A stretch of 64,000 nt of DNA, from NCBI RefSeq assembly GCF_004337475.1, contig NZ_SJZJ01000002.1, positions 62,001 through 126,000 on the forward strand, in the 5' to 3' direction. Source of the stretch: Nocardioides jejuensis. GTDB taxonomy: Bacteria > Actinomycetota > Actinomycetes > Propionibacteriales > Nocardioidaceae. Under the pieces are notes generated by a model. It was not told the origin of the DNA, ran no database searches, and was given only the letters and a program-made list of their open reading frames with translations. Below are positions 1 through 64,000 of the stretch, piece after piece; within the stretch, counting starts at the first letter, position 1; each line of letters starts with the position of its first letter. Made by a program: the position numbers and the translations under genes.

Positions 1-23
1 TAGCTCGGCGCCGCGCGCGACCC

Positions 24-227
24 TCATCCGTTACTAGGTTCGCTGCTATCGCGCTGCTCGGCAGTTGCCGGTGCAGGCCCTTGCAGCGCCCAGAGGCTCA
101 CCGCCACGACAGCCAGCCCGATGTAGATGCCCCGCACATCGCCTGCCCACACGCCGAGTCCGCAGATGGCAAGCCCAACGTACGTCCCGAACGGGACTGC
201 CAGGAGCCAGGCGAACCAGCGAGTCAT
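24..227 (-). CDS. small two-helix membrane protein, unknown function
   Basis: A 67-residue protein made almost entirely of two hydrophobic stretches (about residues 4-22 and 27-50) with a polar tail ending SSEPSNG. A longer reading from 320 exists, but its extra 31 residues are polar and cysteine-rich and do not look like a leader, so the internal ATG at 227 (MTRWFAWLL) is preferred. No family is recognised. It lies in a run of small orphan genes whose base composition looks less GC-rich than the rest of the window, which suggests acquired DNA. It could be a DUF-type membrane protein. Function cannot be inferred. Confidence 0.45.
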   Translation of the reverse strand: MTRWFAWLLAVPFGTYVGLAICGLGVWAGDVRGIYIGLAVVAVSLWALQGPAPATAEQRDSSEPSNG

Positions 228-289
228 GCGGCCAGTGTCGCAGTCGCCTGCGCATTCGCTGCACAGATTCGGCGTTCGAAACTCGGCAT

Positions 290-311
290 GAACCGAACTG
301 CTCGCGGCGTG
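290..311 (+). repeat. imperfect dispersed repeat, copy 1 (copy 2 at 702-723)
   Basis: These 22 bases match 702-723 at 19 of 22 positions. Copy 2 ends in the ATG that starts the gene at 721; copy 1 ends in GTG at 309. That GTG opens a 13-codon frame ending in TGA at 348-350 and starting MSGHAAP. It looks like the 5' remnant of a gene whose body has been lost. Confidence 0.5.
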
Positions 312-360
312 AGCGGTCACGCTGCGCCGTCCTGGCCGCGGCAGAACTGATTGGTAGGTC

Positions 361-663
361 TCAGCTGCCGACGATCAGAAAAAGACACCACATCGCTGAA
401 AGGATGGCCGGAAGGCTCAACGCAGCGCCCGCCACGCAACCAAGGCCGAAGGGTCGCCATTCAGACGTCACCTGCAGGGCAAGCCCGCCTGCAGCCGTAA
501 CGGCTGCAACTACCAGCGTCGGCTTGAAGAACGCATCCCCGTCCGGCCCCGAGCGAAACCAGAGGTAGTTGGCGCCGACTGCAACCACCAAACCCGTGAC
601 AAGGCCAGCGAAGAACCGCGCGCCACCCCAATCCTCGCCGAAGCTCGACGGTTCGGTCGCCAT
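361..663 (-). CDS. small membrane protein, unknown function
   Basis: A 100-residue protein with three predicted membrane segments (about residues 16-36, 49-66 and 74-97), the last ending AMWCLFLIVGS. The N-terminus (MATEPSSFGEDWGG) is polar and likely cytoplasmic. No motif or family is recognised. The stop codon lies inside an inverted repeat (CGGCAG at 339-344, CTGCCG at 365-370) that could act as a terminator. The start at 663 is the only one that keeps the first hydrophobic segment. It is probably a real gene because the hydrophobic pattern is regular and the opposite-strand readings are low-complexity. Confidence 0.5.
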   Translation of the reverse strand: MATEPSSFGEDWGGARFFAGLVTGLVVAVGANYLWFRSGPDGDAFFKPTLVVAAVTAAGGLALQVTSEWRPFGLGCVAGAALSLPAILSAMWCLFLIVGS

Positions 664-701
664 GCGTTGACGCTAATGCCGGCTGTGCGGCGTCATTGGC
701 A

Positions 702-723
702 GAACCGAACTATTCGCGGCATG
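702..723 (+). repeat. imperfect dispersed repeat, copy 2
   Basis: Matches 290-311 at 19 of 22 positions. It covers the promoter-proximal region and start codon of the gene at 721. Shorter matches to its end (TCGCGGCATG) occur at 1434-1443 and 1557-1566, each again touching a start codon. Confidence 0.5.
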
Positions 724-1143
724 TCCGAGCGGTTCGCCATGTGCTTCCGTCACGATGTCGACATGACGAATCTCGTCCGCGTTGGGTACTGGCGGAGCGC
801 ACTGGAGCCTGATTTGCCGCACCCAAGCTCCTACGTCGACCTGGCGTGGAACGAGGAAGAGTGCAACGTCGTTGTCGACTATCTGCGCGGCGGGCTACCG
901 GTGCTGCACATGCTTGGCTTCTCGCCTTGTCGTATGTGCGACCTCGCCCAGAACGGAAGCGCGGAGCTGACTGACGGTGCCTATCTGTGGCCAGAAGGGC
1001 TTGCGCACTACGTCGAGCGCCACCGGGTGCGTCTTCCAGGGGAATTCGAGCGTCATGTGCTCCAGCGCTGGGAGACCCTCGAAGCGGCGGCAGTGGCGAG
1101 TCGCCAGGTTGCTCCTTCGGACTGGCTGCGCATGACGCAATAG
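721..1143 (+). CDS. hypothetical protein with a CxxC pair, cytosolic
   Basis: A 140-residue soluble protein. The middle carries a CRMCD motif followed by NGSAELTDGAYLWPEGLAHY and a C-terminal helix (LPGEFERHVLQRWETLE). The CxxC followed by a Trp-Pro-Glu-Gly-Leu segment resembles a family of small actinobacterial hypothetical proteins, but no function is known to me. The start at 721 is preferred over 667 because the first 18 residues of the longer form are Arg-rich and unstructured, and because TCGCGGC-ATG also occurs at other starts in this islet. A single CxxC pair could bind metal only with partners elsewhere; this is speculation. Confidence 0.5.
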   Translation: MSERFAMCFRHDVDMTNLVRVGYWRSALEPDLPHPSSYVDLAWNEEECNVVVDYLRGGLPVLHMLGFSPCRMCDLAQNGSAELTDGAYLWPEGLAHYVERHRVRLPGEFERHVLQRWETLEAAAVASRQVAPSDWLRMTQ

Positions 1144-1188
1144 CGGCAGATCCGCAGGCTAGCGCCTGGGCCGCAATACCGCCGCTGA
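1144..1188 (+). repeat. intergenic hairpin carrying the islet motif CGGCAGATCCG
   Basis: Directly after the stop of the preceding gene, an imperfect stem-loop is flanked by AGCGGC/GCCGCT with an inner AGGC/GCCT stem. CGGCAGATCCG or close variants also occur at 339-350, 698-707, 2269-2280, 2742-2752 and 3626-3638, mostly just after genes and always in this orientation. Confidence 0.4.
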
Positions 1189-1443
1189 GTACTGACGAGC
1201 CCATGAATTGACCTCACACTCAGCTGCGAAGTCGCGTGCGGCGCCTTCGCTCTCGAAGTGGAGAGCCTGCGTGACTCGCGGGGTCCATTGCGACTGCCCG
1301 GAGCGCTCGGACTCAGTCGAGTAGAACAGCACCTGACCGTCGGCCACACGCACCGTCACCGTCCAGGCGTCTTGGTAATGCTCCGCGCGACGCGTTCGAC
1401 TACCCACAGCCACATGATCCCTTAGATGCGCGTATCGCGGCAT
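1159..1443 (-). CDS. hypothetical protein, 94 residues
   Basis: A small, charged, probably cytosolic protein. Alternating strands (AWTVTVRVADGQVLFYSTE) are followed by a helix (EGAARDFAAECEVNSWARQ), an alpha-beta pattern typical of a folded domain rather than a chance reading. No family is recognised. The ATG at 1443 lies in the repeated TCGCGGCATG element, which reads towards it on the opposite strand. There is no operon context: its neighbours point the other way. Confidence 0.4.
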   Translation of the reverse strand: MPRYAHLRDHVAVGSRTRRAEHYQDAWTVTVRVADGQVLFYSTESERSGQSQWTPRVTQALHFESEGAARDFAAECEVNSWARQYSAAVLRPRR

Positions 1444-1551
1444 GAGCAGTCACGCGGTGCCGCACTGATCGCCGCATAAGCGCGTGTTTTCAGCATGGGC
1501 GAACAGCCGCCGCGGTATCGGCACTTCCGAGACTCAGTGCGACGGCGCCCC

Positions 1552-1557
1552 TATGCT
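1552..1557 (+). promoter_or_regulatory. -10 box of a leaderless promoter
   Basis: TATGCT lies 6 nt before the ATG at 1564, so transcription should start at or next to the start codon. No ribosome-binding site is present. This supports 1564 over 1495 as the start. Confidence 0.6.
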
Positions 1558-1563
1558 CGCGGC

Positions 1564-2241
1564 ATGCATCGGTCGAGCCTTCTCGGACTCCTGGTAGCAC
1601 TGCTCGTCACCGCCGCGTGCAATCCCGCCGAGGACCCGACGGCGACGAGCCCAGGCGCAGGCATAAACGAGCCGAGCATGTCCCCGTCGGTGTTCCCTTC
1701 GCCAAACGACGTCACAGACGGTCCCTCGGCTTCTGGCGGAAGCTACGTCCCTTGGGAAGCGATCGTCGACGAGGCAACCGGGATCCGATTCGTGACGTCC
1801 AGCCGCATGGGAAGTGCCGAGAGTCGCAAGCCGAGGATCCAGCAGCAGGGGACACAGACCGCGCGGTACTACGAAGGCGGCGACCTACGCTTCCCGGACC
1901 GGCTGGGCATGAACGTTGCGATCTTTCCGGAGGATCCTCGCTCAGCCCGCGAGGTGGCCCAGCAGAGCCGTTCGCTTGCAGCGACCGCATTCTCTGCAGA
2001 CGGCGAAGTCAGCCCCGTCGGTCCCGTGATCCACAGACCGACCGCCCACGAAGATGCATACAACTACGAACTAGCAATTGACCTTGGGCACGGCGCAGGG
2101 CTGCCAGCACTATTCACCGCGGTCAGGTGCGACACCGGAACCGTTCTTCTCGAGACCCTCGCGTTCGGCACGACGCCAAACCGCCGCCAGCTCGCCAAGT
2201 TCCACGACGCGTTCCGGGACGGCGTTCGCTGCCCGACCTGA
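1564..2241 (+). CDS. putative lipoprotein, unknown function
   Basis: A 225-residue exported protein. Residues 1-19 form a lipoprotein signal (MHRSSLLGLLVALLVTAAC) with the acylation cysteine at 19. A Ser/Pro/Thr-rich linker to about residue 60 would lift the globular part off the membrane. The globular part (about 62-225) has a mixed strand/helix pattern, with DEATGIRFVTSSRM near its start and a late cysteine pair (AVRCDTG and GVRCPT) that may form a disulfide. Similar Ser-rich lipoproteins are common in actinobacteria; no function is assigned. The leaderless promoter fixes the start. Confidence 0.6.
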   Translation: MHRSSLLGLLVALLVTAACNPAEDPTATSPGAGINEPSMSPSVFPSPNDVTDGPSASGGSYVPWEAIVDEATGIRFVTSSRMGSAESRKPRIQQQGTQTARYYEGGDLRFPDRLGMNVAIFPEDPRSAREVAQQSRSLAATAFSADGEVSPVGPVIHRPTAHEDAYNYELAIDLGHGAGLPALFTAVRCDTGTVLLETLAFGTTPNRRQLAKFHDAFRDGVRCPT

Positions 2242-2268
2242 GCCGCATCGGTAGAGCCGCGCCAACCG

Positions 2269-2302
2269 CGGCAGATCCGAGTGCCGCAGCGCGGTGTCTG
2301 CC
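2269..2302 (+). repeat. islet-motif hairpin downstream of the lipoprotein gene
   Basis: CGGCAGA at 2269-2275 pairs with TCTGCCG at about 2296-2302, with an inner CCG/CGG pair. It begins with the same CGGCAGATCCG motif seen after other genes of the islet. Confidence 0.45.
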
Positions 2303-2338
2303 GGTCGCTCGACCTCCCTCCGAGGGACACTTCACTTT

Positions 2339-2724
2339 GTGTCCCTCATTCAGTACGCCGACCCTGACTTTCGGATCTGTCGCCTCCGTTCGAGGGGCTA
2401 GTTGCCCTCCAGCGACGGGCTGAAGCACTGGAGTGGGGCACGCGGTGGTCCTCGGAGGCAGCACTTCGGGCACAGTTGCGCGACGACGAAGTGCTGCTGA
2501 TGACCTTCATGCGCGAAGAACTGGGAGGCGGCGTCCGCGCCATCCGGTGCCTTGTACTCGCAGCGCTCGCCGAGGACTCGGCTGGAGGTCTTGCGACCAT
2601 CGACGTCGAGCCGGAACGACTGCCGTCGATGGGCCGGGAGGTAGCCGACGCCGCAGTGCGCCGCTCGCTGCATCGTGTCTTTCGGCTCGGGTTGAACGGC
2701 ATCCAGGTCGTTTCCAAGCCCTGA
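2339..2724 (+). pseudogene. probable frameshifted or truncated small gene
   Basis: A GTG at 2339, with GAGGG upstream, opens a frame that reads SLIQYADPDFRI and stops after 20 codons. A second frame is open from 2368 to the TGA ending at 2724 and reads like a real protein (DLSPPFEGLVALQRRAE, then AALRAQLRDDEVLLMTFMRE, ending GLNGIQVVSKP). It has no good start until a TTG at 2476, well inside protein-like sequence. The simplest reading is one gene of about 125 codons broken by a small indel near 2366-2385. It could also be a gene starting at an unusual codon, or an assembly error. No family is recognised. Confidence 0.4.
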
Positions 2725-2783
2725 GCCCGGCATTGGGACATCGGCAGATCTCTTCAGTGCTCCCGGAACAACAACGACTCCAC

Positions 2784-2789
2784 TAGGTT
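2784..2789 (+). promoter_or_regulatory. -10 box of a leaderless promoter
   Basis: TAGGTT lies 6 nt before the ATG at 2796; no ribosome-binding site is visible. Confidence 0.6.
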
Positions 2790-2795
2790 CACGGC

Positions 2796-3563
2796 ATGGG
2801 CGCTTGGGGACCTGCGATCTTCTCGGACGACACGGCCTGTGACATTCGTGGTGACTATCGCGAGCTTCTTGAGGATCAGGTTCCGGACGACGAAGCGACG
2901 CAACAGACCATTGATGCATACGCCCACCTCGGCGAGGACGAGAAGCACGCCTTTTGGCTTGTCCTGGCTGCCGCCCAATCAGCCCTTGGCCGGCTCGACG
3001 ACAACGTCAAGACGCGTGCACTTGAGGTGATCGACCGCGGAATCGGCCTCGAACTGTGGGAGGAAGAAGGACCCCGCGAACTCGCTAAGCGCAAGGCTTC
3101 TCTGGCGAAACTCCGCACTCAACTCACAGGCGAGCAGCCGGTCCGCAAGGCGGTCCGTCGTCCGTGGCGCGACGTCACCGAACTGGCGGCGGGCGACGTT
3201 CTCGCTTTCGAAACGGCCGGGACCCTCAGATTGCTTCGCGTACTTCGGATCGACGATCACCGAGTTGGCATTGCGCCAATCGTCGGCTGGCTCGACTGGG
3301 CCGGAAATCGGGTTCCGTCAGAGCGCAAGATTCGCAAACTCAAGGTCCGAATGCGCGCACACGACGGCCTTCGCAGCACGCAGGCGCGAAGCGACACCTA
3401 TCGAGTCGCCCGTCACCGGAAGAAGGACCCCGACTGGGCCGGACTCGGCTTCAAGGTCGTCGCCCACCTCCGCCCTCGACCGGAGGACACACGCGCCGAG
3501 GCATGGAGCTACACCGCATGGACGGGCTTGGCGCGAATCCTCGAAAGCGACCGTGGCGCCTAG
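2796..3563 (+). CDS. DUF4259-like protein, unknown function
   Basis: A 255-residue soluble protein. The first 90 residues (starting MGAWGPAIFSDDTACDIR) resemble DUF4259-type domains, small proteins that begin MGxWG and are scattered in bacterial accessory regions. Then comes a helical stretch (LWEEEGPRELAKRKASLAKL) and a beta-rich second half from about residue 125 (WRDVTELAAGDVLAFETAG), ending in a Trp-rich segment. The two-part structure suggests a small domain fused to a barrel-like domain. There is no signal peptide or catalytic motif. It is the last gene of the islet. The family assignment is from memory of the N-terminal motif and is tentative. Confidence 0.55.
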   Translation: MGAWGPAIFSDDTACDIRGDYRELLEDQVPDDEATQQTIDAYAHLGEDEKHAFWLVLAAAQSALGRLDDNVKTRALEVIDRGIGLELWEEEGPRELAKRKASLAKLRTQLTGEQPVRKAVRRPWRDVTELAAGDVLAFETAGTLRLLRVLRIDDHRVGIAPIVGWLDWAGNRVPSERKIRKLKVRMRAHDGLRSTQARSDTYRVARHRKKDPDWAGLGFKVVAHLRPRPEDTRAEAWSYTAWTGLARILESDRGA

Positions 3564-3660
3564 CTGGCACAGCCACGGGAGTGAAGATCACGGGATGCCA
3601 GTTGACCTCGGCAACGCCCTCAATTCGGTAGATCCGCACGCATGCCCTCAAGACGCACAA

Positions 3661-3691
3661 CGGGCGGCCACCCACGAAGGGTGGCCGCCCG
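3661..3691 (-). terminator. rho-independent-type terminator after rbpA
   Basis: A perfect 13-bp stem (3661-3673 with 3679-3691) encloses a 5-nt loop, 20 bp beyond the rbpA stop. It lacks a clear U-tract, as is common in actinobacteria. It may serve both strands. Confidence 0.75.
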
Positions 3692-3711
3692 GCGTACAAC
3701 GGAGCAGAAGC

Positions 3712-4071
3712 TCAGAAGATGATGTCGCCCGACTTGCGGCGCGAGCGGAGGAGCTGCAGCGCCTCCTCGAGGATGTCCTTGGCCTCGTCCTCGGAGCGGC
3801 GCTCCTTCACGTAGGCCAGGTGCGTCTTGTACGGCTCGATCTTGACGGCCGGCGGCGCGTTCTCCGCGTCGAGACCGGCGGGCAGACCGCAGCGCGGGCA
3901 GTCCCACGACTCGGGCGCGACGGCCTCGAGCGCGAAGGTCACCACAGAGCGGTGCTCCTTCGAGCAGAAGTAGGTGACACTCTGTCGCGGTGCGGCATCG
4001 CCGCGCTCCGCCTCACCCATCGGACCGGCACCGACCCGACTACCGCGGATCGCGTTTCCAGCTCCAGCCAA
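3712..4071 (-). CDS. rbpA: RNA polymerase-binding protein RbpA
   Basis: A 119-residue actinobacterial transcription activator that binds RNA polymerase and the principal sigma factor. Family features: an N-terminal AIRGSRVG stretch, a beta-rich core with Cys/His residues (FCSKEH and CPRCG, about residues 35-62), and the C-terminal sigma-interaction helix with ERRSEDEAKDILEEAL and LRSRRKSGD. The Cys/His set places it with the zinc-containing RbpA proteins of Streptomyces rather than the mycobacterial type. Translation begins at TTG 4071, preceded by GAGGAGAA; this start keeps the conserved RGSR segment. It is a single gene downstream of secG with its own terminator. Confidence 0.93.
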   Translation of the reverse strand: MAGAGNAIRGSRVGAGPMGEAERGDAAPRQSVTYFCSKEHRSVVTFALEAVAPESWDCPRCGLPAGLDAENAPPAVKIEPYKTHLAYVKERRSEDEAKDILEEALQLLRSRRKSGDIIF

Positions 4072-4104
4072 CTTCGTCGTTCTCCTCGTGAAAAAGCGTG
4101 TGGC

Positions 4105-4341
4105 TCAGGCGCCGTAGGCGTAGAGCAGGCCCAGCGCGACGATGCACGCCGACCAGACGAGACCCAGCCCGACCGTCAGGCGGTCGAGGTTGCGCTCCGC
4201 GACGGACGAACCGCCGAGCGTGCTCGAGACGCCGCCGCCGAACATGTCGGACAGGCCTCCGCCGCGGCCCTTGTGCAGGAGCACGAGGATGACGAGCAGG
4301 AAGCTGGTGGCGACGAGCAGGATCGTCAGGAGCAGGGTCAC
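4105..4341 (-). CDS. secG: preprotein translocase subunit SecG
   Basis: A 78-residue membrane protein with two transmembrane helices (about residues 2-21 and 55-75) joined by the Gly-rich loop GGGLSDMFGGGVSS, the SecG signature. It assists SecYE in protein export. GTG 4341 is used as start; TAGAGT lies 8 nt upstream, so it may have its own short-leader promoter. It follows tpiA by 45 bp, the usual actinobacterial gap-pgk-tpiA-secG order, and is probably co-transcribed with glycolysis. Confidence 0.95.
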   Translation of the reverse strand: MTLLLTILLVATSFLLVILVLLHKGRGGGLSDMFGGGVSSTLGGSSVAERNLDRLTVGLGLVWSACIVALGLLYAYGA

Positions 4342-4386
4342 GATGCGGAACTCTACTTCACGTCTGGTCGGGTTCTGCGCCCCGGC

Positions 4387-5184
4387 TCAGAGCACCGGCA
4401 TGTCGTAGAAACGGCAAATGCCGCCGAACTCGTCCGCCTGCAGGCTGGCACCGCCCACAAGCGCTCCGTCGACGTCGGCCTTGGCCATGATTCCGCCAAT
4501 GTTGCCGGCCTTGACCGAGCCGCCGTACAGGACGCGTACGGCGTCAGCCGTGGCGTCACCGTGCGTCTCGCGGATCCGCTCGCGGATCGCGTGGCAGACC
4601 TCCTGAGCGTCGTCCGGGGTCGCGACCTCGCCCGTGCCGATGGCCCAGACGGGCTCGTAGGCGATGACGAGCGCGCCGACCTGCTCAGCGGTGAGACCGG
4701 CGAGCGAGCCGTCGACCTGCGCGAGGCAGTGACCGACCTGCTCCCCCGCCTTGCGGACGTCGAGACCCTCGCCGACGCACACGATCGGCGTCATGCCGGC
4801 CTTGATGGTCGCCTTCGCCTTGGCGTTGACGATCTCGTCGGTCTCCGCGTGGTACTCGCGACGCTCGGAGTGGCCCACGACCACGAACGTGCAGCCGAGC
4901 TTGGCCAGCATCGCCGCGGAGATCTCGCCGGTGTAGGCGCCGGACTCGTGCACGGAGACGTCCTGCGCGCCGTACTTGATGCCGAGGCGGTCGCCAGAGA
5001 CGACCGACTGCACCGAACGGATGTCGGTGAACGGCGGGATGACGGCGACCTCGACCCGGGCGAAGTCGTGCTTCTTGTCCGACAGCGTGACCGCGAGCTT
5101 CTGCACCAGGACAACGGCCTCCTGGTGGTTGAGGTTCATCTTCCAGTTGCCCGCCATCAGCGGGACGCGCGGCGCGCGAGCCAT
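4387..5184 (-). CDS. tpiA: triosephosphate isomerase
   Basis: A 265-residue TIM-barrel enzyme interconverting dihydroxyacetone phosphate and glyceraldehyde 3-phosphate. Visible active-site elements: the N-terminal AGNWKMN with the catalytic lysine, VVGHSERRE with the catalytic histidine, and [10 protein letters not shown] with the catalytic glutamate and the flexible loop. [10 protein letters not shown] binds phosphate. Full length. It follows pgk by 3 bp, so it is probably translated from the same mRNA. Confidence 0.98.
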
Positions 5185-5187
5185 GAG

Positions 5188-6378
5188 TCAGCCCCCCAGA
5201 ACGTCGATGCCGGGGAGGGTCTTGCCCTCGAGGTACTCCAGCGAGGCACCGCCACCCGTGGAGATGTGGCCGAACGCCGCCTCGTCGAAGCCGAGCGTGC
5301 GGACCGCAGCAGCGGAGTCGCCACCACCCACGACCGACAGGCCGTCCGTCGTCGTCAGGGCCTCGGCGACGGCACGCGTGCCCTCGGCGAACGCGGCCTG
5401 CTCGAAGACGCCCATCGGACCGTTCCAGAAGACCGTCTTGGCGTCAGCGAGCGCCGCAGCGAACGCCTTGCCGGACTCCGGACCGATGTCCAGGCCGAGC
5501 GCCTCCGCCGGGATCTCGGACGCCGCGACGACGCGCGCCGAAGCCTCGTCACCGAACGCGTCGGCCACCACGATGTCGGTCGGCAGGATGATCTCGACGC
5601 CGGTCTCCGCAGCACGGGCCAGGTAGTCGAGGCAGACCGGGATCTGGTCCTCCTCGAGCAGCGACTTGCCGACCTCGTGGCCCTGGGCCTTGAGGAAGGT
5701 GAAGACCATGCCGCCGCCGATCAGCAGCTTGTCCGCCTTGCCCAGCAGGTTGTCAATGACACCGAGCTTGTCGGAGACCTTCGAGCCACCCAGGACGACC
5801 GCGTAAGGACGCTCCGGAGTCTCGGTGAGACGCTTGAGGACGTCGATCTCCGCAGCGACGAGCGTGCCCATCGCGTGCGGGAGACGCTGCGCCACGTCGT
5901 ACACCGAGGCCTGCTTGCGGTGGACGACACCGAAGCCGTCGGAGACGAACGCGTCCGCCAGGGACGCGAGCTCATCAGCGAAGGCACCGCGCTCCGCATC
6001 GTCCTTGGACGTCTCGCCGGCGTTGAACCGGACGTTCTCCAGCAGCGCCACCTGGCCGTCAGCCAGACCCGCCACGACGGCCTGCGCCGACGAGCCGACC
6101 GTGTCGGCCGCGAACGCCACCGGCGCACCCAGCAGCTCGCCCAGACGCGCGGCGACCGGCGCCAGCGAGTAGCGGTCCTCCGGCTCACCCTTCGGGCGGC
6201 CCAGGTGGGCGGTCACCACGACACGGGCGCCGGCGTCGGCAAGGGCCTTGATCGTCGGCACCGAGGCGCGGATGCGGCCGTCGTCGGTGATGGTGGTCCC
6301 GTCGAGCGGAACGTTCAGGTCGCTGCGGACGAGGACGCGCTTGCCGCGCACGTCGCCCAGGTTCTCGATGCCAGTCAC
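5188..6378 (-). CDS. pgk: phosphoglycerate kinase
   Basis: A 396-residue two-domain glycolytic kinase making ATP from 1,3-bisphosphoglycerate. Signatures: [14 protein letters not shown] (N-terminal substrate domain), [26 protein letters not shown], the C-terminal nucleotide-binding NGPMGVFEQ and [11 protein letters not shown]. Full length with no missing residues in the parts checked. It starts at GTG 6378, 3 bp after the gap stop. Middle gene of gap-pgk-tpiA. Confidence 0.98.
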
Positions 6379-6381
6379 GCG

Positions 6382-7413
<1,032 letters not shown>

Positions 7414-7449
7414 GCGACGTCGGGCGCGAGGCAACAGGGTGAGCGCGGG

Positions 7450-8436
7450 TCAGGCCTCGTCGGCCAGCATCTCGGGCGTCAGCGACGCCTCGGTGTCCGG
7501 GATGCCGAGGTCCTTGGCCTGCTTGTCGGCCATGGCCAGCAGGCGGCGGATCCGGCCGGCGATCGCGTCCTTGGTGAGGACCGGGTCGTGGAGCTGGCCG
7601 AGCTCCTCGAGGGAGGCCTGCTTGTGCTCGAGACGCAGGTGGCCCGCGAGCTTGAGGTGGTCCGGGACGTCGGCGCCGAGGATCTCCAAGGCCCGCTCGA
7701 CGCGCGCACCGGCGGCGACAGCTGCCCGGGCCGAACGACGCAGGTTGGCGTCGTCGAAGTTGGCCAGGCGGTTGGCGGTCGCGCGCACCTCGCGGCGCAT
7801 GCGGCGCTCCTCCCAGGCCATGAGCGTCTCGTGGGCACCGAGTCGGGTCAGCAGCTCGCCGATGGCGTCGCCGTCACGGATGACGACGCGGTCGACGCCG
7901 CGGACCTCGCGGGCCTTCGCCTGGATACCGAGGCGGCGGGCAACACCGACGAGGGCCAGCGCGGCCTCGGGGCCGGGGCAGGTCACCTCGAGGGACGACG
8001 ACCGGCCGGGCTCGGTCAGCGAACCGTGAGCGAGGAACGCACCCCGCCAGGCCGCGACCGCGTCGCAGGCACCGCCGGAGACGACCTGCGGCGGCAGGCC
8101 GCGGACCGGGCGGCCACGCTGGTCGAGGAGACCCGTCTGGCGAGCCAGCTGCTCGCCGTCACGGACGACACGGAGCACGTAGCGGCTGCCGCGACGGATG
8201 CCGGCACCCTGGACGACAGCGACCTCGGAGTTGTGGCCGAACATCTCCGCGATGTCCCTGCGCAGACGGCGCGCTGCACCGCCCGTGTCGAGCTCGGCCT
8301 CGACCACGATCCGTCCGGAGACGATGTGGATGCCACCAGCGAAGCGGAGCATCGTCGAGACCTCGGCCTTGCGGCAACACGTCTTCGTGACCACGCTGCT
8401 GGCCAGCTCGGACTTCACCTGTGCCGTCATCGCCAT
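7450..8436 (-). CDS. whiA: DNA-binding protein WhiA
   Basis: A 328-residue conserved regulator. In Streptomyces it activates sporulation-division genes together with WhiB; in non-sporulating relatives its role is less clear. The N-terminal two-thirds is the degenerate homing-endonuclease-like fold ([20 protein letters not shown] to about residue 215). The C-terminal part is the helix-turn-helix ([18 protein letters not shown]). It overlaps the end of yvcK: the yvcK TGA lies inside the WhiA start region, and a second ATG at 8430 forms an ATGA overlap and could be the true start. MAMTA- is usual in the family, so 8436 is kept. Confidence 0.95.
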
Positions 8437-9431
8437 GGCGCGAATGATTCCACACCGCCGAAGATCCGGGCATACGCATCCGCGAGCCTGACCGGGTCGT
8501 GCTGCGTCGTGCTGCCGGCCACCGCCACCTCGGCGAGGACGAGCTGGGCACCGTGGGTCCCCAAAGCCCCCTCGAGGGCGACGGGATCGGGCACGCTGGC
8601 GACGTCGGCGAGCACCGTGTGGATCCTCAGCCCGGGAGCGTGCTCGAGCAGCGCGGCAACGTGGTCCTCAGGGGCGTAGCCGTCGGTCTCGCCCTTCTGC
8701 TCTCCCAGGTTGAGGACGACGAGGATCTTCGCGTCGGTCTCGACGAGGGCCTGCCGGAGCTCGGGCACCAGCAGGTGCGGGATCACCGAGGAGTACCAGG
8801 AGCCGGGGCCGAGCACGATCCAGTCGGCAGCGAGCACGGCAGCCACCGCCTCCGGACAGGCCGGGGCGGTCGCCGGGTCGAGACTGACGCTGGTGATGCG
8901 TCCGGGAGTCGTCGCCACCTGCACCTGTCCGCGCACGGTCGACCGCGCGTCCCTCTGCGTGGGGTCGTGGCCGATGACCTCGGCACAGAGGTCCACGCCG
9001 GCAAGCGTCATCGGCAGCACCCGTCCGCGGGCGTCGAGCAGCCGACCGACCCAGTCGAGGCCGTCGACGTGCTCCCCCAGCTGCTCCCAGAGGGCGACGA
9101 TGAGCAGGTTGCCGAGGCTGTGCCCCTTCATCTCCCCCTCGCCCGCGAAGCGGTGCTGCAGCACCTTGGCCCAGGTCTGGCCCCACTCGTCGTCGCCGCA
9201 CAGCGCCGCAAGAGCCATCCGCAGGTCGCCCGGAGGCAGCACCCCGAACTCCTCGCGGAGGCGGCCGGAGGAGCCGCCGTTGTCGGCCACCGTCACGACC
9301 GCCGTCAGGTCGTCGACGACACGACGCAGCGCGGCGAGCGACGCGGAGAGGCCGTGGCCGCCACCGAGGGCGACCACGGCGTCGGGAAGGATCGGCTGAC
9401 CCGTCAGGCCGGCCGCAAGCTCTGGCGTCAC
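8427..9431 (-). CDS. yvcK: gluconeogenesis factor YvcK/CofD-like protein
   Basis: A 334-residue protein of the CofD/YvcK superfamily. Relatives bind UDP-sugars and influence carbon metabolism and cell-wall synthesis. The N-terminal nucleotide-sugar motif is [18 protein letters not shown]. Other conserved stretches are [28 protein letters not shown] and [15 protein letters not shown]. The start is GTG 9431, which overlaps the rapZ stop as GTGA; a longer frame to 9539 has an Arg-rich, non-conserved N-terminus and was not used. It belongs to the conserved rapZ-yvcK-whiA cluster. Confidence 0.95.
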
Positions 9432-10315
9432 TCGCGCCCCAGGTCCCGATGCGTCGCGGTGGCGTCGAAGCCGAGCTCGCGCAGACGGCGCGCCATCTCC
9501 TCGGTCATCGCGACGCTGCGGTGCTTGCCACCGGTGCATCCGATCGCGATCGTGGCGAAGCGCTTGCCCTCGCGGAGGTAGCCCTCGGCGACCGTCTGGA
9601 TGACCGGGACGTACTGGTTGAGGAAGTCCTGGGCGCCCGGACGCTCGGTGACGTACGCCGCGACGGCCTCGTCTCGGCCGGTCATCGGGCGGAGCTCCGG
9701 AATCCAGTGCGGGTTCGGCAGGAAGCGCATGTCGGCGACCAGGTCGGCGTCGACGGGGATGCCGTACTTGAAGCCGAAGCTGGTGCAGGTGATCTTGAGC
9801 CGGAGGTTGTCCGGGGCACCGAACGCCTCGGCCACCCGGGCCGTCAGCTGGTGCACGTTGAGGTTGCTGGTGTCGATGACGACGTCGGCGTCGCTGCGCA
9901 GGTCGGCGAGGACCTGGCGCTCGCGCTGCAGTCCGTCGAGCAGCCGGCCACCGGCCTGCAGCGGATGCGGTCGGCGGGCGGCCTCCTGGCGGCGTACGAG
10001 GACGTCGTCGGTCGCCTCGAGGAAGAGCAGCGTCGTACGCCGACCGGTCGCGCCCTGCGCGAGGTTGGCCTGCAAGGTCTCGAAGAACGAGCCCGAGCGC
10101 ACGTCGACGACGACCGCGATCGGCTGCTCGAAGCCACGCGTCTCGTCGACGAGCCGCACGACGTCGCGCAGCAGCGTCGGCGGCAGGTTGTCGACGACAT
10201 AGAAGCCGAGGTCCTCGAGCTCCTTCGCGGCGGTGCTGCGGCCGGCTCCGGTCATGCCGGTCACGACCACGAGCTCGCCGCGGTGCGACGTGCCGCCGTC
10301 CTCGGGTGGGTACAT
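9428..10315 (-). CDS. rapZ: RNase adapter protein RapZ (nucleotide-binding)
   Basis: A 295-residue P-loop protein. In E. coli RapZ directs RNase E to the small RNA GlmZ; the actinobacterial role is not settled. The P-loop is VVTGMTGAGRSTAAKELE. The family motifs FGFKYGIPVDADLVADMRFL and IAIGCTGGKHRSVAM are both present. An AGGAGGA ribosome-binding site precedes ATG 10315. Its stop overlaps the yvcK start by 4 nt, indicating translational coupling. Confidence 0.95.
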   Translation of the reverse strand: MYPPEDGGTSHRGELVVVTGMTGAGRSTAAKELEDLGFYVVDNLPPTLLRDVVRLVDETRGFEQPIAVVVDVRSGSFFETLQANLAQGATGRRTTLLFLEATDDVLVRRQEAARRPHPLQAGGRLLDGLQRERQVLADLRSDADVVIDTSNLNVHQLTARVAEAFGAPDNLRLKITCTSFGFKYGIPVDADLVADMRFLPNPHWIPELRPMTGRDEAVAAYVTERPGAQDFLNQYVPVIQTVAEGYLREGKRFATIAIGCTGGKHRSVAMTEEMARRLRELGFDATATHRDLGRE

Positions 10316-10342
10316 GCTTCCTCCTCGACTCAGGCGTGGACG

Positions 10343-10753
10343 TTACTCGCCGACCTCGAGCGCCGCCTGCATGTCCGGGACGGTGAGCATCCGGGCGTTG
10401 TCGTTGGCGGCGTTGAGCGCGAGCGGGAGCCCTTCGGCGACGAGGTGACCGAAGAGATCACGGCCGGAGGCAGCGTGGGCGACGAGCTTGCCCTCGGGCC
10501 GGTCGCCCGACGCGGTCGCCGCGCCCAGCCAGCGGTCGAGCCGACCCGGGTGCGTGAACGCCAGCACAGCGGGGCCGTCGCCGAACTCACGCACCTCCGG
10601 CGAGAAGACACCGGCAGCGTCCTCCTGGCCGGGCATGCCGAGGTGTGCCTCCAGCAGGGCTGCGGCCACCTCCTCGAGCGGTGCGTCGTCGTGGAGCAGC
10701 TGCTCGACGTCGTTCTGCGGCGGGAGCTCGGGGGCGAGCGGATCGAAGGTCAT
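10343..10753 (-). CDS. SseB-domain-like protein, unknown function
   Basis: A 136-residue soluble protein sitting between uvrC and rapZ, with a clear AGGAG ribosome-binding site before ATG 10753. The second half (GPAVLAFTHPGRLDRWLG, then GLPLALNAANDNARML) follows the pattern of SseB N-terminal domains: a value strand, then AFTS-like, then a Gly-Leu-x-Leu-Asn segment. The assignment rests on pattern only. It has short gaps on both sides (11 and 27 bp), so it is part of the uvrC-rapZ operon. Confidence 0.6.
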   Translation of the reverse strand: MTFDPLAPELPPQNDVEQLLHDDAPLEEVAAALLEAHLGMPGQEDAAGVFSPEVREFGDGPAVLAFTHPGRLDRWLGAATASGDRPEGKLVAHAASGRDLFGHLVAEGLPLALNAANDNARMLTVPDMQAALEVGE

Positions 10754-10764
10754 CTCTCTCCTGG

Positions 10765-12717
10765 TCAGGACTCGGTGATCTCACCGGTGGTCATGTTGAT
10801 GGTCGGGGCGGTCGGCTTCGCCGCAGCGACGGCCGCGGCGATCGCCTCGGCCGTGCGCGGCCCGATGCCGGGAACGACGGCGATCTCGTCGACCGTCGCA
10901 GCACGCAGCTTCTTGAGGGAGCCGAAGTGCTTCATGAGCACCTTGCGACGCACCTCGCCCAGGCCCGGTACGTCGTCGAGGACGCTCTCGACCATCGACT
11001 TGCTGCGCCGGTTGCGGTGGTGGGTGATCGCGAACCGGTGCGCCTCGTCGCGGATCCGCTGCAGCAGGTAGAGGCCCTCGGAGCTGCGGGCGAAGATCAC
11101 CGGATCGTCGTCCTCGGGGAGCCAGACCTCCTCGAGCCGCTTGGCCAGCCCGACGACCGGGATCTCGTCGGCGAGACCCAGCCCGGTCAGCGCGTCGACC
11201 GCCGCCGCCACCTGCGGCGGACCGCCGTCGACCACGACCAGCCCCGGCGTGTACGCGAAACGACGCGGGCGGCCGGTCTCCGGGTCGACCAGCAGGGGGC
11301 CGTCCTCGACGGCAGTGCCGCGCTCGTCGAGCAGGCGCCGGAAGCGTCGGGTGATCACCTCGTGCATCGACGCCACGTCGTTCTGGCCCTCGACGGTCTT
11401 GATGACGAACCGGCGGTAGTCGGACTTGCGGGCGAGGCCGTCCTCGAAGACGACCATGCTCGCGACGACCTCCGTGCCCTGCAGGTTGGAGATGTCGTAG
11501 CACTCGATCCGGAGCGGCACCTCGGCCAGGCCGAGCGCCTCCTGGATCTCTGCCAGCGCCCGGTTGCGCGTGGTCAGGTCACTCGCGCGCTTGGTCTTGT
11601 GCAGCGCCAGGGACTGGGCCGCATTGCGCGCGACCGTCTCCTGAAGCGTCTTCTTGTCGCCGCGTTGCGGGACGCGGATCTGCACGCGGCTCCCCCGGCG
11701 TTCGGACAGGAGCTCCTCGAGGACGCCGGCCTCCGGCGGCAGCGCGGGCACCAGGATCTCCCGGGGTACGCCGTCGCCCTCCTCGCCGCCGTAGAGCTGG
11801 ACCAGGAAGTGCTCGACCAGCTCGGGGGTCTCGCCCTCTTCGACGCGGTCGGCGACCCAGCCGCGCTGACCCCGGATCCGGCCCCCGCGGACGTGGAAGA
11901 CCTGCACCGCCACCTCGAGCGGGTCCTCGGCGAGCGCGATGACATCCGCGTCGGTGCCGTCGCCGAGGACGACCGCCTGCTTCTCCAGCGCAGTGCGCAG
12001 CGCCCCGACGTCGTCACGACGGCGCGCCGCCTTCTCGAAGTCCATGGCCTCGCTGGCGGCGTACATCTCGCGCTCGAGACGCTTCACGAACCCTGTCGTG
12101 TTGCCGGCCATGAAGTCACAGAAGTCGCGCGCGATCTGGCGGTGCTCCTCGGCGCTCACCCGTCCGACGCAGGGCGCCGAACACTTGTCGATGTAGCCGA
12201 GCAGGCACGGCCGGCCAGTCTGCTCGGCTCGCTTGAAGACGCCCTGGCTGCAGCTACGCATCGGGAAGACCCGGAGCAGCAGGTCGACCGTCTCGCGGAT
12301 CGCCCACGCGTGGCTGTAGGGGCCGAAGTAGCGGGTGCCCTTCTTCTTCGCGCCGCGCATCACCTGTACGCGTGGGAACTCCTCGTCGAGGGTCACGGCC
12401 AGCCAGGGGTACGACTTGTCGTCGCGATACTTCACGTTGAAGCGCGGGTCGAACTCCTTGATCCAGGAGTACTCCAACTGCAGCGCCTCGACCTCGGTGC
12501 CGACGACCGTCCACTCGACGCTGGCGGCCGTGGTGACCATGGTCGCCGTCCGCGGGTGGAGGCTGTGGATCGGCTGGAAGTAGTTGGAGAGCCGTGCGCG
12601 GAGGTTCTTCGCCTTGCCGACGTAGATGACCCGGCGGTTGGTGTCGCGGAAGCGGTAGACACCCGGCTGGGTCGGGATCTCCCCCGTCTTGGGGCGATAC
12701 GTCAGCGGATCGGGCAC
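10765..12717 (-). CDS. uvrC: UvrABC system protein C (excinuclease)
   Basis: A 650-residue endonuclease making both incisions in nucleotide excision repair. Domains in order: N-terminal GIY-YIG nuclease ([18 protein letters not shown], about 18-36), the UVR motif contacting UvrB ([19 protein letters not shown], about 215), the RNase H-like nuclease ([19 protein letters not shown], about 400), and tandem helix-hairpin-helices at the end ([19 protein letters not shown], then [13 protein letters not shown]). The start is GTG 12717, supported by a leaderless -10 box. First gene of the uvrC-SseB-like-rapZ-yvcK-whiA operon. No LexA box was seen upstream. Confidence 0.97.
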
Positions 12718-12723
12718 GCCCCA

Positions 12724-12729
12724 ACCCTA
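12724..12729 (-). promoter_or_regulatory. -10 box of uvrC (leaderless)
   Basis: TAGGGT on the minus strand lies 6 nt before the uvrC GTG. Confidence 0.55.
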
Positions 12730-12748
12730 GTGCGGAGGACTGACAGCG

Positions 12749-13153
12749 TCAGTCGCGCACGGTTCGTGCTCGAAGGCGCCTCCACCGCTCGGCCAGGACC
12801 AGTCCCGCAATGAGTGGAACCACGAGCACGAAATGACGCGTGTCGTCGCGTACGAGCGAGGCGCTGCCGTCCATCGGCACCAGGAGTACGAGCCCGACGA
12901 CGACAGCAAGTCCTGCGATCACCGTCAGCCGCTCCGCGAGGTCATGCGGGTCGACGAGTTGCCAGAAAGCACCAAGCAGCAGGGCCAGCCCGTAGGCACC
13001 GCCAGCACCCATCCGCGAGCCGGCGTCCTCGAACCACCTGGTAGCAATCGTGAAGCCGACATAGACAGGAAGCCACGCCCACCAGATGGGCATGCCGCGA
13101 GCGAACGCCGGATTCTTCGTCGCGATGCCTTCACGCCATGGCCGCTTGCTCAC
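12749..13153 (-). CDS. small membrane protein, tandem paralogue A
   Basis: A 134-residue protein with four likely transmembrane helices. It begins SKRPWREGIATKNPAF and ends with IAGLVLAERWRRLRA. Its neighbour at 13205 shares the start pattern (PWRxG-T near the N-terminus), a central WQL/C-DLA-RL segment (FWQLVDPHDLAERL) and the end pattern IAGLVL-E-W, so the two are diverged duplicates. GTG 13153 is preferred over 13189 because it aligns with the neighbour's start. Function unknown. Confidence 0.6.
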   Translation of the reverse strand: MSKRPWREGIATKNPAFARGMPIWWAWLPVYVGFTIATRWFEDAGSRMGAGGAYGLALLLGAFWQLVDPHDLAERLTVIAGLAVVVGLVLLVPMDGSASLVRDDTRHFVLVVPLIAGLVLAERWRRLRARTVRD

Positions 13154-13204
13154 GGCGTGAGAGTGCCACGCGGCCCGACGTGAATGCACACGTTCCCTCG
13201 ATGC

Positions 13205-13594
13205 TCAGTCGCGCTTGCGCTGCCACTGCTCGCCCAGGACGAGACCGGCGATGAGGCCCGGCATCGCCATCAGGCTTGCGAGGTTCTTGTGTGACGGCTC
13301 GTCAAACCCGGGAATCGCGGGGAGCGTGCCCCACAGGATCATGGCGGTCACCAGCAGCCACGAGAGCCAGACAAGCCGGTCGGCGAGATCGCGCCGGTAA
13401 CAGACCTGCCACGCCGCTCCCGCGCAGGCTGCAATAGCCAACCCGAGCGCGAGCCACACCGTCGACTGCTCATAACGCGCCGCGACACTGCCGCCGATGC
13501 TCAGACCCATCGAACCGATGACCCACGACCAGGGTCGGCGTTCGTCAGCGGACGCGTCAGTGACCAGACCGTCGCGCCACGGTGCAGAACTCAT
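13205..13594 (-). CDS. small membrane protein, tandem paralogue B
   Basis: A 129-residue, four-helix membrane protein. It starts SSAPWRDGLVTDAS and contains AWQVCYRRDLADRLVWLSWL and, at the end, GLIAGLVLGEQWQRKRD. These line up with the same positions of the protein encoded at 12749-13153, pointing to tandem duplication. The ATG at 13594 was chosen because it places PWRDG at the same distance from the start as in the paralogue. The gap between them is 51 bp. Function unknown. Confidence 0.6.
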   Translation of the reverse strand: MSSAPWRDGLVTDASADERRPWSWVIGSMGLSIGGSVAARYEQSTVWLALGLAIAACAGAAWQVCYRRDLADRLVWLSWLLVTAMILWGTLPAIPGFDEPSHKNLASLMAMPGLIAGLVLGEQWQRKRD

Positions 13595-13630
13595 GAAGGC
13601 AGTCTTGCCTACAACGACGCGCTGTGCGGC

Positions 13631-13710
13631 GCAGGTCTTCACACGGGTGAAGATCTGCGCGGTTCCAGACCCGTCGGAACGTACAAGTCTTCGCCCGGGC
13701 GAGGACCTGC
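13631..13710. repeat. cluster of three adjacent hairpins, two of them related
   Basis: The first hairpin (13633-13657) and third hairpin (13684-13709) are imperfect copies of each other, of the form CARGTCTTC...GARGAYCTG. Between them GTTCC/GGAAC (about 13662-13680) forms a smaller stem. The cluster lies after the cupin gene and before the membrane paralogue, so it may terminate the cupin transcript. Confidence 0.6.
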
Positions 13711-13717
13711 ACCGACC

Positions 13718-14077
13718 TCAGGCTGGCATCGCGTACGCCGCGATGCCGGTGTCGAGGAAGACGCACTCCTCGTCGCCGTCGACCCACGCGTCGTGTCCGG
13801 GCGCGATGGTGACGACGTCACCGGGACCCATCTGGGCCTCCGAGCCGTCATCCATCCGCACTGTCATGTGCCCGGAGAGGCAGATGCCGCTGTGCGCGGT
13901 CTGGCAGGAGTCGGTGCCCGCGAGCGGCTTGACGTCGTTCGACCAGCGCCAGCCGGGTTCGAAGACGGCGCGTCCGAGAGTGAAGTCGCCGAGCGTGACC
14001 ACGTCCAGGTGTCCGTGGCCATGGAACTGCCGCGTCTCGTGAGGCGCTTCCATGTTGCGTGTCGCGATGCCGGTCAT
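13718..14077 (-). CDS. cupin-domain protein
   Basis: A 119-residue single-domain cupin (beta barrel). Conserved parts: GWRWSNDVKPLAG, SCQTAHSGICLSGHMTV (cupin motif 1 region) and GPGDVVTIAPGHDAWVDGDE (motif 2, with PGxxxxIxPGHxxW). Such proteins with a C-Q-x-x-H-x-G segment are common in actinobacteria near transcription regulators; the ligand is unknown. A TACCGT box 6 nt before ATG 14077 indicates a leaderless transcript. Monocistronic, followed by the hairpin cluster. Confidence 0.85.
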   Translation of the reverse strand: MTGIATRNMEAPHETRQFHGHGHLDVVTLGDFTLGRAVFEPGWRWSNDVKPLAGTDSCQTAHSGICLSGHMTVRMDDGSEAQMGPGDVVTIAPGHDAWVDGDEECVFLDTGIAAYAMPA

Positions 14078-14083
14078 GCTTCG

Positions 14084-14089
14084 ACGGTA
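14084..14089 (-). promoter_or_regulatory. -10 box of the cupin gene (leaderless)
   Basis: TACCGT on the minus strand, 6 nt before the ATG. Confidence 0.55.
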
Positions 14090-14133
14090 GGACTCACGCC
14101 ACCTGCCGACGACCCCAGTGCGGGATCCCGGGG

Positions 14134-14553
14134 TCAGGCAGCCACGATGTCCGCGCCCGAGACCTTGATGGCCACTGAGGCGAGCTGGCCACCGGTGGGT
14201 GCCGGCGGACCGGTCACCTTGCCCGTGGCCGCGTCGTACGTCGAGCCGTGGATCGTGCAGGTGATCGTGTTGTCCTCGACCTTGCCGACGTCGAAGCCCT
14301 GGTGCAGGCAGCGCGAGCTGAACGCCTTGAACACGCCCTTGCTCGGCTGGGTGATGACGATGTGGCGGTCCTGCAGGACGATGCCGCCGCCGACGGGGAT
14401 GTCTGCTGCGACGGCGAGCTTCTGGCCTGCGGCACCGGGGGACGCCGTCGCGCCGCTGCCCGAGGCGCCACCGCAGCCCGCGAGTGCAGCGGCGACGCCG
14501 AGGGCACCGAGACCCTGGAAGACGATCCGGCGGGAGTACGCGTCCTGACTCAT
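14134..14553 (-). CDS. Tat-exported Rieske [2Fe-2S] lipoprotein
   Basis: A 139-residue exported iron-sulfur protein. A twin-arginine signal (SRRIVFQGLG) is followed by a lipobox (ALAGC, Cys27), so the folded protein with its cluster is exported and lipid-anchored. The Rieske ligands are visible as RCLHQG and CTIHGS (Cys-x-His and Cys-x-x-His). The N-terminal linker is Gly/Ser/Ala-rich. A small stand-alone Rieske protein of this kind may carry electrons at the outer membrane face; its partner is not apparent here. The start at 14553 is supported by a leaderless -10 box; the longer form to 14586 would bury the Tat motif. Confidence 0.88.
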   Translation of the reverse strand: MSQDAYSRRIVFQGLGALGVAAALAGCGGASGSGATASPGAAGQKLAVAADIPVGGGIVLQDRHIVITQPSKGVFKAFSSRCLHQGFDVGKVEDNTITCTIHGSTYDAATGKVTGPPAPTGGQLASVAIKVSGADIVAA

Positions 14554-14560
14554 GGCACCG

Positions 14561-14566
14561 ACCCTA
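14561..14566 (-). promoter_or_regulatory. -10 box of the Rieske gene (leaderless)
   Basis: TAGGGT on the minus strand, 7 nt before ATG 14553. Confidence 0.55.
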
Positions 14567-14603
14567 GAACGGCAACCTGAAAGCACCCCGTGAAATCCGG
14601 GCG

Positions 14604-17456
14604 TCAGCCCAGCAGCGGCTTCAGGAAGCGACCGGTGTGACTGTCGCCGTTGGCGGCAATCTCCTCGGGCGTGCCCGTCGCGACGACCGTGCCACCGCGC
14701 GAACCACCCTCGGGGCCCATGTCGATCAGCCAGTCGGCCGTCTTGATGACGTCGAGGTTGTGCTCGATGGTCAGCACCGTGTTGCCCTTGTCGACGAGGC
14801 TCTGCAGCACGCCGAGCAGCTTGCGGATGTCCTCGAAGTGCAGACCCGTCGTCGGCTCGTCGAGCACGTAGACGGTGCGCCCGGTGGACCGCTTCTGCAG
14901 CTCGGAGGCGAGCTTGACGCGCTGTGCCTCACCGCCCGACAGCGTCGTCGCCGGCTGGCCGAGCCGGACGTAGCCCAGACCGACCTCGCACAGCGTCTTC
15001 ATGTGGCGCGCGATCGCCGGGACGGCGGCGAAGAAGTCCGCTGCCTCCTCGATCGGCATGTCCAGCACGTCGGCGATGGTCTTGCCCTTGTAGTGGACCT
15101 CGAGCGTCTCGCGGTTGTAGCGCGCGCCGTGGCAGACCTCGCACGGGACGTAGACGTCCGGCAGGAAGTTCATCTCGATCTTGATCGTGCCGTCGCCGGA
15201 GCACGCCTCGCAGCGACCGCCCTTGACGTTGAACGAGAAGCGCCCCTGCTGGTAGCCGCGCATCTTCGCCTCGGGCGTCTGCGCGAAGAGCTTGCGGACG
15301 TGGTCGAAGACACCGGTGTACGTCGCGGGGTTGCTCCTCGGCGTACGGCCGATCGGCGACTGGTCGACGTGGATCACCTTGTCGACGTGCTCGAGGCCGG
15401 TGATCTTGCGGTGTCGGCCCGGGACGGTGCGGGCGTTGTAGAGCGTCTTCGCCAGCGACGTGTAGAGAATGTCGTTGACCAGCGTCGACTTGCCCGAGCC
15501 CGAGACGCCGGTGATCGAGACGAAGCAGCCCAGTGGGAACTCGACCGTCACGTCCTTGAGGTTGTGCTCCTTGGCGCCGTGGACGACGAGCGAGCGGCCC
15601 TTCGTCGGAGGGCGACGGGTCAGCGGCACCTCGATCGACTTGCGACCCGACAGGTAGTTGCCGGTCTCGGACTTCTTGTTGGCCAGCAGCCCCTTGACGG
15701 TGCCCGAGTGGACGACGTGGCCGCCGTGCTCGCCGGCGCCCGGACCGATGTCGACGACCCAGTCGGCCGTCTTGATGGTGTCCTCGTCGTGCTCGACGAC
15801 GATCAGGGTGTTGCCGAGGTTCTTCAGCCGGAGCAGGGTCTCGATGAGCCGCTCGTTGTCGCGCTGGTGCAGACCGATCGACGGCTCGTCGAGCACATAG
15901 AGAACGCCGACCAGGCCGGCGCCGATCTGCGTGGCCAGCCGGATCCGCTGGGCCTCGCCACCGGACAGCGAGCCGCTCGGCCGGTCCAGGGAGAGGTAGT
16001 CCAGACCGACGTCGAGCAGGAACGTCAGCCGCTCCTGGATCTCCTTGAGCACCCGCTCGGCGATCTGCAGCTCGCGCTCGCTGAGCACGAGGTTGTTGAG
16101 GTACTCCGCGGCATCGCTGATCGGGAGCGCGCAGACCTCGGCGATGTTCTTGCCGCCCGCCTCCTTGGCGCCAAGGGTCACGCCCATCGACACCGGCTTG
16201 AGGCGGGAGCCGTTGCAGGCGAGACACGGCACCTCGCGCATGAAGCCCTCGAACCGCTCGCGCGCCGTATCGGACTCCGACTCGCGGTGCCGGCGCTCGA
16301 CGTACGGCCGGACACCTTCGTACGCCGCGAAGTAGCTGCGCTCGCGGCCGTAGCGGTTGGTGGTGCGGACGTGGACCTTGGACGGGTGGCCGTCCATGAT
16401 CACGCGCTGGTGCTTCGCGGAGAGCTTTTCCCACGGGGTGTCGAGGTCGAAGCCGAGCTCCTCGCCGAGCGCCCCGAGCAGGCGCTGGAAGTACTCCGAG
16501 ACGTGGGCGCCGGTCCACACCTGGATCGCACCCTCGGCCAGCGTCGCCGACGGGTCAGCGATGACCAGCTCGGGGTCGACCTCCATCCGCGTGCCGAGAC
16601 CGTGGCACTCGGGACAGGCACCGAACGGCGAGTTGAACGAGAAGGAGCGCGGCTCGAGGTCGTCGGTCTCGATGGGGTGCTCGTTGGGGCAGGCCATCCG
16701 CTCGGAAAACTTGAGCTCGCGCGTCTCGTCCGGGCCAGCGTCGACCATGTCGAAGACGATCAGGCCGCCAGCCAGGTTGAGCGCGGTCTCGACCGAGTCG
16801 GTGAGGCGGCGCTTCGCGGTCTCCTTGACGGCGAGGCGGTCGATCACGACCTCGACGGAGTGCTTGAGCTTCTTGTCGAGCGTCGGAGGGTTGTCGAGGG
16901 GGTGGGTCTCCCCGTCGACACGGACCCGGCTGAAGCCCTGGGACTGCAGCGAGCGGAAGAGGTCGACGAACTCGCCCTTGCGACCGCGGACGACCGGTGC
17001 GAGGACCTGGAAGCGCGTGCCCTCGTCGAGCTGCATCATCCGGTCGACGATCTGCTGCGGCGTCTGCCGCTCGATCGGCTCGCCACAGGTCGGGCAGTGC
17101 GCGCGACCCGCGCGCGCATAGAGCAGGCGGAGGTAGTCGTAGACCTCGGTGATCGTGCCGACGGTGGAGCGGGGGTTCTTCGACGTGGACTTCTGGTCGA
17201 TCGAGACCGCGGGCGACAGGCCCTCGATGAAGTCGACGTCAGGCTTGTCCATCTGCCCGAGGAACTGGCGCGCGTACGCCGAGAGCGACTCGACGTAGCG
17301 ACGCTGGCCCTCGGCGAAGATCGTGTCGAACGCGAGGCTCGACTTGCCCGATCCGGACAGGCCGGTGAACACGATGAGGGCATCACGCGGAAGGTCGAGC
17401 GAGACGTCCTTGAGGTTGTGCTCACGTGCGCCACGGATGACGAGCTGATCAGCCAA
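14604..17456 (-). CDS. uvrA: UvrABC system protein A
   Basis: A 950-residue damage-recognition ATPase of nucleotide excision repair. First ATP site GLSGSGKSS (about 32-40). The UvrB-binding region and zinc modules follow ([31 protein letters not shown]). Then signature [10 protein letters not shown], second P-loop [13 protein letters not shown], the damage-binding zinc finger ([18 protein letters not shown] to CEVCHGARY) and second signature [16 protein letters not shown] 17456 with AAGGGA upstream is the start. The in-frame ATG at 17498 lies within the predicted -10 box and upstream of the LexA box, so it should not be translated. SOS control is expected. Confidence 0.97.
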
Positions 17457-17480
17457 CGCTGGTCCCTTCGGGGGCCGGTT

Positions 17481-17494
17481 CGAACATGTGTTCG
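17481..17494. promoter_or_regulatory. LexA (SOS) box controlling uvrA
   Basis: CGAACATGTGTTCG is a perfect match to the Gram-positive/actinobacterial SOS consensus CGAAC-N4-GTTCG. It lies between the predicted uvrA -10 box and the uvrA start, where bound LexA would block transcription. Confidence 0.88.
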
Positions 17495-17496
17495 TC

Positions 17497-17502
17497 ATCC
17501 TA
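17497..17502 (-). promoter_or_regulatory. -10 box of uvrA
   Basis: On the minus strand TAGGAT lies just upstream of the LexA box. It overlaps by two bases the divergent -10 box at 17501-17506. Confidence 0.55.
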
Positions 17503-17506
17503 CACT
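17501..17506 (+). promoter_or_regulatory. -10 box of the divergent isomerase-like gene (leaderless)
   Basis: TACACT lies 7 nt before ATG 17514. The LexA box falls in its -35 region, so this gene may also be SOS-responsive. Confidence 0.55.
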
Positions 17507-17513
17507 GGCCCAC

Positions 17514-18230
17514 ATGAGCGAGCAGGCCACGGCCGACAACCCGATCACGGCCGTCCTGGAGGCGACTCAGCGCTACCTGACGACCGTCGCGGGCCTCACC
17601 GAGGAGCAGCTCCGCGAGCCGTCTGTCCTTCCCGGCTGGACCCGCGCCCACGTGGTCGCCCACGTCGCCCTCAACGCCCACGGATTCGCCGGCGCACTCC
17701 GCGGCCTGCGCACCGGCACGCCCACTCCCGTCTACGCGAGCGACGAGCAGCGCGACGCCGACATCGAGTCGTACGCCGCCGCGTCCCTCGAGCAGCTGCA
17801 GGCCTTCACCCAGATGCAGTGCCTCCGGATCGCGGGCGAGCTCAACATGCTCAAGGCCGTCGGCTCGGTCGAGCGCACCCCCGGCGGCACTGTGCTCTCC
17901 GTGGTCGACGTCGTCGAGCTGCGCTGGCGCGAGGTCGAGATCCACCACGCCGACCTGGGCCTCGACTACTCCCCCGCCGACTGGCCCGCGACGTTCGCGG
18001 CGTACCTCGTGGAGGAGGCGGCCTGGGACCGTGGCGAGGAGTTCACCGCCACGCTGCACGCCCAGGACATCGGCAAGACGTTCCGGGTCGGCGCCGGAGG
18101 ACACGGAATCGCCGGCACCGCTGGTGCGCTCGCGTGGTGGCTGGTCGGTCGCGGCACCGGCGATGACCTCGTCGCCATCCGGGGCCTGCCTACGCTGGGC
18201 CCATGGAAGCGACGTACACGGGTGCAGTGA
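17514..18230 (+). CDS. maleylpyruvate isomerase family mycothiol-dependent enzyme
   Basis: A 238-residue DinB-fold protein of the actinobacterial family TIGR03083, whose founding member isomerises maleylpyruvate with mycothiol. Visible family pattern: helix with [17 protein letters not shown], then [20 protein letters not shown] (first metal/thiol histidines), a central [20 protein letters not shown], and a C-terminal [14 protein letters not shown]. Most family members have unknown substrates. Leaderless promoter. The last 28 nt overlap the next gene, so the two are coupled. Confidence 0.85.
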
Positions 18231-18877
18231 CCCCGTCCGGCCAGCCCGCAGTCCGCGAGCTCACCGGCCTCACGATCACCAAGTACGCCGTCGATCCCCA
18301 GATGGCCAACAACTGCTATCTCCTGCGCTGTACGACGACCGGCGCGCAGCTGCTGATCGATGCGGCCGACGACGCCCCCGCCCTCATGGAGCTCACCGGC
18401 GGCATCGTCGACACCATCGTCACGACGCACCAGCACTGGGACCACCACCGGGCCCTCGCCGACCTCGCGGCCGTGACCCGGCCGATGACGGTGGCCGGCG
18501 AGCCGGATGCTGACGCGATCGCCGACGCCACGGGTGTCGAGGTGACCCGGAGAGTCGGCGACGGGGACATCGTCCACGTCGGCGACGTCGCTCTCGAGGT
18601 GATCGCCATCGCTGGCCACACCCCTGGCTCGATCTGCCTGCTCTACACCGATCCTGACGGTCACCCGCACCTCTGGACCGGCGACTCACTCTTCCCCGGT
18701 GGCGTCGGCGCGACCTTCGGCGACGCAGAGGCGTTCGCTACCCTGATCGACCAGGTCGAGACCAAGATCTTCGACCGGCTGCCCGACGAGACGTGGTTCT
18801 ACCCCGGCCATGGCGGCGACTCCACGCTCGGCGCCGAGCGATCCAGCCTGCCGGAGTGGCGCGCCCGCGGCTGGTAG
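18203..18877 (+). CDS. MBL-fold metallohydrolase
   Basis: A 224-residue metallo-beta-lactamase-fold hydrolase. The metal motif is [15 protein letters not shown] (THxHxDHH); further ligands are [12 protein letters not shown] and, at the end, [25 protein letters not shown] supplies the bridging aspartate. The layout resembles glyoxalase II-type hydrolases acting on thioesters. Pairing with a mycothiol-dependent isomerase makes a mycothiol-thioester hydrolase plausible, but that is inference. It overlaps the upstream gene by 28 nt. Confidence 0.88.
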
Positions 18878-18887
18878 GGCCGCAGAG

Positions 18888-19049
18888 TCAGCCGGCCTTC
18901 TTCTCCGACGTGGGCGCCTGAACGACTTTGGCGCCCGGCGCCGCACCGCGCGGCGGCGGGGAGAGCTTGGTGACGAGCTTGGTCGAGGAACTGTAGCCAC
19001 CGCGCTTCTCCACGGCGAAGCCCGTGGTCTTGCGAACGCTCTTGGACAT
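18888..19049 (-). CDS. small basic protein, 53 residues, unknown function
   Basis: A 53-residue protein with eleven lysines, beginning SKSVRKTTGFAVEKRGGY and ending PTSEKKAG. Real because it has an excellent AGGAGG ribosome-binding site 6 nt before ATG 19049 and follows the DUF6338 gene by 10 bp. Pro/Gly-rich and probably disordered; pI very high. No family is recognised. Its pairing with a membrane protein of the DUF6338 family suggests a joint, possibly accessory, role. Confidence 0.6.
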   Translation of the reverse strand: MSKSVRKTTGFAVEKRGGYSSSTKLVTKLSPPPRGAAPGAKVVQAPTSEKKAG

Positions 19050-19059
19050 GGCTGCCTCC

Positions 19060-19698
19060 TCAGGCATCGATGAATTCAAGGTACTCGACTTCCTCCCACC
19101 GAACGAGGACGCCACCCGTTCGCAGGCGGGGCGCACCGTCTTCGTCAAACAAGAACTCACCGGTCTCCGGATCGATGTCAGCAGCGGTCGCCAGGAAGAC
19201 GTCCTGCGGCTCTGGGTAGCCCGCGGTGTAGGACTTGAGACCCGATTCCGTTGTGGCGAATGCGCCCCCAATCCACGACCCCGACTTGAGCCGCAATCGG
19301 ATCCAGCCGTCGCGGCCACCTTGGAACAGGTAGTCCCACGCACGCGGAGCAGGGTCAGGTCCCGTGAACGCCCGCGCCCAGCCCCTGCCATTCCTACTAC
19401 CCCATCCGATGGCCGTGCCGGCGGCCAGCGAGAGGAGGACGTAGGCGAGTGGCGCCAGCCACAGCCACCAAGTCACAGGGTCACCGTTGCGCACTGAAAG
19501 CCACTGGGAACGCCAGAGAAGGTACGTCGCGGGTGCCGCGACCGCGTGGAAGACGGCCGACGTACCGACGAACCGAAACAGCCGGTCGCTCAGCGCAACG
19601 CCCCACCGTCCAGCCATGCGCTCGACGGACCAGATGTAGAGCGCGCCAGGAAGGAGGCTCAGCACAAGTGCGGCAGCGGCCTGTATCGAAGTTGGCAC
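19060..19698 (-). CDS. DUF6338 family membrane protein
   Basis: A 212-residue protein with three N-terminal membrane segments (about residues 7-24, 43-62 and 75-100). The cytoplasmic C-terminal half is beta-rich, with RAWDYLFQGGRDGWIRLRLK, SGSWIGGAFA and EPQDVFLA, ending VEYLEFIDA. The DYLF, W-G-F/A and Y-P-x-P-Q-D-x-FL pattern matches DUF6338 proteins, which often occur in variable genome regions. The GTG start at 19698 gives the usual length. Base composition is less GC-biased than its neighbours. It is co-transcribed with the small basic protein downstream. Confidence 0.75.
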   Translation of the reverse strand: MPTSIQAAAALVLSLLPGALYIWSVERMAGRWGVALSDRLFRFVGTSAVFHAVAAPATYLLWRSQWLSVRNGDPVTWWLWLAPLAYVLLSLAAGTAIGWGSRNGRGWARAFTGPDPAPRAWDYLFQGGRDGWIRLRLKSGSWIGGAFATTESGLKSYTAGYPEPQDVFLATAADIDPETGEFLFDEDGAPRLRTGGVLVRWEEVEYLEFIDA

Positions 19699-19749
19699 GC
19701 AGGCACTGTCGCAGCAGCCACCGACATCCTGAGGTCGCCCTCCACAGCC

Positions 19750-20016
19750 TTACACCGAGAGGATCGCCAACCCCGCAAAGGTCCCGATCCACCACACCGT
19801 CCAGACCGCCGTGAGCCAGCGCGCCGAGCCGCGCACCTCGACGTACTCCGATGCGACGAGGGCGACCTTCGGGGCTGCCAGGCCGAGCACGGCGAGGCGC
19901 AGGGCAACGCCGGACGACACGTCCGCGAGCAACACCGAGAGCGCGAGCAGGCCGGCGAGCAGCACGAGCACGACCAGTGCAGGAAGGTGGCGACGAGTCG
20001 CCTCATGAGCACGCAC
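19750..20016 (-). CDS. COX4-like (prokaryotic cytochrome c oxidase subunit IV) protein
   Basis: An 88-residue membrane protein with three transmembrane helices. VLRLAVLGLAAPKVALVASE-type sequence in the middle helix and the ending TFAGLAILSV fit the small subunit IV/NorF family. GTG 20016 has GGAGG 6 nt upstream. It follows the COX3-like gene by 11 bp. No subunit I or II gene is in the window, so the complex it would serve is not visible. Confidence 0.7.
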   Translation of the reverse strand: MRAHEATRRHLPALVVLVLLAGLLALSVLLADVSSGVALRLAVLGLAAPKVALVASEYVEVRGSARWLTAVWTVWWIGTFAGLAILSV

Positions 20017-20027
20017 GACAGCCTCCG

Positions 20028-20630
20028 TCAGCCGAGGTAGATGAGGGTGAAGAGCACGATCCAGACGATGTCGATCACGTGCCAGTACGTCGCCGCCGCC
20101 TCCTGCAGCACCATCGGCCGTGCCGCGCCCGCAGGACCGCGACCGACGCGCGCCCGAGCGACACCGAGCAGCACCATGCCGAGCACGACATGGAGTGCGT
20201 GGACTCCTGTGAACACGAAGTAGTCGATGTAGAACGGCCCGGCGAGCGCGTCCACGCCGTGCCGGAGGTGGCCGGCGTACTCGACCGCCTTGAGCACCAG
20301 GAAGACGGCACCGCCGAGGATCGCGAGTCCGTACGCCGCGCGGGCAGCCCGCTCGTCGTCGCGGCGCAGTGCGGCGATCGCCCGCACCACCGCCGCCGAT
20401 CCGGCGAGCAGCACAAGCGTGTTGGCGATCCCGATCCCGCGGGCGAGCGTCGCGCGTCCGTCGGCGAAGTGTGCCGGGTCGGCGCGCTCCCCCGTCGTCC
20501 ACACGAAGAAGAAGACGGTGAAGAGGGCCAGGTCACCGAGGACGAGGATCCAGAACTCCGGCTCCGCCGGCACCCGGCGGGCCGGTCGCTCTGCGACCGG
20601 ATCAGGCTCGGTCGTCGTCAGCGAGGACAC
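20028..20630 (-). CDS. cytochrome c oxidase subunit III / NorE-like protein
   Basis: A 200-residue membrane protein with five transmembrane helices of the COX3 fold. EFWILVLGDLALFTVFFFVW (helix 1), VFLVLKAVEYAGHLRHG, TGVHALHVVLGM and the final TYWHVIDIVWIVLFTLIYLG carry the family His/Glu positions. The short length (200 versus about 260) is typical of NorE-type and orphan COX3 proteins. It overlaps the upstream membrane-protein gene by 29 nt. A catalytic subunit must be elsewhere, or this protein acts without one. Confidence 0.85.
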   Translation of the reverse strand: MSSLTTTEPDPVAERPARRVPAEPEFWILVLGDLALFTVFFFVWTTGERADPAHFADGRATLARGIGIANTLVLLAGSAAVVRAIAALRRDDERAARAAYGLAILGGAVFLVLKAVEYAGHLRHGVDALAGPFYIDYFVFTGVHALHVVLGMVLLGVARARVGRGPAGAARPMVLQEAAATYWHVIDIVWIVLFTLIYLG

Positions 20631-21315
20631 GGGCCACCGCCGGGGCGAGGACGAACGGCGACGCGGCGAGGTAGCCGATCAGCAGGACTGCGGGGATCCA
20701 GAAACCGACAGCGCCGTTCCACGCGAACGGGCCGGTCTGGAAGAGGAAGACCAGCACCTCCGGCAGGAAGCCGACCACCACGAGGACGCTGACGTAACCG
20801 ACCCAGCGCGGGAAGAGCTGGATGCCGGTGCGCGGCTGGGTCACGAGGATCGCGTAGCCGAGCAGGCCCCAGATCGCCAGGAACATCGGAGTGCCGCCCA
20901 TGAACTGGAGGAAGGCGGCGTCATCGAAGGCCTGCACGATCTCGGCCGACCGGCCCGTCCGGAACGCCGCCACGTCGAACGAGAGGCCCGTGTAGAAGGT
21001 CAGCACCATCGTGGTCGCGACCGTGAGGCCCATCATCAGCGTGAGGGCACCGACGCCCCGCTCGATCTTCGCGGTCAGCTGCATCAGCAGCGCGCCGAGC
21101 GGGAGGAGCATGACGGTCGAGACCATCATCGCGACGGCCGCCACCATCAGCGCCCAGTGGTGCTCGGTGTAGCGCGCGGCCACCGCCGCGGCCGACGCCG
21201 AGGGTGCGATCGGCGGCATGAAGTGCGCCAGCACCAGCCAGCCGAGTCCGAACATCGCGATGTAGGCGAACCCGGACCACGCGCCCAGGCGCATGAGGAA
21301 CTTGTCGTGCACCAT
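20602..21315 (-). CDS. multi-pass membrane protein, unknown function
   Basis: A 237-residue integral membrane protein with about seven hydrophobic segments. No catalytic motif is apparent. Notable stretches: RLGAWSGFAYIAMFGLGWL at the start, FLQFMGGTPMFLAIWG in the middle and FWIPAVLLIGYLAASP near the end. ATG 21315 with GGGAG upstream is used; a longer frame to 21378 would run into the operator palindromes. First gene of a three-gene operon with the COX3- and COX4-like genes. Confidence 0.7.
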   Translation of the reverse strand: MVHDKFLMRLGAWSGFAYIAMFGLGWLVLAHFMPPIAPSASAAAVAARYTEHHWALMVAAVAMMVSTVMLLPLGALLMQLTAKIERGVGALTLMMGLTVATTMVLTFYTGLSFDVAAFRTGRSAEIVQAFDDAAFLQFMGGTPMFLAIWGLLGYAILVTQPRTGIQLFPRWVGYVSVLVVVGFLPEVLVFLFQTGPFAWNGAVGFWIPAVLLIGYLAASPFVLAPAVARVLADDDRA

Positions 21316-21362
21316 GGCGGCGCTCCCTTGCAGACGAGGAGGACCCGACGGCGATCGGCCGT

Positions 21363-21394
21363 CTGACCGATCGGTCATTTAACCGATCGGTCAG
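21363..21394. promoter_or_regulatory. doubled palindromic operator (TetR-type)
   Basis: Two copies of ACCGATCGGT, centred 16 bp apart, form a larger inverted repeat: CTGACCGATCGGT at 21363-21375 and its exact complement at 21382-21394. It lies about 50 bp before the membrane-protein/COX3/COX4 operon. No regulator gene is adjacent. Confidence 0.8.
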
Positions 21395-21475
21395 AACCAT
21401 AGGCGCGCCAGGACAGCCGTGCCAACGAGACCTGCCTCACCCGCCCGAGAGTGCGACCGGCCCCGGACGCGACAG

Positions 21476-21506
21476 GGCCCCGCAACGAGCGTGTCGTGGC
21501 GGGGCC
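21476..21506. terminator. GC-rich hairpin in a 357-bp gene-free stretch
   Basis: GGCCCCGC (21476-21483) pairs with GCGGGGCC (21499-21506) around a 15-nt loop. The stretch 21316-21672 holds no convincing gene; apart from the operator and this hairpin it contains a G-run (about 21532-21538) with no clear role. Confidence 0.45.
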
Positions 21507-21672
21507 GTTGTCGACGGTCGGTGGCCAGAGGGGGGGGAAGTCACCGGGACCATCAGGAGGTGAAGGCCGGGAGGGGCTTTCGTGACCTCAGACTAGGCAG
21601 CGATCCGGCTACTGCGGCAGGGCCGTAAGTCTCTAGTTGTCCCGACTTTCGTCGGCGACGGTCGTCACACCC

Positions 21673-22920
21673 TCAGCGGAAGAGGCCACCAAGGCCGGGG
21701 ACCTGCCCGGCCACGCCGCGTACGACGGCCGGCAGCTGCGACTTGACGACGTACTCCCCCACGCCGACGGCGGACGGCTTCGTGATCGCGGGCTCCTTGC
21801 CGCGGCCCATGCGCCACAGCTGCGTCGTGTACCAGACCACCTCGGCCATCGCGTCGAGCTTGCGGATGCCGATGGAGCGCGGCTCCATGCCCGCGACCTC
21901 CGAGCGCTTGCCCGCCAGGAGCAGGCGCGGGAAGTCGGGATCCACGGCGAGCGGGCGGCCCAGGCCGATCACGTCGACGGCGCCGGTCGCGATCGCCTCG
22001 TCCATGCCCTCCTTGGTGCGGAAGCCACCGGTGACCATGAGCGGCAGCGAGACCTCACCACGGAGGCGCTCAGCGAAGTCCAGGAAGTAGGCCTCGCGCT
22101 GCCGCGTCGACTCACGCTTGGTCACGCCCATCATGGCGCCAACCTCGTAGGTGCCGCCGGAGATCTCGAGCAGGTCGACACCGGCCGCCTCGAGCGCCTT
22201 CGCCACCACGATCGACTCGTCCTCACTGAACCCGCCGCGCTGGAAGTCGGCGCTGTTGAGCTTGACCGAGAGCACCTTGTCGGCACCGATCGCGGCACGC
22301 GTCGCGGCGGCGATCTCGAGGAGGAAGCGGGCCCGGTTCTCCGTGGAGCCGCCGTACTGGTCGGTGCGCTGGTTGGCGAGTGGCGAGAGGAACTGGCTGA
22401 TCAGGTAGCCGTGCGCGCCGTGCAGCTGTACGCCGTCGAAGCCGGCCTCCACGCACACGCGGGCCGTCTCGGCGTACCGGGCGACGAGGTCCTGGATCTC
22501 GGCCACGGTCAGCTCGCGCGGGACGGCGAACGCACCACCCATGCCCTTCAGGCCGATCGCGGACGGCGCGACGGGACGCGGCGACAGCGAGCGCGGCGAC
22601 TGGCGGCCGGGGTGGTTGACCTGGACCAGGGCGACGGCACCGTCGGACTTCGCCGCGGCGGCCCAGGCGGAGAGCGCCTCGAGGTCACGGTCGTCCTCGA
22701 CGACGACGTTGGCCGGTTCGCCCAGTGCACGGCGGTCGACCATCACGTTGCCCGTGACCAGGAGGCCCGAGCCGCCCTGCGCCCAGCGGGAGTAGAGCTT
22801 GACCAGGCGGCCATCCGGGGCGTGCGACCCGATCGTGCCAAGCTGCTCGGAGAGCGCGCTCTTGGCCAGGCGGTTGGGCAGCGTGACGCCGCAGGGCAGG
22901 GTCAGGGAGGTCTCGATCAC
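21673..22920 (-). CDS. NADH:flavin oxidoreductase, old yellow enzyme family
   Basis: A 415-residue FMN-dependent TIM-barrel oxidoreductase. Family marks: [13 protein letters not shown] (N-terminal FMN loop), [11 protein letters not shown], the active-site and substrate segment [20 protein letters not shown] with [18 protein letters not shown], and [16 protein letters not shown] binding the FMN phosphate. It lacks the iron-sulfur and FAD domains of 2,4-dienoyl-CoA reductase, so it is the short type. Substrate unknown; enoate or steroid-like enones are possible. It starts at GTG 22920 behind a leaderless -10 box. Confidence 0.92.
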
Positions 22921-22926
22921 CGGCGC

Positions 22927-22932
22927 AATCTA
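22927..22932 (-). promoter_or_regulatory. -10 box of the flavin oxidoreductase gene (leaderless)
   Basis: TAGATT on the minus strand, 6 nt before GTG 22920. Confidence 0.5.
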
Positions 22933-22936
22933 TCCA

Positions 22937-22967
22937 CCCGTGAAGGACCCCGGCGTCCACCCACGGG
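22937..22967 (-). terminator. hairpin after the ferredoxin-reductase-like gene
   Basis: CCCGTG/CACGGG outer stem (22937-22942, 22962-22967) and GGAC/GTCC inner stem, 33 bp past the stop at 23000. It sits just upstream of the next gene's promoter. Confidence 0.45.
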
Positions 22968-22999
22968 AGGAACTTCGACGTACGCCTCCAGGTGGAGCC

Positions 23000-23800
23000 T
23001 CAGGCGCCGTCGGCGTCGGAGGCTCCGACCTCGTACTCCACGGTGTCGACGGAGAAGCCGTCACCGAACGGGTTGCCGGCAAGCGACACGAACTTCTCCT
23101 GGTGACGACGCTCGCGTGGGAACTCCAGCTCGCGCAGGGCCAGCGACACGGACTTCATGAACGGCCCCGGGCCACAGCAGAACGCGTCGTACGACGAGAA
23201 CTGGGCGGCGAACGCCTTCAGCTGGTCCTGCGTCGGCAGGCCCTGGACGCTTTCGAGCCAGTGGACGACGAGCAGCCGGTCGGGGTGCATTGCAGCGAGC
23301 TCGGCGAACTCGCGCGCGAAGATGACCGACTTCTCGTCGCGGTTGGCATAGAAGACGACGATCCGCCCGGAGCCGTGCGCGAGCGCCGTGCGGGTGATCG
23401 ACATGATCGGCGTGACGCCCGAGCCGCCGGCGAAGAGCAGCAGGTCGTCGTCGAGGTCCTTCGGCGTGAAGATGCCGGCGGGCGGCAGCACCCGCAGGCT
23501 GTGGCCGGGCTTGAGGTTGTCGGCGATCCAGTTGGACGCATAGCCCTCGGCAGTGCGCTTGATCGTCACGCGCAGCGGGCCGCCGTCATGCGGCGAGGAC
23601 GACAGCGAGTAGCAGCGCGCAGCCAGCTCGTGGGTGTCGCTCGGCACGGCGATCGTCAGGAACTGGCCGGGCCGGTAGTCGAACTCCGCAGCAAACTCCG
23701 CGGGCACCTCGAGGGCGACCGTGAGTGCATCGTGGGTCTCTTCCACGACCTCGACGACAGGGAGGAGGTACGAGTCAATTTCGACAATCTGGCCTGACAT
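23000..23800 (-). CDS. two-domain ferredoxin/flavodoxin reductase-like protein (KshB-like core)
   Basis: A 266-residue flavoprotein of the FNR superfamily. The FAD domain has [11 protein letters not shown] and [13 protein letters not shown]; the NAD domain has [15 protein letters not shown] and FCCGPGPFM. The sequence most resembles the reductase of ketosteroid 9-alpha-hydroxylase and related ring-hydroxylase reductases. Those carry a C-terminal plant-type [2Fe-2S] domain of about 90 residues, whereas this protein ends at [13 protein letters not shown] with no CxxxxCxxC. It would therefore need a separate ferredoxin. Leaderless promoter at 23808. Confidence 0.85.
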
Positions 23801-23807
23801 GTAAAGC

Positions 23808-23813
23808 AGACTA
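23808..23813 (-). promoter_or_regulatory. -10 box of the reductase gene (leaderless)
   Basis: TAGTCT on the minus strand, 7 nt before ATG 23800. Confidence 0.55.
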
Positions 23814-23848
23814 CGGGTTACCGGGACACCACGTCGCCGTGACCACCG

Positions 23849-25318
23849 TCACTTGAGCAGGGCCGCCGTGCCGTTGGTGAGCTGCACGACGTAGAAGCCG
23901 GAGTTGCCGTCGGTGTACCAGACCTGGCCGCGTGCCGCGTCGTACGCCGGAGCGCTCATCGCCCACGAGCCGATGGCCGGCGGGAGGATGACCGCGCCCT
24001 TCGCCTTGGTGAGCGGACGGTTGAAATACGCCGCCTCCTTCGGGTGCGCCAGGTCGCTGATGTCGAAGAGCCGCAGGCCCGACAGGATCATCGAGCAGCC
24101 GACCAGCTTCGGGGCGTTGGTCCGCGGGATCGAGCAGTAGTGGGCGGCGTACCCCTGCGCGGGGAACGACGCACCCGGGTCGCTCCACTCGGCGTCGCGG
24201 CGCTCGGGCTGCTGCGCCTCGAGGCGGAGGTTGGAGATGATCTTCGGGTGGACCGGGTCGGTCACGTCGATGATCCGGGCGGCTCCCACCGGCGCGGTCT
24301 TCATGCTGGTCAGGCCCTTGAGCGAGAACAGGTCGATGAACTCGTCGACCTCCATGACGTACTTCCGGCCGTTCTTGGTGAACGGCTCCGCGACCTGCGG
24401 GATCGACAGCTCACGCCAGGTCAGGCTGGAGAGCGTCTTGATCTGCGGGTTGCGCACGCGGTCCTGGACCTGGCTGACGTCGAGGATCCGGAGGCCGCCA
24501 CCGGAGATGCCCGTGGCGGAGGGCGAGCCGATGTTGGCGACGTACATCGTTCGGCCGTCGGGCGAGAGCCGGACGCCGTGGTAGACGACGCCGGTCTGCA
24601 GCTTGAGCAGCTTGGGCGTGCGCGGGTTGGTCAGGTCGATGGCCGCCAGCGTGCCGGCGATGCCCGCGCTCCAGAACGTCTTGCCGTCCGGCGCGAAGCC
24701 GGACTCGTGGCCGAGGATGCCCATCGGCGAGGTGGAGAGCAGCTTCGGGTGCCGGCAGTCGGTCTTGACGTCGTAGACGTCCATCACGCCCGGGAGGGTG
24801 GCGAGCGTGCCCATGACCGCGACCAGCAGGCCACGCGCCGGGTTGACCAGCAGGGTCTCGTGGGGGCTGAGCATCGCCGGCGTGACCAGGCTCGCCGTCT
24901 TGACCGGCGCGGCCGGGTTGCTCATGTCCAGCACCTGCACGCCGAGGCCGGAGCCGTTGAGCGTGTTGCTGAGGATGTCGCGGCCGGCGACCAGCGTGGA
25001 GTCATAGAACGCGCACGTGTGACCGCTCGGGTCGGTGTAGCGCTGCACCTTGAAACCGCCGGACGAGCCCTGGTGGGCCACCTGCTTGGTGTTGCAGAAG
25101 TAGCCCTGCGCGGCGCGACCACTGTCGTAGTCGGCCTGCGGGACGCGGCCCTGCCACGACGTCTCGGGCAGCGAACCCGGGCCGCACACGGCCTTCGGGG
25201 TCGCGGCCGGCCAGGCGTCGTCCGCGCCCTGCGAGACACCCGCGACGCCGAGCGTGCCCAGACCGAGGGCGACGACGACGGGCGCGATGAGCCGACGGAC
25301 GGCGTTGCGGTGATCCAT
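23849..25318 (-). CDS. secreted LVIVD-type beta-propeller protein
   Basis: A 489-residue exported protein. A signal peptide (about residues 1-31, APVVVALGLGTLGVAGVSQG) is followed by repeated blocks of the form V-x-D-hydrophobic-x-N/D-P-x-x-P (VQVLDMSNPAAPVKTA, AAIDLTNPRTPKLLK, ARIIDVTDPVHPKII, LRLFDISDLAHPKEA), the LVIVD repeat that builds a propeller. Cysteines (CGPG, YFCNTK, HTCAF, HYCS, VGCSM) may form disulfides outside the cell. Function unknown; binding or scaffold roles are typical of propellers. It stands alone, 48 bp after the reductase start region. Confidence 0.8.
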   Translation of the reverse strand: MDHRNAVRRLIAPVVVALGLGTLGVAGVSQGADDAWPAATPKAVCGPGSLPETSWQGRVPQADYDSGRAAQGYFCNTKQVAHQGSSGGFKVQRYTDPSGHTCAFYDSTLVAGRDILSNTLNGSGLGVQVLDMSNPAAPVKTASLVTPAMLSPHETLLVNPARGLLVAVMGTLATLPGVMDVYDVKTDCRHPKLLSTSPMGILGHESGFAPDGKTFWSAGIAGTLAAIDLTNPRTPKLLKLQTGVVYHGVRLSPDGRTMYVANIGSPSATGISGGGLRILDVSQVQDRVRNPQIKTLSSLTWRELSIPQVAEPFTKNGRKYVMEVDEFIDLFSLKGLTSMKTAPVGAARIIDVTDPVHPKIISNLRLEAQQPERRDAEWSDPGASFPAQGYAAHYCSIPRTNAPKLVGCSMILSGLRLFDISDLAHPKEAAYFNRPLTKAKGAVILPPAIGSWAMSAPAYDAARGQVWYTDGNSGFYVVQLTNGTAALLK

Positions 25319-25348
25319 GCATCCGTCAACGAACGACGGTGACGGCGG

Positions 25349-27700
25349 TCACGCGCCGACGTACTCCGCGAGGTGCTGGCCGGTAAGGGTCGAGCGGTCG
25401 GCGACCAGGGCCGCCGGCGTTCCCTCGAAGACCACGCGGCCTCCGTCATGTCCGGCGCCGGGGCCGAGGTCGATGATCCAGTCGGCATGGGCCATGACCG
25501 CCTGGTGGTGCTCGATCACGATCACCGTCTTGCCCGCGTCGACCAGCCGGTCGAGCAGCCGCAGCAGGTTGTCGACGTCCTTGAGGTGCAGGCCCGTGGT
25601 CGGCTCGTCGAGGACGAACACTCCCCCGGTGTCCTTCATGTTCATCGCGAGCTTGACGCGCTGGCGCTCGCCACCCGACAGCGTGTTGAGCGGCTGACCG
25701 AGGCGGAGGTAGCCGAGGCCGACGTCCTCGAGCCGGGCCAGGATCGAAGCGGCGGCCGGCGTCTTCGTCTCGCCTTCACTGAAGAACGCGAGCGCCTCGG
25801 TCACCGGCAGGTCGAGCACCTCGGCGATGTTGAGCCCGCCCCAGCGCAGCTCGAGCACGTCCGCCTGGAAGCGCTTGCCGCCGCAGTCCTCGCACGGCGT
25901 CGAGACCGTGTCCATGAAGCCCAGCTCGGTGATGATCACGCCGGCGCCGTTGCAGGTCGGGCAGGCGCCCTCCGAGTTGGCGCTGAACAACGCGGGCTTC
26001 ACGCCGCACGCCTTCGCGAACGCCTTGCGGATCGGCTCGAGCAGTCCCGTGTACGTCGCCGGGTTGCTGCGGCGGGATCCCTTGATCGGTGCCTGGTCGA
26101 CGACCACCACGCCTTCGCGGCCTGCGACGGAGCCGTGGATGAGCGAGCTCTTGCCCGATCCCGCCACACCCGTCACGACGGTCAGCACACCGGTAGGGAT
26201 GTCGACGTCGACGTGGTCGAGGTTGTGCGACGTCGCATCGCGCACTTCGAGGACCCCGGTCCGCTCGCGGACCGTCTCCTTCAGCGCGGCGCGGTAGGCC
26301 AACGCGCGCCCGGTGTGCGTGTCGGCGGCCCGCAGCTCGTCGTACGTGCCCTCGAAGACGACCTCGCCGCCGTGTGTGCCGGCGCCCGGCCCCATGTCGA
26401 CGACGTGGTCGGCGATCGCGATCGTCTCGGGCTTGTGCTCGACGACGAGCACCGTGTTGCCCTTGTCGCGGAGCTCGAGCAGGAGCGTGTTCATCCGCTC
26501 GATGTCGTGCGGGTGGAGGCCGATCGTGGGCTCGTCGAAGACGTAGGTGACGTCCGTCAGCGCCGAGCCGAGGTGGCGGACCATCTTCGTCCGCTGCGCC
26601 TCGCCGCCCGAGAGCGTGCCGGACGGCCGGTCGAGGGAGAGGTAGCCGAGGCCGATCTCGGTCAGCGCGTCGAGGAGGTGCAGCAGGCCAGCGACCAGGG
26701 GCGCGACGCCGGGCTCCTCGATGGTCCGGACCCAGGCAGCCACGTCGGTGACCTGCATCCGGCAGACGTCGCCGATGTCGACGCCCTTGATCTTCGAGGT
26801 GCGGGCCGAGTCGTTGAGCCGGGTGCCGTCGCAGGTCGGGCACTCGCCGAAGACCGCGGCCCGCTCGACGAACGCCTTGATGTGCGGCTGCAGGCTGTCG
26901 GGGTCCTTGCTGAACATGGACTTCCTGATCTTCGGGATCAGGCCCTCATAGGTCATGTTGATCTTGTCGACCTTGACCTTGCGCGGCTCGGCGTACAGCA
27001 GGTCCTGCTTCTGCGCGTCGGTCAGCTTGCCGACGGGCACGTCGGACGGGACGACCGCCTTGAACGCCGCCACCATCCAGCCGTCGGCGGTGTAGCCGGG
27101 CACCAGAATCGCGCCCTCCTCCAGGCTCCGGCTCTCGTCGACGATCGCACTCAGATCGAGCTCGGAGACCGTGCCGCGCCCCTCACAGGCCGGGCACATG
27201 CCGCCGAGGTAGACCTGCTGCTTGATGACGTTCTTCTTGCCGCTTTCGGTGACGCTCACTCCCCCGACCTTGGTGGTCGGGATGTTGAAGGAGAACGCCG
27301 TCGGGCCGCCGATGTACGGCTGGCCGAGCCGGCTGAAGAGCGAACGCAGCATCGCGTTGGCATCGGTGACCGTGCCGAGCGTCGAGCGCGGGTTCGCCCC
27401 GATCCGCTCCTGGTCGACCAGGATCGCGGTCGTCAGGCCGGACAGGACATCGACGTCAGGCCGCGGCAGGTTCGGCATGAAGCCCTGCACGAACGTCGAG
27501 TAGGTCTCGTCGATCAGCCGCCGGCTCTCGGCCGCGACGGTGCCGAAGACCAGCGAGCTCTTGCCCGAGCCCGAGACACCGGTGAAGACCGTCAGCCTGC
27601 GCTTCGGGATCTCGACCGAGATGTCCTTGAGGTTGTTCTCGCGGGCGCCCTGCACCCGGATGACGTCGTGGTTGTCCGCAGCATGCACGAGGCCCATCAT
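25349..27700 (-). CDS. UvrA-like ABC-type ATPase, short paralogue
   Basis: A 783-residue UvrA paralogue. Both ATP sites are intact ([13 protein letters not shown] near residue 40, [13 protein letters not shown] in the middle; signatures [10 protein letters not shown] and [10 protein letters not shown]). The zinc modules are kept ([29 protein letters not shown] with CEDCGGKRF). It is about 170 residues shorter than the true UvrA at 14604, mainly between the first P-loop and first zinc module, where UvrA binds UvrB. Such proteins are unlikely to load UvrB; relatives are linked to drug resistance. The start could be 27700 or 27697 (MM). It faces the lyase gene at 27731. Confidence 0.92.
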
Positions 27701-27717
27701 GCCGGTGCGGGCACAAG

Positions 27718-27723
27718 TAGCAT
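27718..27723 (+). promoter_or_regulatory. -10 box of the CoA-ester lyase pair (leaderless)
   Basis: TAGCAT lies 7 nt before ATG 27731. Confidence 0.55.
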
Positions 27724-27730
27724 CGCGCTC

Positions 27731-28807
27731 ATGCGTTCAGCCAAGGACTTCTTCTCCCCGCTCGCCGTCGGCGCTCCGGCACCGGTCCGCGAGATCCCGG
27801 CCAAGCCGAGCCGTGCGATCCACTTCTTCGACCCGGGCAACCCCAAGATGGCCGCCAAGGTCCCGGACATGGTCGGCACCGTCGACGTCCTCCTCGGCAA
27901 CCTCGAGGACGCCGTCAAGGCCGAGAACAAGGAGATCGCCCGCGAGGGCCTCGTGAAGATCGGCCAGGAGGTCGACTTCGGTCCGACCCAGTTCTGGACC
28001 CGCATCAACTCGCTCGACTCCCCGTGGGTGCTCGACGACCTGACCACGCTCGTCCCCGCCATCGGCGAGAAGCTCGACGTGATCATGGTTCCCAAGGTGC
28101 AGGGCGCCGAGGACATCCACTACATGGACCGGATCCTCGCCCAGCTCGAGGCGAAGGCCGGGATCACCAAGCCGATCCTCATCCACGCGATCCTCGAGAC
28201 CGCTCGGGGCGTCGCCAACATCGAGGAGATCTGCGCCGCGTCGCCGCGCATGCAGGGCCTCTCCCTCGGCCCGGCCGACCTCGCCGCCGACCGCCGCATG
28301 AAGACCACCCGCGTCGGTGGCGGCCACCCGGGCTACCTGGTCCGTGCCGACGCCCCGCGCAACGAGGCCGGCGAGCTGCAGTACGACGCCGCCCGCACGA
28401 CGTACCAGCAGGACCTGTGGCACTACACGATCGCCCGCATGGTCGACGCGTGTGCGATGCACGGCCTGTTCCCGTACTACGGCCCGTTCGGCGACATCAA
28501 GGACACCGTCGCCTGCGAGGACCAGTTCCGCAACGCGTTCCTGCTCGGCTGCGTCGGCGCCTGGTCGCTGCACCCGGTCCAGATCAAGATCGCCAACAAG
28601 GTCTTCTCGCCGTCTGTCGAGGACATCAAGCACGCGCGCCGCGTGATCGCCGCCATGGGCGACGGCACGGGCGCCGTTATGCTCGACGGCAAGATGGAGG
28701 ACGACGCCTCCGTGAAGCAGTGCAAGGTCATGGTCGAGCTCGCCGAGCGTCTCGCCGCGACCGACCCCGACCTGAAGGCCATGTACGACGCGATCGAGGT
28801 GGACTGA
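27731..28807 (+). CDS. HpcH/HpaI aldolase / malyl-CoA lyase-like protein
   Basis: A 358-residue TIM-barrel lyase of the HpcH/HpaI-citrate lyase beta family. SKDFF-type start ([15 protein letters not shown]), then [33 protein letters not shown] (the acidic LEDA-type Mg site), [49 protein letters not shown] and [14 protein letters not shown]. These positions match enzymes cleaving or forming malyl-CoA or methylmalyl-CoA. The exact substrate cannot be told. It is followed 4 bp later by a second, distantly related lyase, so the two probably work in one pathway. Confidence 0.85.
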
Positions 28808-28811
28808 ATCC

Positions 28812-29684
28812 ATGACTGAGCAGGCTTTCCGCCCCCGCCGTACGGTCCTCTACATGCCGTCGTCCAACGAGCGCGCGCTGGAGAAGGCGAAGACGCTGGC
28901 CGTCGACGCCCTCATCCTCGACCTCGAGGACGCCGTCGCCCCCGACGCCAAGCCGCAGGCGCGCCTCAACGCCGCAGCTGCGGTGAAGTCGGGCGAGTAC
29001 GGCGCCAAGGAGCTCACGATCCGCATCAACGGTGCGGACACCGAGTGGCACGCCGAGGACCTGGCGGCCGCCGCTGCCGCCGGGCCGGACGCGATCGTCG
29101 TTCCGAAGGTCAACTCCGCCGAGCAGGTGCGCGAGCTCATCGCCTCCTTCGAGGCTGCCGGCGTCCCGGAGCACACCAAGCTCTGGGCGATGATCGAGTC
29201 GCCGCAGGCGATCCTCGACGCCCGCGAGATCCTCGGTGCCTCCGACCGCCTCACGGTCGCCGTCCTCGGCACCAACGACCTGGTCAAGGAGCTCTTCGTC
29301 GACCACGTCCCCGGTCGCACGAACCTGGTCACCTCGCTGCAGCACGCCGTCCTCGCGGCGCGCGCCACCGGCAAGGTCATCCTCGACGGCGTCTACAACG
29401 AGGTGAAGAACGAGGAGGGCTTCCTCGCGGAGGTCGAGCAGGGCCGTCAGTTCGGCTTCGACGGCAAGACGATCATCCACCCGGGCCAGATCGCGCCGGC
29501 CAACGAGGGCTTCGCCCCGTCCGAGGCCGCGGTCGAGAACGCCAAGGGCCTGATCGAGGCGTTCGAGTCCTCCGACGGTGGCGTCGTGACCTACAACGGC
29601 AAGATGGTGGAGAACCTCCACGTCGAGTCCGCCAAGCGCACGCTCTCCATCGCTGCTGCGATCGAGGCACTCGCCGCCAACTGA
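28812..29684 (+). CDS. CoA-ester lyase, CitE-like (malyl-CoA lyase/thioesterase group)
   Basis: A 290-residue CitE-like enzyme. RRTVLYMPSSNERALEKAK (CoA/phosphate-binding start), ALILDLEDAVAPDAKPQAR (Mg-binding acidic motif), TIRINGADTEWHAEDL, IVVPKVNSAEQVREL, LWAMIESPQAILDAREIL and DGKTIIHPGQIAPANE are all family landmarks. Relatives cleave citramalyl-CoA, malyl-CoA or hydrolyse malyl-CoA. It pairs with the larger lyase upstream. It is terminated by, or read into, the triple palindrome after the stop. Confidence 0.88.
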   Translation: MTEQAFRPRRTVLYMPSSNERALEKAKTLAVDALILDLEDAVAPDAKPQARLNAAAAVKSGEYGAKELTIRINGADTEWHAEDLAAAAAAGPDAIVVPKVNSAEQVRELIASFEAAGVPEHTKLWAMIESPQAILDAREILGASDRLTVAVLGTNDLVKELFVDHVPGRTNLVTSLQHAVLAARATGKVILDGVYNEVKNEEGFLAEVEQGRQFGFDGKTIIHPGQIAPANEGFAPSEAAVENAKGLIEAFESSDGGVVTYNGKMVENLHVESAKRTLSIAAAIEALAAN

Positions 29685-29693
29685 TCCATCCGC

Positions 29694-29750
29694 GAAACCC
29701 GGGTTTTGGTCCGCCGAAACCCGGGTTTTGGCGTCTTCAGACCCGGGTTC
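29694..29750. repeat. three phased palindromes between convergent genes
   Basis: Palindromes of the form (A)ACCCGGGTT(T) are centred at 29700.5, 29722.5 and 29744.5, exactly 22 bp apart. Copies 1 and 2 share GAAACCCGGGTTTTGG; copy 3 is GACCCGGGTTCTGG. Any two copies can pair as a hairpin, so the element could terminate transcription from both sides. Confidence 0.75.
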
Positions 29751-29753
29751 TGG

Positions 29754-30206
29754 TCAGGAGAGGCGGCCGGTCAGCTTCCACTGACGGCGGGCATCGAGCC
29801 GGTGCGGCTCCGCCCGGGGGTACGGCGCGGCCTCGTCGTCCCAGGCCTCGATCTCGCCGACCGGCTCGGCCTGGAGCGCGCCACGCACCGCCGGAGTGAG
29901 CGCCTGGACCAGGTCCTCGAGATCCATCGACGCGAGCGGCTCGAGCTTCATCTGGTAGCGCATCATCGCCGCGGCGGAGAGCGTGCCGAGCGCGAGCTGG
30001 AGGCGCACGGTCGAGACGTGCAGGCCCGCGGGTCCCGCGAGCGGCACGAAGACGAGCCGGTTGAGCCGGCGGAAGACCTTCTGGCTGCGGCCCTCGCCCT
30101 CCATCGCCGAACGGATCGTCGCGATGACCGCCGCCTGGGTGCGCTGGTTCTCGCAGAAGCCGAAGAAGCGACGGGTCACCTTCTCGGCGAAGTCGTCCAT
30201 CGTCAC
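29754..30206 (-). CDS. TetR-type C-terminal ligand domain protein without DNA-binding domain
   Basis: A 150-residue helical protein. Residues 5-105 follow the C-terminal half of TetR-family regulators: RRFFGFCENQRTQAAV, a mid helix VFVPLAGPAGLHVSTVRLQL, then MMRYQMKLEPLASMDLEDLV, the usual LA-RY-L-x-EPLAS-x-x-x-x-L segment. The 45-residue helix-turn-helix that should precede it is absent. The GTG at 30206 overlaps the stop of the flavin reductase gene by 4 nt, so the start is natural rather than created by breakage. The tail (AWDDEAAPYPRAEPHRL) is polar. It may be a ligand-binding or dimer-poisoning partner; this is inference. Confidence 0.6.
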   Translation of the reverse strand: MTMDDFAEKVTRRFFGFCENQRTQAAVIATIRSAMEGEGRSQKVFRRLNRLVFVPLAGPAGLHVSTVRLQLALGTLSAAAMMRYQMKLEPLASMDLEDLVQALTPAVRGALQAEPVGEIEAWDDEAAPYPRAEPHRLDARRQWKLTGRLS

Positions 30207-30733
30207 CGGAAGGCTCCACGGTGATACAGCAGCGGCTCCGCGTCGGAGAGCTTCGACAGCGCACGCACCTGACCGATCACGATGTCGTGGTCGCCCGCGC
30301 TGTGGACGGCCGCGATGGTGCAGTCGACGTACGCCAGCACGCCCTCGAGGATCGGCGCACCGCTCCCGGCCGGGCGCCAGGCGAGACCGGCGAACTTGTC
30401 CGCACCCTTCGACGCGAAGACTCCCGCCAGATCGGCCTGGTCGGCAGCAAGCACGTTGACGCAGAAGTGCCCGGCCTCACGCATCAACGGCCACGACCGC
30501 GACGTACGGGCGGGGATGAAGCTCACCAGCGGCGGGTCCAGCGAGACGCTGGAGAACGTCTGGCACGTCATGCCCACCGGCCGACCCTCGACGTACGCCG
30601 TCACCACGACGACGCCCGTCGCGAACTCGCCGACGACCTCGCGGAAGTAACGCGCCCGGACCCGCGCCGCAGCGGAGTCGTCGATGTCGACGGGTTCGCC
30701 CGGGCGCAGCTCGAAGTCGGAGGTGCCGGGCAT
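30203..30733 (-). CDS. flavin reductase family protein (HsaB-like)
   Basis: A 176-residue flavin reductase-like (split-barrel) protein supplying reduced flavin to a monooxygenase. Motifs: FATGVVVVTAYVEGRPVGMT, CQTFSSVSLDPPLVSFIP (flavin pocket), HFCVNVLAADQADLAGVF, and the C-terminal GDHDIVIGQVRAL. It resembles HsaB/HpaC-type reductases of aromatic or steroid ring hydroxylases. No oxygenase partner is in the window. A palindrome GGGAGA-AG-TCTCCC (30734-30747) abuts the ATG and may be an operator or mask the start. Coupled (GTGA) to the TetR-domain gene. Confidence 0.87.
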   Translation of the reverse strand: MPGTSDFELRPGEPVDIDDSAAARVRARYFREVVGEFATGVVVVTAYVEGRPVGMTCQTFSSVSLDPPLVSFIPARTSRSWPLMREAGHFCVNVLAADQADLAGVFASKGADKFAGLAWRPAGSGAPILEGVLAYVDCTIAAVHSAGDHDIVIGQVRALSKLSDAEPLLYHRGAFR

Positions 30734-30754
30734 GGGAGAAGTCTCCCAGACCGC

Positions 30755-30760
30755 TACGGT
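30755..30760 (+). promoter_or_regulatory. -10 box of the methyltransferase gene (leaderless)
   Basis: TACGGT lies 6 nt before GTG 30767. Confidence 0.55.
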
Positions 30761-30766
30761 GACCCG

Positions 30767-31426
30767 GTGACCGAGACCCCCTCCGCTGCCCAGTCGACCC
30801 TGTCCGACGAGCTGCGTGACCTGATCCGTGGCACCAAGGGCTTCATGCCCGAGGACGAGGGGATGCTGCTGCACCGCTGGGCGCTGGCCCAGCTGCCGAC
30901 CGGGCCGGCGCTCGAGGTCGGCAGCTACTGCGGCAAGTCCGCGGTCTACCTCGGCGCGGCGGCGAAGGCGGTCGGCGACGGCGTCGTCTTCGCACTCGAC
31001 CACCACCACGGCTCGGAGGAGAACCAGGCCGGCTGGGAGCACCACGACACCGACGTCGTCGATGCCGAGACCGGCCGCATGGACACCCTGCCCTTCTTCC
31101 GTCGCACCATCGAGCGCGCCGGCCTCGAGGACCACGTCGTCGCGCTGGTCGGCCAGTCCGGCCCGGTCGGCCGCGTCTGGCGTACGCCGCTCGCGCTGTT
31201 GTTCATCGACGGCGGCCACGGTGTCGAGCCCGCGCGCACGGACTTCGAGACGTGGGTGCCGCAGGTCGCCGTCGGTGGCGTCCTGGTCATCCACGATGTC
31301 TTCCCCGACCCCGCGGACGGCGGCCGGCCGCCGTACGAGGAGATCTACCTGCCGACGCTGGCGCGCGGTGACTTCGAGGAGATCGAGGCGCTCGGATCCA
31401 TGCGGGTGCTGCGCCGCACGCACTGA
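30767..31426 (+). CDS. class I SAM-dependent methyltransferase
   Basis: A 219-residue methyltransferase-fold protein. Motif I is ALEVGSYCGKSAVYLGAA (E-x-G-x-x-x-G). FALDHHHGSEENQAG gives the acidic residue after strand 2, and LLFIDGGHGVEPARTDFE matches the Methyltransf_24 class (D-G-x-H). VGGVLVIHDVFPDPADGG follows. Proteins of this class act on small molecules, phenols or sugars; the substrate is unknown. Leaderless GTG start. Monocistronic. Confidence 0.85.
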   Translation: MTETPSAAQSTLSDELRDLIRGTKGFMPEDEGMLLHRWALAQLPTGPALEVGSYCGKSAVYLGAAAKAVGDGVVFALDHHHGSEENQAGWEHHDTDVVDAETGRMDTLPFFRRTIERAGLEDHVVALVGQSGPVGRVWRTPLALLFIDGGHGVEPARTDFETWVPQVAVGGVLVIHDVFPDPADGGRPPYEEIYLPTLARGDFEEIEALGSMRVLRRTH

Positions 31427-31477
31427 CCGCATGCCGGCCGATCAGCCTGATCGATCGGGCTGAATTCCCGGGCAGAC

Positions 31478-31495
31478 GGGTCATTTGTGTGACCC
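31478..31495. promoter_or_regulatory. inverted repeat upstream of the secreted-protein operon
   Basis: GGGTCA-N6-TGACCC (31478-31483, 31490-31495) is a perfect 6-bp dyad. Its centre is about 48 bp before the predicted transcription start at 31535, an activator- or repressor-like position. Confidence 0.5.
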
Positions 31496-31521
31496 ATGTC
31501 GCCAAAATGGCAGAAGTCACC

Positions 31522-31527
31522 TAGCGT
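31522..31527 (+). promoter_or_regulatory. -10 box of the secreted-protein pair (leaderless)
   Basis: TAGCGT lies 7 nt before GTG 31535, favouring that start over the ATG at 31496. Confidence 0.55.
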
Positions 31528-31534
31528 GTCTTCC

Positions 31535-32263
31535 GTGATTCGTGGGAACAAGCGTGTACAAGGTGCGCGCGCAGCGCGGGCGTCGGTCGTGGCGACCCTG
31601 CTCCTCGCTGCACCCGTGGTGCTGTCGGGCAGCGCCACCGGATCGACCGCCAGCGGCGGCACGCTCGCCGTGAGCCGCACCTCGGGCATTCCCGGTGAGG
31701 CACTCACGGTCAAGGTCACCGCACTCCCCGGCCCGGCAGCCCGTTCGGTCCGCCTCGACCGCTGCGTGGGCTACAGCGGCTCGACCTGCAGCTACTGGGT
31801 CGCCGTCATGAGCGCCACGACGAGCAACCACGCCTACACGTTCTCCACGCGCGTCCACGCCATGGAGCAGAACCGCTACCGCGTCTACGCCGCCGCCACC
31901 TCGACCGACGGCGCCCGCCTCACGCCGAGCCTGCGCGTCGACGGCCTCCAGCAGGACGCCAGCATCGCGCTGCCGAAGACTGCCACCGTCGGCTCCACGG
32001 TCACGGTGACCCTCGGATCGGGCACCGGCCCGATCCGGGCCGGACGCGAGATGTCGCTGCAGCGCCGCAACGCCGACGGCACCTGGACCTGGGTGGCCGG
32101 CCCCTTCGCGCTCGACAGCACCGGAAAGGCGACGGCGTCGCTCACGCTCGACTCGGCCGGCACCCGGACCTACCGGGCCGTCGCCCGCGACTGGGCCCCC
32201 GCGGGCACCAACACCCTGGTCGGCTGGTTCCCGTCCTTCCCGGCGACGGTGGTCGTCTCGTGA
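31535..32263 (+). CDS. secreted protein with two Ig-like domains
   Basis: A 242-residue exported protein. The signal peptide runs to about residue 35-40 (ASVVATLLLAAPVVLSGSA). Two beta-sandwich repeats follow, the first starting SRTSGIPGEALTVKVTAL and the second ASIALPKTATVGSTVTVTLG; each has the alternating hydrophobic strands of an Ig-like fold. A cysteine pair in the first (RCVGYSGSTCSYWV) may be a disulfide. Its stop overlaps the GTG of the next secreted protein as GTGA, so the two are made together. In related genomes similar Ig-like modules are fused to the family-16-type domain; here they are separate. Function unknown. Confidence 0.65.
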   Translation: MIRGNKRVQGARAARASVVATLLLAAPVVLSGSATGSTASGGTLAVSRTSGIPGEALTVKVTALPGPAARSVRLDRCVGYSGSTCSYWVAVMSATTSNHAYTFSTRVHAMEQNRYRVYAAATSTDGARLTPSLRVDGLQQDASIALPKTATVGSTVTVTLGSGTGPIRAGREMSLQRRNADGTWTWVAGPFALDSTGKATASLTLDSAGTRTYRAVARDWAPAGTNTLVGWFPSFPATVVVS

Positions 32264-33087
32264 CCCGCCGCTTCCGCGCGGGCATCGCGACCGCAGCGGC
32301 CGCCCTCGTCGCCGCGGGCCTGAGCCCCTTCATCTCCCCGCTCGGCGGAGCGAACGCCGCGACGACCGCCAGCTCGACGTACGGCTGGGGCGGCGCCACC
32401 GAGGTCTGGGACTGGGAGCGCGGCGAGTCGACCGTCGGCTGGCGCGACTTCGTCGACGGCACCGGTCGCGTCGGGATCTACTACGGACAGCTCGGACTCG
32501 ACAGCGGCCCCGCGTCGTACAACGCGACGGCGACGGGTGACGTCGTCACCTGGCTCGACGGCAACGCCCACAGCCGCGGTCGCTGGGAGTTCCGGATGAA
32601 GTCGAAGCAGTGGGCGACCGCGACGGCGTACCAGGTGCGGCTCGAGCTGGTCCCCGCCGGCACCCTGCCGTCGAGCTGCGGCACGACCGCGGTGACCCTG
32701 GCCAGCTGGAATGGCTACACGAGCAGCACAGCGACCCAGCTCGGCGTACGCAACGGCGCCTCGACCTGGACCCGCACTCCCCTGGCCCTGAGCCAGGCAA
32801 ACGTGTTCCACACCTATGCGGTCGAGATCAAGGACACCGCGATGACGTGGTTCGTCGACGGCAAGGCCGTCGGCAGCCTGACGTCCGCCCAGGCTCCCGG
32901 CGCGTTCACGACCACGCCGCTCGTCCCGCGGCTCGTGCTCGACGGCACCGCCGGGAAGGCGATGACGCACACGCGCGCCACCACGGACTGGGACCGCTAC
33001 TTCAGCCTGGCGAAGGCCGGCTCGACGATCCCGTCGACGACGCCCGCGCTCACCCCAGCGACCACACCGGTCACCGGGATGTGCTGA
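32260..33087 (+). CDS. secreted glycoside hydrolase family 16-like domain, probably non-catalytic
   Basis: A 275-residue exported protein with a Tat-like basic start (MTRRFRAG) and a signal peptide to about residue 33. The rest is a concanavalin-like beta-sandwich of the GH16 type: GRWEFRMKSKQ, then ANVFHTYAVEIKDTAMTWFV and DGKAVGSL are typical GH16 landmarks. The catalytic E-x-D-x-x-E segment expected before the late strands is replaced by VRLELVPAG, so glycan binding rather than cleavage is likely. The C-terminus is Ser/Thr/Pro-rich and ends in a lone cysteine. Its 3' end overlaps the convergent cyclase-like gene by 17 bp. Confidence 0.7.
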   Translation: MTRRFRAGIATAAAALVAAGLSPFISPLGGANAATTASSTYGWGGATEVWDWERGESTVGWRDFVDGTGRVGIYYGQLGLDSGPASYNATATGDVVTWLDGNAHSRGRWEFRMKSKQWATATAYQVRLELVPAGTLPSSCGTTAVTLASWNGYTSSTATQLGVRNGASTWTRTPLALSQANVFHTYAVEIKDTAMTWFVDGKAVGSLTSAQAPGAFTTTPLVPRLVLDGTAGKAMTHTRATTDWDRYFSLAKAGSTIPSTTPALTPATTPVTGMC

Positions 33088-34171
33088 CCTCGCTGCACCC
33101 GCACTCGAGCGCGATCTCCGGGAAGTCCGCGGCGAGCGTCTCGCCGCGCATGATGCCCGAACCCGGCGTGCTGCCACCGAAGCGCTCGCCGAGCGCATCC
33201 ACCGCCAGCAGCACCGCTGCCGCCGTGTACGTCGTGTGCTCGACGGGCCAGTAGACGTTCGGGTTCTCGTTCTCGTAGCCCTCGAGCTCGTAGACCCAGC
33301 CGGTCCAGTAGGAGCCGTCCTCGGCGCGCAGGTGCTGCATGTCCTTGAGCAGGGTGAGGGCGCGCTCGTGGTCGCCGATGGCGTCGAGCGCCATCACCAG
33401 CTCGCAGGTCTCGGCACCGGTCACCCAGGGGTTGGTGTCGACGCAGCGGCAGCCCAGGTCGGGGACGACGAAGTCGCTCCAGCGCGTGGCCAGCAGCTCA
33501 TGCGCCGCTCCACCGCGGACGGCGCCGCCGAGGACCGGGTAGTACCAGTCCATGGAGTACTTCGACTTGTCGGCGAAGCGCTCCGGGTGCTGCCGGATCG
33601 CATGGCCCAGCCGGCCGCCGGCGAGCTCCCACTCGGGCTGCGGCTCGTCGAGGAGCTCGGCGAGCGCGACGCCTGCGCGCAGCGACTGGTAGATCGACGA
33701 GCAGCCGGTCAGCAGGCAGAAGTCGTCCTGCGGCGTCCACTGGATGCCGCCCCAGTCCTGCTGGAGCGAGACCACGAAGTCGAGACCGGCGCGCACGCTC
33801 GGCCAGAGCTCCTGGACGAAGGCACGGTCACGACGGACCAGCCAGTGATGCCACACCCCCACCGCGAGGTACGCCGACATGTTGACCTCGCCGCGGTCGT
33901 CCTCGACCTCGCCGGCGACGATCTTCATCGGCCACGAGCCATCGGCACGCTGCAGGGTCGGCACCCAGCGCAGCGCCTTCTCGGCCGCCTCGACCTGCCC
34001 ACCGACGAGCAGCGCCATGGCCGCCTCGACGTGGTTCCAGATGTCGGTGTGCTCCCCCGTGGTCCACGGGATGCCGCCGTCGGACTCCTGCATGCGCGCG
34101 ATCGATGCGGCCGTCGCGGCCACGTCCTCGGCGGTCAGCACGCCCTCGACGTACGGGATCTGGGGGTGCAT
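33071..34171 (-). CDS. terpene-cyclase/prenyltransferase-like alpha-toroid protein
   Basis: A 366-residue protein of the prenyltransferase/squalene-cyclase (alpha/alpha toroid) type. Repeats: MQESDGGIPW, LQRADGSWPM, SLQQDWGGIQWTP and MQHLRAEDGSYWTGW, each a Gln...Asp-Gly-Gly/Ser-x-Trp unit. There is no DxDD motif of squalene-hopene cyclases, so cyclase activity is not supported. It starts at ATG 34171, overlapping the methyltransferase stop by one base (TGATG). Third gene of the glycosyltransferase-methyltransferase triad. It could act on a polyprenyl or glycolipid substrate; this is inference. Confidence 0.75.
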   Translation of the reverse strand: MHPQIPYVEGVLTAEDVAATAASIARMQESDGGIPWTTGEHTDIWNHVEAAMALLVGGQVEAAEKALRWVPTLQRADGSWPMKIVAGEVEDDRGEVNMSAYLAVGVWHHWLVRRDRAFVQELWPSVRAGLDFVVSLQQDWGGIQWTPQDDFCLLTGCSSIYQSLRAGVALAELLDEPQPEWELAGGRLGHAIRQHPERFADKSKYSMDWYYPVLGGAVRGGAAHELLATRWSDFVVPDLGCRCVDTNPWVTGAETCELVMALDAIGDHERALTLLKDMQHLRAEDGSYWTGWVYELEGYENENPNVYWPVEHTTYTAAAVLLAVDALGERFGGSTPGSGIMRGETLAADFPEIALECGCSEVSTSR

Positions 34172-34929
34172 CAGGCAGCGTCCGGCTTGCGGAAGTAGAG
34201 CACCATCGACTTGCCGATGACCGGGTTGAGCACCTTCTCCGCACCGCGCGTCAGGGTGCTCCAGCCCTTCGTCTTCATGATGTCCCAGACGAGGACCTGG
34301 TGGTACGCCTTCACGAGCGGGTTGTCGTTGTTCTCGACACCGACCGCACACTTCAGCCACCAGTACGGCGCGTGGAGGCCGTGGGCGTAGTCCTTGCCCT
34401 CGAAGATCATCGCGTCGCCGTCGGTGCCGTCGTTCATCCGGCCGCCCTTGGTGACCTTGTCGACGAGCTCGTGGTCGGTGTAGATCCGGATGTGGCCGCC
34501 CTCGGCGTTGTGGTACGCCGACGACAGCTTCCAGTTGATGACCTCGGGGAGCCAGCGGGGCACCGTGATCGCCATCGTGCCGCCCGGACGCAGGACACGG
34601 ATGAGTTCCTTGATCGCGTCGACGTCGCGGTGGATGTGCTCGAGGACCTCGGCACAGACCACGCGGTCGAACTCGCCGTCGGCGAAGGGAAGCGACAGCG
34701 CGTCACCCTCCTTGACGTCCGCCTCCGCCTCGGCCGGCGCCTCGCCGACCTCCTTCATCGCGTGGAACAGGTCGCGGACCTGCGAGAGCTCGTCGGCGTT
34801 CTGGTCGAAGGCAATGACGTTGCCGCCACGGCGGTAGATCTCGAACGAGTGGCGACCGGCGCCGGCCCCCATGTCGAGGACCCGGTCGCCAGCCTTGAGG
34901 CCCAGGCGGTCGAAGTCGACGGTCAGCAT
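34171..34929 (-). CDS. class I SAM-dependent methyltransferase (Methyltransf_11 type)
   Basis: A 252-residue methyltransferase. Motif I RVLDMGAGAGRHSFEIYRRG, then VIAFDQNADELSQV (acidic strand 2), GDALSLPFADGEFDRVVCAE and VLEHIHRDVDAIKELIRVLR. A long C-terminal part (WWLKCAVGVENNDNPLVKAY) likely forms the substrate pocket. TGATG overlaps join it to the glycosyltransferase upstream and the toroid protein downstream, so all three are translationally coupled. Substrate unknown, perhaps the product of the glycosyltransferase. Confidence 0.88.
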   Translation of the reverse strand: MLTVDFDRLGLKAGDRVLDMGAGAGRHSFEIYRRGGNVIAFDQNADELSQVRDLFHAMKEVGEAPAEAEADVKEGDALSLPFADGEFDRVVCAEVLEHIHRDVDAIKELIRVLRPGGTMAITVPRWLPEVINWKLSSAYHNAEGGHIRIYTDHELVDKVTKGGRMNDGTDGDAMIFEGKDYAHGLHAPYWWLKCAVGVENNDNPLVKAYHQVLVWDIMKTKGWSTLTRGAEKVLNPVIGKSMVLYFRKPDAA

Positions 34930-36170
34930 CAGTGGTTCTCCTGCTTCTTCTGCTCGATGACCCCGGCCAGGGCCTCAGCGGTGTGCGTGGCGGCGGCGCG
35001 CCAGCTGAACGTCTCGTCGACGCGCTTGCGGCCAGCGGCGCCGTAACGGGCGCGACGCTCGGGGTCGTCGAGCAGTGCGGCGATCGCATCGCGCAGCGCC
35101 TCGACGTCGCCGGGCGGGACGAGGTCGGCGCACAGGCCGTCGGGACCGACGACCTCCGGGATCGAGCCGGCGCGGCTCACGACGAGCGGCGTCTCGCAGG
35201 CCATCAGCTCGACCGTCGGCAGCGAGAAACCCTCGTAGCGCGAGGGGACGACGGCCAGCTCGGCCGAACCCATCAGGGCGACCAGGTCGGTCTGCGTCAG
35301 GCCGCTGCGGAACTCGACCGCGTCGCCGATGCCGAGCTGCTCGATCAGCTTGATGGTCGGGCCGTCCTCCTGAGGCTTGGACACCAGGATCAGGTGGAGG
35401 TCGCGCTCGGTGCGGAGCTTGGCGAACGCCTCCAGCAACACATCGATGCCCTTGAGTGGCGAGTCGGCGCTGGCCATCGCCAGCAGGCGACCGGGCACCC
35501 GCTCGACAACCGGCGGCTGGAACTCGTTGTCCGCGCCGAGGTGGATCACCTCGATGCGGTCGGGGTCCACGCCGAAGTCCTTCACGATGTCGGCGTACGA
35601 CGACTCGCTGACCGTGATCACCTTGCGGGCAGCACGGGCGACCGTGCCCTGCATGCCGAGGAAGCCGTACCAGCGGCGCAGGCTGAGCTTGCGCCGGAGC
35701 GTCTTCGCCGCCGCGATGTCGATCCGGCGGTCGAAGGTGATCGGGTGGTGGATGGCGGTGACCATCGGCAAGCCGAGCTCCTCGACCTCGAGGAGGCCGC
35801 CGCCGAGCACCTGGTTGTCGAGGACGACGTCGAAGTCGTCCTTGCGCTCGCGGAGCAGCTTGATGACGCGCTTGGCGAAGGTGCGCGGCTCGGGGAACCC
35901 GGCCGTGCACATGATCGCGAACTCCTGCACGTCGATCAGGTCGCGGAACTCGCGGAGCTTCGGAATCCGGAACGGGTCGGGCTCGCGGTAGAGGTCGAGG
36001 CTGGGGACCTTGGTGAGCGTCACGCCCTCGTCCAGCTCGGGGTACGGCTGACCGGAGAAGACCTCGACCTCGTGACCGAGCGCAACGAGCTCGCGGCTGA
36101 GGTGGCGGACGTAGATGCCCTGCCCACCACAGTGGGGCTTGCTGCGATACGACAGCAGTGCAATGCGCAT
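34929..36170 (-). CDS. glycosyltransferase family 4
   Basis: A 413-residue GT-B retaining glycosyltransferase. The N-terminal acceptor domain starts MRIALLSYRSKPHCGGQGIY, with GGQG-type phosphate-binding glycines. The C-terminal donor domain has the E-x7-E motif (YEGFSLPTVELMACETPLVV). IPEVVGPDGLCADLVPPGDV is typical of GT4. Sugar donor and acceptor are unknown. First gene of the triad; an AAAGG ribosome-binding site precedes ATG 36170. Actinobacterial GT4 enzymes often build mannosides or envelope glycolipids; the role here is inferred only from its partners. Confidence 0.9.
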   Translation of the reverse strand: MRIALLSYRSKPHCGGQGIYVRHLSRELVALGHEVEVFSGQPYPELDEGVTLTKVPSLDLYREPDPFRIPKLREFRDLIDVQEFAIMCTAGFPEPRTFAKRVIKLLRERKDDFDVVLDNQVLGGGLLEVEELGLPMVTAIHHPITFDRRIDIAAAKTLRRKLSLRRWYGFLGMQGTVARAARKVITVSESSYADIVKDFGVDPDRIEVIHLGADNEFQPPVVERVPGRLLAMASADSPLKGIDVLLEAFAKLRTERDLHLILVSKPQEDGPTIKLIEQLGIGDAVEFRSGLTQTDLVALMGSAELAVVPSRYEGFSLPTVELMACETPLVVSRAGSIPEVVGPDGLCADLVPPGDVEALRDAIAALLDDPERRARYGAAGRKRVDETFSWRAAATHTAEALAGVIEQKKQENH

Positions 36171-36292
36171 GCCGTCACCAACCTTTCAGACACTCGCGCC
36201 GCGACGGCACGAAGGACAAGCCTAAGCGCATCGAGAACGCCGGACAGGCCGTCCACCCTTCCGCGGTCAATCCGTGGCCTACGCCACATTCC

Positions 36293-37294
36293 TCAGCCGG
36301 CGTCGGTGGAGTGGCCCGGGAAGAGGTGCGCCGCCGGATCGATGGCGACAGTCGCGTTGTTGACCGCCGTCGCCGCCTCACCGAACCCGACCGCAATCAG
36401 CCGCACCTTTCCGGCGTACGACGTGATGTCGCCGGCCGCGAACACGCGCGGCAGGTTGGTGCGCATCGCGCTGTCCACCACGACGTGGTGATGGTCGAGC
36501 GCCAGCCCCCAGCGCTCCAGAGGACCCGGGTCCGCCACGAATCCGAGCGCAGCGACGATCCGCTGCGCCCGCAGGGTGCGCACCTCTCCCCCGACGTCGA
36601 GATCCACCTCCTCGACCCGGCCGTTGCCACGGACGGCGGCCACCTCCGCGGGGGTCACGACCTCGACCCCCGCCGCGCGGGCCTGCGCCAGGAGAGCCGC
36701 ATGGGCGCGGAAGGTGTCGCGGCGATGCGCCAGCGTCACCGAGCGCGCGACCGGCGCGAGGTGCAGCGACCAGTCGAGCGCACTGTCGCCGCCGCCCACG
36801 ACAAGCACGTCGGCGCCGACGTACGCGCTGGTGTCGGTGACGAAGTGGTCGACCCCGCGACCGGCCCAGGCCTCCCCCGCGGCTGGCAGCAACCTCGGCC
36901 GGAACCGGCCGATGCCGGTGGTCAGCAGGACAGCCCCTGCGGAGACCGAGGTGCCGTCGTCGAATCCGACGTCCACACCGTCCTCACGTGCGTCGAGCGT
37001 CGTCGCCACCCGCCCGAGCAGGTACGCTGGATCGGCCGTCGCCGCCTGTCGGATCAGTCCGTCGACGAGATCGGTGCCGCTGATGTCGGGGAAACCCGCG
37101 ACGTCGCGGATCGGCTTGTGCGGGTACATCGCGGTGATCTGTCCGCCGAGCTCGGGCAGCGCGTCCGCGATCGCGACACTCAGGCCGCGAAAGCCGGCGT
37201 AGTACGTCGCGAAGAGGCCAGCCGGACCCGCCCCGATGACGAGGAGGTCGACGTCGTGGTGGAGCTGTCCCGCACGCGGACGATCCGTGCTCAC
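36293..37294 (-). CDS. ferredoxin/flavodoxin-NADP reductase, thioredoxin-reductase-like type
   Basis: A 333-residue flavoprotein. FAD motif LLVIGAGPAGLFATYYAGF, then LPELGGQITAMYPHKPIRDV. The NADPH domain has [17 protein letters not shown], and the C-terminus has VFAAGDITSYAGKVRLIA with GFGEAATAVNNA. It has no redox CxxC, so it is not thioredoxin reductase; the KPIRDVAGFP and YAGKVRLI segments match YumC-type ferredoxin-NADP reductases. Start GTG 37294 overlaps the YjbR gene stop (GTGA). Tail gene of a uvrB-yjbR-fnr operon. Confidence 0.88.
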   Translation of the reverse strand: MSTDRPRAGQLHHDVDLLVIGAGPAGLFATYYAGFRGLSVAIADALPELGGQITAMYPHKPIRDVAGFPDISGTDLVDGLIRQAATADPAYLLGRVATTLDAREDGVDVGFDDGTSVSAGAVLLTTGIGRFRPRLLPAAGEAWAGRGVDHFVTDTSAYVGADVLVVGGGDSALDWSLHLAPVARSVTLAHRRDTFRAHAALLAQARAAGVEVVTPAEVAAVRGNGRVEEVDLDVGGEVRTLRAQRIVAALGFVADPGPLERWGLALDHHHVVVDSAMRTNLPRVFAAGDITSYAGKVRLIAVGFGEAATAVNNATVAIDPAAHLFPGHSTDAG

Positions 37295-37677
37295 ACGATC
37301 GATGGTGGCAGGTCCCAGCCGTCGGGTCGATGCTTCTTCGGCAGCTTGCCGACGACGAGCGCATAGGAGTCGAGCACAGCCTCGCGGAGCTCGTCCTCGG
37401 GGATCGAGCCGCCCGAGCGCAGATCGTTCCACCCCGAGCGGCCGATGTACGCCATCACGCTGGCGTCCTCGGGATACCGCTGCAGCCACTCGTCGGCGAT
37501 GTCGCGCGTGGCGCCGCACTTGATGCCGATGCCGTCCTCGCCGATGAAGACGAAGATCTTGCCGTGCTCAGCGGGGCCCACCTTGTAGACGAGATGGTCC
37601 TCACCCCACGGGCTGTCCGGCCAAGCCCCGGGCAGCGAGGCCGCGAACGCCGCCAGCGGACTCTCCTCGCGACTCAC
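37291..37677 (-). CDS. MmcQ/YjbR family DNA-binding-like protein
   Basis: A 128-residue small alpha/beta protein of the MmcQ/YjbR (CyaY-like) family. Marks: [16 protein letters not shown] near the N-terminus, [15 protein letters not shown], and [20 protein letters not shown], ending with the [13 protein letters not shown] helix. Role unknown in most bacteria. GTG starts here and in the next gene overlap the preceding stops by 4 nt, so uvrB, this gene and the reductase are coupled. Confidence 0.85.
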
Positions 37678-39773
37678 TTGGTCGCCTCGAGCATTTGGCG
37701 TAGTTCTTTCTTCAGCTCCGAGATCTCGTCACGCAGCCGGGCCGCGACCTCGAACTGCAGCTCGGCTGCCGCCGTCTTCATCTGGTCGGTCAGCTCCTGC
37801 ACCAGCTGCGCGAGATCGCTGGTCGGCAGTCCGGCGGTGTCGGGGATGTCCTTGTGCAGCTTCGACAGGTTCGGCGTCGGCGACTTCTTCTGAGCGTCGG
37901 ACTTCTGCCAGTCGGCGAGCAGCTCGTCGGTCGACTCGGCCTCGCGAGCGAGCATCTCGGAGATGTCGGCGATCTTCTTGCGCAGCGGCTGCGGATCGAT
38001 GCCGTGCTCGGTGTTGTAGGCCACCTGGATCGCCCGGCGACGGTTGGTCTCCTCGATCGCCTTCTCCATCGAGGGCGTGATCTTGTCGGCGTACATGTGA
38101 ACCTCGCCGGAAACGTTGCGCGCCGCACGACCGATGGTCTGGATCAGCGACTTGTCCGAGCGGAGGAAGCCCTCCTTGTCGGCGTCGAGGATCGCGACCA
38201 GCGAGACCTCCGGGAGGTCGAGGCCCTCACGCAGCAGGTTGATGCCGACGAGCACGTCGTACTCACCCAGGCGGAGGTCGCGCAGCAGCTCGATGCGCTT
38301 GAGGGTGTCGACCTCGGAGTGCAGGTAACGCGTGCGGATGCCGGCGTCGAGCAGGTAGTCGGTCAGGTCCTCCGACATCTTCTTGGTCAGCGTCGTGACC
38401 AGGACCCGCTCGTTCTTCTCCGTGCGGAGCCGGATCTCGTGGATCAGGTCGTCGATCTGGCCCTTCGTCGGCTTGACGATGACCTCGGGGTCGACGAGAC
38501 CGGTCGGCCGGATGATCTGCTGCACGACGTCGCCCTCGACCTTGTCGAGCTCGTAGTTGCCCGGCGTCGCGGACAGGTAGACGGTCTGACCGATGCGGTC
38601 GAGGAACTCCTCGAAGCGCAACGGCCGGTTGTCCATGGCACTGGGCAACCGGAAGCCGTGGTCGACGAGGTTGCGCTTGCGGGACATGTCTCCCTCAAAC
38701 ATGCCGCCGATCTGCGGGATCGCGACGTGCGACTCGTCGACCACGAGCACGAAGTCCTCGGGGAAGTAGTCGAGCAGCGTGTTGGGCGCGGTCCCCCGCT
38801 CGCGGCCGTCCATGTGCATCGAGTAGTTCTCGATGCCCGAGCAGGAGCCGACCTGTCGCATCATCTCGACGTCGTACGACGTGCGCATCTGCAGTCGCTG
38901 TGCCTCGAGCAGCTTGCCCTGGCGCTTGAACGTCTCGAGCTGGTCGTCGAGCTCGGTCTCGATGCCCCGGATGGCGCGCTCCATCCGCTCCGGCCCCGCC
39001 ACGTAGTGGGTCGCCGGGAAGATGTGCAGCTCCTCGTCCTCCGTGACCACCTCGCCCGTGACCGGATGCAGCGTCATCAGCCGCTCGATCTCGTCGCCGA
39101 AGAACTCGATCCGGACCGCGAGCTCTTCGTAGACCGGGAAGACCTCGAGCGTGTCGCCGCGCACCCGGAACGTGCCGCGGGTGAAGGCCATGTCGTTGCG
39201 CGTGTACTGGTTGTCGACGAGGCGCCGCAGGATCTGGTCGCGGTCGTGCTCCTCTCCGACCTTGAACCGCAGCATGCGGTCGACGTACTCCTGCGGGGTG
39301 CCGAGACCGTAGATGCAGGAAACGGTCGACACCACGATCACGTCGCGCCGGGTCAGCAGCGAGTTGGTCGCCGAGTGACGCAGCCGCTCGACCTCCTCGT
39401 TGATCGAGGAGTCCTTCTCAATGTAGGTGTCCGTCTGCGGCACGTAGGCCTCAGGCTGGTAGTAGTCGTAGTAGCTGACGAAGTACTCCACCGCGTTGTC
39501 CGGGAAGAGGTGCCGCAGCTCGTTGGCGAACTGCGCCGCCAGCGTCTTGTTGGGCTGCAGGACCAGCAGCGGACGCTGCACCTGCTCGGCCACCCAGGCG
39601 ACCGTCGCCGTCTTGCCCGTGCCCGTCGCGCCCAGCAGCACGATGTCCTGCACGCCGTCGTCGAGGCGCTTGCTGATCTCGGCGATCGCGGCCGGCTGGT
39701 CGCCGGACGGCTCGTAGTCGGAGATCACGCGGAACGGCGCTACGCGTCGCTCCAGATCGGTCACTGGTCGCAT
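37674..39773 (-). CDS. uvrB: UvrABC system protein B
   Basis: A 699-residue helicase-like damage-verification subunit. Walker [15 protein letters not shown] (about 48-60), the beta-hairpin region with [24 protein letters not shown]-like [13 protein letters not shown], motif VI-type QTIGRAARN, and a C-terminal UVR motif ([20 protein letters not shown]) that contacts UvrC. Full length. The frame continues upstream to 40853 antisense to the neighbour, but [15 protein letters not shown] at ATG 39773 is the conserved start and has its own leaderless -10 box. No LexA box was found nearby. Confidence 0.97.
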
Positions 39774-39779
39774 GCGGCC

Positions 39780-39785
39780 AGCGTA
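39780..39785 (-). promoter_or_regulatory. -10 box of uvrB (leaderless)
   Basis: TACGCT on the minus strand, 6 nt before ATG 39773. Confidence 0.55.
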
Positions 39786-39833
39786 GTTGTCACCACTGAC
39801 AGCCCTCTGCCCTCGCGGTGATGCCTGCATGGC

Positions 39834-39839
39834 TACATT
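39834..39839 (+). promoter_or_regulatory. -10 box of the phospholipase D-family gene (leaderless)
   Basis: TACATT lies 6 nt before GTG 39846. Confidence 0.55.
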
Positions 39840-39845
39840 GAGCCC

Positions 39846-41102
39846 GTGAGCCGAGCCACTGCCCTCGAACGAGCCGCGCGCCATGCGCGCCGCGCCCTGC
39901 TCACCATCGTCGGCATCCAGGTGATCCTCGCGATCTCGCTGACCCTCGTGGACTCCTACCGACGACGCAACAAGAAGCCGAAGCCGTTCCCGATCACCGC
40001 GCCGATCGAGGTGCCGGTCGGCGACGGCACCATCACGACGTACACCTATGGGCAGGACCTGTACGACGACATGCTGGCGGCCATCGACTCCGCCGAGCGC
40101 CAGATCCTCTTCGAGACCTACATCTGGAAGGACGACGAGATCGGCCAGCGCTTCAAGCAGGCGCTGGTCCGTGCCGCGCGTCGGGGTGTCGCCGTCCACG
40201 TCATCTACGACGGCTTCGCCAACCTCGTCGTGCCGCCGTCGTTCAAGCGCTTCCCGGCGGCCATCAAGGTGCTGCGCTACCCCGTCTACAACGCCGGCCT
40301 CCGCTTCTTCGACCTGCGCCACTACGGCCGCGACCACCGCAAGATCCTCGTGGTCGACGACGCCGTCGGCTTCGTCGGTGGCTACAACATCGGGTCGGCC
40401 TACGCGACCGAGTGGCGTGACACCCACTGCCGCATCACCGGCCCCGGCGTCTGGGACCTCCAGCGCACCTTCGCCGACTTCTGGAACCTGCACCGCAAGC
40501 GCCGCTTCCGTGCCAACGAGCGGCCGCTGCTGCTCGAGACCGCCTCCGAGTGGGAGCCGCGGATGCGCTTCCACCGCAACATCCCGACGCTGTGGAGCTT
40601 CCCGATCCGGTCGATGTACCTCGAGGCGATCAACCGCGCCACGAGCCGGGTGTGGATGACGCACGCCTACTTCATCCCGGACGCGAACTTCGTCGACACC
40701 CTCCGCGAGGCGGCCCGCCGCGGCGTCGACGTACGCATCCTGCTGCCGCGCAAGTCCAACCACATCGTGGCCGACTGGATCTCGCGCGGCTACTTCGCGC
40801 AGATGCTCGACGCCGGCATCCGGATCTTCCGCTTCCGCGACGCCATGGTGCACGCCAAGACCGCCACCATCGACGGCAGCTGGTCCACCATCGGTACGGC
40901 GAACGTCGACCGCCTCAGCATGCAGGGCAACTACGAGATCAATGTCGAGATCATCGACCCCGCCCAGGCGCAGGTGATGGAGACGATCTTCGAGACCGAC
41001 CTGTCGAACTGCGCCGAGCTGACCATGGACGAGTGGGAGTCCCGCGACGTCTACCGGCGCTTCACCGAGGCGATCCTCGGGCCGCTGCGCCCCCTGCTCT
41101 GA
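39846..41102 (+). CDS. phospholipase D-like / cardiolipin synthase-like membrane protein
   Basis: A 418-residue membrane-anchored member of the phospholipase D superfamily. One N-terminal transmembrane helix (about 18-35) is followed by two HKD motifs: HRKILVVDD (His164, Lys166) and [10 protein letters not shown] (His336, Lys338), each with the following acidic residue and a Gly-Gly or Gly-Thr turn. Cardiolipin synthases of this class join phosphatidylglycerol units. The single anchor helix instead of two suggests a variant. Leaderless GTG start; divergent from uvrB. Confidence 0.88.
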
Positions 41103-41122
41103 CGCAGAGCGCAGCTACTGAG

Positions 41123-41209
41123 CTGCGGTGCTGCCCTCTCGGCACTGCGGTGCTGCCCTCTCGGTGCTGCGGTCCTGCCCCTCACCACTGCGCTGCTGCC
41201 CTCTGCACT
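41123..41209. repeat. four imperfect 22-bp tandem repeats
   Basis: Units at 41123-41144, 41145-41166, 41167-41187 and 41188-41209 follow CTGCGGTGCTGCCCTCTCGG with changes. Units 1 and 2 are identical over the first 20 bases; unit 3 is one base shorter. The array lies between the phospholipase-like gene and the Mce operon end. Confidence 0.75.
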
Positions 41210-41223
41210 CCGTGAAATGGGAC

Positions 41224-41255
41224 GAGGCCCGGTCCCCTGTCGGGGGCCGGGCCTC
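41224..41255. terminator. strong hairpin at the end of the Mce operon
   Basis: GAGGCCCGGTCCCC pairs with GGGGGCCGGGCCTC (one G-T pair) around a short loop, 23 bp after the mceF stop. It probably terminates both converging transcripts. Confidence 0.75.
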
Positions 41256-41277
41256 GGTCCGTGCTGCTAGGCGTCGA

Positions 41278-42363
41278 TCACTTGTTGATCGGCGGCAGGG
41301 CGTGGTTCGCACCGCGCCAGCGGGCAGGGTTCGAGCCACAGTGGCCGTTGCGGTTCATCGGGTTCGGGTCGAACCGCGACGGGTCGGACTTCGGGCCGCC
41401 GTAGTCACAGAGCGACTCGCCGTCGAGGAACGCCCGCAGGTACCACGAACCACCGTGGATGCTGCTCATGGCCTTGCCGAGAGAGCCCGGCGTCACCTGG
41501 GCCAGGGCCCGGAGGCTGGCGTCACGGTCGGCCAGGATGTCCGTGGTGGCGTTCAGGTTCTTCAGGAGCGCCGGCAGGATCGGGCCGAGCTCCTCGACGA
41601 GGCTGCCCACGGTCTTGAGGTCCGCCGGAGCGTTCTTCAGGATCCGCTGGAACGTCGGGTCGAACTTCACCAGCCAGGCCGTCAGGGACTTTGCGGACTT
41701 CGAGAAGTTCTGCAGGTCCGCCGTGTGGCGCGCCAGGATCTGGTTGACCGTCAGACCGTTGGTCAGCAGCTCGTTGGTCTTGCCCCAGGAGCTGTCGAGG
41801 GTCGTGACCAGCTGGTTGCTGGAGGTCAGCAGTCGATCGAGGTCGTCGCCGCTGTCCTTGACCGCAGCGTTGAGCTCGGTCATCAGGATCTTGACGTCCT
41901 TGTCGTTGATCTCGTCGAGCAGGTTGTCCAGGTTGTCAGCCGCCGACGCGACCGTGATCGGCAGCGACACCGCCTGAGCACTGATCTGGTCGCCACCCTC
42001 GAGGTACGGGCCGGAAGCGGACTTCGGCGACAGGTCGAGGAACTGCTCACCGATCGGCGACAGGCTGATCACCTTGGCGTCGACGGTCTTCGGCACCTTG
42101 GCACCGTTGCGGAACGTGACCGTCGCATCCGGGCCGGTCTTGCCGACCTTGATGTCCGTCACGGTGCCGACGTTGACGCCGCGGTACGTGACAGCCGAGC
42201 CCTTGAAGAGGCCGCCGGTCTGCGCCATGTGGACCGTGATCCGGTCCGGAGCGCCGGTGAGCGGGAGCTTCAGGACCGAGGTGACCATGTAGGCCATCAG
42301 CAGCAGGAAGACCGCCACCAGGGCGACGAAGCTGAGCGTGAGCTTGTCGAACTTCTTCAGCAT
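41278..42363 (-). CDS. mceF: Mce family protein, MceF position
   Basis: A 361-residue cell-envelope protein of the Mce family. One N-terminal membrane helix (about 7-32), then the MlaD/Mce beta-barrel domain (TGGLFKGSAVTYRGVNVGTV to about residue 115), then a long helical tail with amphipathic heptads (about 140-300) that should form part of the needle-like channel. The C-terminal tail is polar and ends WRGANHALPPINK. Sixth and last mce gene. Gap of 2 bp to mceE. Confidence 0.93.
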   Translation of the reverse strand: MLKKFDKLTLSFVALVAVFLLLMAYMVTSVLKLPLTGAPDRITVHMAQTGGLFKGSAVTYRGVNVGTVTDIKVGKTGPDATVTFRNGAKVPKTVDAKVISLSPIGEQFLDLSPKSASGPYLEGGDQISAQAVSLPITVASAADNLDNLLDEINDKDVKILMTELNAAVKDSGDDLDRLLTSSNQLVTTLDSSWGKTNELLTNGLTVNQILARHTADLQNFSKSAKSLTAWLVKFDPTFQRILKNAPADLKTVGSLVEELGPILPALLKNLNATTDILADRDASLRALAQVTPGSLGKAMSSIHGGSWYLRAFLDGESLCDYGGPKSDPSRFDPNPMNRNGHCGSNPARWRGANHALPPINK

Positions 42364-42365
42364 CG

Positions 42366-43478
42366 TCAGCCTCCCAGGCCCGAAAGAATGCCGGTCACGG
42401 AACCGAGCGGATTCGTGCTGCCCGTCGAGCCGCCGGTCAGCCCACCGGTGAGGCCACCGAGCAGGCCACCCGTGCCACCCGTGCCACCGGACGAGCCACC
42501 GAGGGCACCGCCGGTGAGACCACCGAGCAGCGTGTTGGCGCTGAGGTGGACCGTCGCGTACAGGTTCGCGTAGCTGGGCCGCGCGACCTGCTTGACGAGC
42601 GGAGCCGCCGCGCGGAGGTTCGCGAGCGCGCCCAGGATCGAGTTGCTGTTGGCGTTGATCGTCTGGAGCACGGGACCGAGCTCCTTGACGGTCAGCTCGA
42701 CGTTGCCGCGGTTGGCGTCGACGATCCGCTTCGCGGTCGCACCGAGCTTGTTGGCCTCCTTGAGGAGGGCGACGAGCTGCGGCGTGTTGTCGGTCAGCGT
42801 CTTCGCCGCAGGCCGGATCTCGACGAGCGCCTTGTTGATCGTGTCCTGGCGGGCGTTCAGCGTCTTCGACGTCGACGCGAGCGCGGTCAGGATCCGGTCG
42901 ATCTGACGCTGGCTGCCCGTCACCGTCCGCATGAACGTGTCGAGCTTCGAGATCAGCGCGTGCGTGGTGGGCACGCGACCGTCAACGGCCTTGTTGAGCT
43001 CCGTCACGATCGTCTCGATGGAGCCGAGGCCACCACCGTTGATCAGCAGGGACGCCGAGGCGAGCGCGTCCTCGACCGACGGAGCGGTCTCGGACTGCGT
43101 ACGCGCAAGCATCTCGCCACCCTGGAGCGGGGTACCGCTCGACGACGGCTCGATCTGGACATACATCTCACCGAGGGCGGTGGTGTAGCGAAGCCGCACC
43201 TTCGCCTGGTCGGTGAGGTGGGTCTCCTTCTTGATCTTGAGCGTGACGATGGCCTCGTAGTTCTTGGCCTTCACGGAGTCGACCTTGCCGACGGAGACGC
43301 CACCGATGCGGACGGGCGAGCCGTCCGGAAGGTTGAGCGCGTCCGGCACGGCGAGCGACACCAGGTAACCGTCGCCACGGCTGTTGTTGGCACGTGCCAG
43401 GTCACCGGCCGTGAAACCACAGCCCGAGACGAGGAGGCCGACGCCGGCGAGTGCGGCAGTTGCGAGACGGGCGTTCAC
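42366..43478 (-). CDS. mceE: Mce family lipoprotein, MceE position
   Basis: A 370-residue Mce lipoprotein. The lipobox LVSGC puts the lipid on Cys20, as in mycobacterial LprK/MceE. The Mce domain follows (PDGSPVRIGGVSVGKVDSV), then a helical region. The last 55 residues are a Gly-rich tail with repeated LGGLTGG and GGTGG units, unusual in length and low in complexity. GTG 43478 overlaps the mceD stop by 4 nt. Confidence 0.93.
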   Translation of the reverse strand: MNARLATAALAGVGLLVSGCGFTAGDLARANNSRGDGYLVSLAVPDALNLPDGSPVRIGGVSVGKVDSVKAKNYEAIVTLKIKKETHLTDQAKVRLRYTTALGEMYVQIEPSSSGTPLQGGEMLARTQSETAPSVEDALASASLLINGGGLGSIETIVTELNKAVDGRVPTTHALISKLDTFMRTVTGSQRQIDRILTALASTSKTLNARQDTINKALVEIRPAAKTLTDNTPQLVALLKEANKLGATAKRIVDANRGNVELTVKELGPVLQTINANSNSILGALANLRAAAPLVKQVARPSYANLYATVHLSANTLLGGLTGGALGGSSGGTGGTGGLLGGLTGGLTGGSTGSTNPLGSVTGILSGLGG

Positions 43479-44554
43479 AGGAGGCCACCTCCCAGGAGGT
43501 TGAGCAGATCGTTGAGGGACGTAGCCGCATCAAGGCTCAGCGCGTTGCAGAGAGCCGGAGGCAGTGCCGCACAGATCGCGTTGGTCAGGTCCGGAACCGG
43601 GGAGAGATCCTGCAGCGGGATACGCACGTTGACGTAGCCGTTGACCGTCACCGCGCGCCCGAGGTTGTCGAACGCGACCGGCAGGGTCTCGACGCCCTCG
43701 GCCAGCTGCGAGCTGTGCTGCAGGAGGTTGCCGGTGACCGTCGTCAGACCCGTCAGCGACGTCTTCAGCGCCTTGCGGTTCTCCTTGATGAAGCCCGCGA
43801 GCCCGTTGAGCGCCGAGGCGAGGGACTTCAGCGCGGTGCCGAACTCCTCCTTCTCGTCGTTGAACAGCGAGGCAGCGGTCGTCACGCTCGCCGCGAACTC
43901 GTCGATCGTGCGGCCGTTGGCAGCAAGAACCTGAGTCAGCGAAGCAAGGTTGTCGATCGACGAGGAGATGTCGCCCCGGTGGTCTGCAAGCGCCGTGGCG
44001 GCCTGCGCGACGTCCGTGAGCGTCTGGTTGGCCAGCTCACCCGTGCCCGAGAGCGACTTGGCGCCGACGGCGATCAGGTTGCTCAGCGCACCTGCCTTGC
44101 CGTCCTTGCCGCCGAGGCCCTTGGTGAAGCGGTCGAGCGCGGCGATGATCTCGTCCCACTCGACAGGGGTGCGGGTCTTCGCGAGCGGGATCGTCGCGTT
44201 CTCGGCCATCTCGGAGTCGCCCGAGTGGAAGACCGGGGTCAGCTCGACGTAGCGGTCGGTCGCGACGGAGCGCGCCACGATCAGCGCGCCGGCGTCGGCC
44301 GGAACCTTCAGGTCGTTGTCCGTGATGGACATCGTGACCTTGACCTGGGCCCCGTCGGCCTCGATGTCGGTCACCTCACCGACCGGCACGCCGAGGACAC
44401 CCACCTGGTTGCCCACGAAGAGGCCGGCGGTGTTCTCGAAGTACGCCGTGACCGTGCGCGAGCCGCCCCCGAAGGGGAAGCACGCGGTGGACGTGGCGCC
44501 GGTGAGTGCCAGGGCAGCGATGGCCCCGACGATGCGGTGGCTCTTCGTCAGCAC
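43475..44554 (-). CDS. mceD: Mce family protein, MceD position, with lipobox-like start
   Basis: A 359-residue Mce protein. The N-terminal hydrophobic segment (IVGAIAALALTGATSTAC) ends in a cysteine at 25 that could be lipidated, although Ser at -3 makes a weak lipobox; MceD proteins usually keep an uncleaved anchor. The Mce domain (TAGLFVGNQVGVLGVPVGEV) and helical tail follow. Start GTG 44554 overlaps the mceC stop by 7 nt. Confidence 0.9.
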   Translation of the reverse strand: MLTKSHRIVGAIAALALTGATSTACFPFGGGSRTVTAYFENTAGLFVGNQVGVLGVPVGEVTDIEADGAQVKVTMSITDNDLKVPADAGALIVARSVATDRYVELTPVFHSGDSEMAENATIPLAKTRTPVEWDEIIAALDRFTKGLGGKDGKAGALSNLIAVGAKSLSGTGELANQTLTDVAQAATALADHRGDISSSIDNLASLTQVLAANGRTIDEFAASVTTAASLFNDEKEEFGTALKSLASALNGLAGFIKENRKALKTSLTGLTTVTGNLLQHSSQLAEGVETLPVAFDNLGRAVTVNGYVNVRIPLQDLSPVPDLTNAICAALPPALCNALSLDAATSLNDLLNLLGGGLL

Positions 44555-45522
44555 AGGATGCCCCTTCCGCACGAAGCAGCGTCGGGCAGCAGGCCGCCCT
44601 TGGAGTAGAGGTTGACCCAGGGGCCGCCGCCCGTGGCGTTGCTGACGTAGCGACCCGCGATGGCGAGGTTGTCCACCGCGCGACCGATCGCCTTGTCATT
44701 GGACTTGAGCGTGCCGATCACCAGGTTGAGGTTGTGCAGGATCGGACCGAGGTCGGCGCGGTTGTCCTGGATGATGCCGTTGAGCTGCGTGCCCAGCGTG
44801 CTCAGGTCGGCGAGCAGCTTGTGGATCGCGGCCCGGCGGGTGTTGAGCGTGTCGAGGATCAGGTCCGACGCCTTCATCAGGGCGATGATGTCGTCGCTGC
44901 TCTCGGTGAGCTGCTGGGAGACCTGCGAGGTCGCCTTGAGCAGGTCACCCAGGTCGTCACTGCGCTTGGCGATGAGGGACGACAGGGCGCTGACCTGCTG
45001 GAGGGCGGGCTTCACGTCGTCGCCGGCCACGCTCAGGACCTGCGCCATGGAGTTGAGCGACTTCTCGATCTTGTTCACGTCGAAGGCGTTGACCGTCGGC
45101 GTGCCCTTCTCGATGACGTCCTGCAGGTTGAACGGGACGCGGGTCTGCGAGACCGGGATCGGCGTGTCGCCGATGTCGCCGGCTCCCCCGGGAACGACCG
45201 AGAGGAAGTGCGTGCCGAGCAGCGTCGAGATCTTGATCTCGAGACGCGTCTGGTCGCCCAGCTTGATGTCCTTGTCGACGGTGAACGTGATCTTCACCTT
45301 GTCACCGTCGAGCTTGACGCTGGTGACCTTGCCGACGTCGACACCGGCGACCTGCACCGGCTCGGAGTTGCGGAGGCCACCCGTGTTGGCCAGCTCCGCG
45401 GAGTACCCGCGGGCTCCGATGTTGAGGCGGCTCGCACCGATGACGAGCGCCACCAGCATCGCGAGCGCGCCTACGGCGACGAGACCGGTCCGGTACTTGT
45501 CGTACTGGTAGATCGGCTTCAC
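44548..45522 (-). CDS. mceC: Mce family protein, MceC position
   Basis: A 324-residue Mce protein: short basic N-terminus, one membrane helix (about 12-32), Mce domain (TGGLRNSEPVQVAGVDVGKV), a helical tail and a late cysteine pair (ASCGRGILC) that may form a disulfide. The start GTG 45522 (VKPIYQYDKYRTG) gives a GTGA overlap with mceB; GTG 45528 is an alternative. Central gene of the operon. Confidence 0.92.
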   Translation of the reverse strand: MKPIYQYDKYRTGLVAVGALAMLVALVIGASRLNIGARGYSAELANTGGLRNSEPVQVAGVDVGKVTSVKLDGDKVKITFTVDKDIKLGDQTRLEIKISTLLGTHFLSVVPGGAGDIGDTPIPVSQTRVPFNLQDVIEKGTPTVNAFDVNKIEKSLNSMAQVLSVAGDDVKPALQQVSALSSLIAKRSDDLGDLLKATSQVSQQLTESSDDIIALMKASDLILDTLNTRRAAIHKLLADLSTLGTQLNGIIQDNRADLGPILHNLNLVIGTLKSNDKAIGRAVDNLAIAGRYVSNATGGGPWVNLYSKGGLLPDAASCGRGILC

Positions 45523-46553
45523 TTGCACACCTCCGAGTACGGGCCACCCGTGCCACCGATCCAGAAGGTCGGCGCGAGCGGCTTGCCGTTCGGTCCGACC
45601 ACGTCGAGGCCGAAGTTGCAGAAGTAGATGTTCAGCGCCGAGTAGTACGACGTGATCTGGGCGAGGTTTCCGGTGATGCTGCCCAGCGCTGTGACGCCCT
45701 TGACGACGTCGTTGCGGTTGGTGGCGAGGATCCCGGAGGTCTGCTTGAGCGCCGTGACGTCCGTGCGGACGTCCGGGCGAATCGTCTTGAGCAGATCGGC
45801 CGTCGTGCCCGTCAGGCCACCGAGCGTGTCGATCGAGTTGGCGAACGTGCCGCGCTCCTTGGCCAGACCGCCCATCAGCAGCGTGAGCTGCTTGACGGTC
45901 GCGTCGAGGTCGTCGGAGTGGGCTGCGAGGTTCTTCAGGACCGGCGTGAGGTTGTCCAGGACCTGGGTGAAGGCCTGGTCACGCTGGGAGAGGAACTTCG
46001 CGGTGGACGCCGTGGACTGCAGGAGCGACTCGACGGCCGGGCCCTGGCCCTGCAGGACGTCGATGATGTTCTGCGCGAACTTGTTGACGTCGGCAGGCTG
46101 CAGGGTGTCGAACAGCGGCTTGAAGCCGTTGAGCAGCGCCGTCAGGTCGAAGCCCGGGTCGGTCATGCCGACACCGATGACCTTGCTCGACGACAGCTCC
46201 TGGCCGCGGTCCGCTCCCGCGGTCAGCGACAGGTAACGCTGGCCGAGGAGGTTCTGGTAGCGGAGCTTCAGCAGGGTCGAGGAGTAGATCTTCTGGTCGT
46301 CGACGAGCTTGAAGGTGACCTGGGACTGGTTGTCCGGGGTGACCTCGATGTGCTCGACGCGGCCCACCTTGACGCCGGCGATACGGACGTCGTCACCGGC
46401 ACGGAGGCCGGAGGTCGAGGTGAAGTTGGCCTTCCAGACGTTGGCGTTGCCTTCGACGACGTTGCTCATCGTGTTGTAGAGCATCACGAAGAACACGAGG
46501 CAGATCGTGGCGAAGACCAGGACCTTGATCATCGTTGAGCGGAATCCGGTCAT
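45519..46553 (-). CDS. mceB: Mce family protein, MceB position
   Basis: A 344-residue Mce protein. An N-terminal anchor (MIKVLVFATICLVFFVMLY) precedes the Mce domain (TSGLRAGDDVRIAGVKVGRV). The helical region (about 120-290) predicts coiled coil. Two late cysteines (YFCNFG and SEVCK) match the conserved C-terminal pair seen in mycobacterial MceB. ATG 46553 lies 1 bp after the mceA stop. Confidence 0.93.
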   Translation of the reverse strand: MTGFRSTMIKVLVFATICLVFFVMLYNTMSNVVEGNANVWKANFTSTSGLRAGDDVRIAGVKVGRVEHIEVTPDNQSQVTFKLVDDQKIYSSTLLKLRYQNLLGQRYLSLTAGADRGQELSSSKVIGVGMTDPGFDLTALLNGFKPLFDTLQPADVNKFAQNIIDVLQGQGPAVESLLQSTASTAKFLSQRDQAFTQVLDNLTPVLKNLAAHSDDLDATVKQLTLLMGGLAKERGTFANSIDTLGGLTGTTADLLKTIRPDVRTDVTALKQTSGILATNRNDVVKGVTALGSITGNLAQITSYYSALNIYFCNFGLDVVGPNGKPLAPTFWIGGTGGPYSEVCK

Positions 46554-46554
46554 G

Positions 46555-47622
46555 TCAGCACCCCCGTCCGCGCACGCCGTTGTAGGACGGGCACTGACCG
46601 CGTCCGTAGTCGGCCGGCGTCGGAGCGACAGCCGTCGCGTCGACGCGGACCATCGCGTTGTCCTTGACCAATGAACCGAGCTTCCTTGCGAGAGAGCCGA
46701 TGGCGACGACGCCGCGGACAAGGTCCGAACGCTCGTCATAGAGGGCGTCGACGACGATCGCGGTGTGCGCGAGCGTGTTGGAGAGGGCCTTCTCGTTGGC
46801 GGACAGCAGCGCATCCGTCTTGGCCATCACCGGAGTCGCAGTCGAGACCAGGTTGTGGAAGTTGTCCTGGTTCTGCGCGAGGGTGCGAGCCGTCACGAGC
46901 AGGTTGTCCGTGGCCTCGAAGAGGTCCGGAGCGGCCTTCTGCAGCGCCTCGAGGTTGCCCGCGAGCAGGTCGAGGTTCTGCGTGACGAGCGGCAGCTTCG
47001 GGTTGAGCTTGCCGAGGTAGTCGTCGAGGCTCGTCAGCGTCTGGCCGAGGGCGTTGCCCTTGCCGTCGAGCGCACCAGCCAGGCTGCCGAGCATCTCGGA
47101 CAGCTCGGCCGGGCCGAGGGCGCGGACGACGCGGTCGAGGCCGTCGAGGATCGTCTGGAGCTCGAGCGTCTGCTTCGAGGTGTCCTGGACGATGCGCGCA
47201 CCGTCCTTGAGAGCACCCGTCGGCGCAGCCGGGCGGACCAGGTCGACGAACGACGTGCCGAAGATCGACTGCGGCATGACGCGCGCGGTGACGTTCGACG
47301 GAATGTCGCTGGCGTAGCGGTCGTCGATGTGGAGGCCGAGCTCGATGCCGCCTTCGGCGGCGCCGCCGGCGCCCTCGGAGAGGCTGTAGAGCTTGCCGAC
47401 ATTGACGCCCTGGTACTTGACGTCGGCGCCGCTGATCAGCGAACCACCGGCGTTGCGGAAGACCGCGGTGGTCGAGATGCGGTTGGCCAGAGCGCCCTTC
47501 GACACCGCCACCAGGCCTGCGAGGAGCAGACCGACGCAGATGGTGAAGATCACGCCACGGATCATCAGGACCTTGGAGGTCGGCGGGCGACCATTGCCCG
47601 CCAGGACATCACGGATGTTCAT
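46555..47622 (-). CDS. mceA: Mce family protein, MceA position
   Basis: A 355-residue Mce protein. Anchor helix at about 19-42 (MIRGVIFTICVGLLLAGLVA), then the Mce domain (AGGSLISGADVKYQGVNVGK), then a long helical stretch, ending CPSYNGVRGRGC with a cysteine pair. First of the six Mce proteins, 12 bp after the second permease gene. With the YrbE permeases it should form a lipid importer spanning the envelope. Confidence 0.93.
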   Translation of the reverse strand: MNIRDVLAGNGRPPTSKVLMIRGVIFTICVGLLLAGLVAVSKGALANRISTTAVFRNAGGSLISGADVKYQGVNVGKLYSLSEGAGGAAEGGIELGLHIDDRYASDIPSNVTARVMPQSIFGTSFVDLVRPAAPTGALKDGARIVQDTSKQTLELQTILDGLDRVVRALGPAELSEMLGSLAGALDGKGNALGQTLTSLDDYLGKLNPKLPLVTQNLDLLAGNLEALQKAAPDLFEATDNLLVTARTLAQNQDNFHNLVSTATPVMAKTDALLSANEKALSNTLAHTAIVVDALYDERSDLVRGVVAIGSLARKLGSLVKDNAMVRVDATAVAPTPADYGRGQCPSYNGVRGRGC

Positions 47623-47634
47623 GTTCTGCCTTCC

Positions 47635-48462
47635 TCAGCCCTGGATCCGGAATCCGGGGTCGTTGCCCCAGAACGCGAGGGTCATCAGCATGTCGGCGAT
47701 GACGACCACGACGATGGACGCGCGGATGGCGCGGCCGGTGGCCTCACCGACGCCCTGCGGGCCGCCGCTCGCGTTGTAGCCGAACCAGGTGTGGAGAATC
47801 GTGACGAGCAGCGAGAAGACCAGGATCTTCACGACGGACAGGATGACGTCCTTCGGCTGCAGGAACGAGTAGAAGTAGTGGTCGTACTGACCGCCGGACT
47901 GGCCGAAGAGGAAGACGATCGCGAACTTCGACGCCAGCCACGAGCCGAGCAGACCGACGAAGTAGAGCGGGACGATGGCCGTCATCGCGGCGAGCACGCG
48001 GGTGGTGATGAGGTACTCGATCGGGTTGACCGCCATGGTCTCGAGGGCGTCGATCTCCTCGTGCAGCTTCATCGAGCCGATCTGCGCGGTGAAGCGACAG
48101 CCGACCTGACCAGCGAGCGCGAGCGACGCGACGAGCGGCGCCAGCTCACGGGTGTTGACGGAAGCGGACACGAAGCCGGTGATCGGTGCGAGACCGATCA
48201 GCTCGAGGCCGTTGAAGCCCTCGATGCCGAGCGAGGTGCCGGACGAGAGACCCAGCAGGATCATGATGCCGATGGTGCCGCCGCCGACGAGGATGGCGCC
48301 GGAGCCCCAGGCGATGTCCATGACCTGGCGGAGGTACTCCTTGCGGTACTTCAGGATCACCGCGGGGAACGACACGATCACGCGCATCATGAAGGTCGCG
48401 AGGTCGCCGCCCCGGACGAGGGTGCCCTTGACGGACGAGATCTGGTTTGCGAGCACGGCCAT
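47635..48462 (-). CDS. yrbEB: YrbEB/MlaE family permease
   Basis: A 275-residue permease subunit of the Mce transporter. Several transmembrane helices; family segments GLELIGLAPITGFVSASVNT, SLALAGQVGCRFTAQIGSMK and LHEEIDALETMAVNPIEYLI (the EEIDAL coupling helix to the ATPase). The expected partner ATPase (MceG/MkL) is not in this window; in mycobacteria it is also encoded away from the mce operon. 3 bp after yrbEA. Confidence 0.95.
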   Translation of the reverse strand: MAVLANQISSVKGTLVRGGDLATFMMRVIVSFPAVILKYRKEYLRQVMDIAWGSGAILVGGGTIGIMILLGLSSGTSLGIEGFNGLELIGLAPITGFVSASVNTRELAPLVASLALAGQVGCRFTAQIGSMKLHEEIDALETMAVNPIEYLITTRVLAAMTAIVPLYFVGLLGSWLASKFAIVFLFGQSGGQYDHYFYSFLQPKDVILSVVKILVFSLLVTILHTWFGYNASGGPQGVGEATGRAIRASIVVVVIADMLMTLAFWGNDPGFRIQG

Positions 48463-48465
48463 CTC

Positions 48466-49281
48466 CTATGCCACCGACTGCGGGACGAGCATCACGTAGG
48501 CCTGCGTGATGCCGACGTTGATGACGGCCAGGGCGACGATGCTGATGACGACCGACTGGTTGACCGCGTCTGCGACACCCTTGGCGCCACCAGAAGCGGC
48601 GAGGCCCTTGTAACAGGAGACGATGACGGCGACGAAGCCGAAGAGGAGCGCCTTGAACTCGGCCAGGATCAGGTCGGTCGGCTGAGCGAAGGCGATGAAG
48701 CCGCCGAGGTAGGTGCCGGAGCTGACGTTGCCGCTCTGGACGTTGAGCAGGAAGCCCGTGCAGATGGCGGCAACCGCGACGACCACGTTGAGCAGCAGCG
48801 CGACGAGGATCGCCGCCGCGAGACGCGGAGCGATGATGCGGTTGACCGGGTTGATACCCATGACCTTGAGCGCGTCGACCTCCTCACGGATGGTGCGCGC
48901 GCCGACGTCGGCACAGATGGCGGAGCCGACGGCACCCGCGATGATCAGCGAGGTCACGAGCGGCGCGCCCTGACGCAGGACGCCGATGCCGTTGACCGCA
49001 CCGGCGAAGGAGCCGGCACCGATCTGGTTGGCGACCGCGCCGACCTGCACCGAGACGATGACGCCGAACGGGATGGCGACCATGATCGCGGGCGCAAGGC
49101 CGACGCGGATCATGAACCAGCACTGGAAGAAGAACTCACTCCAGGAGAAGTTGCGCTTCACGATGTCGCCGAAGATGGCGATGATCGACTCGACAGAGAG
49201 CAGCGCCATGCCGCCGACCGTCGTCACGCCCTTCTTGGCGCGGCCCGTCATGTCACTGACGAGTGCGGTGACCGCGCTCAT
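48466..49281 (-). CDS. yrbEA: YrbEA/MlaE family permease
   Basis: A 271-residue permease and first gene of the Mce operon. Helices plus family motifs: LVTSLIIAGAVGSAICADVG, REEVDALKVMGINPVNRIIA (coupling helix), and GLAASGGAKGVADAVNQSVV near the end. ATG 49281 is preferred over 49311 because GAGGGG precedes it. Unlike many genes here it has a leader with a ribosome-binding site, so regulation of mce could include the 5' region. Confidence 0.95.
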   Translation of the reverse strand: MSAVTALVSDMTGRAKKGVTTVGGMALLSVESIIAIFGDIVKRNFSWSEFFFQCWFMIRVGLAPAIMVAIPFGVIVSVQVGAVANQIGAGSFAGAVNGIGVLRQGAPLVTSLIIAGAVGSAICADVGARTIREEVDALKVMGINPVNRIIAPRLAAAILVALLLNVVVAVAAICTGFLLNVQSGNVSSGTYLGGFIAFAQPTDLILAEFKALLFGFVAVIVSCYKGLAASGGAKGVADAVNQSVVISIVALAVINVGITQAYVMLVPQSVA

Positions 49282-49389
49282 GAGAGCCGCCCCTCGTCTA
49301 CGGGGACACATGCCCTGATCTGTGTCACTTGCGCACTCCTCGACTCACACGATCCGACGTCAGCGCAGCGTAACGGCAATCACATCAGT

Positions 49390-49405
49390 GGTCACAGGAG
49401 TGACC
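49390..49405. promoter_or_regulatory. inverted repeat upstream of the Mce operon
   Basis: GGTCAC-N4-GTGACC is a perfect 6-bp dyad about 110 bp before yrbEA. A second small palindrome, TACCGGTA (49418-49425), follows. Both lie in the 180-bp region (49282-49461) that must hold the operon promoter. Confidence 0.5.
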
Positions 49406-49461
49406 AAAGATGGTGTTTACCGGTACCTGCTGGACTGCCTAACGGCCGAATGTGGCAGGGG

Positions 49462-50391
49462 TCACGGCCTGTCCACATCTCGGCCAGGCAAATGTCTCCT
49501 TGGTGCCATTCGCGGTCCGCGGCGCGGCTTTCCCAAGCCAGCAAGGGCAACAAGCACCTGTACGCGCAGGCGATGCGGACGCCACGGCTCGAGCAGTACG
49601 GCGAGCTCCGCATCGTCGACCGGGGCACCCGTCAGCGCCCACCCGATGTCCTTCGCGACGTGATAGTCGCCGAAGCTGACGGCGTCCGCGTCACCCAGCG
49701 CACGTGCCCGTACCTCGGCACTCGTCCAGACGCCCACCCCGGGCAGCGACTGCAGCTTGCGGTCAGCGGTCTCCAGGTCGTCGGCGGTGATGCGCTCGAG
49801 CGCAGCCGCTCGTGAGGCCGCGGTGACCAGCGCGCGCGACCGCGCCGCGTCGACGTGGAAATCCAGCCACTCCCAGCTGGGCACAGCAGCAACCACTGCC
49901 GGGCTCGGCTGGAGGAAGAGGTCGGGCCCCTCCCCTGCCGGCGCTGGCTCACCGTACCGACGGACCAGGCGCCGGAAGCCGGCGAACGCCTCCTGGCCGG
50001 TGACCTTCTGTTCCAGGATCGCCGGGAGCAACGCCTCGAAGACCAGGCCCGTCCGTCCGATGCGCAGGTGCTGGTGGCGGCGATGCGCCTCGACGAGGAC
50101 CGGAACCCGCGGGTCGAAGCCGGTCGGATCATCGAGCGCGCCGAGCAGCGCGGGCAGCGCGTCGAGCGCCCAGACGGCGCCCGGCCCCCAGGCACGTCCG
50201 CCCACCTCGCCCAGCCCGGGACGCGGCATGACCTGTAGACGGACCGGGCCCTCCGGCGTACGGAAGGCGCGCCAGTGGCTGCCGCCCTCGATCACGTACG
50301 TCGGGTCCCCCGCGCCGCGACGGGCCGCCACGAGGATCTGGCCCGCGGGGCACGGCCACGCCGGGCGCCAGGTGCGCTCGGTCGCCGTCAT
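49462..50391 (-). CDS. HhH-GPD DNA glycosylase (AlkA-like)
   Basis: A 309-residue base-excision repair glycosylase. The core has FEALLPAILEQKVTGQEAFA, the helix-hairpin-helix LQSLPGVGVWTSAEVRARAL and the catalytic Asp segment DAVSFGDYHVAKDIGW. It should remove alkylated purines. The N-terminal part (about 1-95) resembles the AlkA amino-terminal domain. ATG 50391 is used because TAAGTT lies 7 nt upstream (leaderless). It is divergent from the TetR gene and upstream of mce on the same strand. Confidence 0.88.
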   Translation of the reverse strand: MTATERTWRPAWPCPAGQILVAARRGAGDPTYVIEGGSHWRAFRTPEGPVRLQVMPRPGLGEVGGRAWGPGAVWALDALPALLGALDDPTGFDPRVPVLVEAHRRHQHLRIGRTGLVFEALLPAILEQKVTGQEAFAGFRRLVRRYGEPAPAGEGPDLFLQPSPAVVAAVPSWEWLDFHVDAARSRALVTAASRAAALERITADDLETADRKLQSLPGVGVWTSAEVRARALGDADAVSFGDYHVAKDIGWALTGAPVDDAELAVLLEPWRPHRLRVQVLVALAGLGKPRRGPRMAPRRHLPGRDVDRP

Positions 50392-50398
50392 GAAGGCG

Positions 50399-50404
50399 AA
50401 CTTA
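50399..50404 (-). promoter_or_regulatory. -10 box of the glycosylase gene (leaderless)
   Basis: TAAGTT on the minus strand, 7 nt before ATG 50391. Confidence 0.55.
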
Positions 50405-50415
50405 CCGAACACGTA

Positions 50416-50435
50416 TGTAACTGGCTGTGACAACT
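50416..50435. promoter_or_regulatory. possible TetR operator (TGTAACT direct repeat)
   Basis: TGTAACT-N5-TGACAACT sits between the divergent glycosylase and TetR genes. It is related in sequence and 12-bp spacing to AGTTACA-N5-AGTTACA at 52593-52611 (reverse complement). It lies directly before the TetR -10 box, as expected for autoregulation. Confidence 0.45.
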
Positions 50436-50441
50436 TCGGCC

Positions 50442-50447
50442 TATGCT
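50442..50447 (+). promoter_or_regulatory. -10 box of the TetR gene (leaderless)
   Basis: TATGCT lies 6 nt before ATG 50454, favouring this start over GTG 50427. Confidence 0.55.
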
Positions 50448-50453
50448 GCTGGC

Positions 50454-51149
50454 ATGACCTCCGTGCAGCGCCCTGACGGCCGCCAGACCGACGGTCGGCG
50501 TACGGCAGCCGCCGCGCGCCGCCGCGAGCGTCGTCGCGAGATCATCCAGGCCACCCGTGAGCTCTTCGACGAGCGCGGCGTGCGCGACGTGCAGATCGAG
50601 GATGTCGCCCGGTCGGTCGGCATCAACCGCGCCATCATCTACCGGCACTTCTCCGGCAAGGAGGAGCTCTTCGCGCTGACGCTCGTCGGCTACACCGAGG
50701 AGCTCGAGGAGCGCCTGCGCGAGGCCGTGAAGAGCCGCCGCAAGCCGCAGACCCAGCTGGCTGCTGCGGTCGAGGCCTTCGCGGACTTCGGCATCGAGTT
50801 CCCCGCGTTCGTGGACTGCGCACTCACGCTGATGCGCCGACCGGGCGCCGAGCTGCTCGAGGAGGTCAGCGAGAGCGCGATGTTCAAGCTGGGTCGTGGC
50901 ATCACCGGGTGCATGGAGCAGCTCGCCGACGTCGTACGCCGCGGCAACGACAGCGGCGAGATGCGGGTCGAGGACCCCTACCAGCTGGCCAACACCCTGT
51001 ACGCCGCCGGCCTCGGCTCCCTGCAGCTCGCGCGGCTCGGCATCACCGTGCGCCCCTCCTCGTCGGGTCTGCCGACCGTCGTGCCGCTGCCGGCGGAGCA
51101 GGTCAAGAACTACATGGTCGACGCGGCGCTGGCACTGGCCGGCGCCTGA
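50454..51149 (+). CDS. TetR family transcriptional regulator
   Basis: A 231-residue one-component regulator. A basic N-terminus precedes the helix-turn-helix (ATRELFDERGVRDVQIEDVA, then SVGINRAIIYRHFSGKEELF). The ligand domain contains FPAFVDCALTLMRRPGAELL and ANTLYAAGLGSLQLARLG. Its position beside fadA2/fabG4 matches the mycobacterial Rv0238 regulator, so a lipid-derived ligand is likely but not shown. The AGTTACA elements at 50416 and 52593 are candidate operators. Converges with fadA2. Confidence 0.92.
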   Translation: MTSVQRPDGRQTDGRRTAAAARRRERRREIIQATRELFDERGVRDVQIEDVARSVGINRAIIYRHFSGKEELFALTLVGYTEELEERLREAVKSRRKPQTQLAAAVEAFADFGIEFPAFVDCALTLMRRPGAELLEEVSESAMFKLGRGITGCMEQLADVVRRGNDSGEMRVEDPYQLANTLYAAGLGSLQLARLGITVRPSSSGLPTVVPLPAEQVKNYMVDAALALAGA

Positions 51150-51165
51150 TCCCGCTCCTACGCAG

Positions 51166-51199
51166 GAAGCCCCCGCCCGGCGAACCGGGCGGGGGCTTC
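51166..51199. terminator. bidirectional terminator between TetR and fadA2
   Basis: A perfect 15-bp stem (51166-51180 with 51185-51199) and CGAA loop lies between two converging genes. Confidence 0.85.
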
Positions 51200-51216
51200 T
51201 CGCGTGAAGCGGTCGA

Positions 51217-52497
51217 TCAGCGCTCGACGATGGCGACGATGCCCTGACCGCCGGCCTCGCAGACGGACAGGAGCACGCGGCCCTTGCCCTTCTCCTTGAG
51301 CAGCTTCGCGGCGACCGGGATCAGGCGACCACCGGTGGCAGCGAACGGGTGCGCCGCGGCGAGCGACGAGCCGTTGACGTTGAGCTTGGAGCGGTCGATC
51401 TCGCCGAGCGGCTTGTCGAGGCCCAGGCGCTCCTTGCAGAAGACCGGGTCGGCCCAGGCCTTGAGCGTCGAGAGGACCTGCGCGGCGAACGCCTCGTGGA
51501 TCTCGTAGTAGTCGAAGTCCTGCAGCGTCAGGTTGTTGCGCTCGAGGAGCTGCGCGACGGCGTACGCCGGGGCCATCAGGAGGCCCTCGTGGCCACCGAC
51601 GAAGTCGACAGCAGCGACCTGGAAGTCGGAGATGTAGGCGAGCGGCTCGTAGCCGTTGGCCTTGGCCCACTCCTCCGAGGCGAGAAGGACGGCCGAGGCG
51701 CCGTCGGAGAGCGGCGTCGAGTTGCCGGCGGTCATGGTCGCGGCCTCGCCCTTGCCGAAGACCGGCTTCAGCTTGGCGAGCTTCTCGACGGTCGAGTCGG
51801 GACGCAGGTGGTTGTCACGCTCGACACCACGGAACGGCGTGACGAGGTCGTCCTGCCAGCCCTCTGCCCACGAGCGGGCGAGGTTCTGGTGCGACTTCGC
51901 GGCGAGCTCGTCCTGGTCCTCGCGGGTGATGCCCCACTCGAGCGCGGTGATCGCCTGGTGGTCGCCCATGGCGAGGCCGGTGCGCGGCTCGGAGTTGGCC
52001 GGCGGCAGCAGGCCGATGTCGCCCGGGCGGATGCCCAGGAGCGCCTTGACGCGGTCCTTGTTGGTCTTGAGCTGGTTGATCTTGATGAGCTTCTTGCGGA
52101 GCTTCTCCGAGATCGCGATCGGGGCGTCGGAGGTCGTGTCCGAACCACACGCGATGCCGGACTCGATCTGGCCCGTGGCGATCTGCAGCGCAACCACGTT
52201 GGCGGCGAAGAGGCCGGTGCCACACGCCTGCTGGATGTCGACGGCCGGCGTGGCCGGGTCGAGCTGCGTGCCGAGGACCGACTCGCGGACCAGGTTGAAG
52301 TCGCGGGAGTGCTTGACGACCGCACCGCCGGCGACGAGGCCGAGCTGCTTGCCCTCAAGGCCGAAACGGGTGACCAGGCCCTCGAGAGCCGCGGTCATCA
52401 TCTCCTGGTTGGACGCCTCGGCGTAGACGGTGTTGGACCGGGCGAACGGGATGCGGTTGCCGCCGATGATGGCGACGCGGCGGGTCTTGGCCTGCAT
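51217..52497 (-). CDS. fadA2: acetyl-CoA acetyltransferase, FadA2-like
   Basis: A 426-residue thiolase. The nucleophile is Cys92 in IQQACGTGLFA. Further catalytic parts: YYEIHEAFAAQ, GGSSLAAAHPFAATGGR-like (NGSSLAAAHPFAATGGR) and the second cysteine in SVCEAGGQGIVA. It matches the Rv0243 type in length and in being divergent from fabG4-htdX. A GAGGAG ribosome-binding site precedes ATG 52497; a much longer frame to 54588 is antisense to fabG4 and was ignored. It should cleave or condense beta-ketoacyl-CoA. Confidence 0.94.
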   Translation of the reverse strand: MQAKTRRVAIIGGNRIPFARSNTVYAEASNQEMMTAALEGLVTRFGLEGKQLGLVAGGAVVKHSRDFNLVRESVLGTQLDPATPAVDIQQACGTGLFAANVVALQIATGQIESGIACGSDTTSDAPIAISEKLRKKLIKINQLKTNKDRVKALLGIRPGDIGLLPPANSEPRTGLAMGDHQAITALEWGITREDQDELAAKSHQNLARSWAEGWQDDLVTPFRGVERDNHLRPDSTVEKLAKLKPVFGKGEAATMTAGNSTPLSDGASAVLLASEEWAKANGYEPLAYISDFQVAAVDFVGGHEGLLMAPAYAVAQLLERNNLTLQDFDYYEIHEAFAAQVLSTLKAWADPVFCKERLGLDKPLGEIDRSKLNVNGSSLAAAHPFAATGGRLIPVAAKLLKEKGKGRVLLSVCEAGGQGIVAIVER

Positions 52498-52592
52498 GGT
52501 CACTCCTCTAGAGGTCTGAGATGTCCCTATCCTTGCCGGTCGGGACGGGTGATGGAACCGTGTGAGTGCCAGATCACGAAATGTGGACACCC

Positions 52593-52611
52593 AGTTACAC
52601 TTCAAGTTACA
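52593..52611. promoter_or_regulatory. AGTTACA direct repeat, candidate TetR operator
   Basis: AGTTACA at 52593-52599 and again at 52605-52611, with 5 nt between. It is placed between divergent fadA2 and fabG4, so it could control both. Confidence 0.6.
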
Positions 52612-52686
52612 TGATCCTGACAGCGCGCCGTCCCCGTAGGGCCGTCCCGCACGCCGCCTTTCATCCGAGATGAGGAAGCCACACCC

Positions 52687-54018
52687 ATGACCGACCGTTA
52701 CCAGAGCTTCACGAAGTCGTCGATCGGCAAGCTGCTGGTCAAGCAGCTCGGCCTCCCGAACCCGGTCGAGCTCGACCGCTACACCGCGGGTGCCCCGCTG
52801 GTGAAGGGCACCGTGCTCGTCGGCGGCGCCGGCAAGCTCGCCGCGACCCTCCCCTCCACGCTCGAGGGCCTGGGCATCGAGTCCGCTACGTCGGTCGAGG
52901 AGGGCGCCAAGTTCAAGGGCCTCGTCTTCGACGCGACCGGCTTCGACTCCGAGGCCGACCTCGTCCAGCTGCAGCAGTTCTTCACCCCGGTCATGCGCAA
53001 GCTCGAGAACTGCGCGCGCGTCGTGGTCATCGGCCTCAACCCGCGCGAGGTCAAGGGCGGCGCCCGCATCGCGCAGCGCGCCCTCGAGGGCTTCACCCGC
53101 TCGCTCGGCAAGGAGATCGGCAAGGGCAGCACCGTCCAGCTGGTCTACGTGACGCCGGGCGCCGAGGGTGCGGTCGACTCGACCCTCGCCTTCTTCCTCT
53201 CCCCCAAGTCGGCCTACGTCTCGGGCCAGGTCGTCCGCATCGGCACGAACGCCAAGAAGGCGCTCGCCAAGGTCGACATCGAGCAGCCGCTCGCCGGCAA
53301 GGTCGCCATCGTCACCGGCGCCTCCCGCGGCATCGGCGAGCAGATCGCCCGCGTCCTGCACCGTGACGGCGCGACCGTCCTCGGCATCGACGTCCCGCAG
53401 GCCGCCTCGGACCTGCAGGCCGTCATGGGCGAGATCGGCGGCACCTCGCTGACCCTCGACATCACCCACGCCGACGCCCCGCAGCGCATTGCGCACTTCG
53501 TCAAGGAGCAGTTCGGCGGCGTCGACATCGTCGTGCACAACGCCGGCATCACCCGCGACAAGAAGCTCGCGAACATGGCCGAGGACCGCTGGCAGTCGGT
53601 CATCTCCGTCAACCTGACCGCCCCCGAGCGGATCACCCGTGAGCTCCTCACCCAGGGTGCGATCAACAAGAACGGCCGCATCATCGGCGTCTCCTCCATC
53701 GCCGGCATCGCGGGCAACGTGGGCCAGACGCAGTACGCCGCCTCCAAGGCCGGCGTCATCGGCTTCGTCGACTCGCTGGCCGACGAGCTCAAGGACGGCA
53801 TCACGATCAACGCCGTCGCCCCGGGCTTCATCATCACCGCGATGACCGCGGCGATCCCGTTCGCCACCCGCGAGGTCGGCGCACGCCTCAACGCCATGCA
53901 GCAGGGTGGCCTCCCGGTCGACGTCGCCGAGACGATCGCCTGGTACGCCTCCCCCGCCTCGACCGCCGTCACCGGCAACGTCGTGCGCGTCTGCGGCCTG
54001 ATGATGCTCGGCGCCTGA
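52687..54018 (+). CDS. fabG4: 3-oxoacyl-ACP/CoA reductase FabG4-like
   Basis: A 443-residue long-type FabG. The N-terminal half (about 1-195) is a degenerate Rossmann domain. The C-terminal half is a full short-chain dehydrogenase: VAIVTGASRGIGEQIARVL (cofactor), IVVHNAGITRDKKLANM, ISVNLTAPERI, VSSIAGIAGNVGQTQYAASK (catalytic Ser/Tyr/Lys). The length matches Rv0242c (FabG4), an NADH-dependent beta-ketoacyl reductase. GAGGAAG precedes the ATG. It is followed by htdX after 1 bp. Confidence 0.95.
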   Translation: MTDRYQSFTKSSIGKLLVKQLGLPNPVELDRYTAGAPLVKGTVLVGGAGKLAATLPSTLEGLGIESATSVEEGAKFKGLVFDATGFDSEADLVQLQQFFTPVMRKLENCARVVVIGLNPREVKGGARIAQRALEGFTRSLGKEIGKGSTVQLVYVTPGAEGAVDSTLAFFLSPKSAYVSGQVVRIGTNAKKALAKVDIEQPLAGKVAIVTGASRGIGEQIARVLHRDGATVLGIDVPQAASDLQAVMGEIGGTSLTLDITHADAPQRIAHFVKEQFGGVDIVVHNAGITRDKKLANMAEDRWQSVISVNLTAPERITRELLTQGAINKNGRIIGVSSIAGIAGNVGQTQYAASKAGVIGFVDSLADELKDGITINAVAPGFIITAMTAAIPFATREVGARLNAMQQGGLPVDVAETIAWYASPASTAVTGNVVRVCGLMMLGA

Positions 54019-54019
54019 G

Positions 54020-54895
54020 ATGGCGGAGACGCGGATCATCCAGGGCACCGCGGGCGCCGGTGCGATGCTGAAGGCCGTCCTCCCGACGGTCCCCGGCGTC
54101 AACCAGCTCCCCGGCGTGAAGAAGACCTCCAAGGACCTCCCTGACCTCGTGCTCCGTCGCGAGGGCCTGGAGATCACCCGCGCGGCCGTCGCGCCGTACG
54201 CCGCCATCGCCGGCTTCCCGGTGAAGGACGTCGCGCCGCTGCCGTACGTGCACAACCTGGCGTTCCCGCTGCACATGGCGCTCCTGACCGACCAGTCCTT
54301 CCCATTCGCGGCGATGGGCCTGGTCCACCTGGAGAACTCCATCTCGCAGCTGCGTCCGATCGCGTTTGGCGAGAAGGTCGACGTCGAGGTCAAGGCCGCC
54401 AACCTGCGGAAGTCCACCAAGGGCAAGGCCTTCGACATGCTGACCACGGTCAGCGTCGGCGGCGAGACCGTGTGGGAGGAGACCTCCACGTACCTCCGCG
54501 TCGGCGGCGGTGACAAGGAGAACGGGGACGCCGGCATGGACCTCGCCCCCGTCGAGGCCACCGGTGCGATCTGGTCGCTCCCGACCAACCTGGGCCGTCG
54601 CTACGCGGCGATCTCGGGTGACCGCAACCCGATCCACCTCTACCCGTTCACCGCCAAGGCGCTCGGCTTCAAGGGCCACATCGCTCACGGCATGTGGACG
54701 ATGTCGAAGGCGGCCGCGACCCTCGAGGCGCGGATGCCGGACGCCGTCCGGCTGGACGTGGCGTTCAAGACGCCGATCTTCCTGCCGGGCAAGGTGCGCT
54801 TCGGTGCGGTCCCGGTCGAGGGCGGTGTCGACTTCGCGGTCACCAACCCGAAGAACGGCGCTCCGCACGTGCTCGGTCGCACCCGGGCGCTCTGA
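54020..54895 (+). CDS. htdX: MaoC family (R)-specific hydratase HtdX-like
   Basis: A 291-residue double-hotdog hydratase. The second hotdog carries the hydratase motif RRYAAISGDRNPIHLYPFTA and FKGHIAHGMWTMSKAAATLE (Asp/His catalytic pair). The N-terminal hotdog (PYAAIAGFPVKDVAPLPYVH to about residue 150) is inactive-looking, as in the family. It should hydrate trans-2-enoyl thioesters to (R)-3-hydroxyacyl thioesters, the substrate or product of FabG4. Same order as Rv0242c-Rv0241c. Confidence 0.94.
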   Translation: MAETRIIQGTAGAGAMLKAVLPTVPGVNQLPGVKKTSKDLPDLVLRREGLEITRAAVAPYAAIAGFPVKDVAPLPYVHNLAFPLHMALLTDQSFPFAAMGLVHLENSISQLRPIAFGEKVDVEVKAANLRKSTKGKAFDMLTTVSVGGETVWEETSTYLRVGGGDKENGDAGMDLAPVEATGAIWSLPTNLGRRYAAISGDRNPIHLYPFTAKALGFKGHIAHGMWTMSKAAATLEARMPDAVRLDVAFKTPIFLPGKVRFGAVPVEGGVDFAVTNPKNGAPHVLGRTRAL

Positions 54896-54906
54896 CGTAG
54901 TACGCC

Positions 54907-54944
54907 GAACGGCCGCGACTCCCTCACGGGGGTCGCGGCCGTTC
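54907..54944. terminator. terminator between htdX and tesB
   Basis: GAACGGCCGCGAC (54907-54919) pairs perfectly with GTCGCGGCCGTTC (54932-54944). A T-rich stretch follows on the plus strand. It probably serves both converging genes. Confidence 0.85.
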
Positions 54945-54960
54945 GTCGTTTTCGGCCGGG

Positions 54961-55827
54961 TCAGCGGCGGAGGCGGATCAGGCCTTCCTGGGCCGTGGTG
55001 GCGACGAGGCGACCGTCGGCAGTGAAGAGGCGACCGATGGCCAGACCGCGTCCCTGCGAAGCACTCGGGGAGACCTGGTCGTAGAGCAGCCATTCGTCGG
55101 CGCGGAACGGGCGGTGGAACCAGACCGTGTGGTCGAGCGAGGCCGCCTGCATGTCCGGCTCCATGAACGACGTGCCGTGGACGACGAGCGCGGTGCCGAG
55201 CAGCGTCACGTCGCTGAGGTAGGTCAGGGCCGCCTTGTGGATCATCGGGTCGTCCGGGAGCTCACCGTCGACGCGCACCCAGAAGCGCTGACGCGCCGGG
55301 TGATCGGGGTCGCCCTCGAGCGCTCCCCCGGCCCGGGAGTCACCCGCAGCCCGCATGTCGAGGACCGACCACTCCTGCGCCAGCACGTCGACGTACGCCG
55401 CGGGGGCACGCTTGCGGAGCAGGTCCAGCGAGGCCGGGCAGTCGTCCGGAGCCGGCACGTCGGGCATGACGTCCTGATGCTCCAGCCCCTCCTCGTCGAC
55501 CTGGAAGCTCGCGGTCAGGTAGTAGATCGGCCGACCGTGCTGGCGGGCCTCGACCCGCCGGGTGGCGAACGACGACCCGTCACGGATCCGCTCGACGTCG
55601 TAGATGATCGGGACGTTGGGGTCGCCCGGCCGCAGGAAGTAGCTGTGCAGCGAGTGCATCGACATGCCTTCGGGCGCCGTGCGCTCGGCGGCGATCATGG
55701 CTTGGCCGGCGACCTGCCCACCGAAGACCCGCTGGAAGAACGTGATCGGCTGGCGGCCGCGGAAGAGGTTGACGTCGATCGTCTCGAGGTCGAGCAGGTC
55801 GACCAGCTCGCTGGCAGAGGTGGGCAT
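54961..55827 (-). CDS. tesB: acyl-CoA thioesterase II
   Basis: A 288-residue double-hotdog thioesterase of the TesB family, releasing free fatty acid from acyl-CoA. N-terminal hotdog: FFQRVFGGQVAGQAMIAAER and MHSLHSYFLRPGDPNVPIIY. C-terminal hotdog: AALTYLSDVTLLGTALVVHG, SLDHTVWFHRPFRADEWLLY (Asp/Thr/Gln catalytic site region) and GLAIGRLFTADGRLVATTAQ. ATG 55827 overlaps the stop of the upstream PAC2 gene by one base. Confidence 0.95.
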   Translation of the reverse strand: MPTSASELVDLLDLETIDVNLFRGRQPITFFQRVFGGQVAGQAMIAAERTAPEGMSMHSLHSYFLRPGDPNVPIIYDVERIRDGSSFATRRVEARQHGRPIYYLTASFQVDEEGLEHQDVMPDVPAPDDCPASLDLLRKRAPAAYVDVLAQEWSVLDMRAAGDSRAGGALEGDPDHPARQRFWVRVDGELPDDPMIHKAALTYLSDVTLLGTALVVHGTSFMEPDMQAASLDHTVWFHRPFRADEWLLYDQVSPSASQGRGLAIGRLFTADGRLVATTAQEGLIRLRR

Positions 55828-56774
55828 CAGTCGGTGCCTTCCGGGGCGTCGGGGGTCTCGTCGCTGCCGGCGCCGGGGCCGTCGAGTCCGGCGAGGAACT
55901 TCTCGAACTCCGCCCCCAGCTCGTCGCCGGTCGGGATCGGCTGATCCGTCGCGAGCAGGCTCTCGTCGATGCCGCGCTGGAAGGCGTCGTACTGCTGCTC
56001 CATGCCGGCGACGAGCTCGGCGACGTCGGGGTTCTCCGCGAGGTGCTCGGCGATCTCCGCCGTACGCCGCTCGGCCGCGACCTTGAGCGCGTCGAGGTCG
56101 AAGGTGAGGCCGGTCGAGTCCTCGACCCCGGACAGCAGCGCACGCGCGGCCTCCGGGTAGTCGCTGCCCTGGACGTAGTGCGGCACGTGGACGACCCAGC
56201 CGACCATCGGGTGGCCGCTCTCCCCCAGCCGCACCTCGAGCAGCGCGTGCGCCGACGACGGGATGCGCAGCTCGCCGCGCCACTGGTTGGCACGCAGCAG
56301 GAGCTCGCGGCGGTTGGCGTGCTGCGTCACCGCGAGCGGTCGCGTGTGCGGCACTGCCATCGGCACCGACCCGAGCGAGACGACCAGCGAGACGCCGAGG
56401 ACCTCAACGACCTCGCGCACCGCTCCGGCGAACGCCTCCCAGCGGTTGTCCGGCTCCGGGCCGGAGAGCAGCAGGAACGCACGACCCGTCGCGTCGCGCT
56501 GCACGCGGACGACGAGCCGCGGGGCGTCGTACGACTCGTAGTGGTCCTCGACGAACGAGATCGCGGGACGGCGGGCGCGGTAGTCGTGGAAGACGTCGAC
56601 GTCGAACGTCGCCACCACCGGGCCGACTCCCCCGGTGGACTCCAGGTGGTCGACGGCGAGCACGGAACCGTTGCCCGCGTCGAGGAAGCCATGGAGTGCG
56701 ACGACGAGCACGGGATCGTCGCCGAGATCGGTCACGTCGTCGACGATGTGCACGAAGCGGTTGGACCCTGCCAC
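55827..56774 (-). CDS. PAC2 family protein
   Basis: A 315-residue protein of the PAC2 (proteasome assembly chaperone 2-like) family, common in actinobacteria. Marks: VLVVALHGFLDAGN, YRARRPAISFVEDHYESYD, FLLLSGPEPDNRWEAFAGAV, and a middle MAVPHTRPLAVTQHANRREL segment. The acidic C-terminus (SDETPDAPEGTD) is disordered. Archaeal relatives help assemble the proteasome; the actinobacterial role is uncertain. Start GTG 56774 with GAGGGG upstream; coupled to tesB by a TGATG overlap. Confidence 0.9.
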   Translation of the reverse strand: MAGSNRFVHIVDDVTDLGDDPVLVVALHGFLDAGNGSVLAVDHLESTGGVGPVVATFDVDVFHDYRARRPAISFVEDHYESYDAPRLVVRVQRDATGRAFLLLSGPEPDNRWEAFAGAVREVVEVLGVSLVVSLGSVPMAVPHTRPLAVTQHANRRELLLRANQWRGELRIPSSAHALLEVRLGESGHPMVGWVVHVPHYVQGSDYPEAARALLSGVEDSTGLTFDLDALKVAAERRTAEIAEHLAENPDVAELVAGMEQQYDAFQRGIDESLLATDQPIPTGDELGAEFEKFLAGLDGPGAGSDETPDAPEGTD

Positions 56775-56907
56775 GCGACACCCCTCTTCGGTAGTTTGCT
56801 GGTGCGTTGAGCCTAGTGGGCAGCACCACTTGTCCAGCGCCTGCCCCGTTCCGGTTACTGGCGGGTAGCATCAGATCCGACACCCACGAACAATCGAGGA
56901 GATCCTG

Positions 56908-58107
56908 TTGTCCCGACAGCTCCGCGACGTCGTCTTCGTTGACGGCGTTCGTACTCCGTTCGGCCGGTCCAAGGGCCAGTACGCCGAGACCCGCGCTGAT
57001 GACCTGGTCATCAAGTGCATGCGCGAGCTCCTTCGCCGCAACCCGAACCTGCCGCCCGAGCGGATCGACGAGGTCGCCATCGCTGCGACCACGCAGATCG
57101 GCGACCAGGGCCTGACCATCGGTCGCACCGCGGGCATCCTCGCGGGTCTCCCGACCACGGTCCCCGGCTACGCCATCGACCGCATGTGCGCCGGCGCGCT
57201 CACCGCTGTGACGACCACCGCCGGCGGCATCGCCTTCGGCGCGTACGACGTCGTCATCGCCGGTGGCGTCGAGCACATGGGCCGCCACCCCATGGGTGAG
57301 GGCGTCGACCCGAACCCGCGCATCGTCGCGGAGAAGCTGGTCAACCCGGAGGCGCTCTTCATGGGCAACACCGCGGAGAACCTGCACGACCGCTTCCCGG
57401 CCATCACCAAGGAGCGCGCGGACGCCTACGCCGTGCGCTCGCAGCAGAAGGCCGCTGCGGCGTACGAGGCCGGCATCATCCAGCCCGACCTCGTCCCGAT
57501 CGCCACGCGCTCCGCCGAAGAGGGCTGGGGCCTGGCCACCACCGACGAGCCGATGCGCCCGCAGACGACCATGGAGTCGCTCGCCGCGCTGAAGACGCCG
57601 TTCCGCTCGCACGGTCGTGTGACCGCGGGCAACGCCGCCGGCATCAACGACGGCGCCACCGCCGCGCTGCTGATGGCTGCCGAGGTCGCCGAGGAGCTCG
57701 GTCTCGAGCCCAAGATGAAGCTCGTCTCCTACGCCTACGTCGGCATCGAGGCGGAGTTCATGGGCGCCGGCCCGATCCCGTCGACCGAAAAGGCGCTGGC
57801 CCAGGCCGGCCTGACGATCGACGACATCGACGCCTTCGAGATCAACGAGGCGTTCGCCGTCCAGGTGCTCTCCCTGCTCGACCACTACGGCATCGCCGAC
57901 GACGACGCCCGCGTCAACCCGTTCGGTGGCGCCATCGCGTTCGGCCACCCGCTCGCCTCCTCCGGCGTGCGCCTGATGAACCAGCTCGCTGCGCAGTTCA
58001 AGCAGGACCCGGCCAAGCGCTACGGCATCACGACCATGTGCGTCGGCCTCGGCCAGGGCGCCACGGTCATCTGGGAGAACGCCAACTGGAACGGAGAGTC
58101 CAAGTGA
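56908..58107 (+). CDS. fadA: acetyl-CoA acyltransferase (FadA)
   Basis: A 399-residue degradative thiolase, beta subunit of the fatty-acid oxidation complex. Nucleophile Cys94 in DRMCAGALTA; GGVEHMGRHPMGEG; DAFEINEAFAVQVLS; GGAIAFGHPLASSGVRLMN (His) and the second cysteine in MCVGLGQGATVIW. It starts at TTG 56908 with GGAGAT upstream; no other start gives the conserved N-terminus. An imperfect palindrome TTAC-N5-GGTA lies about 40 bp upstream (56855-56867) and may be an operator. Overlaps fadB by GTGA. Confidence 0.96.
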   Translation: MSRQLRDVVFVDGVRTPFGRSKGQYAETRADDLVIKCMRELLRRNPNLPPERIDEVAIAATTQIGDQGLTIGRTAGILAGLPTTVPGYAIDRMCAGALTAVTTTAGGIAFGAYDVVIAGGVEHMGRHPMGEGVDPNPRIVAEKLVNPEALFMGNTAENLHDRFPAITKERADAYAVRSQQKAAAAYEAGIIQPDLVPIATRSAEEGWGLATTDEPMRPQTTMESLAALKTPFRSHGRVTAGNAAGINDGATAALLMAAEVAEELGLEPKMKLVSYAYVGIEAEFMGAGPIPSTEKALAQAGLTIDDIDAFEINEAFAVQVLSLLDHYGIADDDARVNPFGGAIAFGHPLASSGVRLMNQLAAQFKQDPAKRYGITTMCVGLGQGATVIWENANWNGESK

Positions 58108-60185
58108 ACGACGTCATCGCACGCGCCGAGGCGCTCCGCACCGACGCCGAGGTCGTGACCAAGGCCCTGCTCCGGAAGGTCACCCTCGCGGGTGGCGCCG
58201 GTGTCATGGGCCTGATCACCCTCGACAACGGCTTCGACCACACCAAGCCGAACACCTTCGGCCCGGGCTCGCTCGTCGAGCTCAACACGGCCATCGACGC
58301 CGCGATCGCCGACGACGAGATCACCTCGATCGGTGTCACGGGCAAGCCGTTCATCCTGGCCGCCGGTGCCGACCTCACGTCGCTCCGCGCCGCGGGCTCG
58401 GCTGACGCGATCCGCACGATCGCCGAGCTCGGCCACTACGTGTTCGGCAAGCTCGCCGGCACGAAGCCGTCGTTCGGCTTCATCAACGGCCTCGCCCTCG
58501 GCGGTGGCTTCGAGGTCGCCCTCAACTGCGACTACCGCACCGTGCAGGACTCGATCCCGGCCGCCGGCCTCCCCGAGGTCATGCTCGGCCTGGTCCCCGG
58601 CTGGGGTGGCGCATGGCTCGTCCCGAACCTCATCGGTGCCGGCGGTGCCGTCAAGGTTGCGCTCGAGAACCCGCTCAACCAGGGCAAGGTCCTCAAGGGC
58701 TCCGAGGTCAAGGAGCTCGGCCTCGCCGACGCGATCTTCCAGGGTGCCGACTTCCTCGAGCAGTCGCTCGTCTGGGCCGCCTCCGTGCTGACCGGCGAGA
58801 CCGCCGTCGTCCGGCCCGAGGTCGACCGTGGCAAGGCCTGGGACGACGCTGTCGCCTGGGGCCGCATGGTTGCCGCGGGCAAGACCGGTGGCAAGTCCGT
58901 CGCCGCCACGCGCCTGCTCGACCTGATCGAGGCCGCGAAGACCAACACCAAGGCCGAGGGCTTCGCGCTCGAGGACCAGGCGCTGGTCGACATGGCGCAG
59001 ACCGCCGAGCTCGACGCGTCGCTGTACTCGTTCGACCTCGTGCAGAAGCGCGCCAAGCGTCCCGCCGGTGCCCCGGACAAGGCGCTGGCCCGCAAGGTCA
59101 CCAAGGTCGGCATCATCGGCGCCGGTCTCATGGCCTCGCAGTTCGCTCTGCTCTTCGTGCGTCGCCTGAAGGTTCCGGTCGTCCTGACCGACCTCGACCA
59201 GGAGCGCGCCAACAAGGGTGTCGCCTACGTCCACGGCGAGATCGACAAGCTCGTCGCCAAGGGCCGCCTGGACACCGACGGTGCGAACCGCCTCAAGGCG
59301 CTCGTGACCGCCGAGGTCGACTACGCCGTTGCCTTCTCCGACGCCGACTTCATCATCGAGGCCGTCTTCGAGGAGATGGGCGTCAAGAAGACCGTCTTCG
59401 CGAACGCCGAGAAGGTCGCGCCCGCCGAGGCCGTCTTCGCGACCAACACCTCGTCGCTCTCCATCACCGAGATGGCGGCCGACCTGGAGCACCCGGAGCG
59501 GGTCGTGGGCTTCCACTTCTTCAACCCGGTCGCGATCATGCCGCTCGTCGAGATCATCAAGGGCGAGACCACCTCCGACGAGGCGCTCGCGACGGCGTTC
59601 GCCACCTCGAAGGGCCTCGGCAAGACCTCGATCCTGGTCAAGGACTCCCCGTCCTTCATCGTGAACCGCCTCCTCGGCCGGTTCATGGGCGAGGTCGCCA
59701 AGGTCGTCGACGAGGGCACCCCGGTCAAGGACGCCGACGCGGCGTTCGCCGGCCTCGCGCCGATGCCGCCGTTCGTCCTGCTCGGCCTGGTCGGCCCGGC
59801 GATCGCGCTGCACAACAACGAGACCCTCAACCGGGCCTTCCCCGACCGCATGTACGTGTCGGAGAACCTCAAGAAGGTCGTCGAGGCGAAGATCGGCTCC
59901 TGGTACGGCGCGGACGGCGAGGTCTCCCCGGAGGTCGCCGCCCTGGTGACCACCCCGGAGAACCCGGTCGTCAAGAGCACCGAGGAGGTCCGCAACCAGG
60001 TCCTCGAGGCGCTCGCCGACGAGATCAAGCGCATGCTCGACGAGGGCGTCGCCTCCGCTCCGGAGGACATCGACCTCGCGATGATCATGGGTGCCGGCTT
60101 CCAGTTCTGGAACGGTGGCATCACGAAGCTCCTCGACCGCGAGGGCGTTTCGGAGAAGGTCGCGGGCGCGAAGTTCCACGCCTGA
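58104..60185 (+). CDS. fadB: 3-hydroxyacyl-CoA dehydrogenase / enoyl-CoA hydratase (FadB)
   Basis: A 693-residue bifunctional enzyme, alpha subunit of the oxidation complex. The N-terminal crotonase domain has FGFINGLALGGGFEVALNCD and GLPEVMLGLVPGWGGAW (catalytic Glu region). The C-terminal dehydrogenase has VGIIGAGLMASQFALLF (NAD), FATNTSSLSITEMA and VVGFHFFNPVAIMPLVEII. Two helical 3HCDH domains follow. It starts at GTG 58104, overlapping the fadA stop by 4 nt, so the subunits are made together. No frameshift was seen. Confidence 0.95.
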   Translation: MNDVIARAEALRTDAEVVTKALLRKVTLAGGAGVMGLITLDNGFDHTKPNTFGPGSLVELNTAIDAAIADDEITSIGVTGKPFILAAGADLTSLRAAGSADAIRTIAELGHYVFGKLAGTKPSFGFINGLALGGGFEVALNCDYRTVQDSIPAAGLPEVMLGLVPGWGGAWLVPNLIGAGGAVKVALENPLNQGKVLKGSEVKELGLADAIFQGADFLEQSLVWAASVLTGETAVVRPEVDRGKAWDDAVAWGRMVAAGKTGGKSVAATRLLDLIEAAKTNTKAEGFALEDQALVDMAQTAELDASLYSFDLVQKRAKRPAGAPDKALARKVTKVGIIGAGLMASQFALLFVRRLKVPVVLTDLDQERANKGVAYVHGEIDKLVAKGRLDTDGANRLKALVTAEVDYAVAFSDADFIIEAVFEEMGVKKTVFANAEKVAPAEAVFATNTSSLSITEMAADLEHPERVVGFHFFNPVAIMPLVEIIKGETTSDEALATAFATSKGLGKTSILVKDSPSFIVNRLLGRFMGEVAKVVDEGTPVKDADAAFAGLAPMPPFVLLGLVGPAIALHNNETLNRAFPDRMYVSENLKKVVEAKIGSWYGADGEVSPEVAALVTTPENPVVKSTEEVRNQVLEALADEIKRMLDEGVASAPEDIDLAMIMGAGFQFWNGGITKLLDREGVSEKVAGAKFHA

Positions 60186-60194
60186 TCCAGCACC

Positions 60195-60241
60195 AACGAC
60201 GACGCCGCCGGTCCCGCGAGGGGCCGGCGGCGTTCGTCGTT
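60195..60241. terminator. terminator after fadB
   Basis: A 17-bp near-perfect stem (AACGACGACGCCGCCGG with its complement) lies 10 bp past the stop. It separates fadB from the converging permease gene. Confidence 0.8.
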
Positions 60242-60255
60242 TGAACGCGGTGGGG

Positions 60256-61737
60256 TCAGCCGACGGACACCGGCTCGGCCTGACGCCCGACCCGGCTGTT
60301 GCGGTAGCCGAAGGTGCCGTAGATGACGCCGCCGATCAGCATCCAGATCGCGAAGCGGAGCCAGGTCTCGCCACTCAGGTTGAGCATCAGGTAGATGCAG
60401 ACCAGCGCGGCGACGACCGGGAGCACGGGCGACAGCGGGACGCGGAAGCCGCGCTCGAGGTCGGGGCGCCGGCGGCGCAGGACGGGGACCGCCAGCGACA
60501 CGAGCGAGAACGCCGCCAGCGTGCCGATGTTCACCATCTCCTCCAGCTTGCCGATCGGCGTCAGCGACGCGATCACGGCGACGAGCACGGCGATCCCGGC
60601 GCTGGTCCGGAGCGGAGTGCCCGTGCGCCCGCTGACCTTGGCCAGCCCCTCGGGGAGCAGCCCGTCACGGCTCATCGCGAAGACCACGCGGACCGCACCG
60701 ATCATCAGCGTCATCACCACGGTGGTCAGACCGGCGACGGCGCCCGCGGAGATGAGCGTCGCGTAGCCGTCCTTGCCGTGCGCGATGAACGCCCGCGCGA
60801 GCGCGGCCTCGCTGTCGATGTGGTCGTAACGGACCATGCCCGTGATCACCAGCGCCACCGCGATGTAGAGCACCGTGCAGATGGCGAGCGAACCGAGGAT
60901 GCCGATCGGCAGGTCGCGCTGCGGCCGCCGGGCCTCCTCTGCCGTCGTCGCCACGACGTCGAAGCCGATGTAGGCGAAGAACACGACGGACGCAGCCGAC
61001 ACGATGCCGAGGACGCCGTACACGTGCGGCTGGATGCCGAAGAGCGACTGCACGAGCGGCGTGTGCAGCCAGCCGCTGCCGACCCCGGCAGCCGGGCCCG
61101 CAGCGTCCGGGATGAACGGCGAGTAGTTGCTCGTGTCGATCAGGCTGATGCCCGTGGCGATGACGAAGAGCACGATAAAGAGCTTCACCGCCACGAGCAC
61201 GAGGTTGACCCGCATGCTCTCCTTGATGCCGTAGCAGACCAGGGCACCCAGCGCCGCGACCATCATGAACGCCGCGAGGTTGAACGACCCGTCCGGCCCG
61301 AGGCTGGTCGGCCAGCCGAGCCCGATCTGGTCGAGGAAGGTCACGAAGTACGTGCTCCACCCCTGGGCAACCACGCTCGCGCCGAGCAGGCACTCGAGCA
61401 GCAGGTCCCAGCCGATGATCCAGGCGACGAGCTCACCGAGCGTCGCGTAGGAGAACGTGTACGCCGATCCCGCGACCGGCACGGTCGAGGCAAACTCCGC
61501 GTAGCAGAGCGCGGCCAGGGCACAGCAGAACGCTGCGATCAGGAACGAGAACACGACGCCCGGGCCCGCGTACTGGGCAGCGACCTTGCCGGTCAGCGTG
61601 AAGATGCCGGCCCCGATGACGACGCCGACGCCGAAGACCGTCAGGTCCAGCGCGGTGAGGGTCCTCTTGAGCTGGTGCTCGGGCTCGACGGTCTCGGCGA
61701 TGGACGCCTCGACGGACTTGGTACGCAGCAGATCCAT
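60256..61737 (-). CDS. APC family amino-acid permease
   Basis: A 493-residue transporter with about 12 transmembrane helices. APC-superfamily marks: VFGVGVVIGAGIFTLTGKVA in the first helix (G-x-G-x-x-G-A-G-I-F), CYAEFASTVPVAGSAYTFSY, FFAYIGFDVVATTAEEARRP and MSRDGLLPEGLAKVS. The arrangement is like cationic amino-acid or YfnA/YhdG-type permeases. Substrate unknown. ATG 61737 has a leaderless -10 box upstream. Monocistronic. Confidence 0.93.
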   Translation of the reverse strand: MDLLRTKSVEASIAETVEPEHQLKRTLTALDLTVFGVGVVIGAGIFTLTGKVAAQYAGPGVVFSFLIAAFCCALAALCYAEFASTVPVAGSAYTFSYATLGELVAWIIGWDLLLECLLGASVVAQGWSTYFVTFLDQIGLGWPTSLGPDGSFNLAAFMMVAALGALVCYGIKESMRVNLVLVAVKLFIVLFVIATGISLIDTSNYSPFIPDAAGPAAGVGSGWLHTPLVQSLFGIQPHVYGVLGIVSAASVVFFAYIGFDVVATTAEEARRPQRDLPIGILGSLAICTVLYIAVALVITGMVRYDHIDSEAALARAFIAHGKDGYATLISAGAVAGLTTVVMTLMIGAVRVVFAMSRDGLLPEGLAKVSGRTGTPLRTSAGIAVLVAVIASLTPIGKLEEMVNIGTLAAFSLVSLAVPVLRRRRPDLERGFRVPLSPVLPVVAALVCIYLMLNLSGETWLRFAIWMLIGGVIYGTFGYRNSRVGRQAEPVSVG

Positions 61738-61744
61738 GCAGGCG

Positions 61745-61750
61745 ACGTTA
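61745..61750 (-). promoter_or_regulatory. -10 box of the permease gene (leaderless)
   Basis: TAACGT on the minus strand, 7 nt before ATG 61737. Confidence 0.55.
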
Positions 61751-61754
61751 GCGG

Positions 61755-62987
61755 TCAGCCGAAGGTGCGCACGATCCGGCGTCCTGCTGCGGCGGCCAGC
61801 TCCGCGCCGCTCATGCCGAGCACCCGCCGCAGGACGTCGTCCTGGTCGGCCTCCGACGTGCCACCGCCCTGACCCATCGCGGCGAGGAGCTGCCAGACGG
61901 TCTCCGGACCGAAACGGTCGGCGATGACCTGACAGGCCCACCACGAGATGCCGTAGTTGGCGGCGGTGTGCGCGTCGTTGAAACCGGCGTCGCTCGGCAG
62001 TGCCGTCAGCCCGGCCTGCGCCATCTCGAGTGCCTCACGGGAGATGACCCTGTCGTCACGCGGGACGGCCTGCACGGAGACCCACTCGGCGATGCCCTCG
62101 GCGAGCCAGGTCGGCACCCGGTCGTCCCGGTCGGCAACCGCCACGTGGGTGAGCTCGTGGCGGATCAGCCGGTCGCGCCGGGCGTCGTCACGGCCGAGCA
62201 TCCGCGGGTGAAGCATGAACCGCACCGAGGCGACGTCCGTGCTGCCGTTGCCGGCCGGGACGCTGAACGCGACGCCCTCGAGCCGTTCAGGGTCTCCCCC
62301 GGGCAGCTCGTCGAGCGAGGCCATCTGGGCGACGTCGCTCAGTGCGTAGACGACGACATGGTGGGACCAGGGCAGCGGGATCCGCGGTGCGATGTCCTCG
62401 ATCCCCCGGTGCACGGCGCTCATCACCTGGTAGGCGTCGTCGATGCTCGCGTGGTCGAAGATGCCGAGGACACCGTCCTCGTTCTCCGCCTCGATGCGCG
62501 TGCGCTCCCAGGGCTGCAGGTCGACGTCGTGGTCCTCGTCGTACGTCCGGTCGTGGTCGGCGTCGAGCGCCAGCGTGCCGTCAGCGCCGCGACGGAACGT
62601 GAACAGTCCCGGTGCGCGCACCGGCACCACGTCGTACTGGTCGAGCTGCATGATGACGGTGACCTCGGCCTGGATGCTGCCGCCGGGCAGCTCGGTGACG
62701 CCGCGCAGCTGCAGGTCGTACGCCGCGAGCGGCAGCTCCTGCAGGTTGGCGAAGAGCCGCCGCTGGTTGTGCAGGAAGCCGCGCTTCGCGGGGTCCACCG
62801 TCTCCATGAAGGCGGGCTGGTCGTGCATGAGCACCGCCTTGGCGCGCGCGGCGAGCAAGGTGCTGATCGCGTCGTCCAGGGGCGGGCCGACCGGCGTGGG
62901 AGCCGGGGCCGGGGTCGGCGAGGAGCAGCCGGCGACGAGCAGAGCGCCCAGCAGGAGCGGCGCCAGCCGCTGGAAGCCTCGCCGCAC
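61755..62987 (-). CDS. lipoprotein with gluzincin metallopeptidase-like motif
   Basis: A 410-residue exported lipoprotein: LLLGALLVAGC (lipobox, Cys about 20), a Pro/Thr-rich linker, then a domain with beta-strands and acidic stretches. Near the C-terminus RLIRHELTHVAVADRDD gives a HExxH motif, followed 18 residues later by LAEGIAEWVSV, whose Glu would be the third zinc ligand, the gluzincin layout. It is probably a surface peptidase or peptidase-like protein; substrate unknown. Start GTG 62987, 4 bp after the dxs stop, so it is co-transcribed with dxs. The function link is unknown. Confidence 0.75.
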   Translation of the reverse strand: MRRGFQRLAPLLLGALLVAGCSSPTPAPAPTPVGPPLDDAISTLLAARAKAVLMHDQPAFMETVDPAKRGFLHNQRRLFANLQELPLAAYDLQLRGVTELPGGSIQAEVTVIMQLDQYDVVPVRAPGLFTFRRGADGTLALDADHDRTYDEDHDVDLQPWERTRIEAENEDGVLGIFDHASIDDAYQVMSAVHRGIEDIAPRIPLPWSHHVVVYALSDVAQMASLDELPGGDPERLEGVAFSVPAGNGSTDVASVRFMLHPRMLGRDDARRDRLIRHELTHVAVADRDDRVPTWLAEGIAEWVSVQAVPRDDRVISREALEMAQAGLTALPSDAGFNDAHTAANYGISWWACQVIADRFGPETVWQLLAAMGQGGGTSEADQDDVLRRVLGMSGAELAAAAGRRIVRTFG

Positions 62988-62991
62988 GGGG

Positions 62992-64000
62992 TCAGCCGAC
63001 GCGTGCGTCGTCGGCCGCGACCCCGACCGCCGCAGCGACGGCGTCGGCGAGGTGGGTCGGGGTGAGGCCGATGCGCTCCAGGATGACGGCGCGCTTGGCG
63101 TGGTCGAGGAACTCCTGCGGGATGCCGTGGAGCTGCACCGGGGTCGATACCCCGGCCGCGTTGAGCGCCTGGAGGATCGCCGTGCCGACACCGCCGGCGA
63201 CGCCGTTGTCCTCCACGCTGACGACGAGGCGGTGGCTTCGGGCCAGATCGACCAGGGCCGGGTCCACGGGCTTGACCCAGCGCGGGTCGACGACGGTCGC
63301 ACCGATCCCGCGGGCTTCGAGCAGCGCCGCGGTCTCGAGCGCCGTCGCGGCCATCGAGCCGACGCCGACGAGGAGCACGTCCTGAGCCGCGCCGCGCGCC
63401 AGCACGTCGACGCCACCGATCCGCTCCAGGGCCGGCATGTCAGCCGGCGGCGGGCCCTTCGGGAAGCGCACCACGGTCGGGGCGTCCTCGACGGCGACAG
63501 CTTCGCGCAGCAGCTCACGCAGCCGCGCACCGTCACGCGGGGCCGCGATGGCGAGACCCGGCACGACCTGCAGGATCGACATGTCCCACATACCGTTGTG
63601 GCTCGCGCCGTCGTCACCGGTGACCCCGGAGCGGTCGAGCACGAACGTGACGCCGCAGCGGTGCAGCGCGACGTCCATGAGCACCTGGTCGAAGGCACGG
63701 TTGAGGAACGTCGCGTAGACCGCGACGACCGGGTGCACGCCGCCCATCGCCAGACCGGCAGCAGCGGTGGCCGCGTGCTGCTCGGCGATACCGACGTCGA
63801 AGGTCCGCTCCGGGAAGCGGGCGGCGAAGCGGTCCAGGCCCACCGGGTGCATCATCGCGGCGGTGATCGCGGCGACATCGCTGCGCTCCTCGCCGATCTT
63901 CACGATCTCGTCGGCGAAGACGTCGGTCCAGATCGCGGCCTTGGGCTGCTCCTCGCCGGTCGCGACGTCGAACGGGCCGGGCGCGTGGAACTGGTCGGCC
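62992..64000 (-). CDS. dxs: 1-deoxy-D-xylulose-5-phosphate synthase, 3' part
   Basis: The C-terminal 335 residues or so of DXS, the first enzyme of the non-mevalonate isoprenoid pathway; the frame runs off the right edge of the window. Seen here: the pyrimidine-binding domain with [19 protein letters not shown] (catalytic Glu), [34 protein letters not shown] and the transketolase C-terminal domain ([30 protein letters not shown]). The thiamine-diphosphate domain is outside the window. The family is full length at about 630 residues. Confidence 0.95.

Follow-up and report, generated by a model that had tools for sequence, protein, structure and literature searches.

A probable methylmannose polysaccharide gene cluster in Nocardioides and two active-site states of its endomannosidase MmpH

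The locus and its gene calls

The window, a stretch of 64,000 nucleotides from Nocardioides jejuensis, contains three coupled genes on the minus strand and a fourth gene that converges on them. Names are those of the methylmannose polysaccharide (MMP) pathway, and the relevant features are as follows.

30767-31426, plus strand: meT1, putative MMP 1-O-methyltransferase (GTG start, 219 aa), oriented convergently to mmpH
31496-33087, plus strand: orfA (31496-32263) and a GH16-like gene (32260-33087), mutually overlapping, between mmpH and meT1
33071-34171, minus strand: mmpH, (alpha/alpha)6-barrel protein of 366 aa, putative MMP alpha-endomannosidase
34169-34173, minus strand: TGATG overlap of pmeT3 and mmpH
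34171-34929, minus strand: pmeT3, putative MMP 3-O-methyltransferase of the class I SAM type (252 aa)
34927-34931, minus strand: TGATG overlap of manT and pmeT3
34929-36170, minus strand: manT, GT4 alpha-(1->4)-mannosyltransferase, putatively acting in MMP elongation (413 aa)

The start of mmpH was set at the ATG at 34171, and an upstream GTG at 34360 was not used. The original prediction described the minus-strand trio as linked by two TGATG overlaps, and the open reading frames and both junctions were confirmed; the three genes are thus real, but meT1 had been overlooked. With it, the full MMP gene set is present at the locus, with two other genes interposed. The GH16-like gene scores 23.6 bits against PF00722 (cut-off 22). 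Together with orfA, it recurs in one of the 80 loci from named records (L074, N. phosphati) and, among the remaining loci, in L021 and L022; both genes probably stand outside the MMP pathway. Consensus searches of the locus found no promoter-like site and one terminator-like match, against 1.2 expected.

Identity of the encoded proteins

The first gene had been assigned to the GT4 family, and the assignment holds (Pfam Glycos_transf_1, E 1.8e-32). Its best match in the PDB, over the full length, is 7qsg (phmmer, E 1.8e-144); MshA, glycogen synthase and PimA/PimB were considered as alternatives and rejected, all being far weaker matches. The PDB labels the 7qsg chain as a D-inositol 3-phosphate glycosyltransferase. 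In the publication, 7QSG is named ManT and 7QSJ MmpH, both characterised MMP enzymes (PMC9883506). The window ManT is 58% identical to that of M. hassiacum, against 53% between the M. hassiacum and S. griseus enzymes (PMC9883506), and it keeps Gly15, His142, Lys240, Glu313 and Glu321. Position 293, where an Asp was suggested to interact with the guanine base of the donor GDP-mannose (PMC9883506), is Gln in the window and Asp, Glu, Gln or Asn among homologues.

The second gene encodes a class I methyltransferase, as predicted (Methyltransf_11, E 6e-20). Its best relatives in the PDB are general methyltransferases, with E 4.5e-11 at best, and the role of pMeT3 as a 3-O-methyltransferase is putative in the published MMP system as well (PMC9883506). 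For the overlooked fourth gene, phmmer gave a full-length match, over about 200 residues, to PDB entries 6g7d, 6g80 and 6h40 (E 3.5e-71); we take 6g7d to be a structure of MeT1. A literature search for such a structure returned plant MET1 papers only.

The third gene had been read as a terpene-cyclase-like alpha/alpha-toroid protein, with a methylated, glycosylated isoprenoid or envelope lipid as the suggested product. The repeated units of the Q..DG..W type exist (Q28ESDGGIPW, Q74RADGSW, Q137QDWGGIQW and RAEDGSYW at 282). In favour of this reading, the squalene-hopene cyclase model SQHop_cyclase_N and the Prenyltrans model give matches, and drimenyl diphosphate synthase appears among the Foldseek matches. 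Both Pfam matches fall below their cut-offs, however (20.2 bits against 26.2, and 16 against 26.5), and DxDD, the defining motif of class II terpene cyclases and squalene-hopene cyclase, is absent, as the original prediction itself had observed. Drimenyl diphosphate synthase matches mostly at TM 0.52-0.54, and terpene enzymes superpose on the AlphaFold2 model (pLDDT 94.5) at an rmsd of at least 7. In contrast, the best structural match is 7qsj_A (TM 0.91/0.96 in the Foldseek list), which superposes with Z 55.5 and an rmsd of 1.2 Å over 342 aligned residues. 7QSJ is also the only PDB sequence match up to E 1 (phmmer, full length, E 2.8e-115), and the glycosidase residues Glu262 and Asp47 are kept. 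Given the missing motif, the Pfam scores and the structural comparison, the cyclase or prenyltransferase reading was rejected, and the isoprenoid or envelope-lipid product is in practice refuted. Two glycosidase annotations were likewise discarded, namely an oligosaccharide amylase, for which NCBIfam TIGR01577 gave E 1.2e-7 yet 30.7 bits where 820.7 are required, and a bacterial rhamnosidase barrel, with 17.2 bits where the cut-off is 24.5.

As judged by sequence match and predicted fold, the barrel protein is thus MmpH, the methylmannose polysaccharide endomannosidase, 56% identical to that of M. hassiacum. Its fold resembles those of glucodextranase (1ug9, Z 30.4) and dextran dextrinase (9ju0, Z 35.0); among the matches listed, (alpha/alpha)6-barrel glycosidases, including glucodextranase and GH63 enzymes, share 11-17% identity with it. 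GH15 and GH125 have also been named in connection with this fold; MmpH was described as an endo-mannosidase and GH125 as exo-acting (PMC9883506).

Gene linkage and distribution

Conservation of the trio had been proposed as a check. Among loci selected for the presence of mmpH, the three genes are linked in 78 of the 80 from named records, in 18 of the 20 from further genera of the class and in all 20 from genomes outside it. Both exceptions in the named records (L100 and L112) lack manT on contigs that start inside pmeT3; in the other genera, L169 is cut by a contig start and L166 is a lone second mmpH copy. Since the trio recurs to this extent, its arrangement is not due to chance. One locus, L154, has the same manT-pmeT3-mmpH order with a convergent meT1. 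Its MmpH and ManT are 74% and 80% identical to those of M. hassiacum, so it is probably mycobacterial, judging from these identities, and its pMeT3 homologue is 61% identical to that of the window. A search of 44 loci and the window region for a fifth gene recurring beside the four across families (ORFs of at least 100 aa) found none; the next most widespread neighbour group, excluding the four families and frames overlapping or antisense to them, occurs in 8 loci. A plasmid collection yielded one record, an 11.85 Mb Nonomuraea replicon; mobile origin of the cluster was considered and set aside, as this record gives no sign of transfer.

Of 394 genomes, 187 carry both mmpH and meT1, 2 have mmpH without meT1, none has meT1 without mmpH, and 205 have neither; thus, meT1 accompanies mmpH in 187 of 189 mmpH-bearing genomes. 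The separate searches were assumed to cover the same draw of genomes, as their listed handles match; the lists omit most negatives. Weak matches were left uncounted for MmpH (G205, G210, G217, G360, G365 and G374; E 3.3e-5 or worse) and for MeT1 (G167, G193, G272, G275, G316, G327, G434, G465 and G504; E 8.3e-10 or worse), as was a below-cut-off FAS-I match in G475. G327 is one of the two mmpH genomes with no counted meT1.

MMP has been proposed to modulate fatty-acid synthesis via FAS-I (PMC4555173). That MMP serves FAS-I in the clade of the window, as proposed for mycobacteria, would be consistent with the presence of FAS-I in the genome itself, where an open frame of 2968 aa bears the FAS-I marker PF08354 (G000), and with the presence of mmpH in 39 of 52 marker-bearing genomes versus 150 of 342 others (odds ratio 3.84, uncorrected for kinship). 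Against this stands Nocardioides itself, where mmpH is present in 146 of 147 genomes and the marker in 3 of 147 (3 of the 134 better ones), which makes such a role in this clade somewhat unlikely. Judging by this marker, the cluster can therefore do without FAS-I. The marker was not found in 150 of the 189 mmpH-bearing genomes; if these lack FAS-I, as this suggests, its modulation cannot be the general role of MMP.

The proposed pathway and two states of MmpH

The window genes are very probably a four-gene MMP cluster in Nocardioides, as indicated by homology and predicted fold, by the key residues, and by the linkage and co-occurrence of the genes. The original prediction of one common product holds, very probably as a methylated glycan, but not as an isoprenoid or envelope lipid. 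Nor is the system undescribed, as had been suggested: the MMP biosynthesis and recycling set of MeT1, MmpH, pMeT3 and ManT is already in print (Maranha et al., 2023; PMC9883506), where a 2019 work is cited as reference 24. The kind of system is thus known, and its occurrence in Nocardioides, its recurrence outside the class and the two MmpH states described below are new. The genes can be named, and the false lead of an undescribed terpenoid system is removed.

We infer the reactions, the Nocardioides product, the activity of pMeT3 and the role in the cell from what is described for M. hassiacum and M. smegmatis. MmpH would act on mature chains in the cytoplasm, built of alpha-(1->4)-linked 3-O-methylmannose, and release short oligomers, which ManT would extend with mannose from GDP-mannose; old chains would therefore prime new ones. 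The 3-O-methyl groups may be added by pMeT3, and MeT1 may add a 1-O-methyl cap at the free reducing end. Long acyl chains are believed to be accommodated by the finished MMP helix, whose cavity is lined with methyl groups. An M. smegmatis mutant in mmpH showed slower growth at 15 °C (PMC9883506). The cluster of M. hassiacum and M. smegmatis comprises the same gene families, and the locus numbers of M. hassiacum (04402-04405; PMC9883506) run consecutively and fit the window order manT-pmeT3-mmpH. The window clade differs in the two unrelated genes that separate mmpH from meT1, and the window proteins differ from those of M. hassiacum at ManT position 293 and at three positions of MmpH (Asp50 to Asn, Phe102 to Met and Trp315 to Tyr). 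Because these three MmpH residues are replaced, the substrate or rate of the window enzyme may differ. The replacements in MmpH and ManT weigh against the MMP assignment, as do the general nature of the best PDB matches of pMeT3 and the failure to find the FAS-I marker in most mmpH-bearing genomes.

In M. hassiacum numbering, the window MmpH keeps Asp47, Trp49, Asn101, Thr163, Met215, Tyr219, Glu262 and Glu265. Glu262, the catalytic base, is present in all 118 aligned MmpH rows, and Asp47, the putative acid (PMC9883506), in 117. Asn50 occurs in 100 of the 118, an alignment weighted heavily to near relatives of the window (77 rows, all with Asn50); Asp50 and Trp315, both important in the M. hassiacum enzyme, are therefore not taken as family-defining. 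The residue counts exclude L082, L144, L149 and L190, in which the matched frame contains a stop. By origin, Asn50 is found in 77/77 rows from named records, 5/20 from further genera of the class and 17/19 from outside the class, or 22 of 39 mmpH loci from other genera. Residue 315 is Trp in all 18 Asp50 rows; in the 100 Asn50 rows it is Tyr in 90, Phe in 5 and Trp in 5. MmpH thus exists in two active-site states: Asp50/Trp315, the M. hassiacum type, and Asn50, mostly with Tyr315. Covariation of the two positions is a suggestion, the tree holding too few independent pairs.

These states may reflect a different product from the same pathway architecture, namely a methylated or acylated alpha-mannan whose length, methylation or acetylation is not that of mycobacterial MMP and which is handled by the Asn50/Tyr315 enzyme. 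The wide occurrence of that enzyme, the variable ManT position 293 and Streptomyces griseus, likewise a source of methylmannose polysaccharide outside mycobacteria and reported to make it in acetylated form (AMMP), all point this way. Conversely, none of the four genes and none of the other catalytic residues is lost, and the exclusive pairing of Asp50 with Trp315 involves too few independent pairs to establish covariation; a different product appears unlikely. In the literature library searched, no paper dealt with both Nocardioides and MMP, and none reported the product from this genus. Returning to the MMP cluster, it is conceivable, though doubtful, that it is a module of old standing in the phylum, with a role independent of FAS-I, and that a widespread second MmpH form (Asn50, mostly Tyr315) relies on Asp47 as its sole general acid and perhaps recycles a differently decorated methylmannan.

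In M. hassiacum MmpH, replacement of Asp50 by Ala drastically reduced activity, and the authors of the structure could not decide between Asp47 and Asp50 as the catalytic acid (PMC9883506). Because natural enzymes carry Asn at 50 and Asp at 47, the sequence comparison favours Asp47. The Asn50 enzymes thus provide ready-made proteins for deciding between the two.

Identity of the cluster

Three consecutive genes on the minus strand of the window are joined by a TGATG overlap at each junction, and meT1 and two overlapping genes lie beside them on the plus strand.

36170..34929, minus: GT4 glycosyltransferase (manT), first of the trio
34929..34171, minus: class I methyltransferase (pmeT3), between manT and mmpH
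34171..33071, minus: alpha-helical barrel protein (mmpH), last of the trio
31496-33087, plus: two overlapping genes between mmpH and meT1, one of them a weak GH16 match
30767-31426, plus: meT1, whose product matches 6g7d/6g80/6h40 (E 3.5e-71), which we take to be MeT1 structures

Among the loci examined, the overlapping pair is shared only with N. phosphati (L074/L022) and one further genome (G135, L021). At 29754-30206, a minus-strand ORF contains a domain resembling the TetR C-terminus (TetR_C_16, 50.7 bits).

The original prediction described the genes correctly: three genes joined by TGATG overlaps, and a barrel protein with repeated Q..DG..W-like units and, on inspection of its sequence, no DxDD motif. 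Its reading of this protein as terpene-cyclase-like was not borne out. In a sequence search, 7qsj was the sole PDB match of the barrel protein up to an E value of 1 (E 2.8e-115, residues 5-360), and the glycosyltransferase matched 7qsg (E 1.8e-144), a chain carrying the PDB label D-inositol 3-phosphate glycosyltransferase. The depositors identify 7QSJ as MmpH and 7QSG as ManT, and describe a methylmannose polysaccharide (MMP) cluster of four genes encoding MeT1, MmpH, pMeT3, and ManT (Maranha et al., 2023; PMC9883506). The window cluster is thus a known system, not the undescribed one originally proposed; its residue-level MmpH variant and its distribution bear on open questions. A predicted model of the window MmpH (pLDDT 94.5) aligns with 7qsj_A over 342 residues at an rmsd of 1.2 Å (Z 55.5; Foldseek TM 0.91/0.96). 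Terpene enzymes appeared among the Foldseek matches merely as distant barrels, with drimenyl diphosphate synthase mostly at TM 0.52-0.54 and an rmsd of 7 or more; this distant likeness may explain the initial terpene-cyclase impression.

In mycobacteria, MmpH cuts MMP into tetra-/penta- and hepta-/octa-mannosides, ManT extends these using GDP-mannose, MeT1 caps free reducing ends, and pMeT3 is the likely 3-O-methyltransferase (PMC9883506). Carried over to the window, this scheme would comprise MmpH cleavage, ManT elongation, and 3-O-methylation by pMeT3, with capping by MeT1. Homology, gene linkage, and retained residues suggest that it applies: the window MmpH keeps Asp47, Trp49, Asn101, Thr163, Met215, Tyr219, Glu262, and Glu265, and ManT keeps Gly15, His142, Lys240, Glu313, and Glu321 (M. 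hassiacum numbering for MmpH).

Distribution and gene linkage

Nocardioides phosphati stands closest among the named relatives, with an MmpH 95% identical to that of the window. Within the genus, mmpH is present in 146/147 genomes (134/134 of the better ones); matches were found in 195 of 394 genomes drawn from the class (189 once six weak ones were removed) and in 48/296 from the phylum, a few of these weak. Among the best 80 of 142 named-record loci (73 titled Nocardioides, Marmoricola, Aeromicrobium, or Nocardioidaceae, and seven by higher group only), pmeT3 and mmpH each occur in 80/80, manT in 78/80, and meT1 in 77/80, the fetched stretches of L075, L084, and L124 being without meT1. Where measured, meT1 is convergent with mmpH in 75/75 loci and lies within 200 bases of it in 69/75.

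Conservation of the trio across actinobacteria, the check originally proposed, was confirmed among loci chosen for their mmpH. In other genera of the class (20 loci from 19 genomes), the trio stands together in 18/20 loci, with meT1 in the fetched stretch in 17/20 and on the strand of mmpH in a single case (L167). Outside the class, the corresponding counts are 20/20 and 18/20; at one of these loci (L191), every match but that of manT is weak. Across the 394 class genomes, mmpH and meT1 co-occur in 187, mmpH stands alone in two, meT1 alone in none, and both are missing from 205. No other result speaks as strongly as this strict linkage for a single four-gene pathway here too.

Alongside a full cluster (L165), one genome (G215) carries a second, solitary mmpH copy (L166, contig C8), whose retrieved surroundings contain no manT, pmeT3, or meT1. 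At L082, L144, L149, and L190, an in-frame stop interrupts the best mmpH match, reflecting assembly error or decay.

No paper in the searched literature, which leaves out most subscription papers, pairs "methylmannose polysaccharide" with "Nocardioides", and none among the matches listed, judged mostly by title or abstract opening, deals with the cluster in organisms beyond the mycobacteria and related genera. An acetylated MMP form has been reported from Streptomyces griseus (PMC9883506, PMC4555173).

Active-site variation

Both Asp47Ala and Asp50Ala variants of MmpH are drastically impaired, leaving the catalytic acid undecided between the two residues (PMC9883506). Unlike the M. hassiacum enzyme, which has Asp at position 50, the window MmpH has Asn, as do 77/77 named-record rows of the alignment (118 sequences), 5/20 rows representing other genera within the class, and 17/19 from outside it; Asp occurs in 15 class rows and two outside-class rows. 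Beyond the near relatives of the window, the two states are therefore about even (22 Asn, 17 Asp). On the tree, position 50 requires four changes, two of them forced by starred branches. Every Asp50 row (18/18) has Trp at position 315; the 100 Asn50 rows divide there into Tyr (90), Phe (5), and Trp (5). Asp47 is retained in 117/118 rows and Glu262 in 118/118. Many homologues are without Asp50 even though their clusters are intact, which favors Asp47 as the better candidate for the catalytic acid. The active-site residues are said to be highly conserved in several genera (PMC9883506), and the abstract, introduction, distribution, MmpH/ManT structure, and discussion sections of that paper make no mention of the Asn50 form. 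In ManT, Asp293, thought to contact guanine in the mycobacterial enzyme (PMC9883506), is replaced by Gln in the window, at a position that varies among homologues.

Relation to FAS-I

A role in modulating fatty-acid synthesis via FAS-I has been proposed for polymethylated polysaccharides (PMC4555173). In the class draw, the FAS-I marker PF08354 was found in 39/189 mmpH-bearing genomes and not found in 150/189, and 13/52 marker-bearing genomes are without mmpH. Marker and mmpH are positively associated (odds ratio 3.84, p 4e-5, kinship ignored); as far as one marker shows, mmpH does not depend on FAS-I, and the many mmpH-bearing genomes in which the marker was not found suggest that MMP has a role beyond it. 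Among 14 control genomes, the marker was found in Corynebacterium glutamicum alone, as expected, since this organism has FAS-I. Within Nocardioides, it occurs in 3/147 genomes (3/134 of the better ones), namely G118, G135, and the window's own genome; the last two also have the overlapping gene pair between mmpH and meT1. In the window's genome the marker lies within a 2968-residue frame, and the type I fatty-acid synthase, rare in the genus, was noted at C8:45058-46032 (L174).
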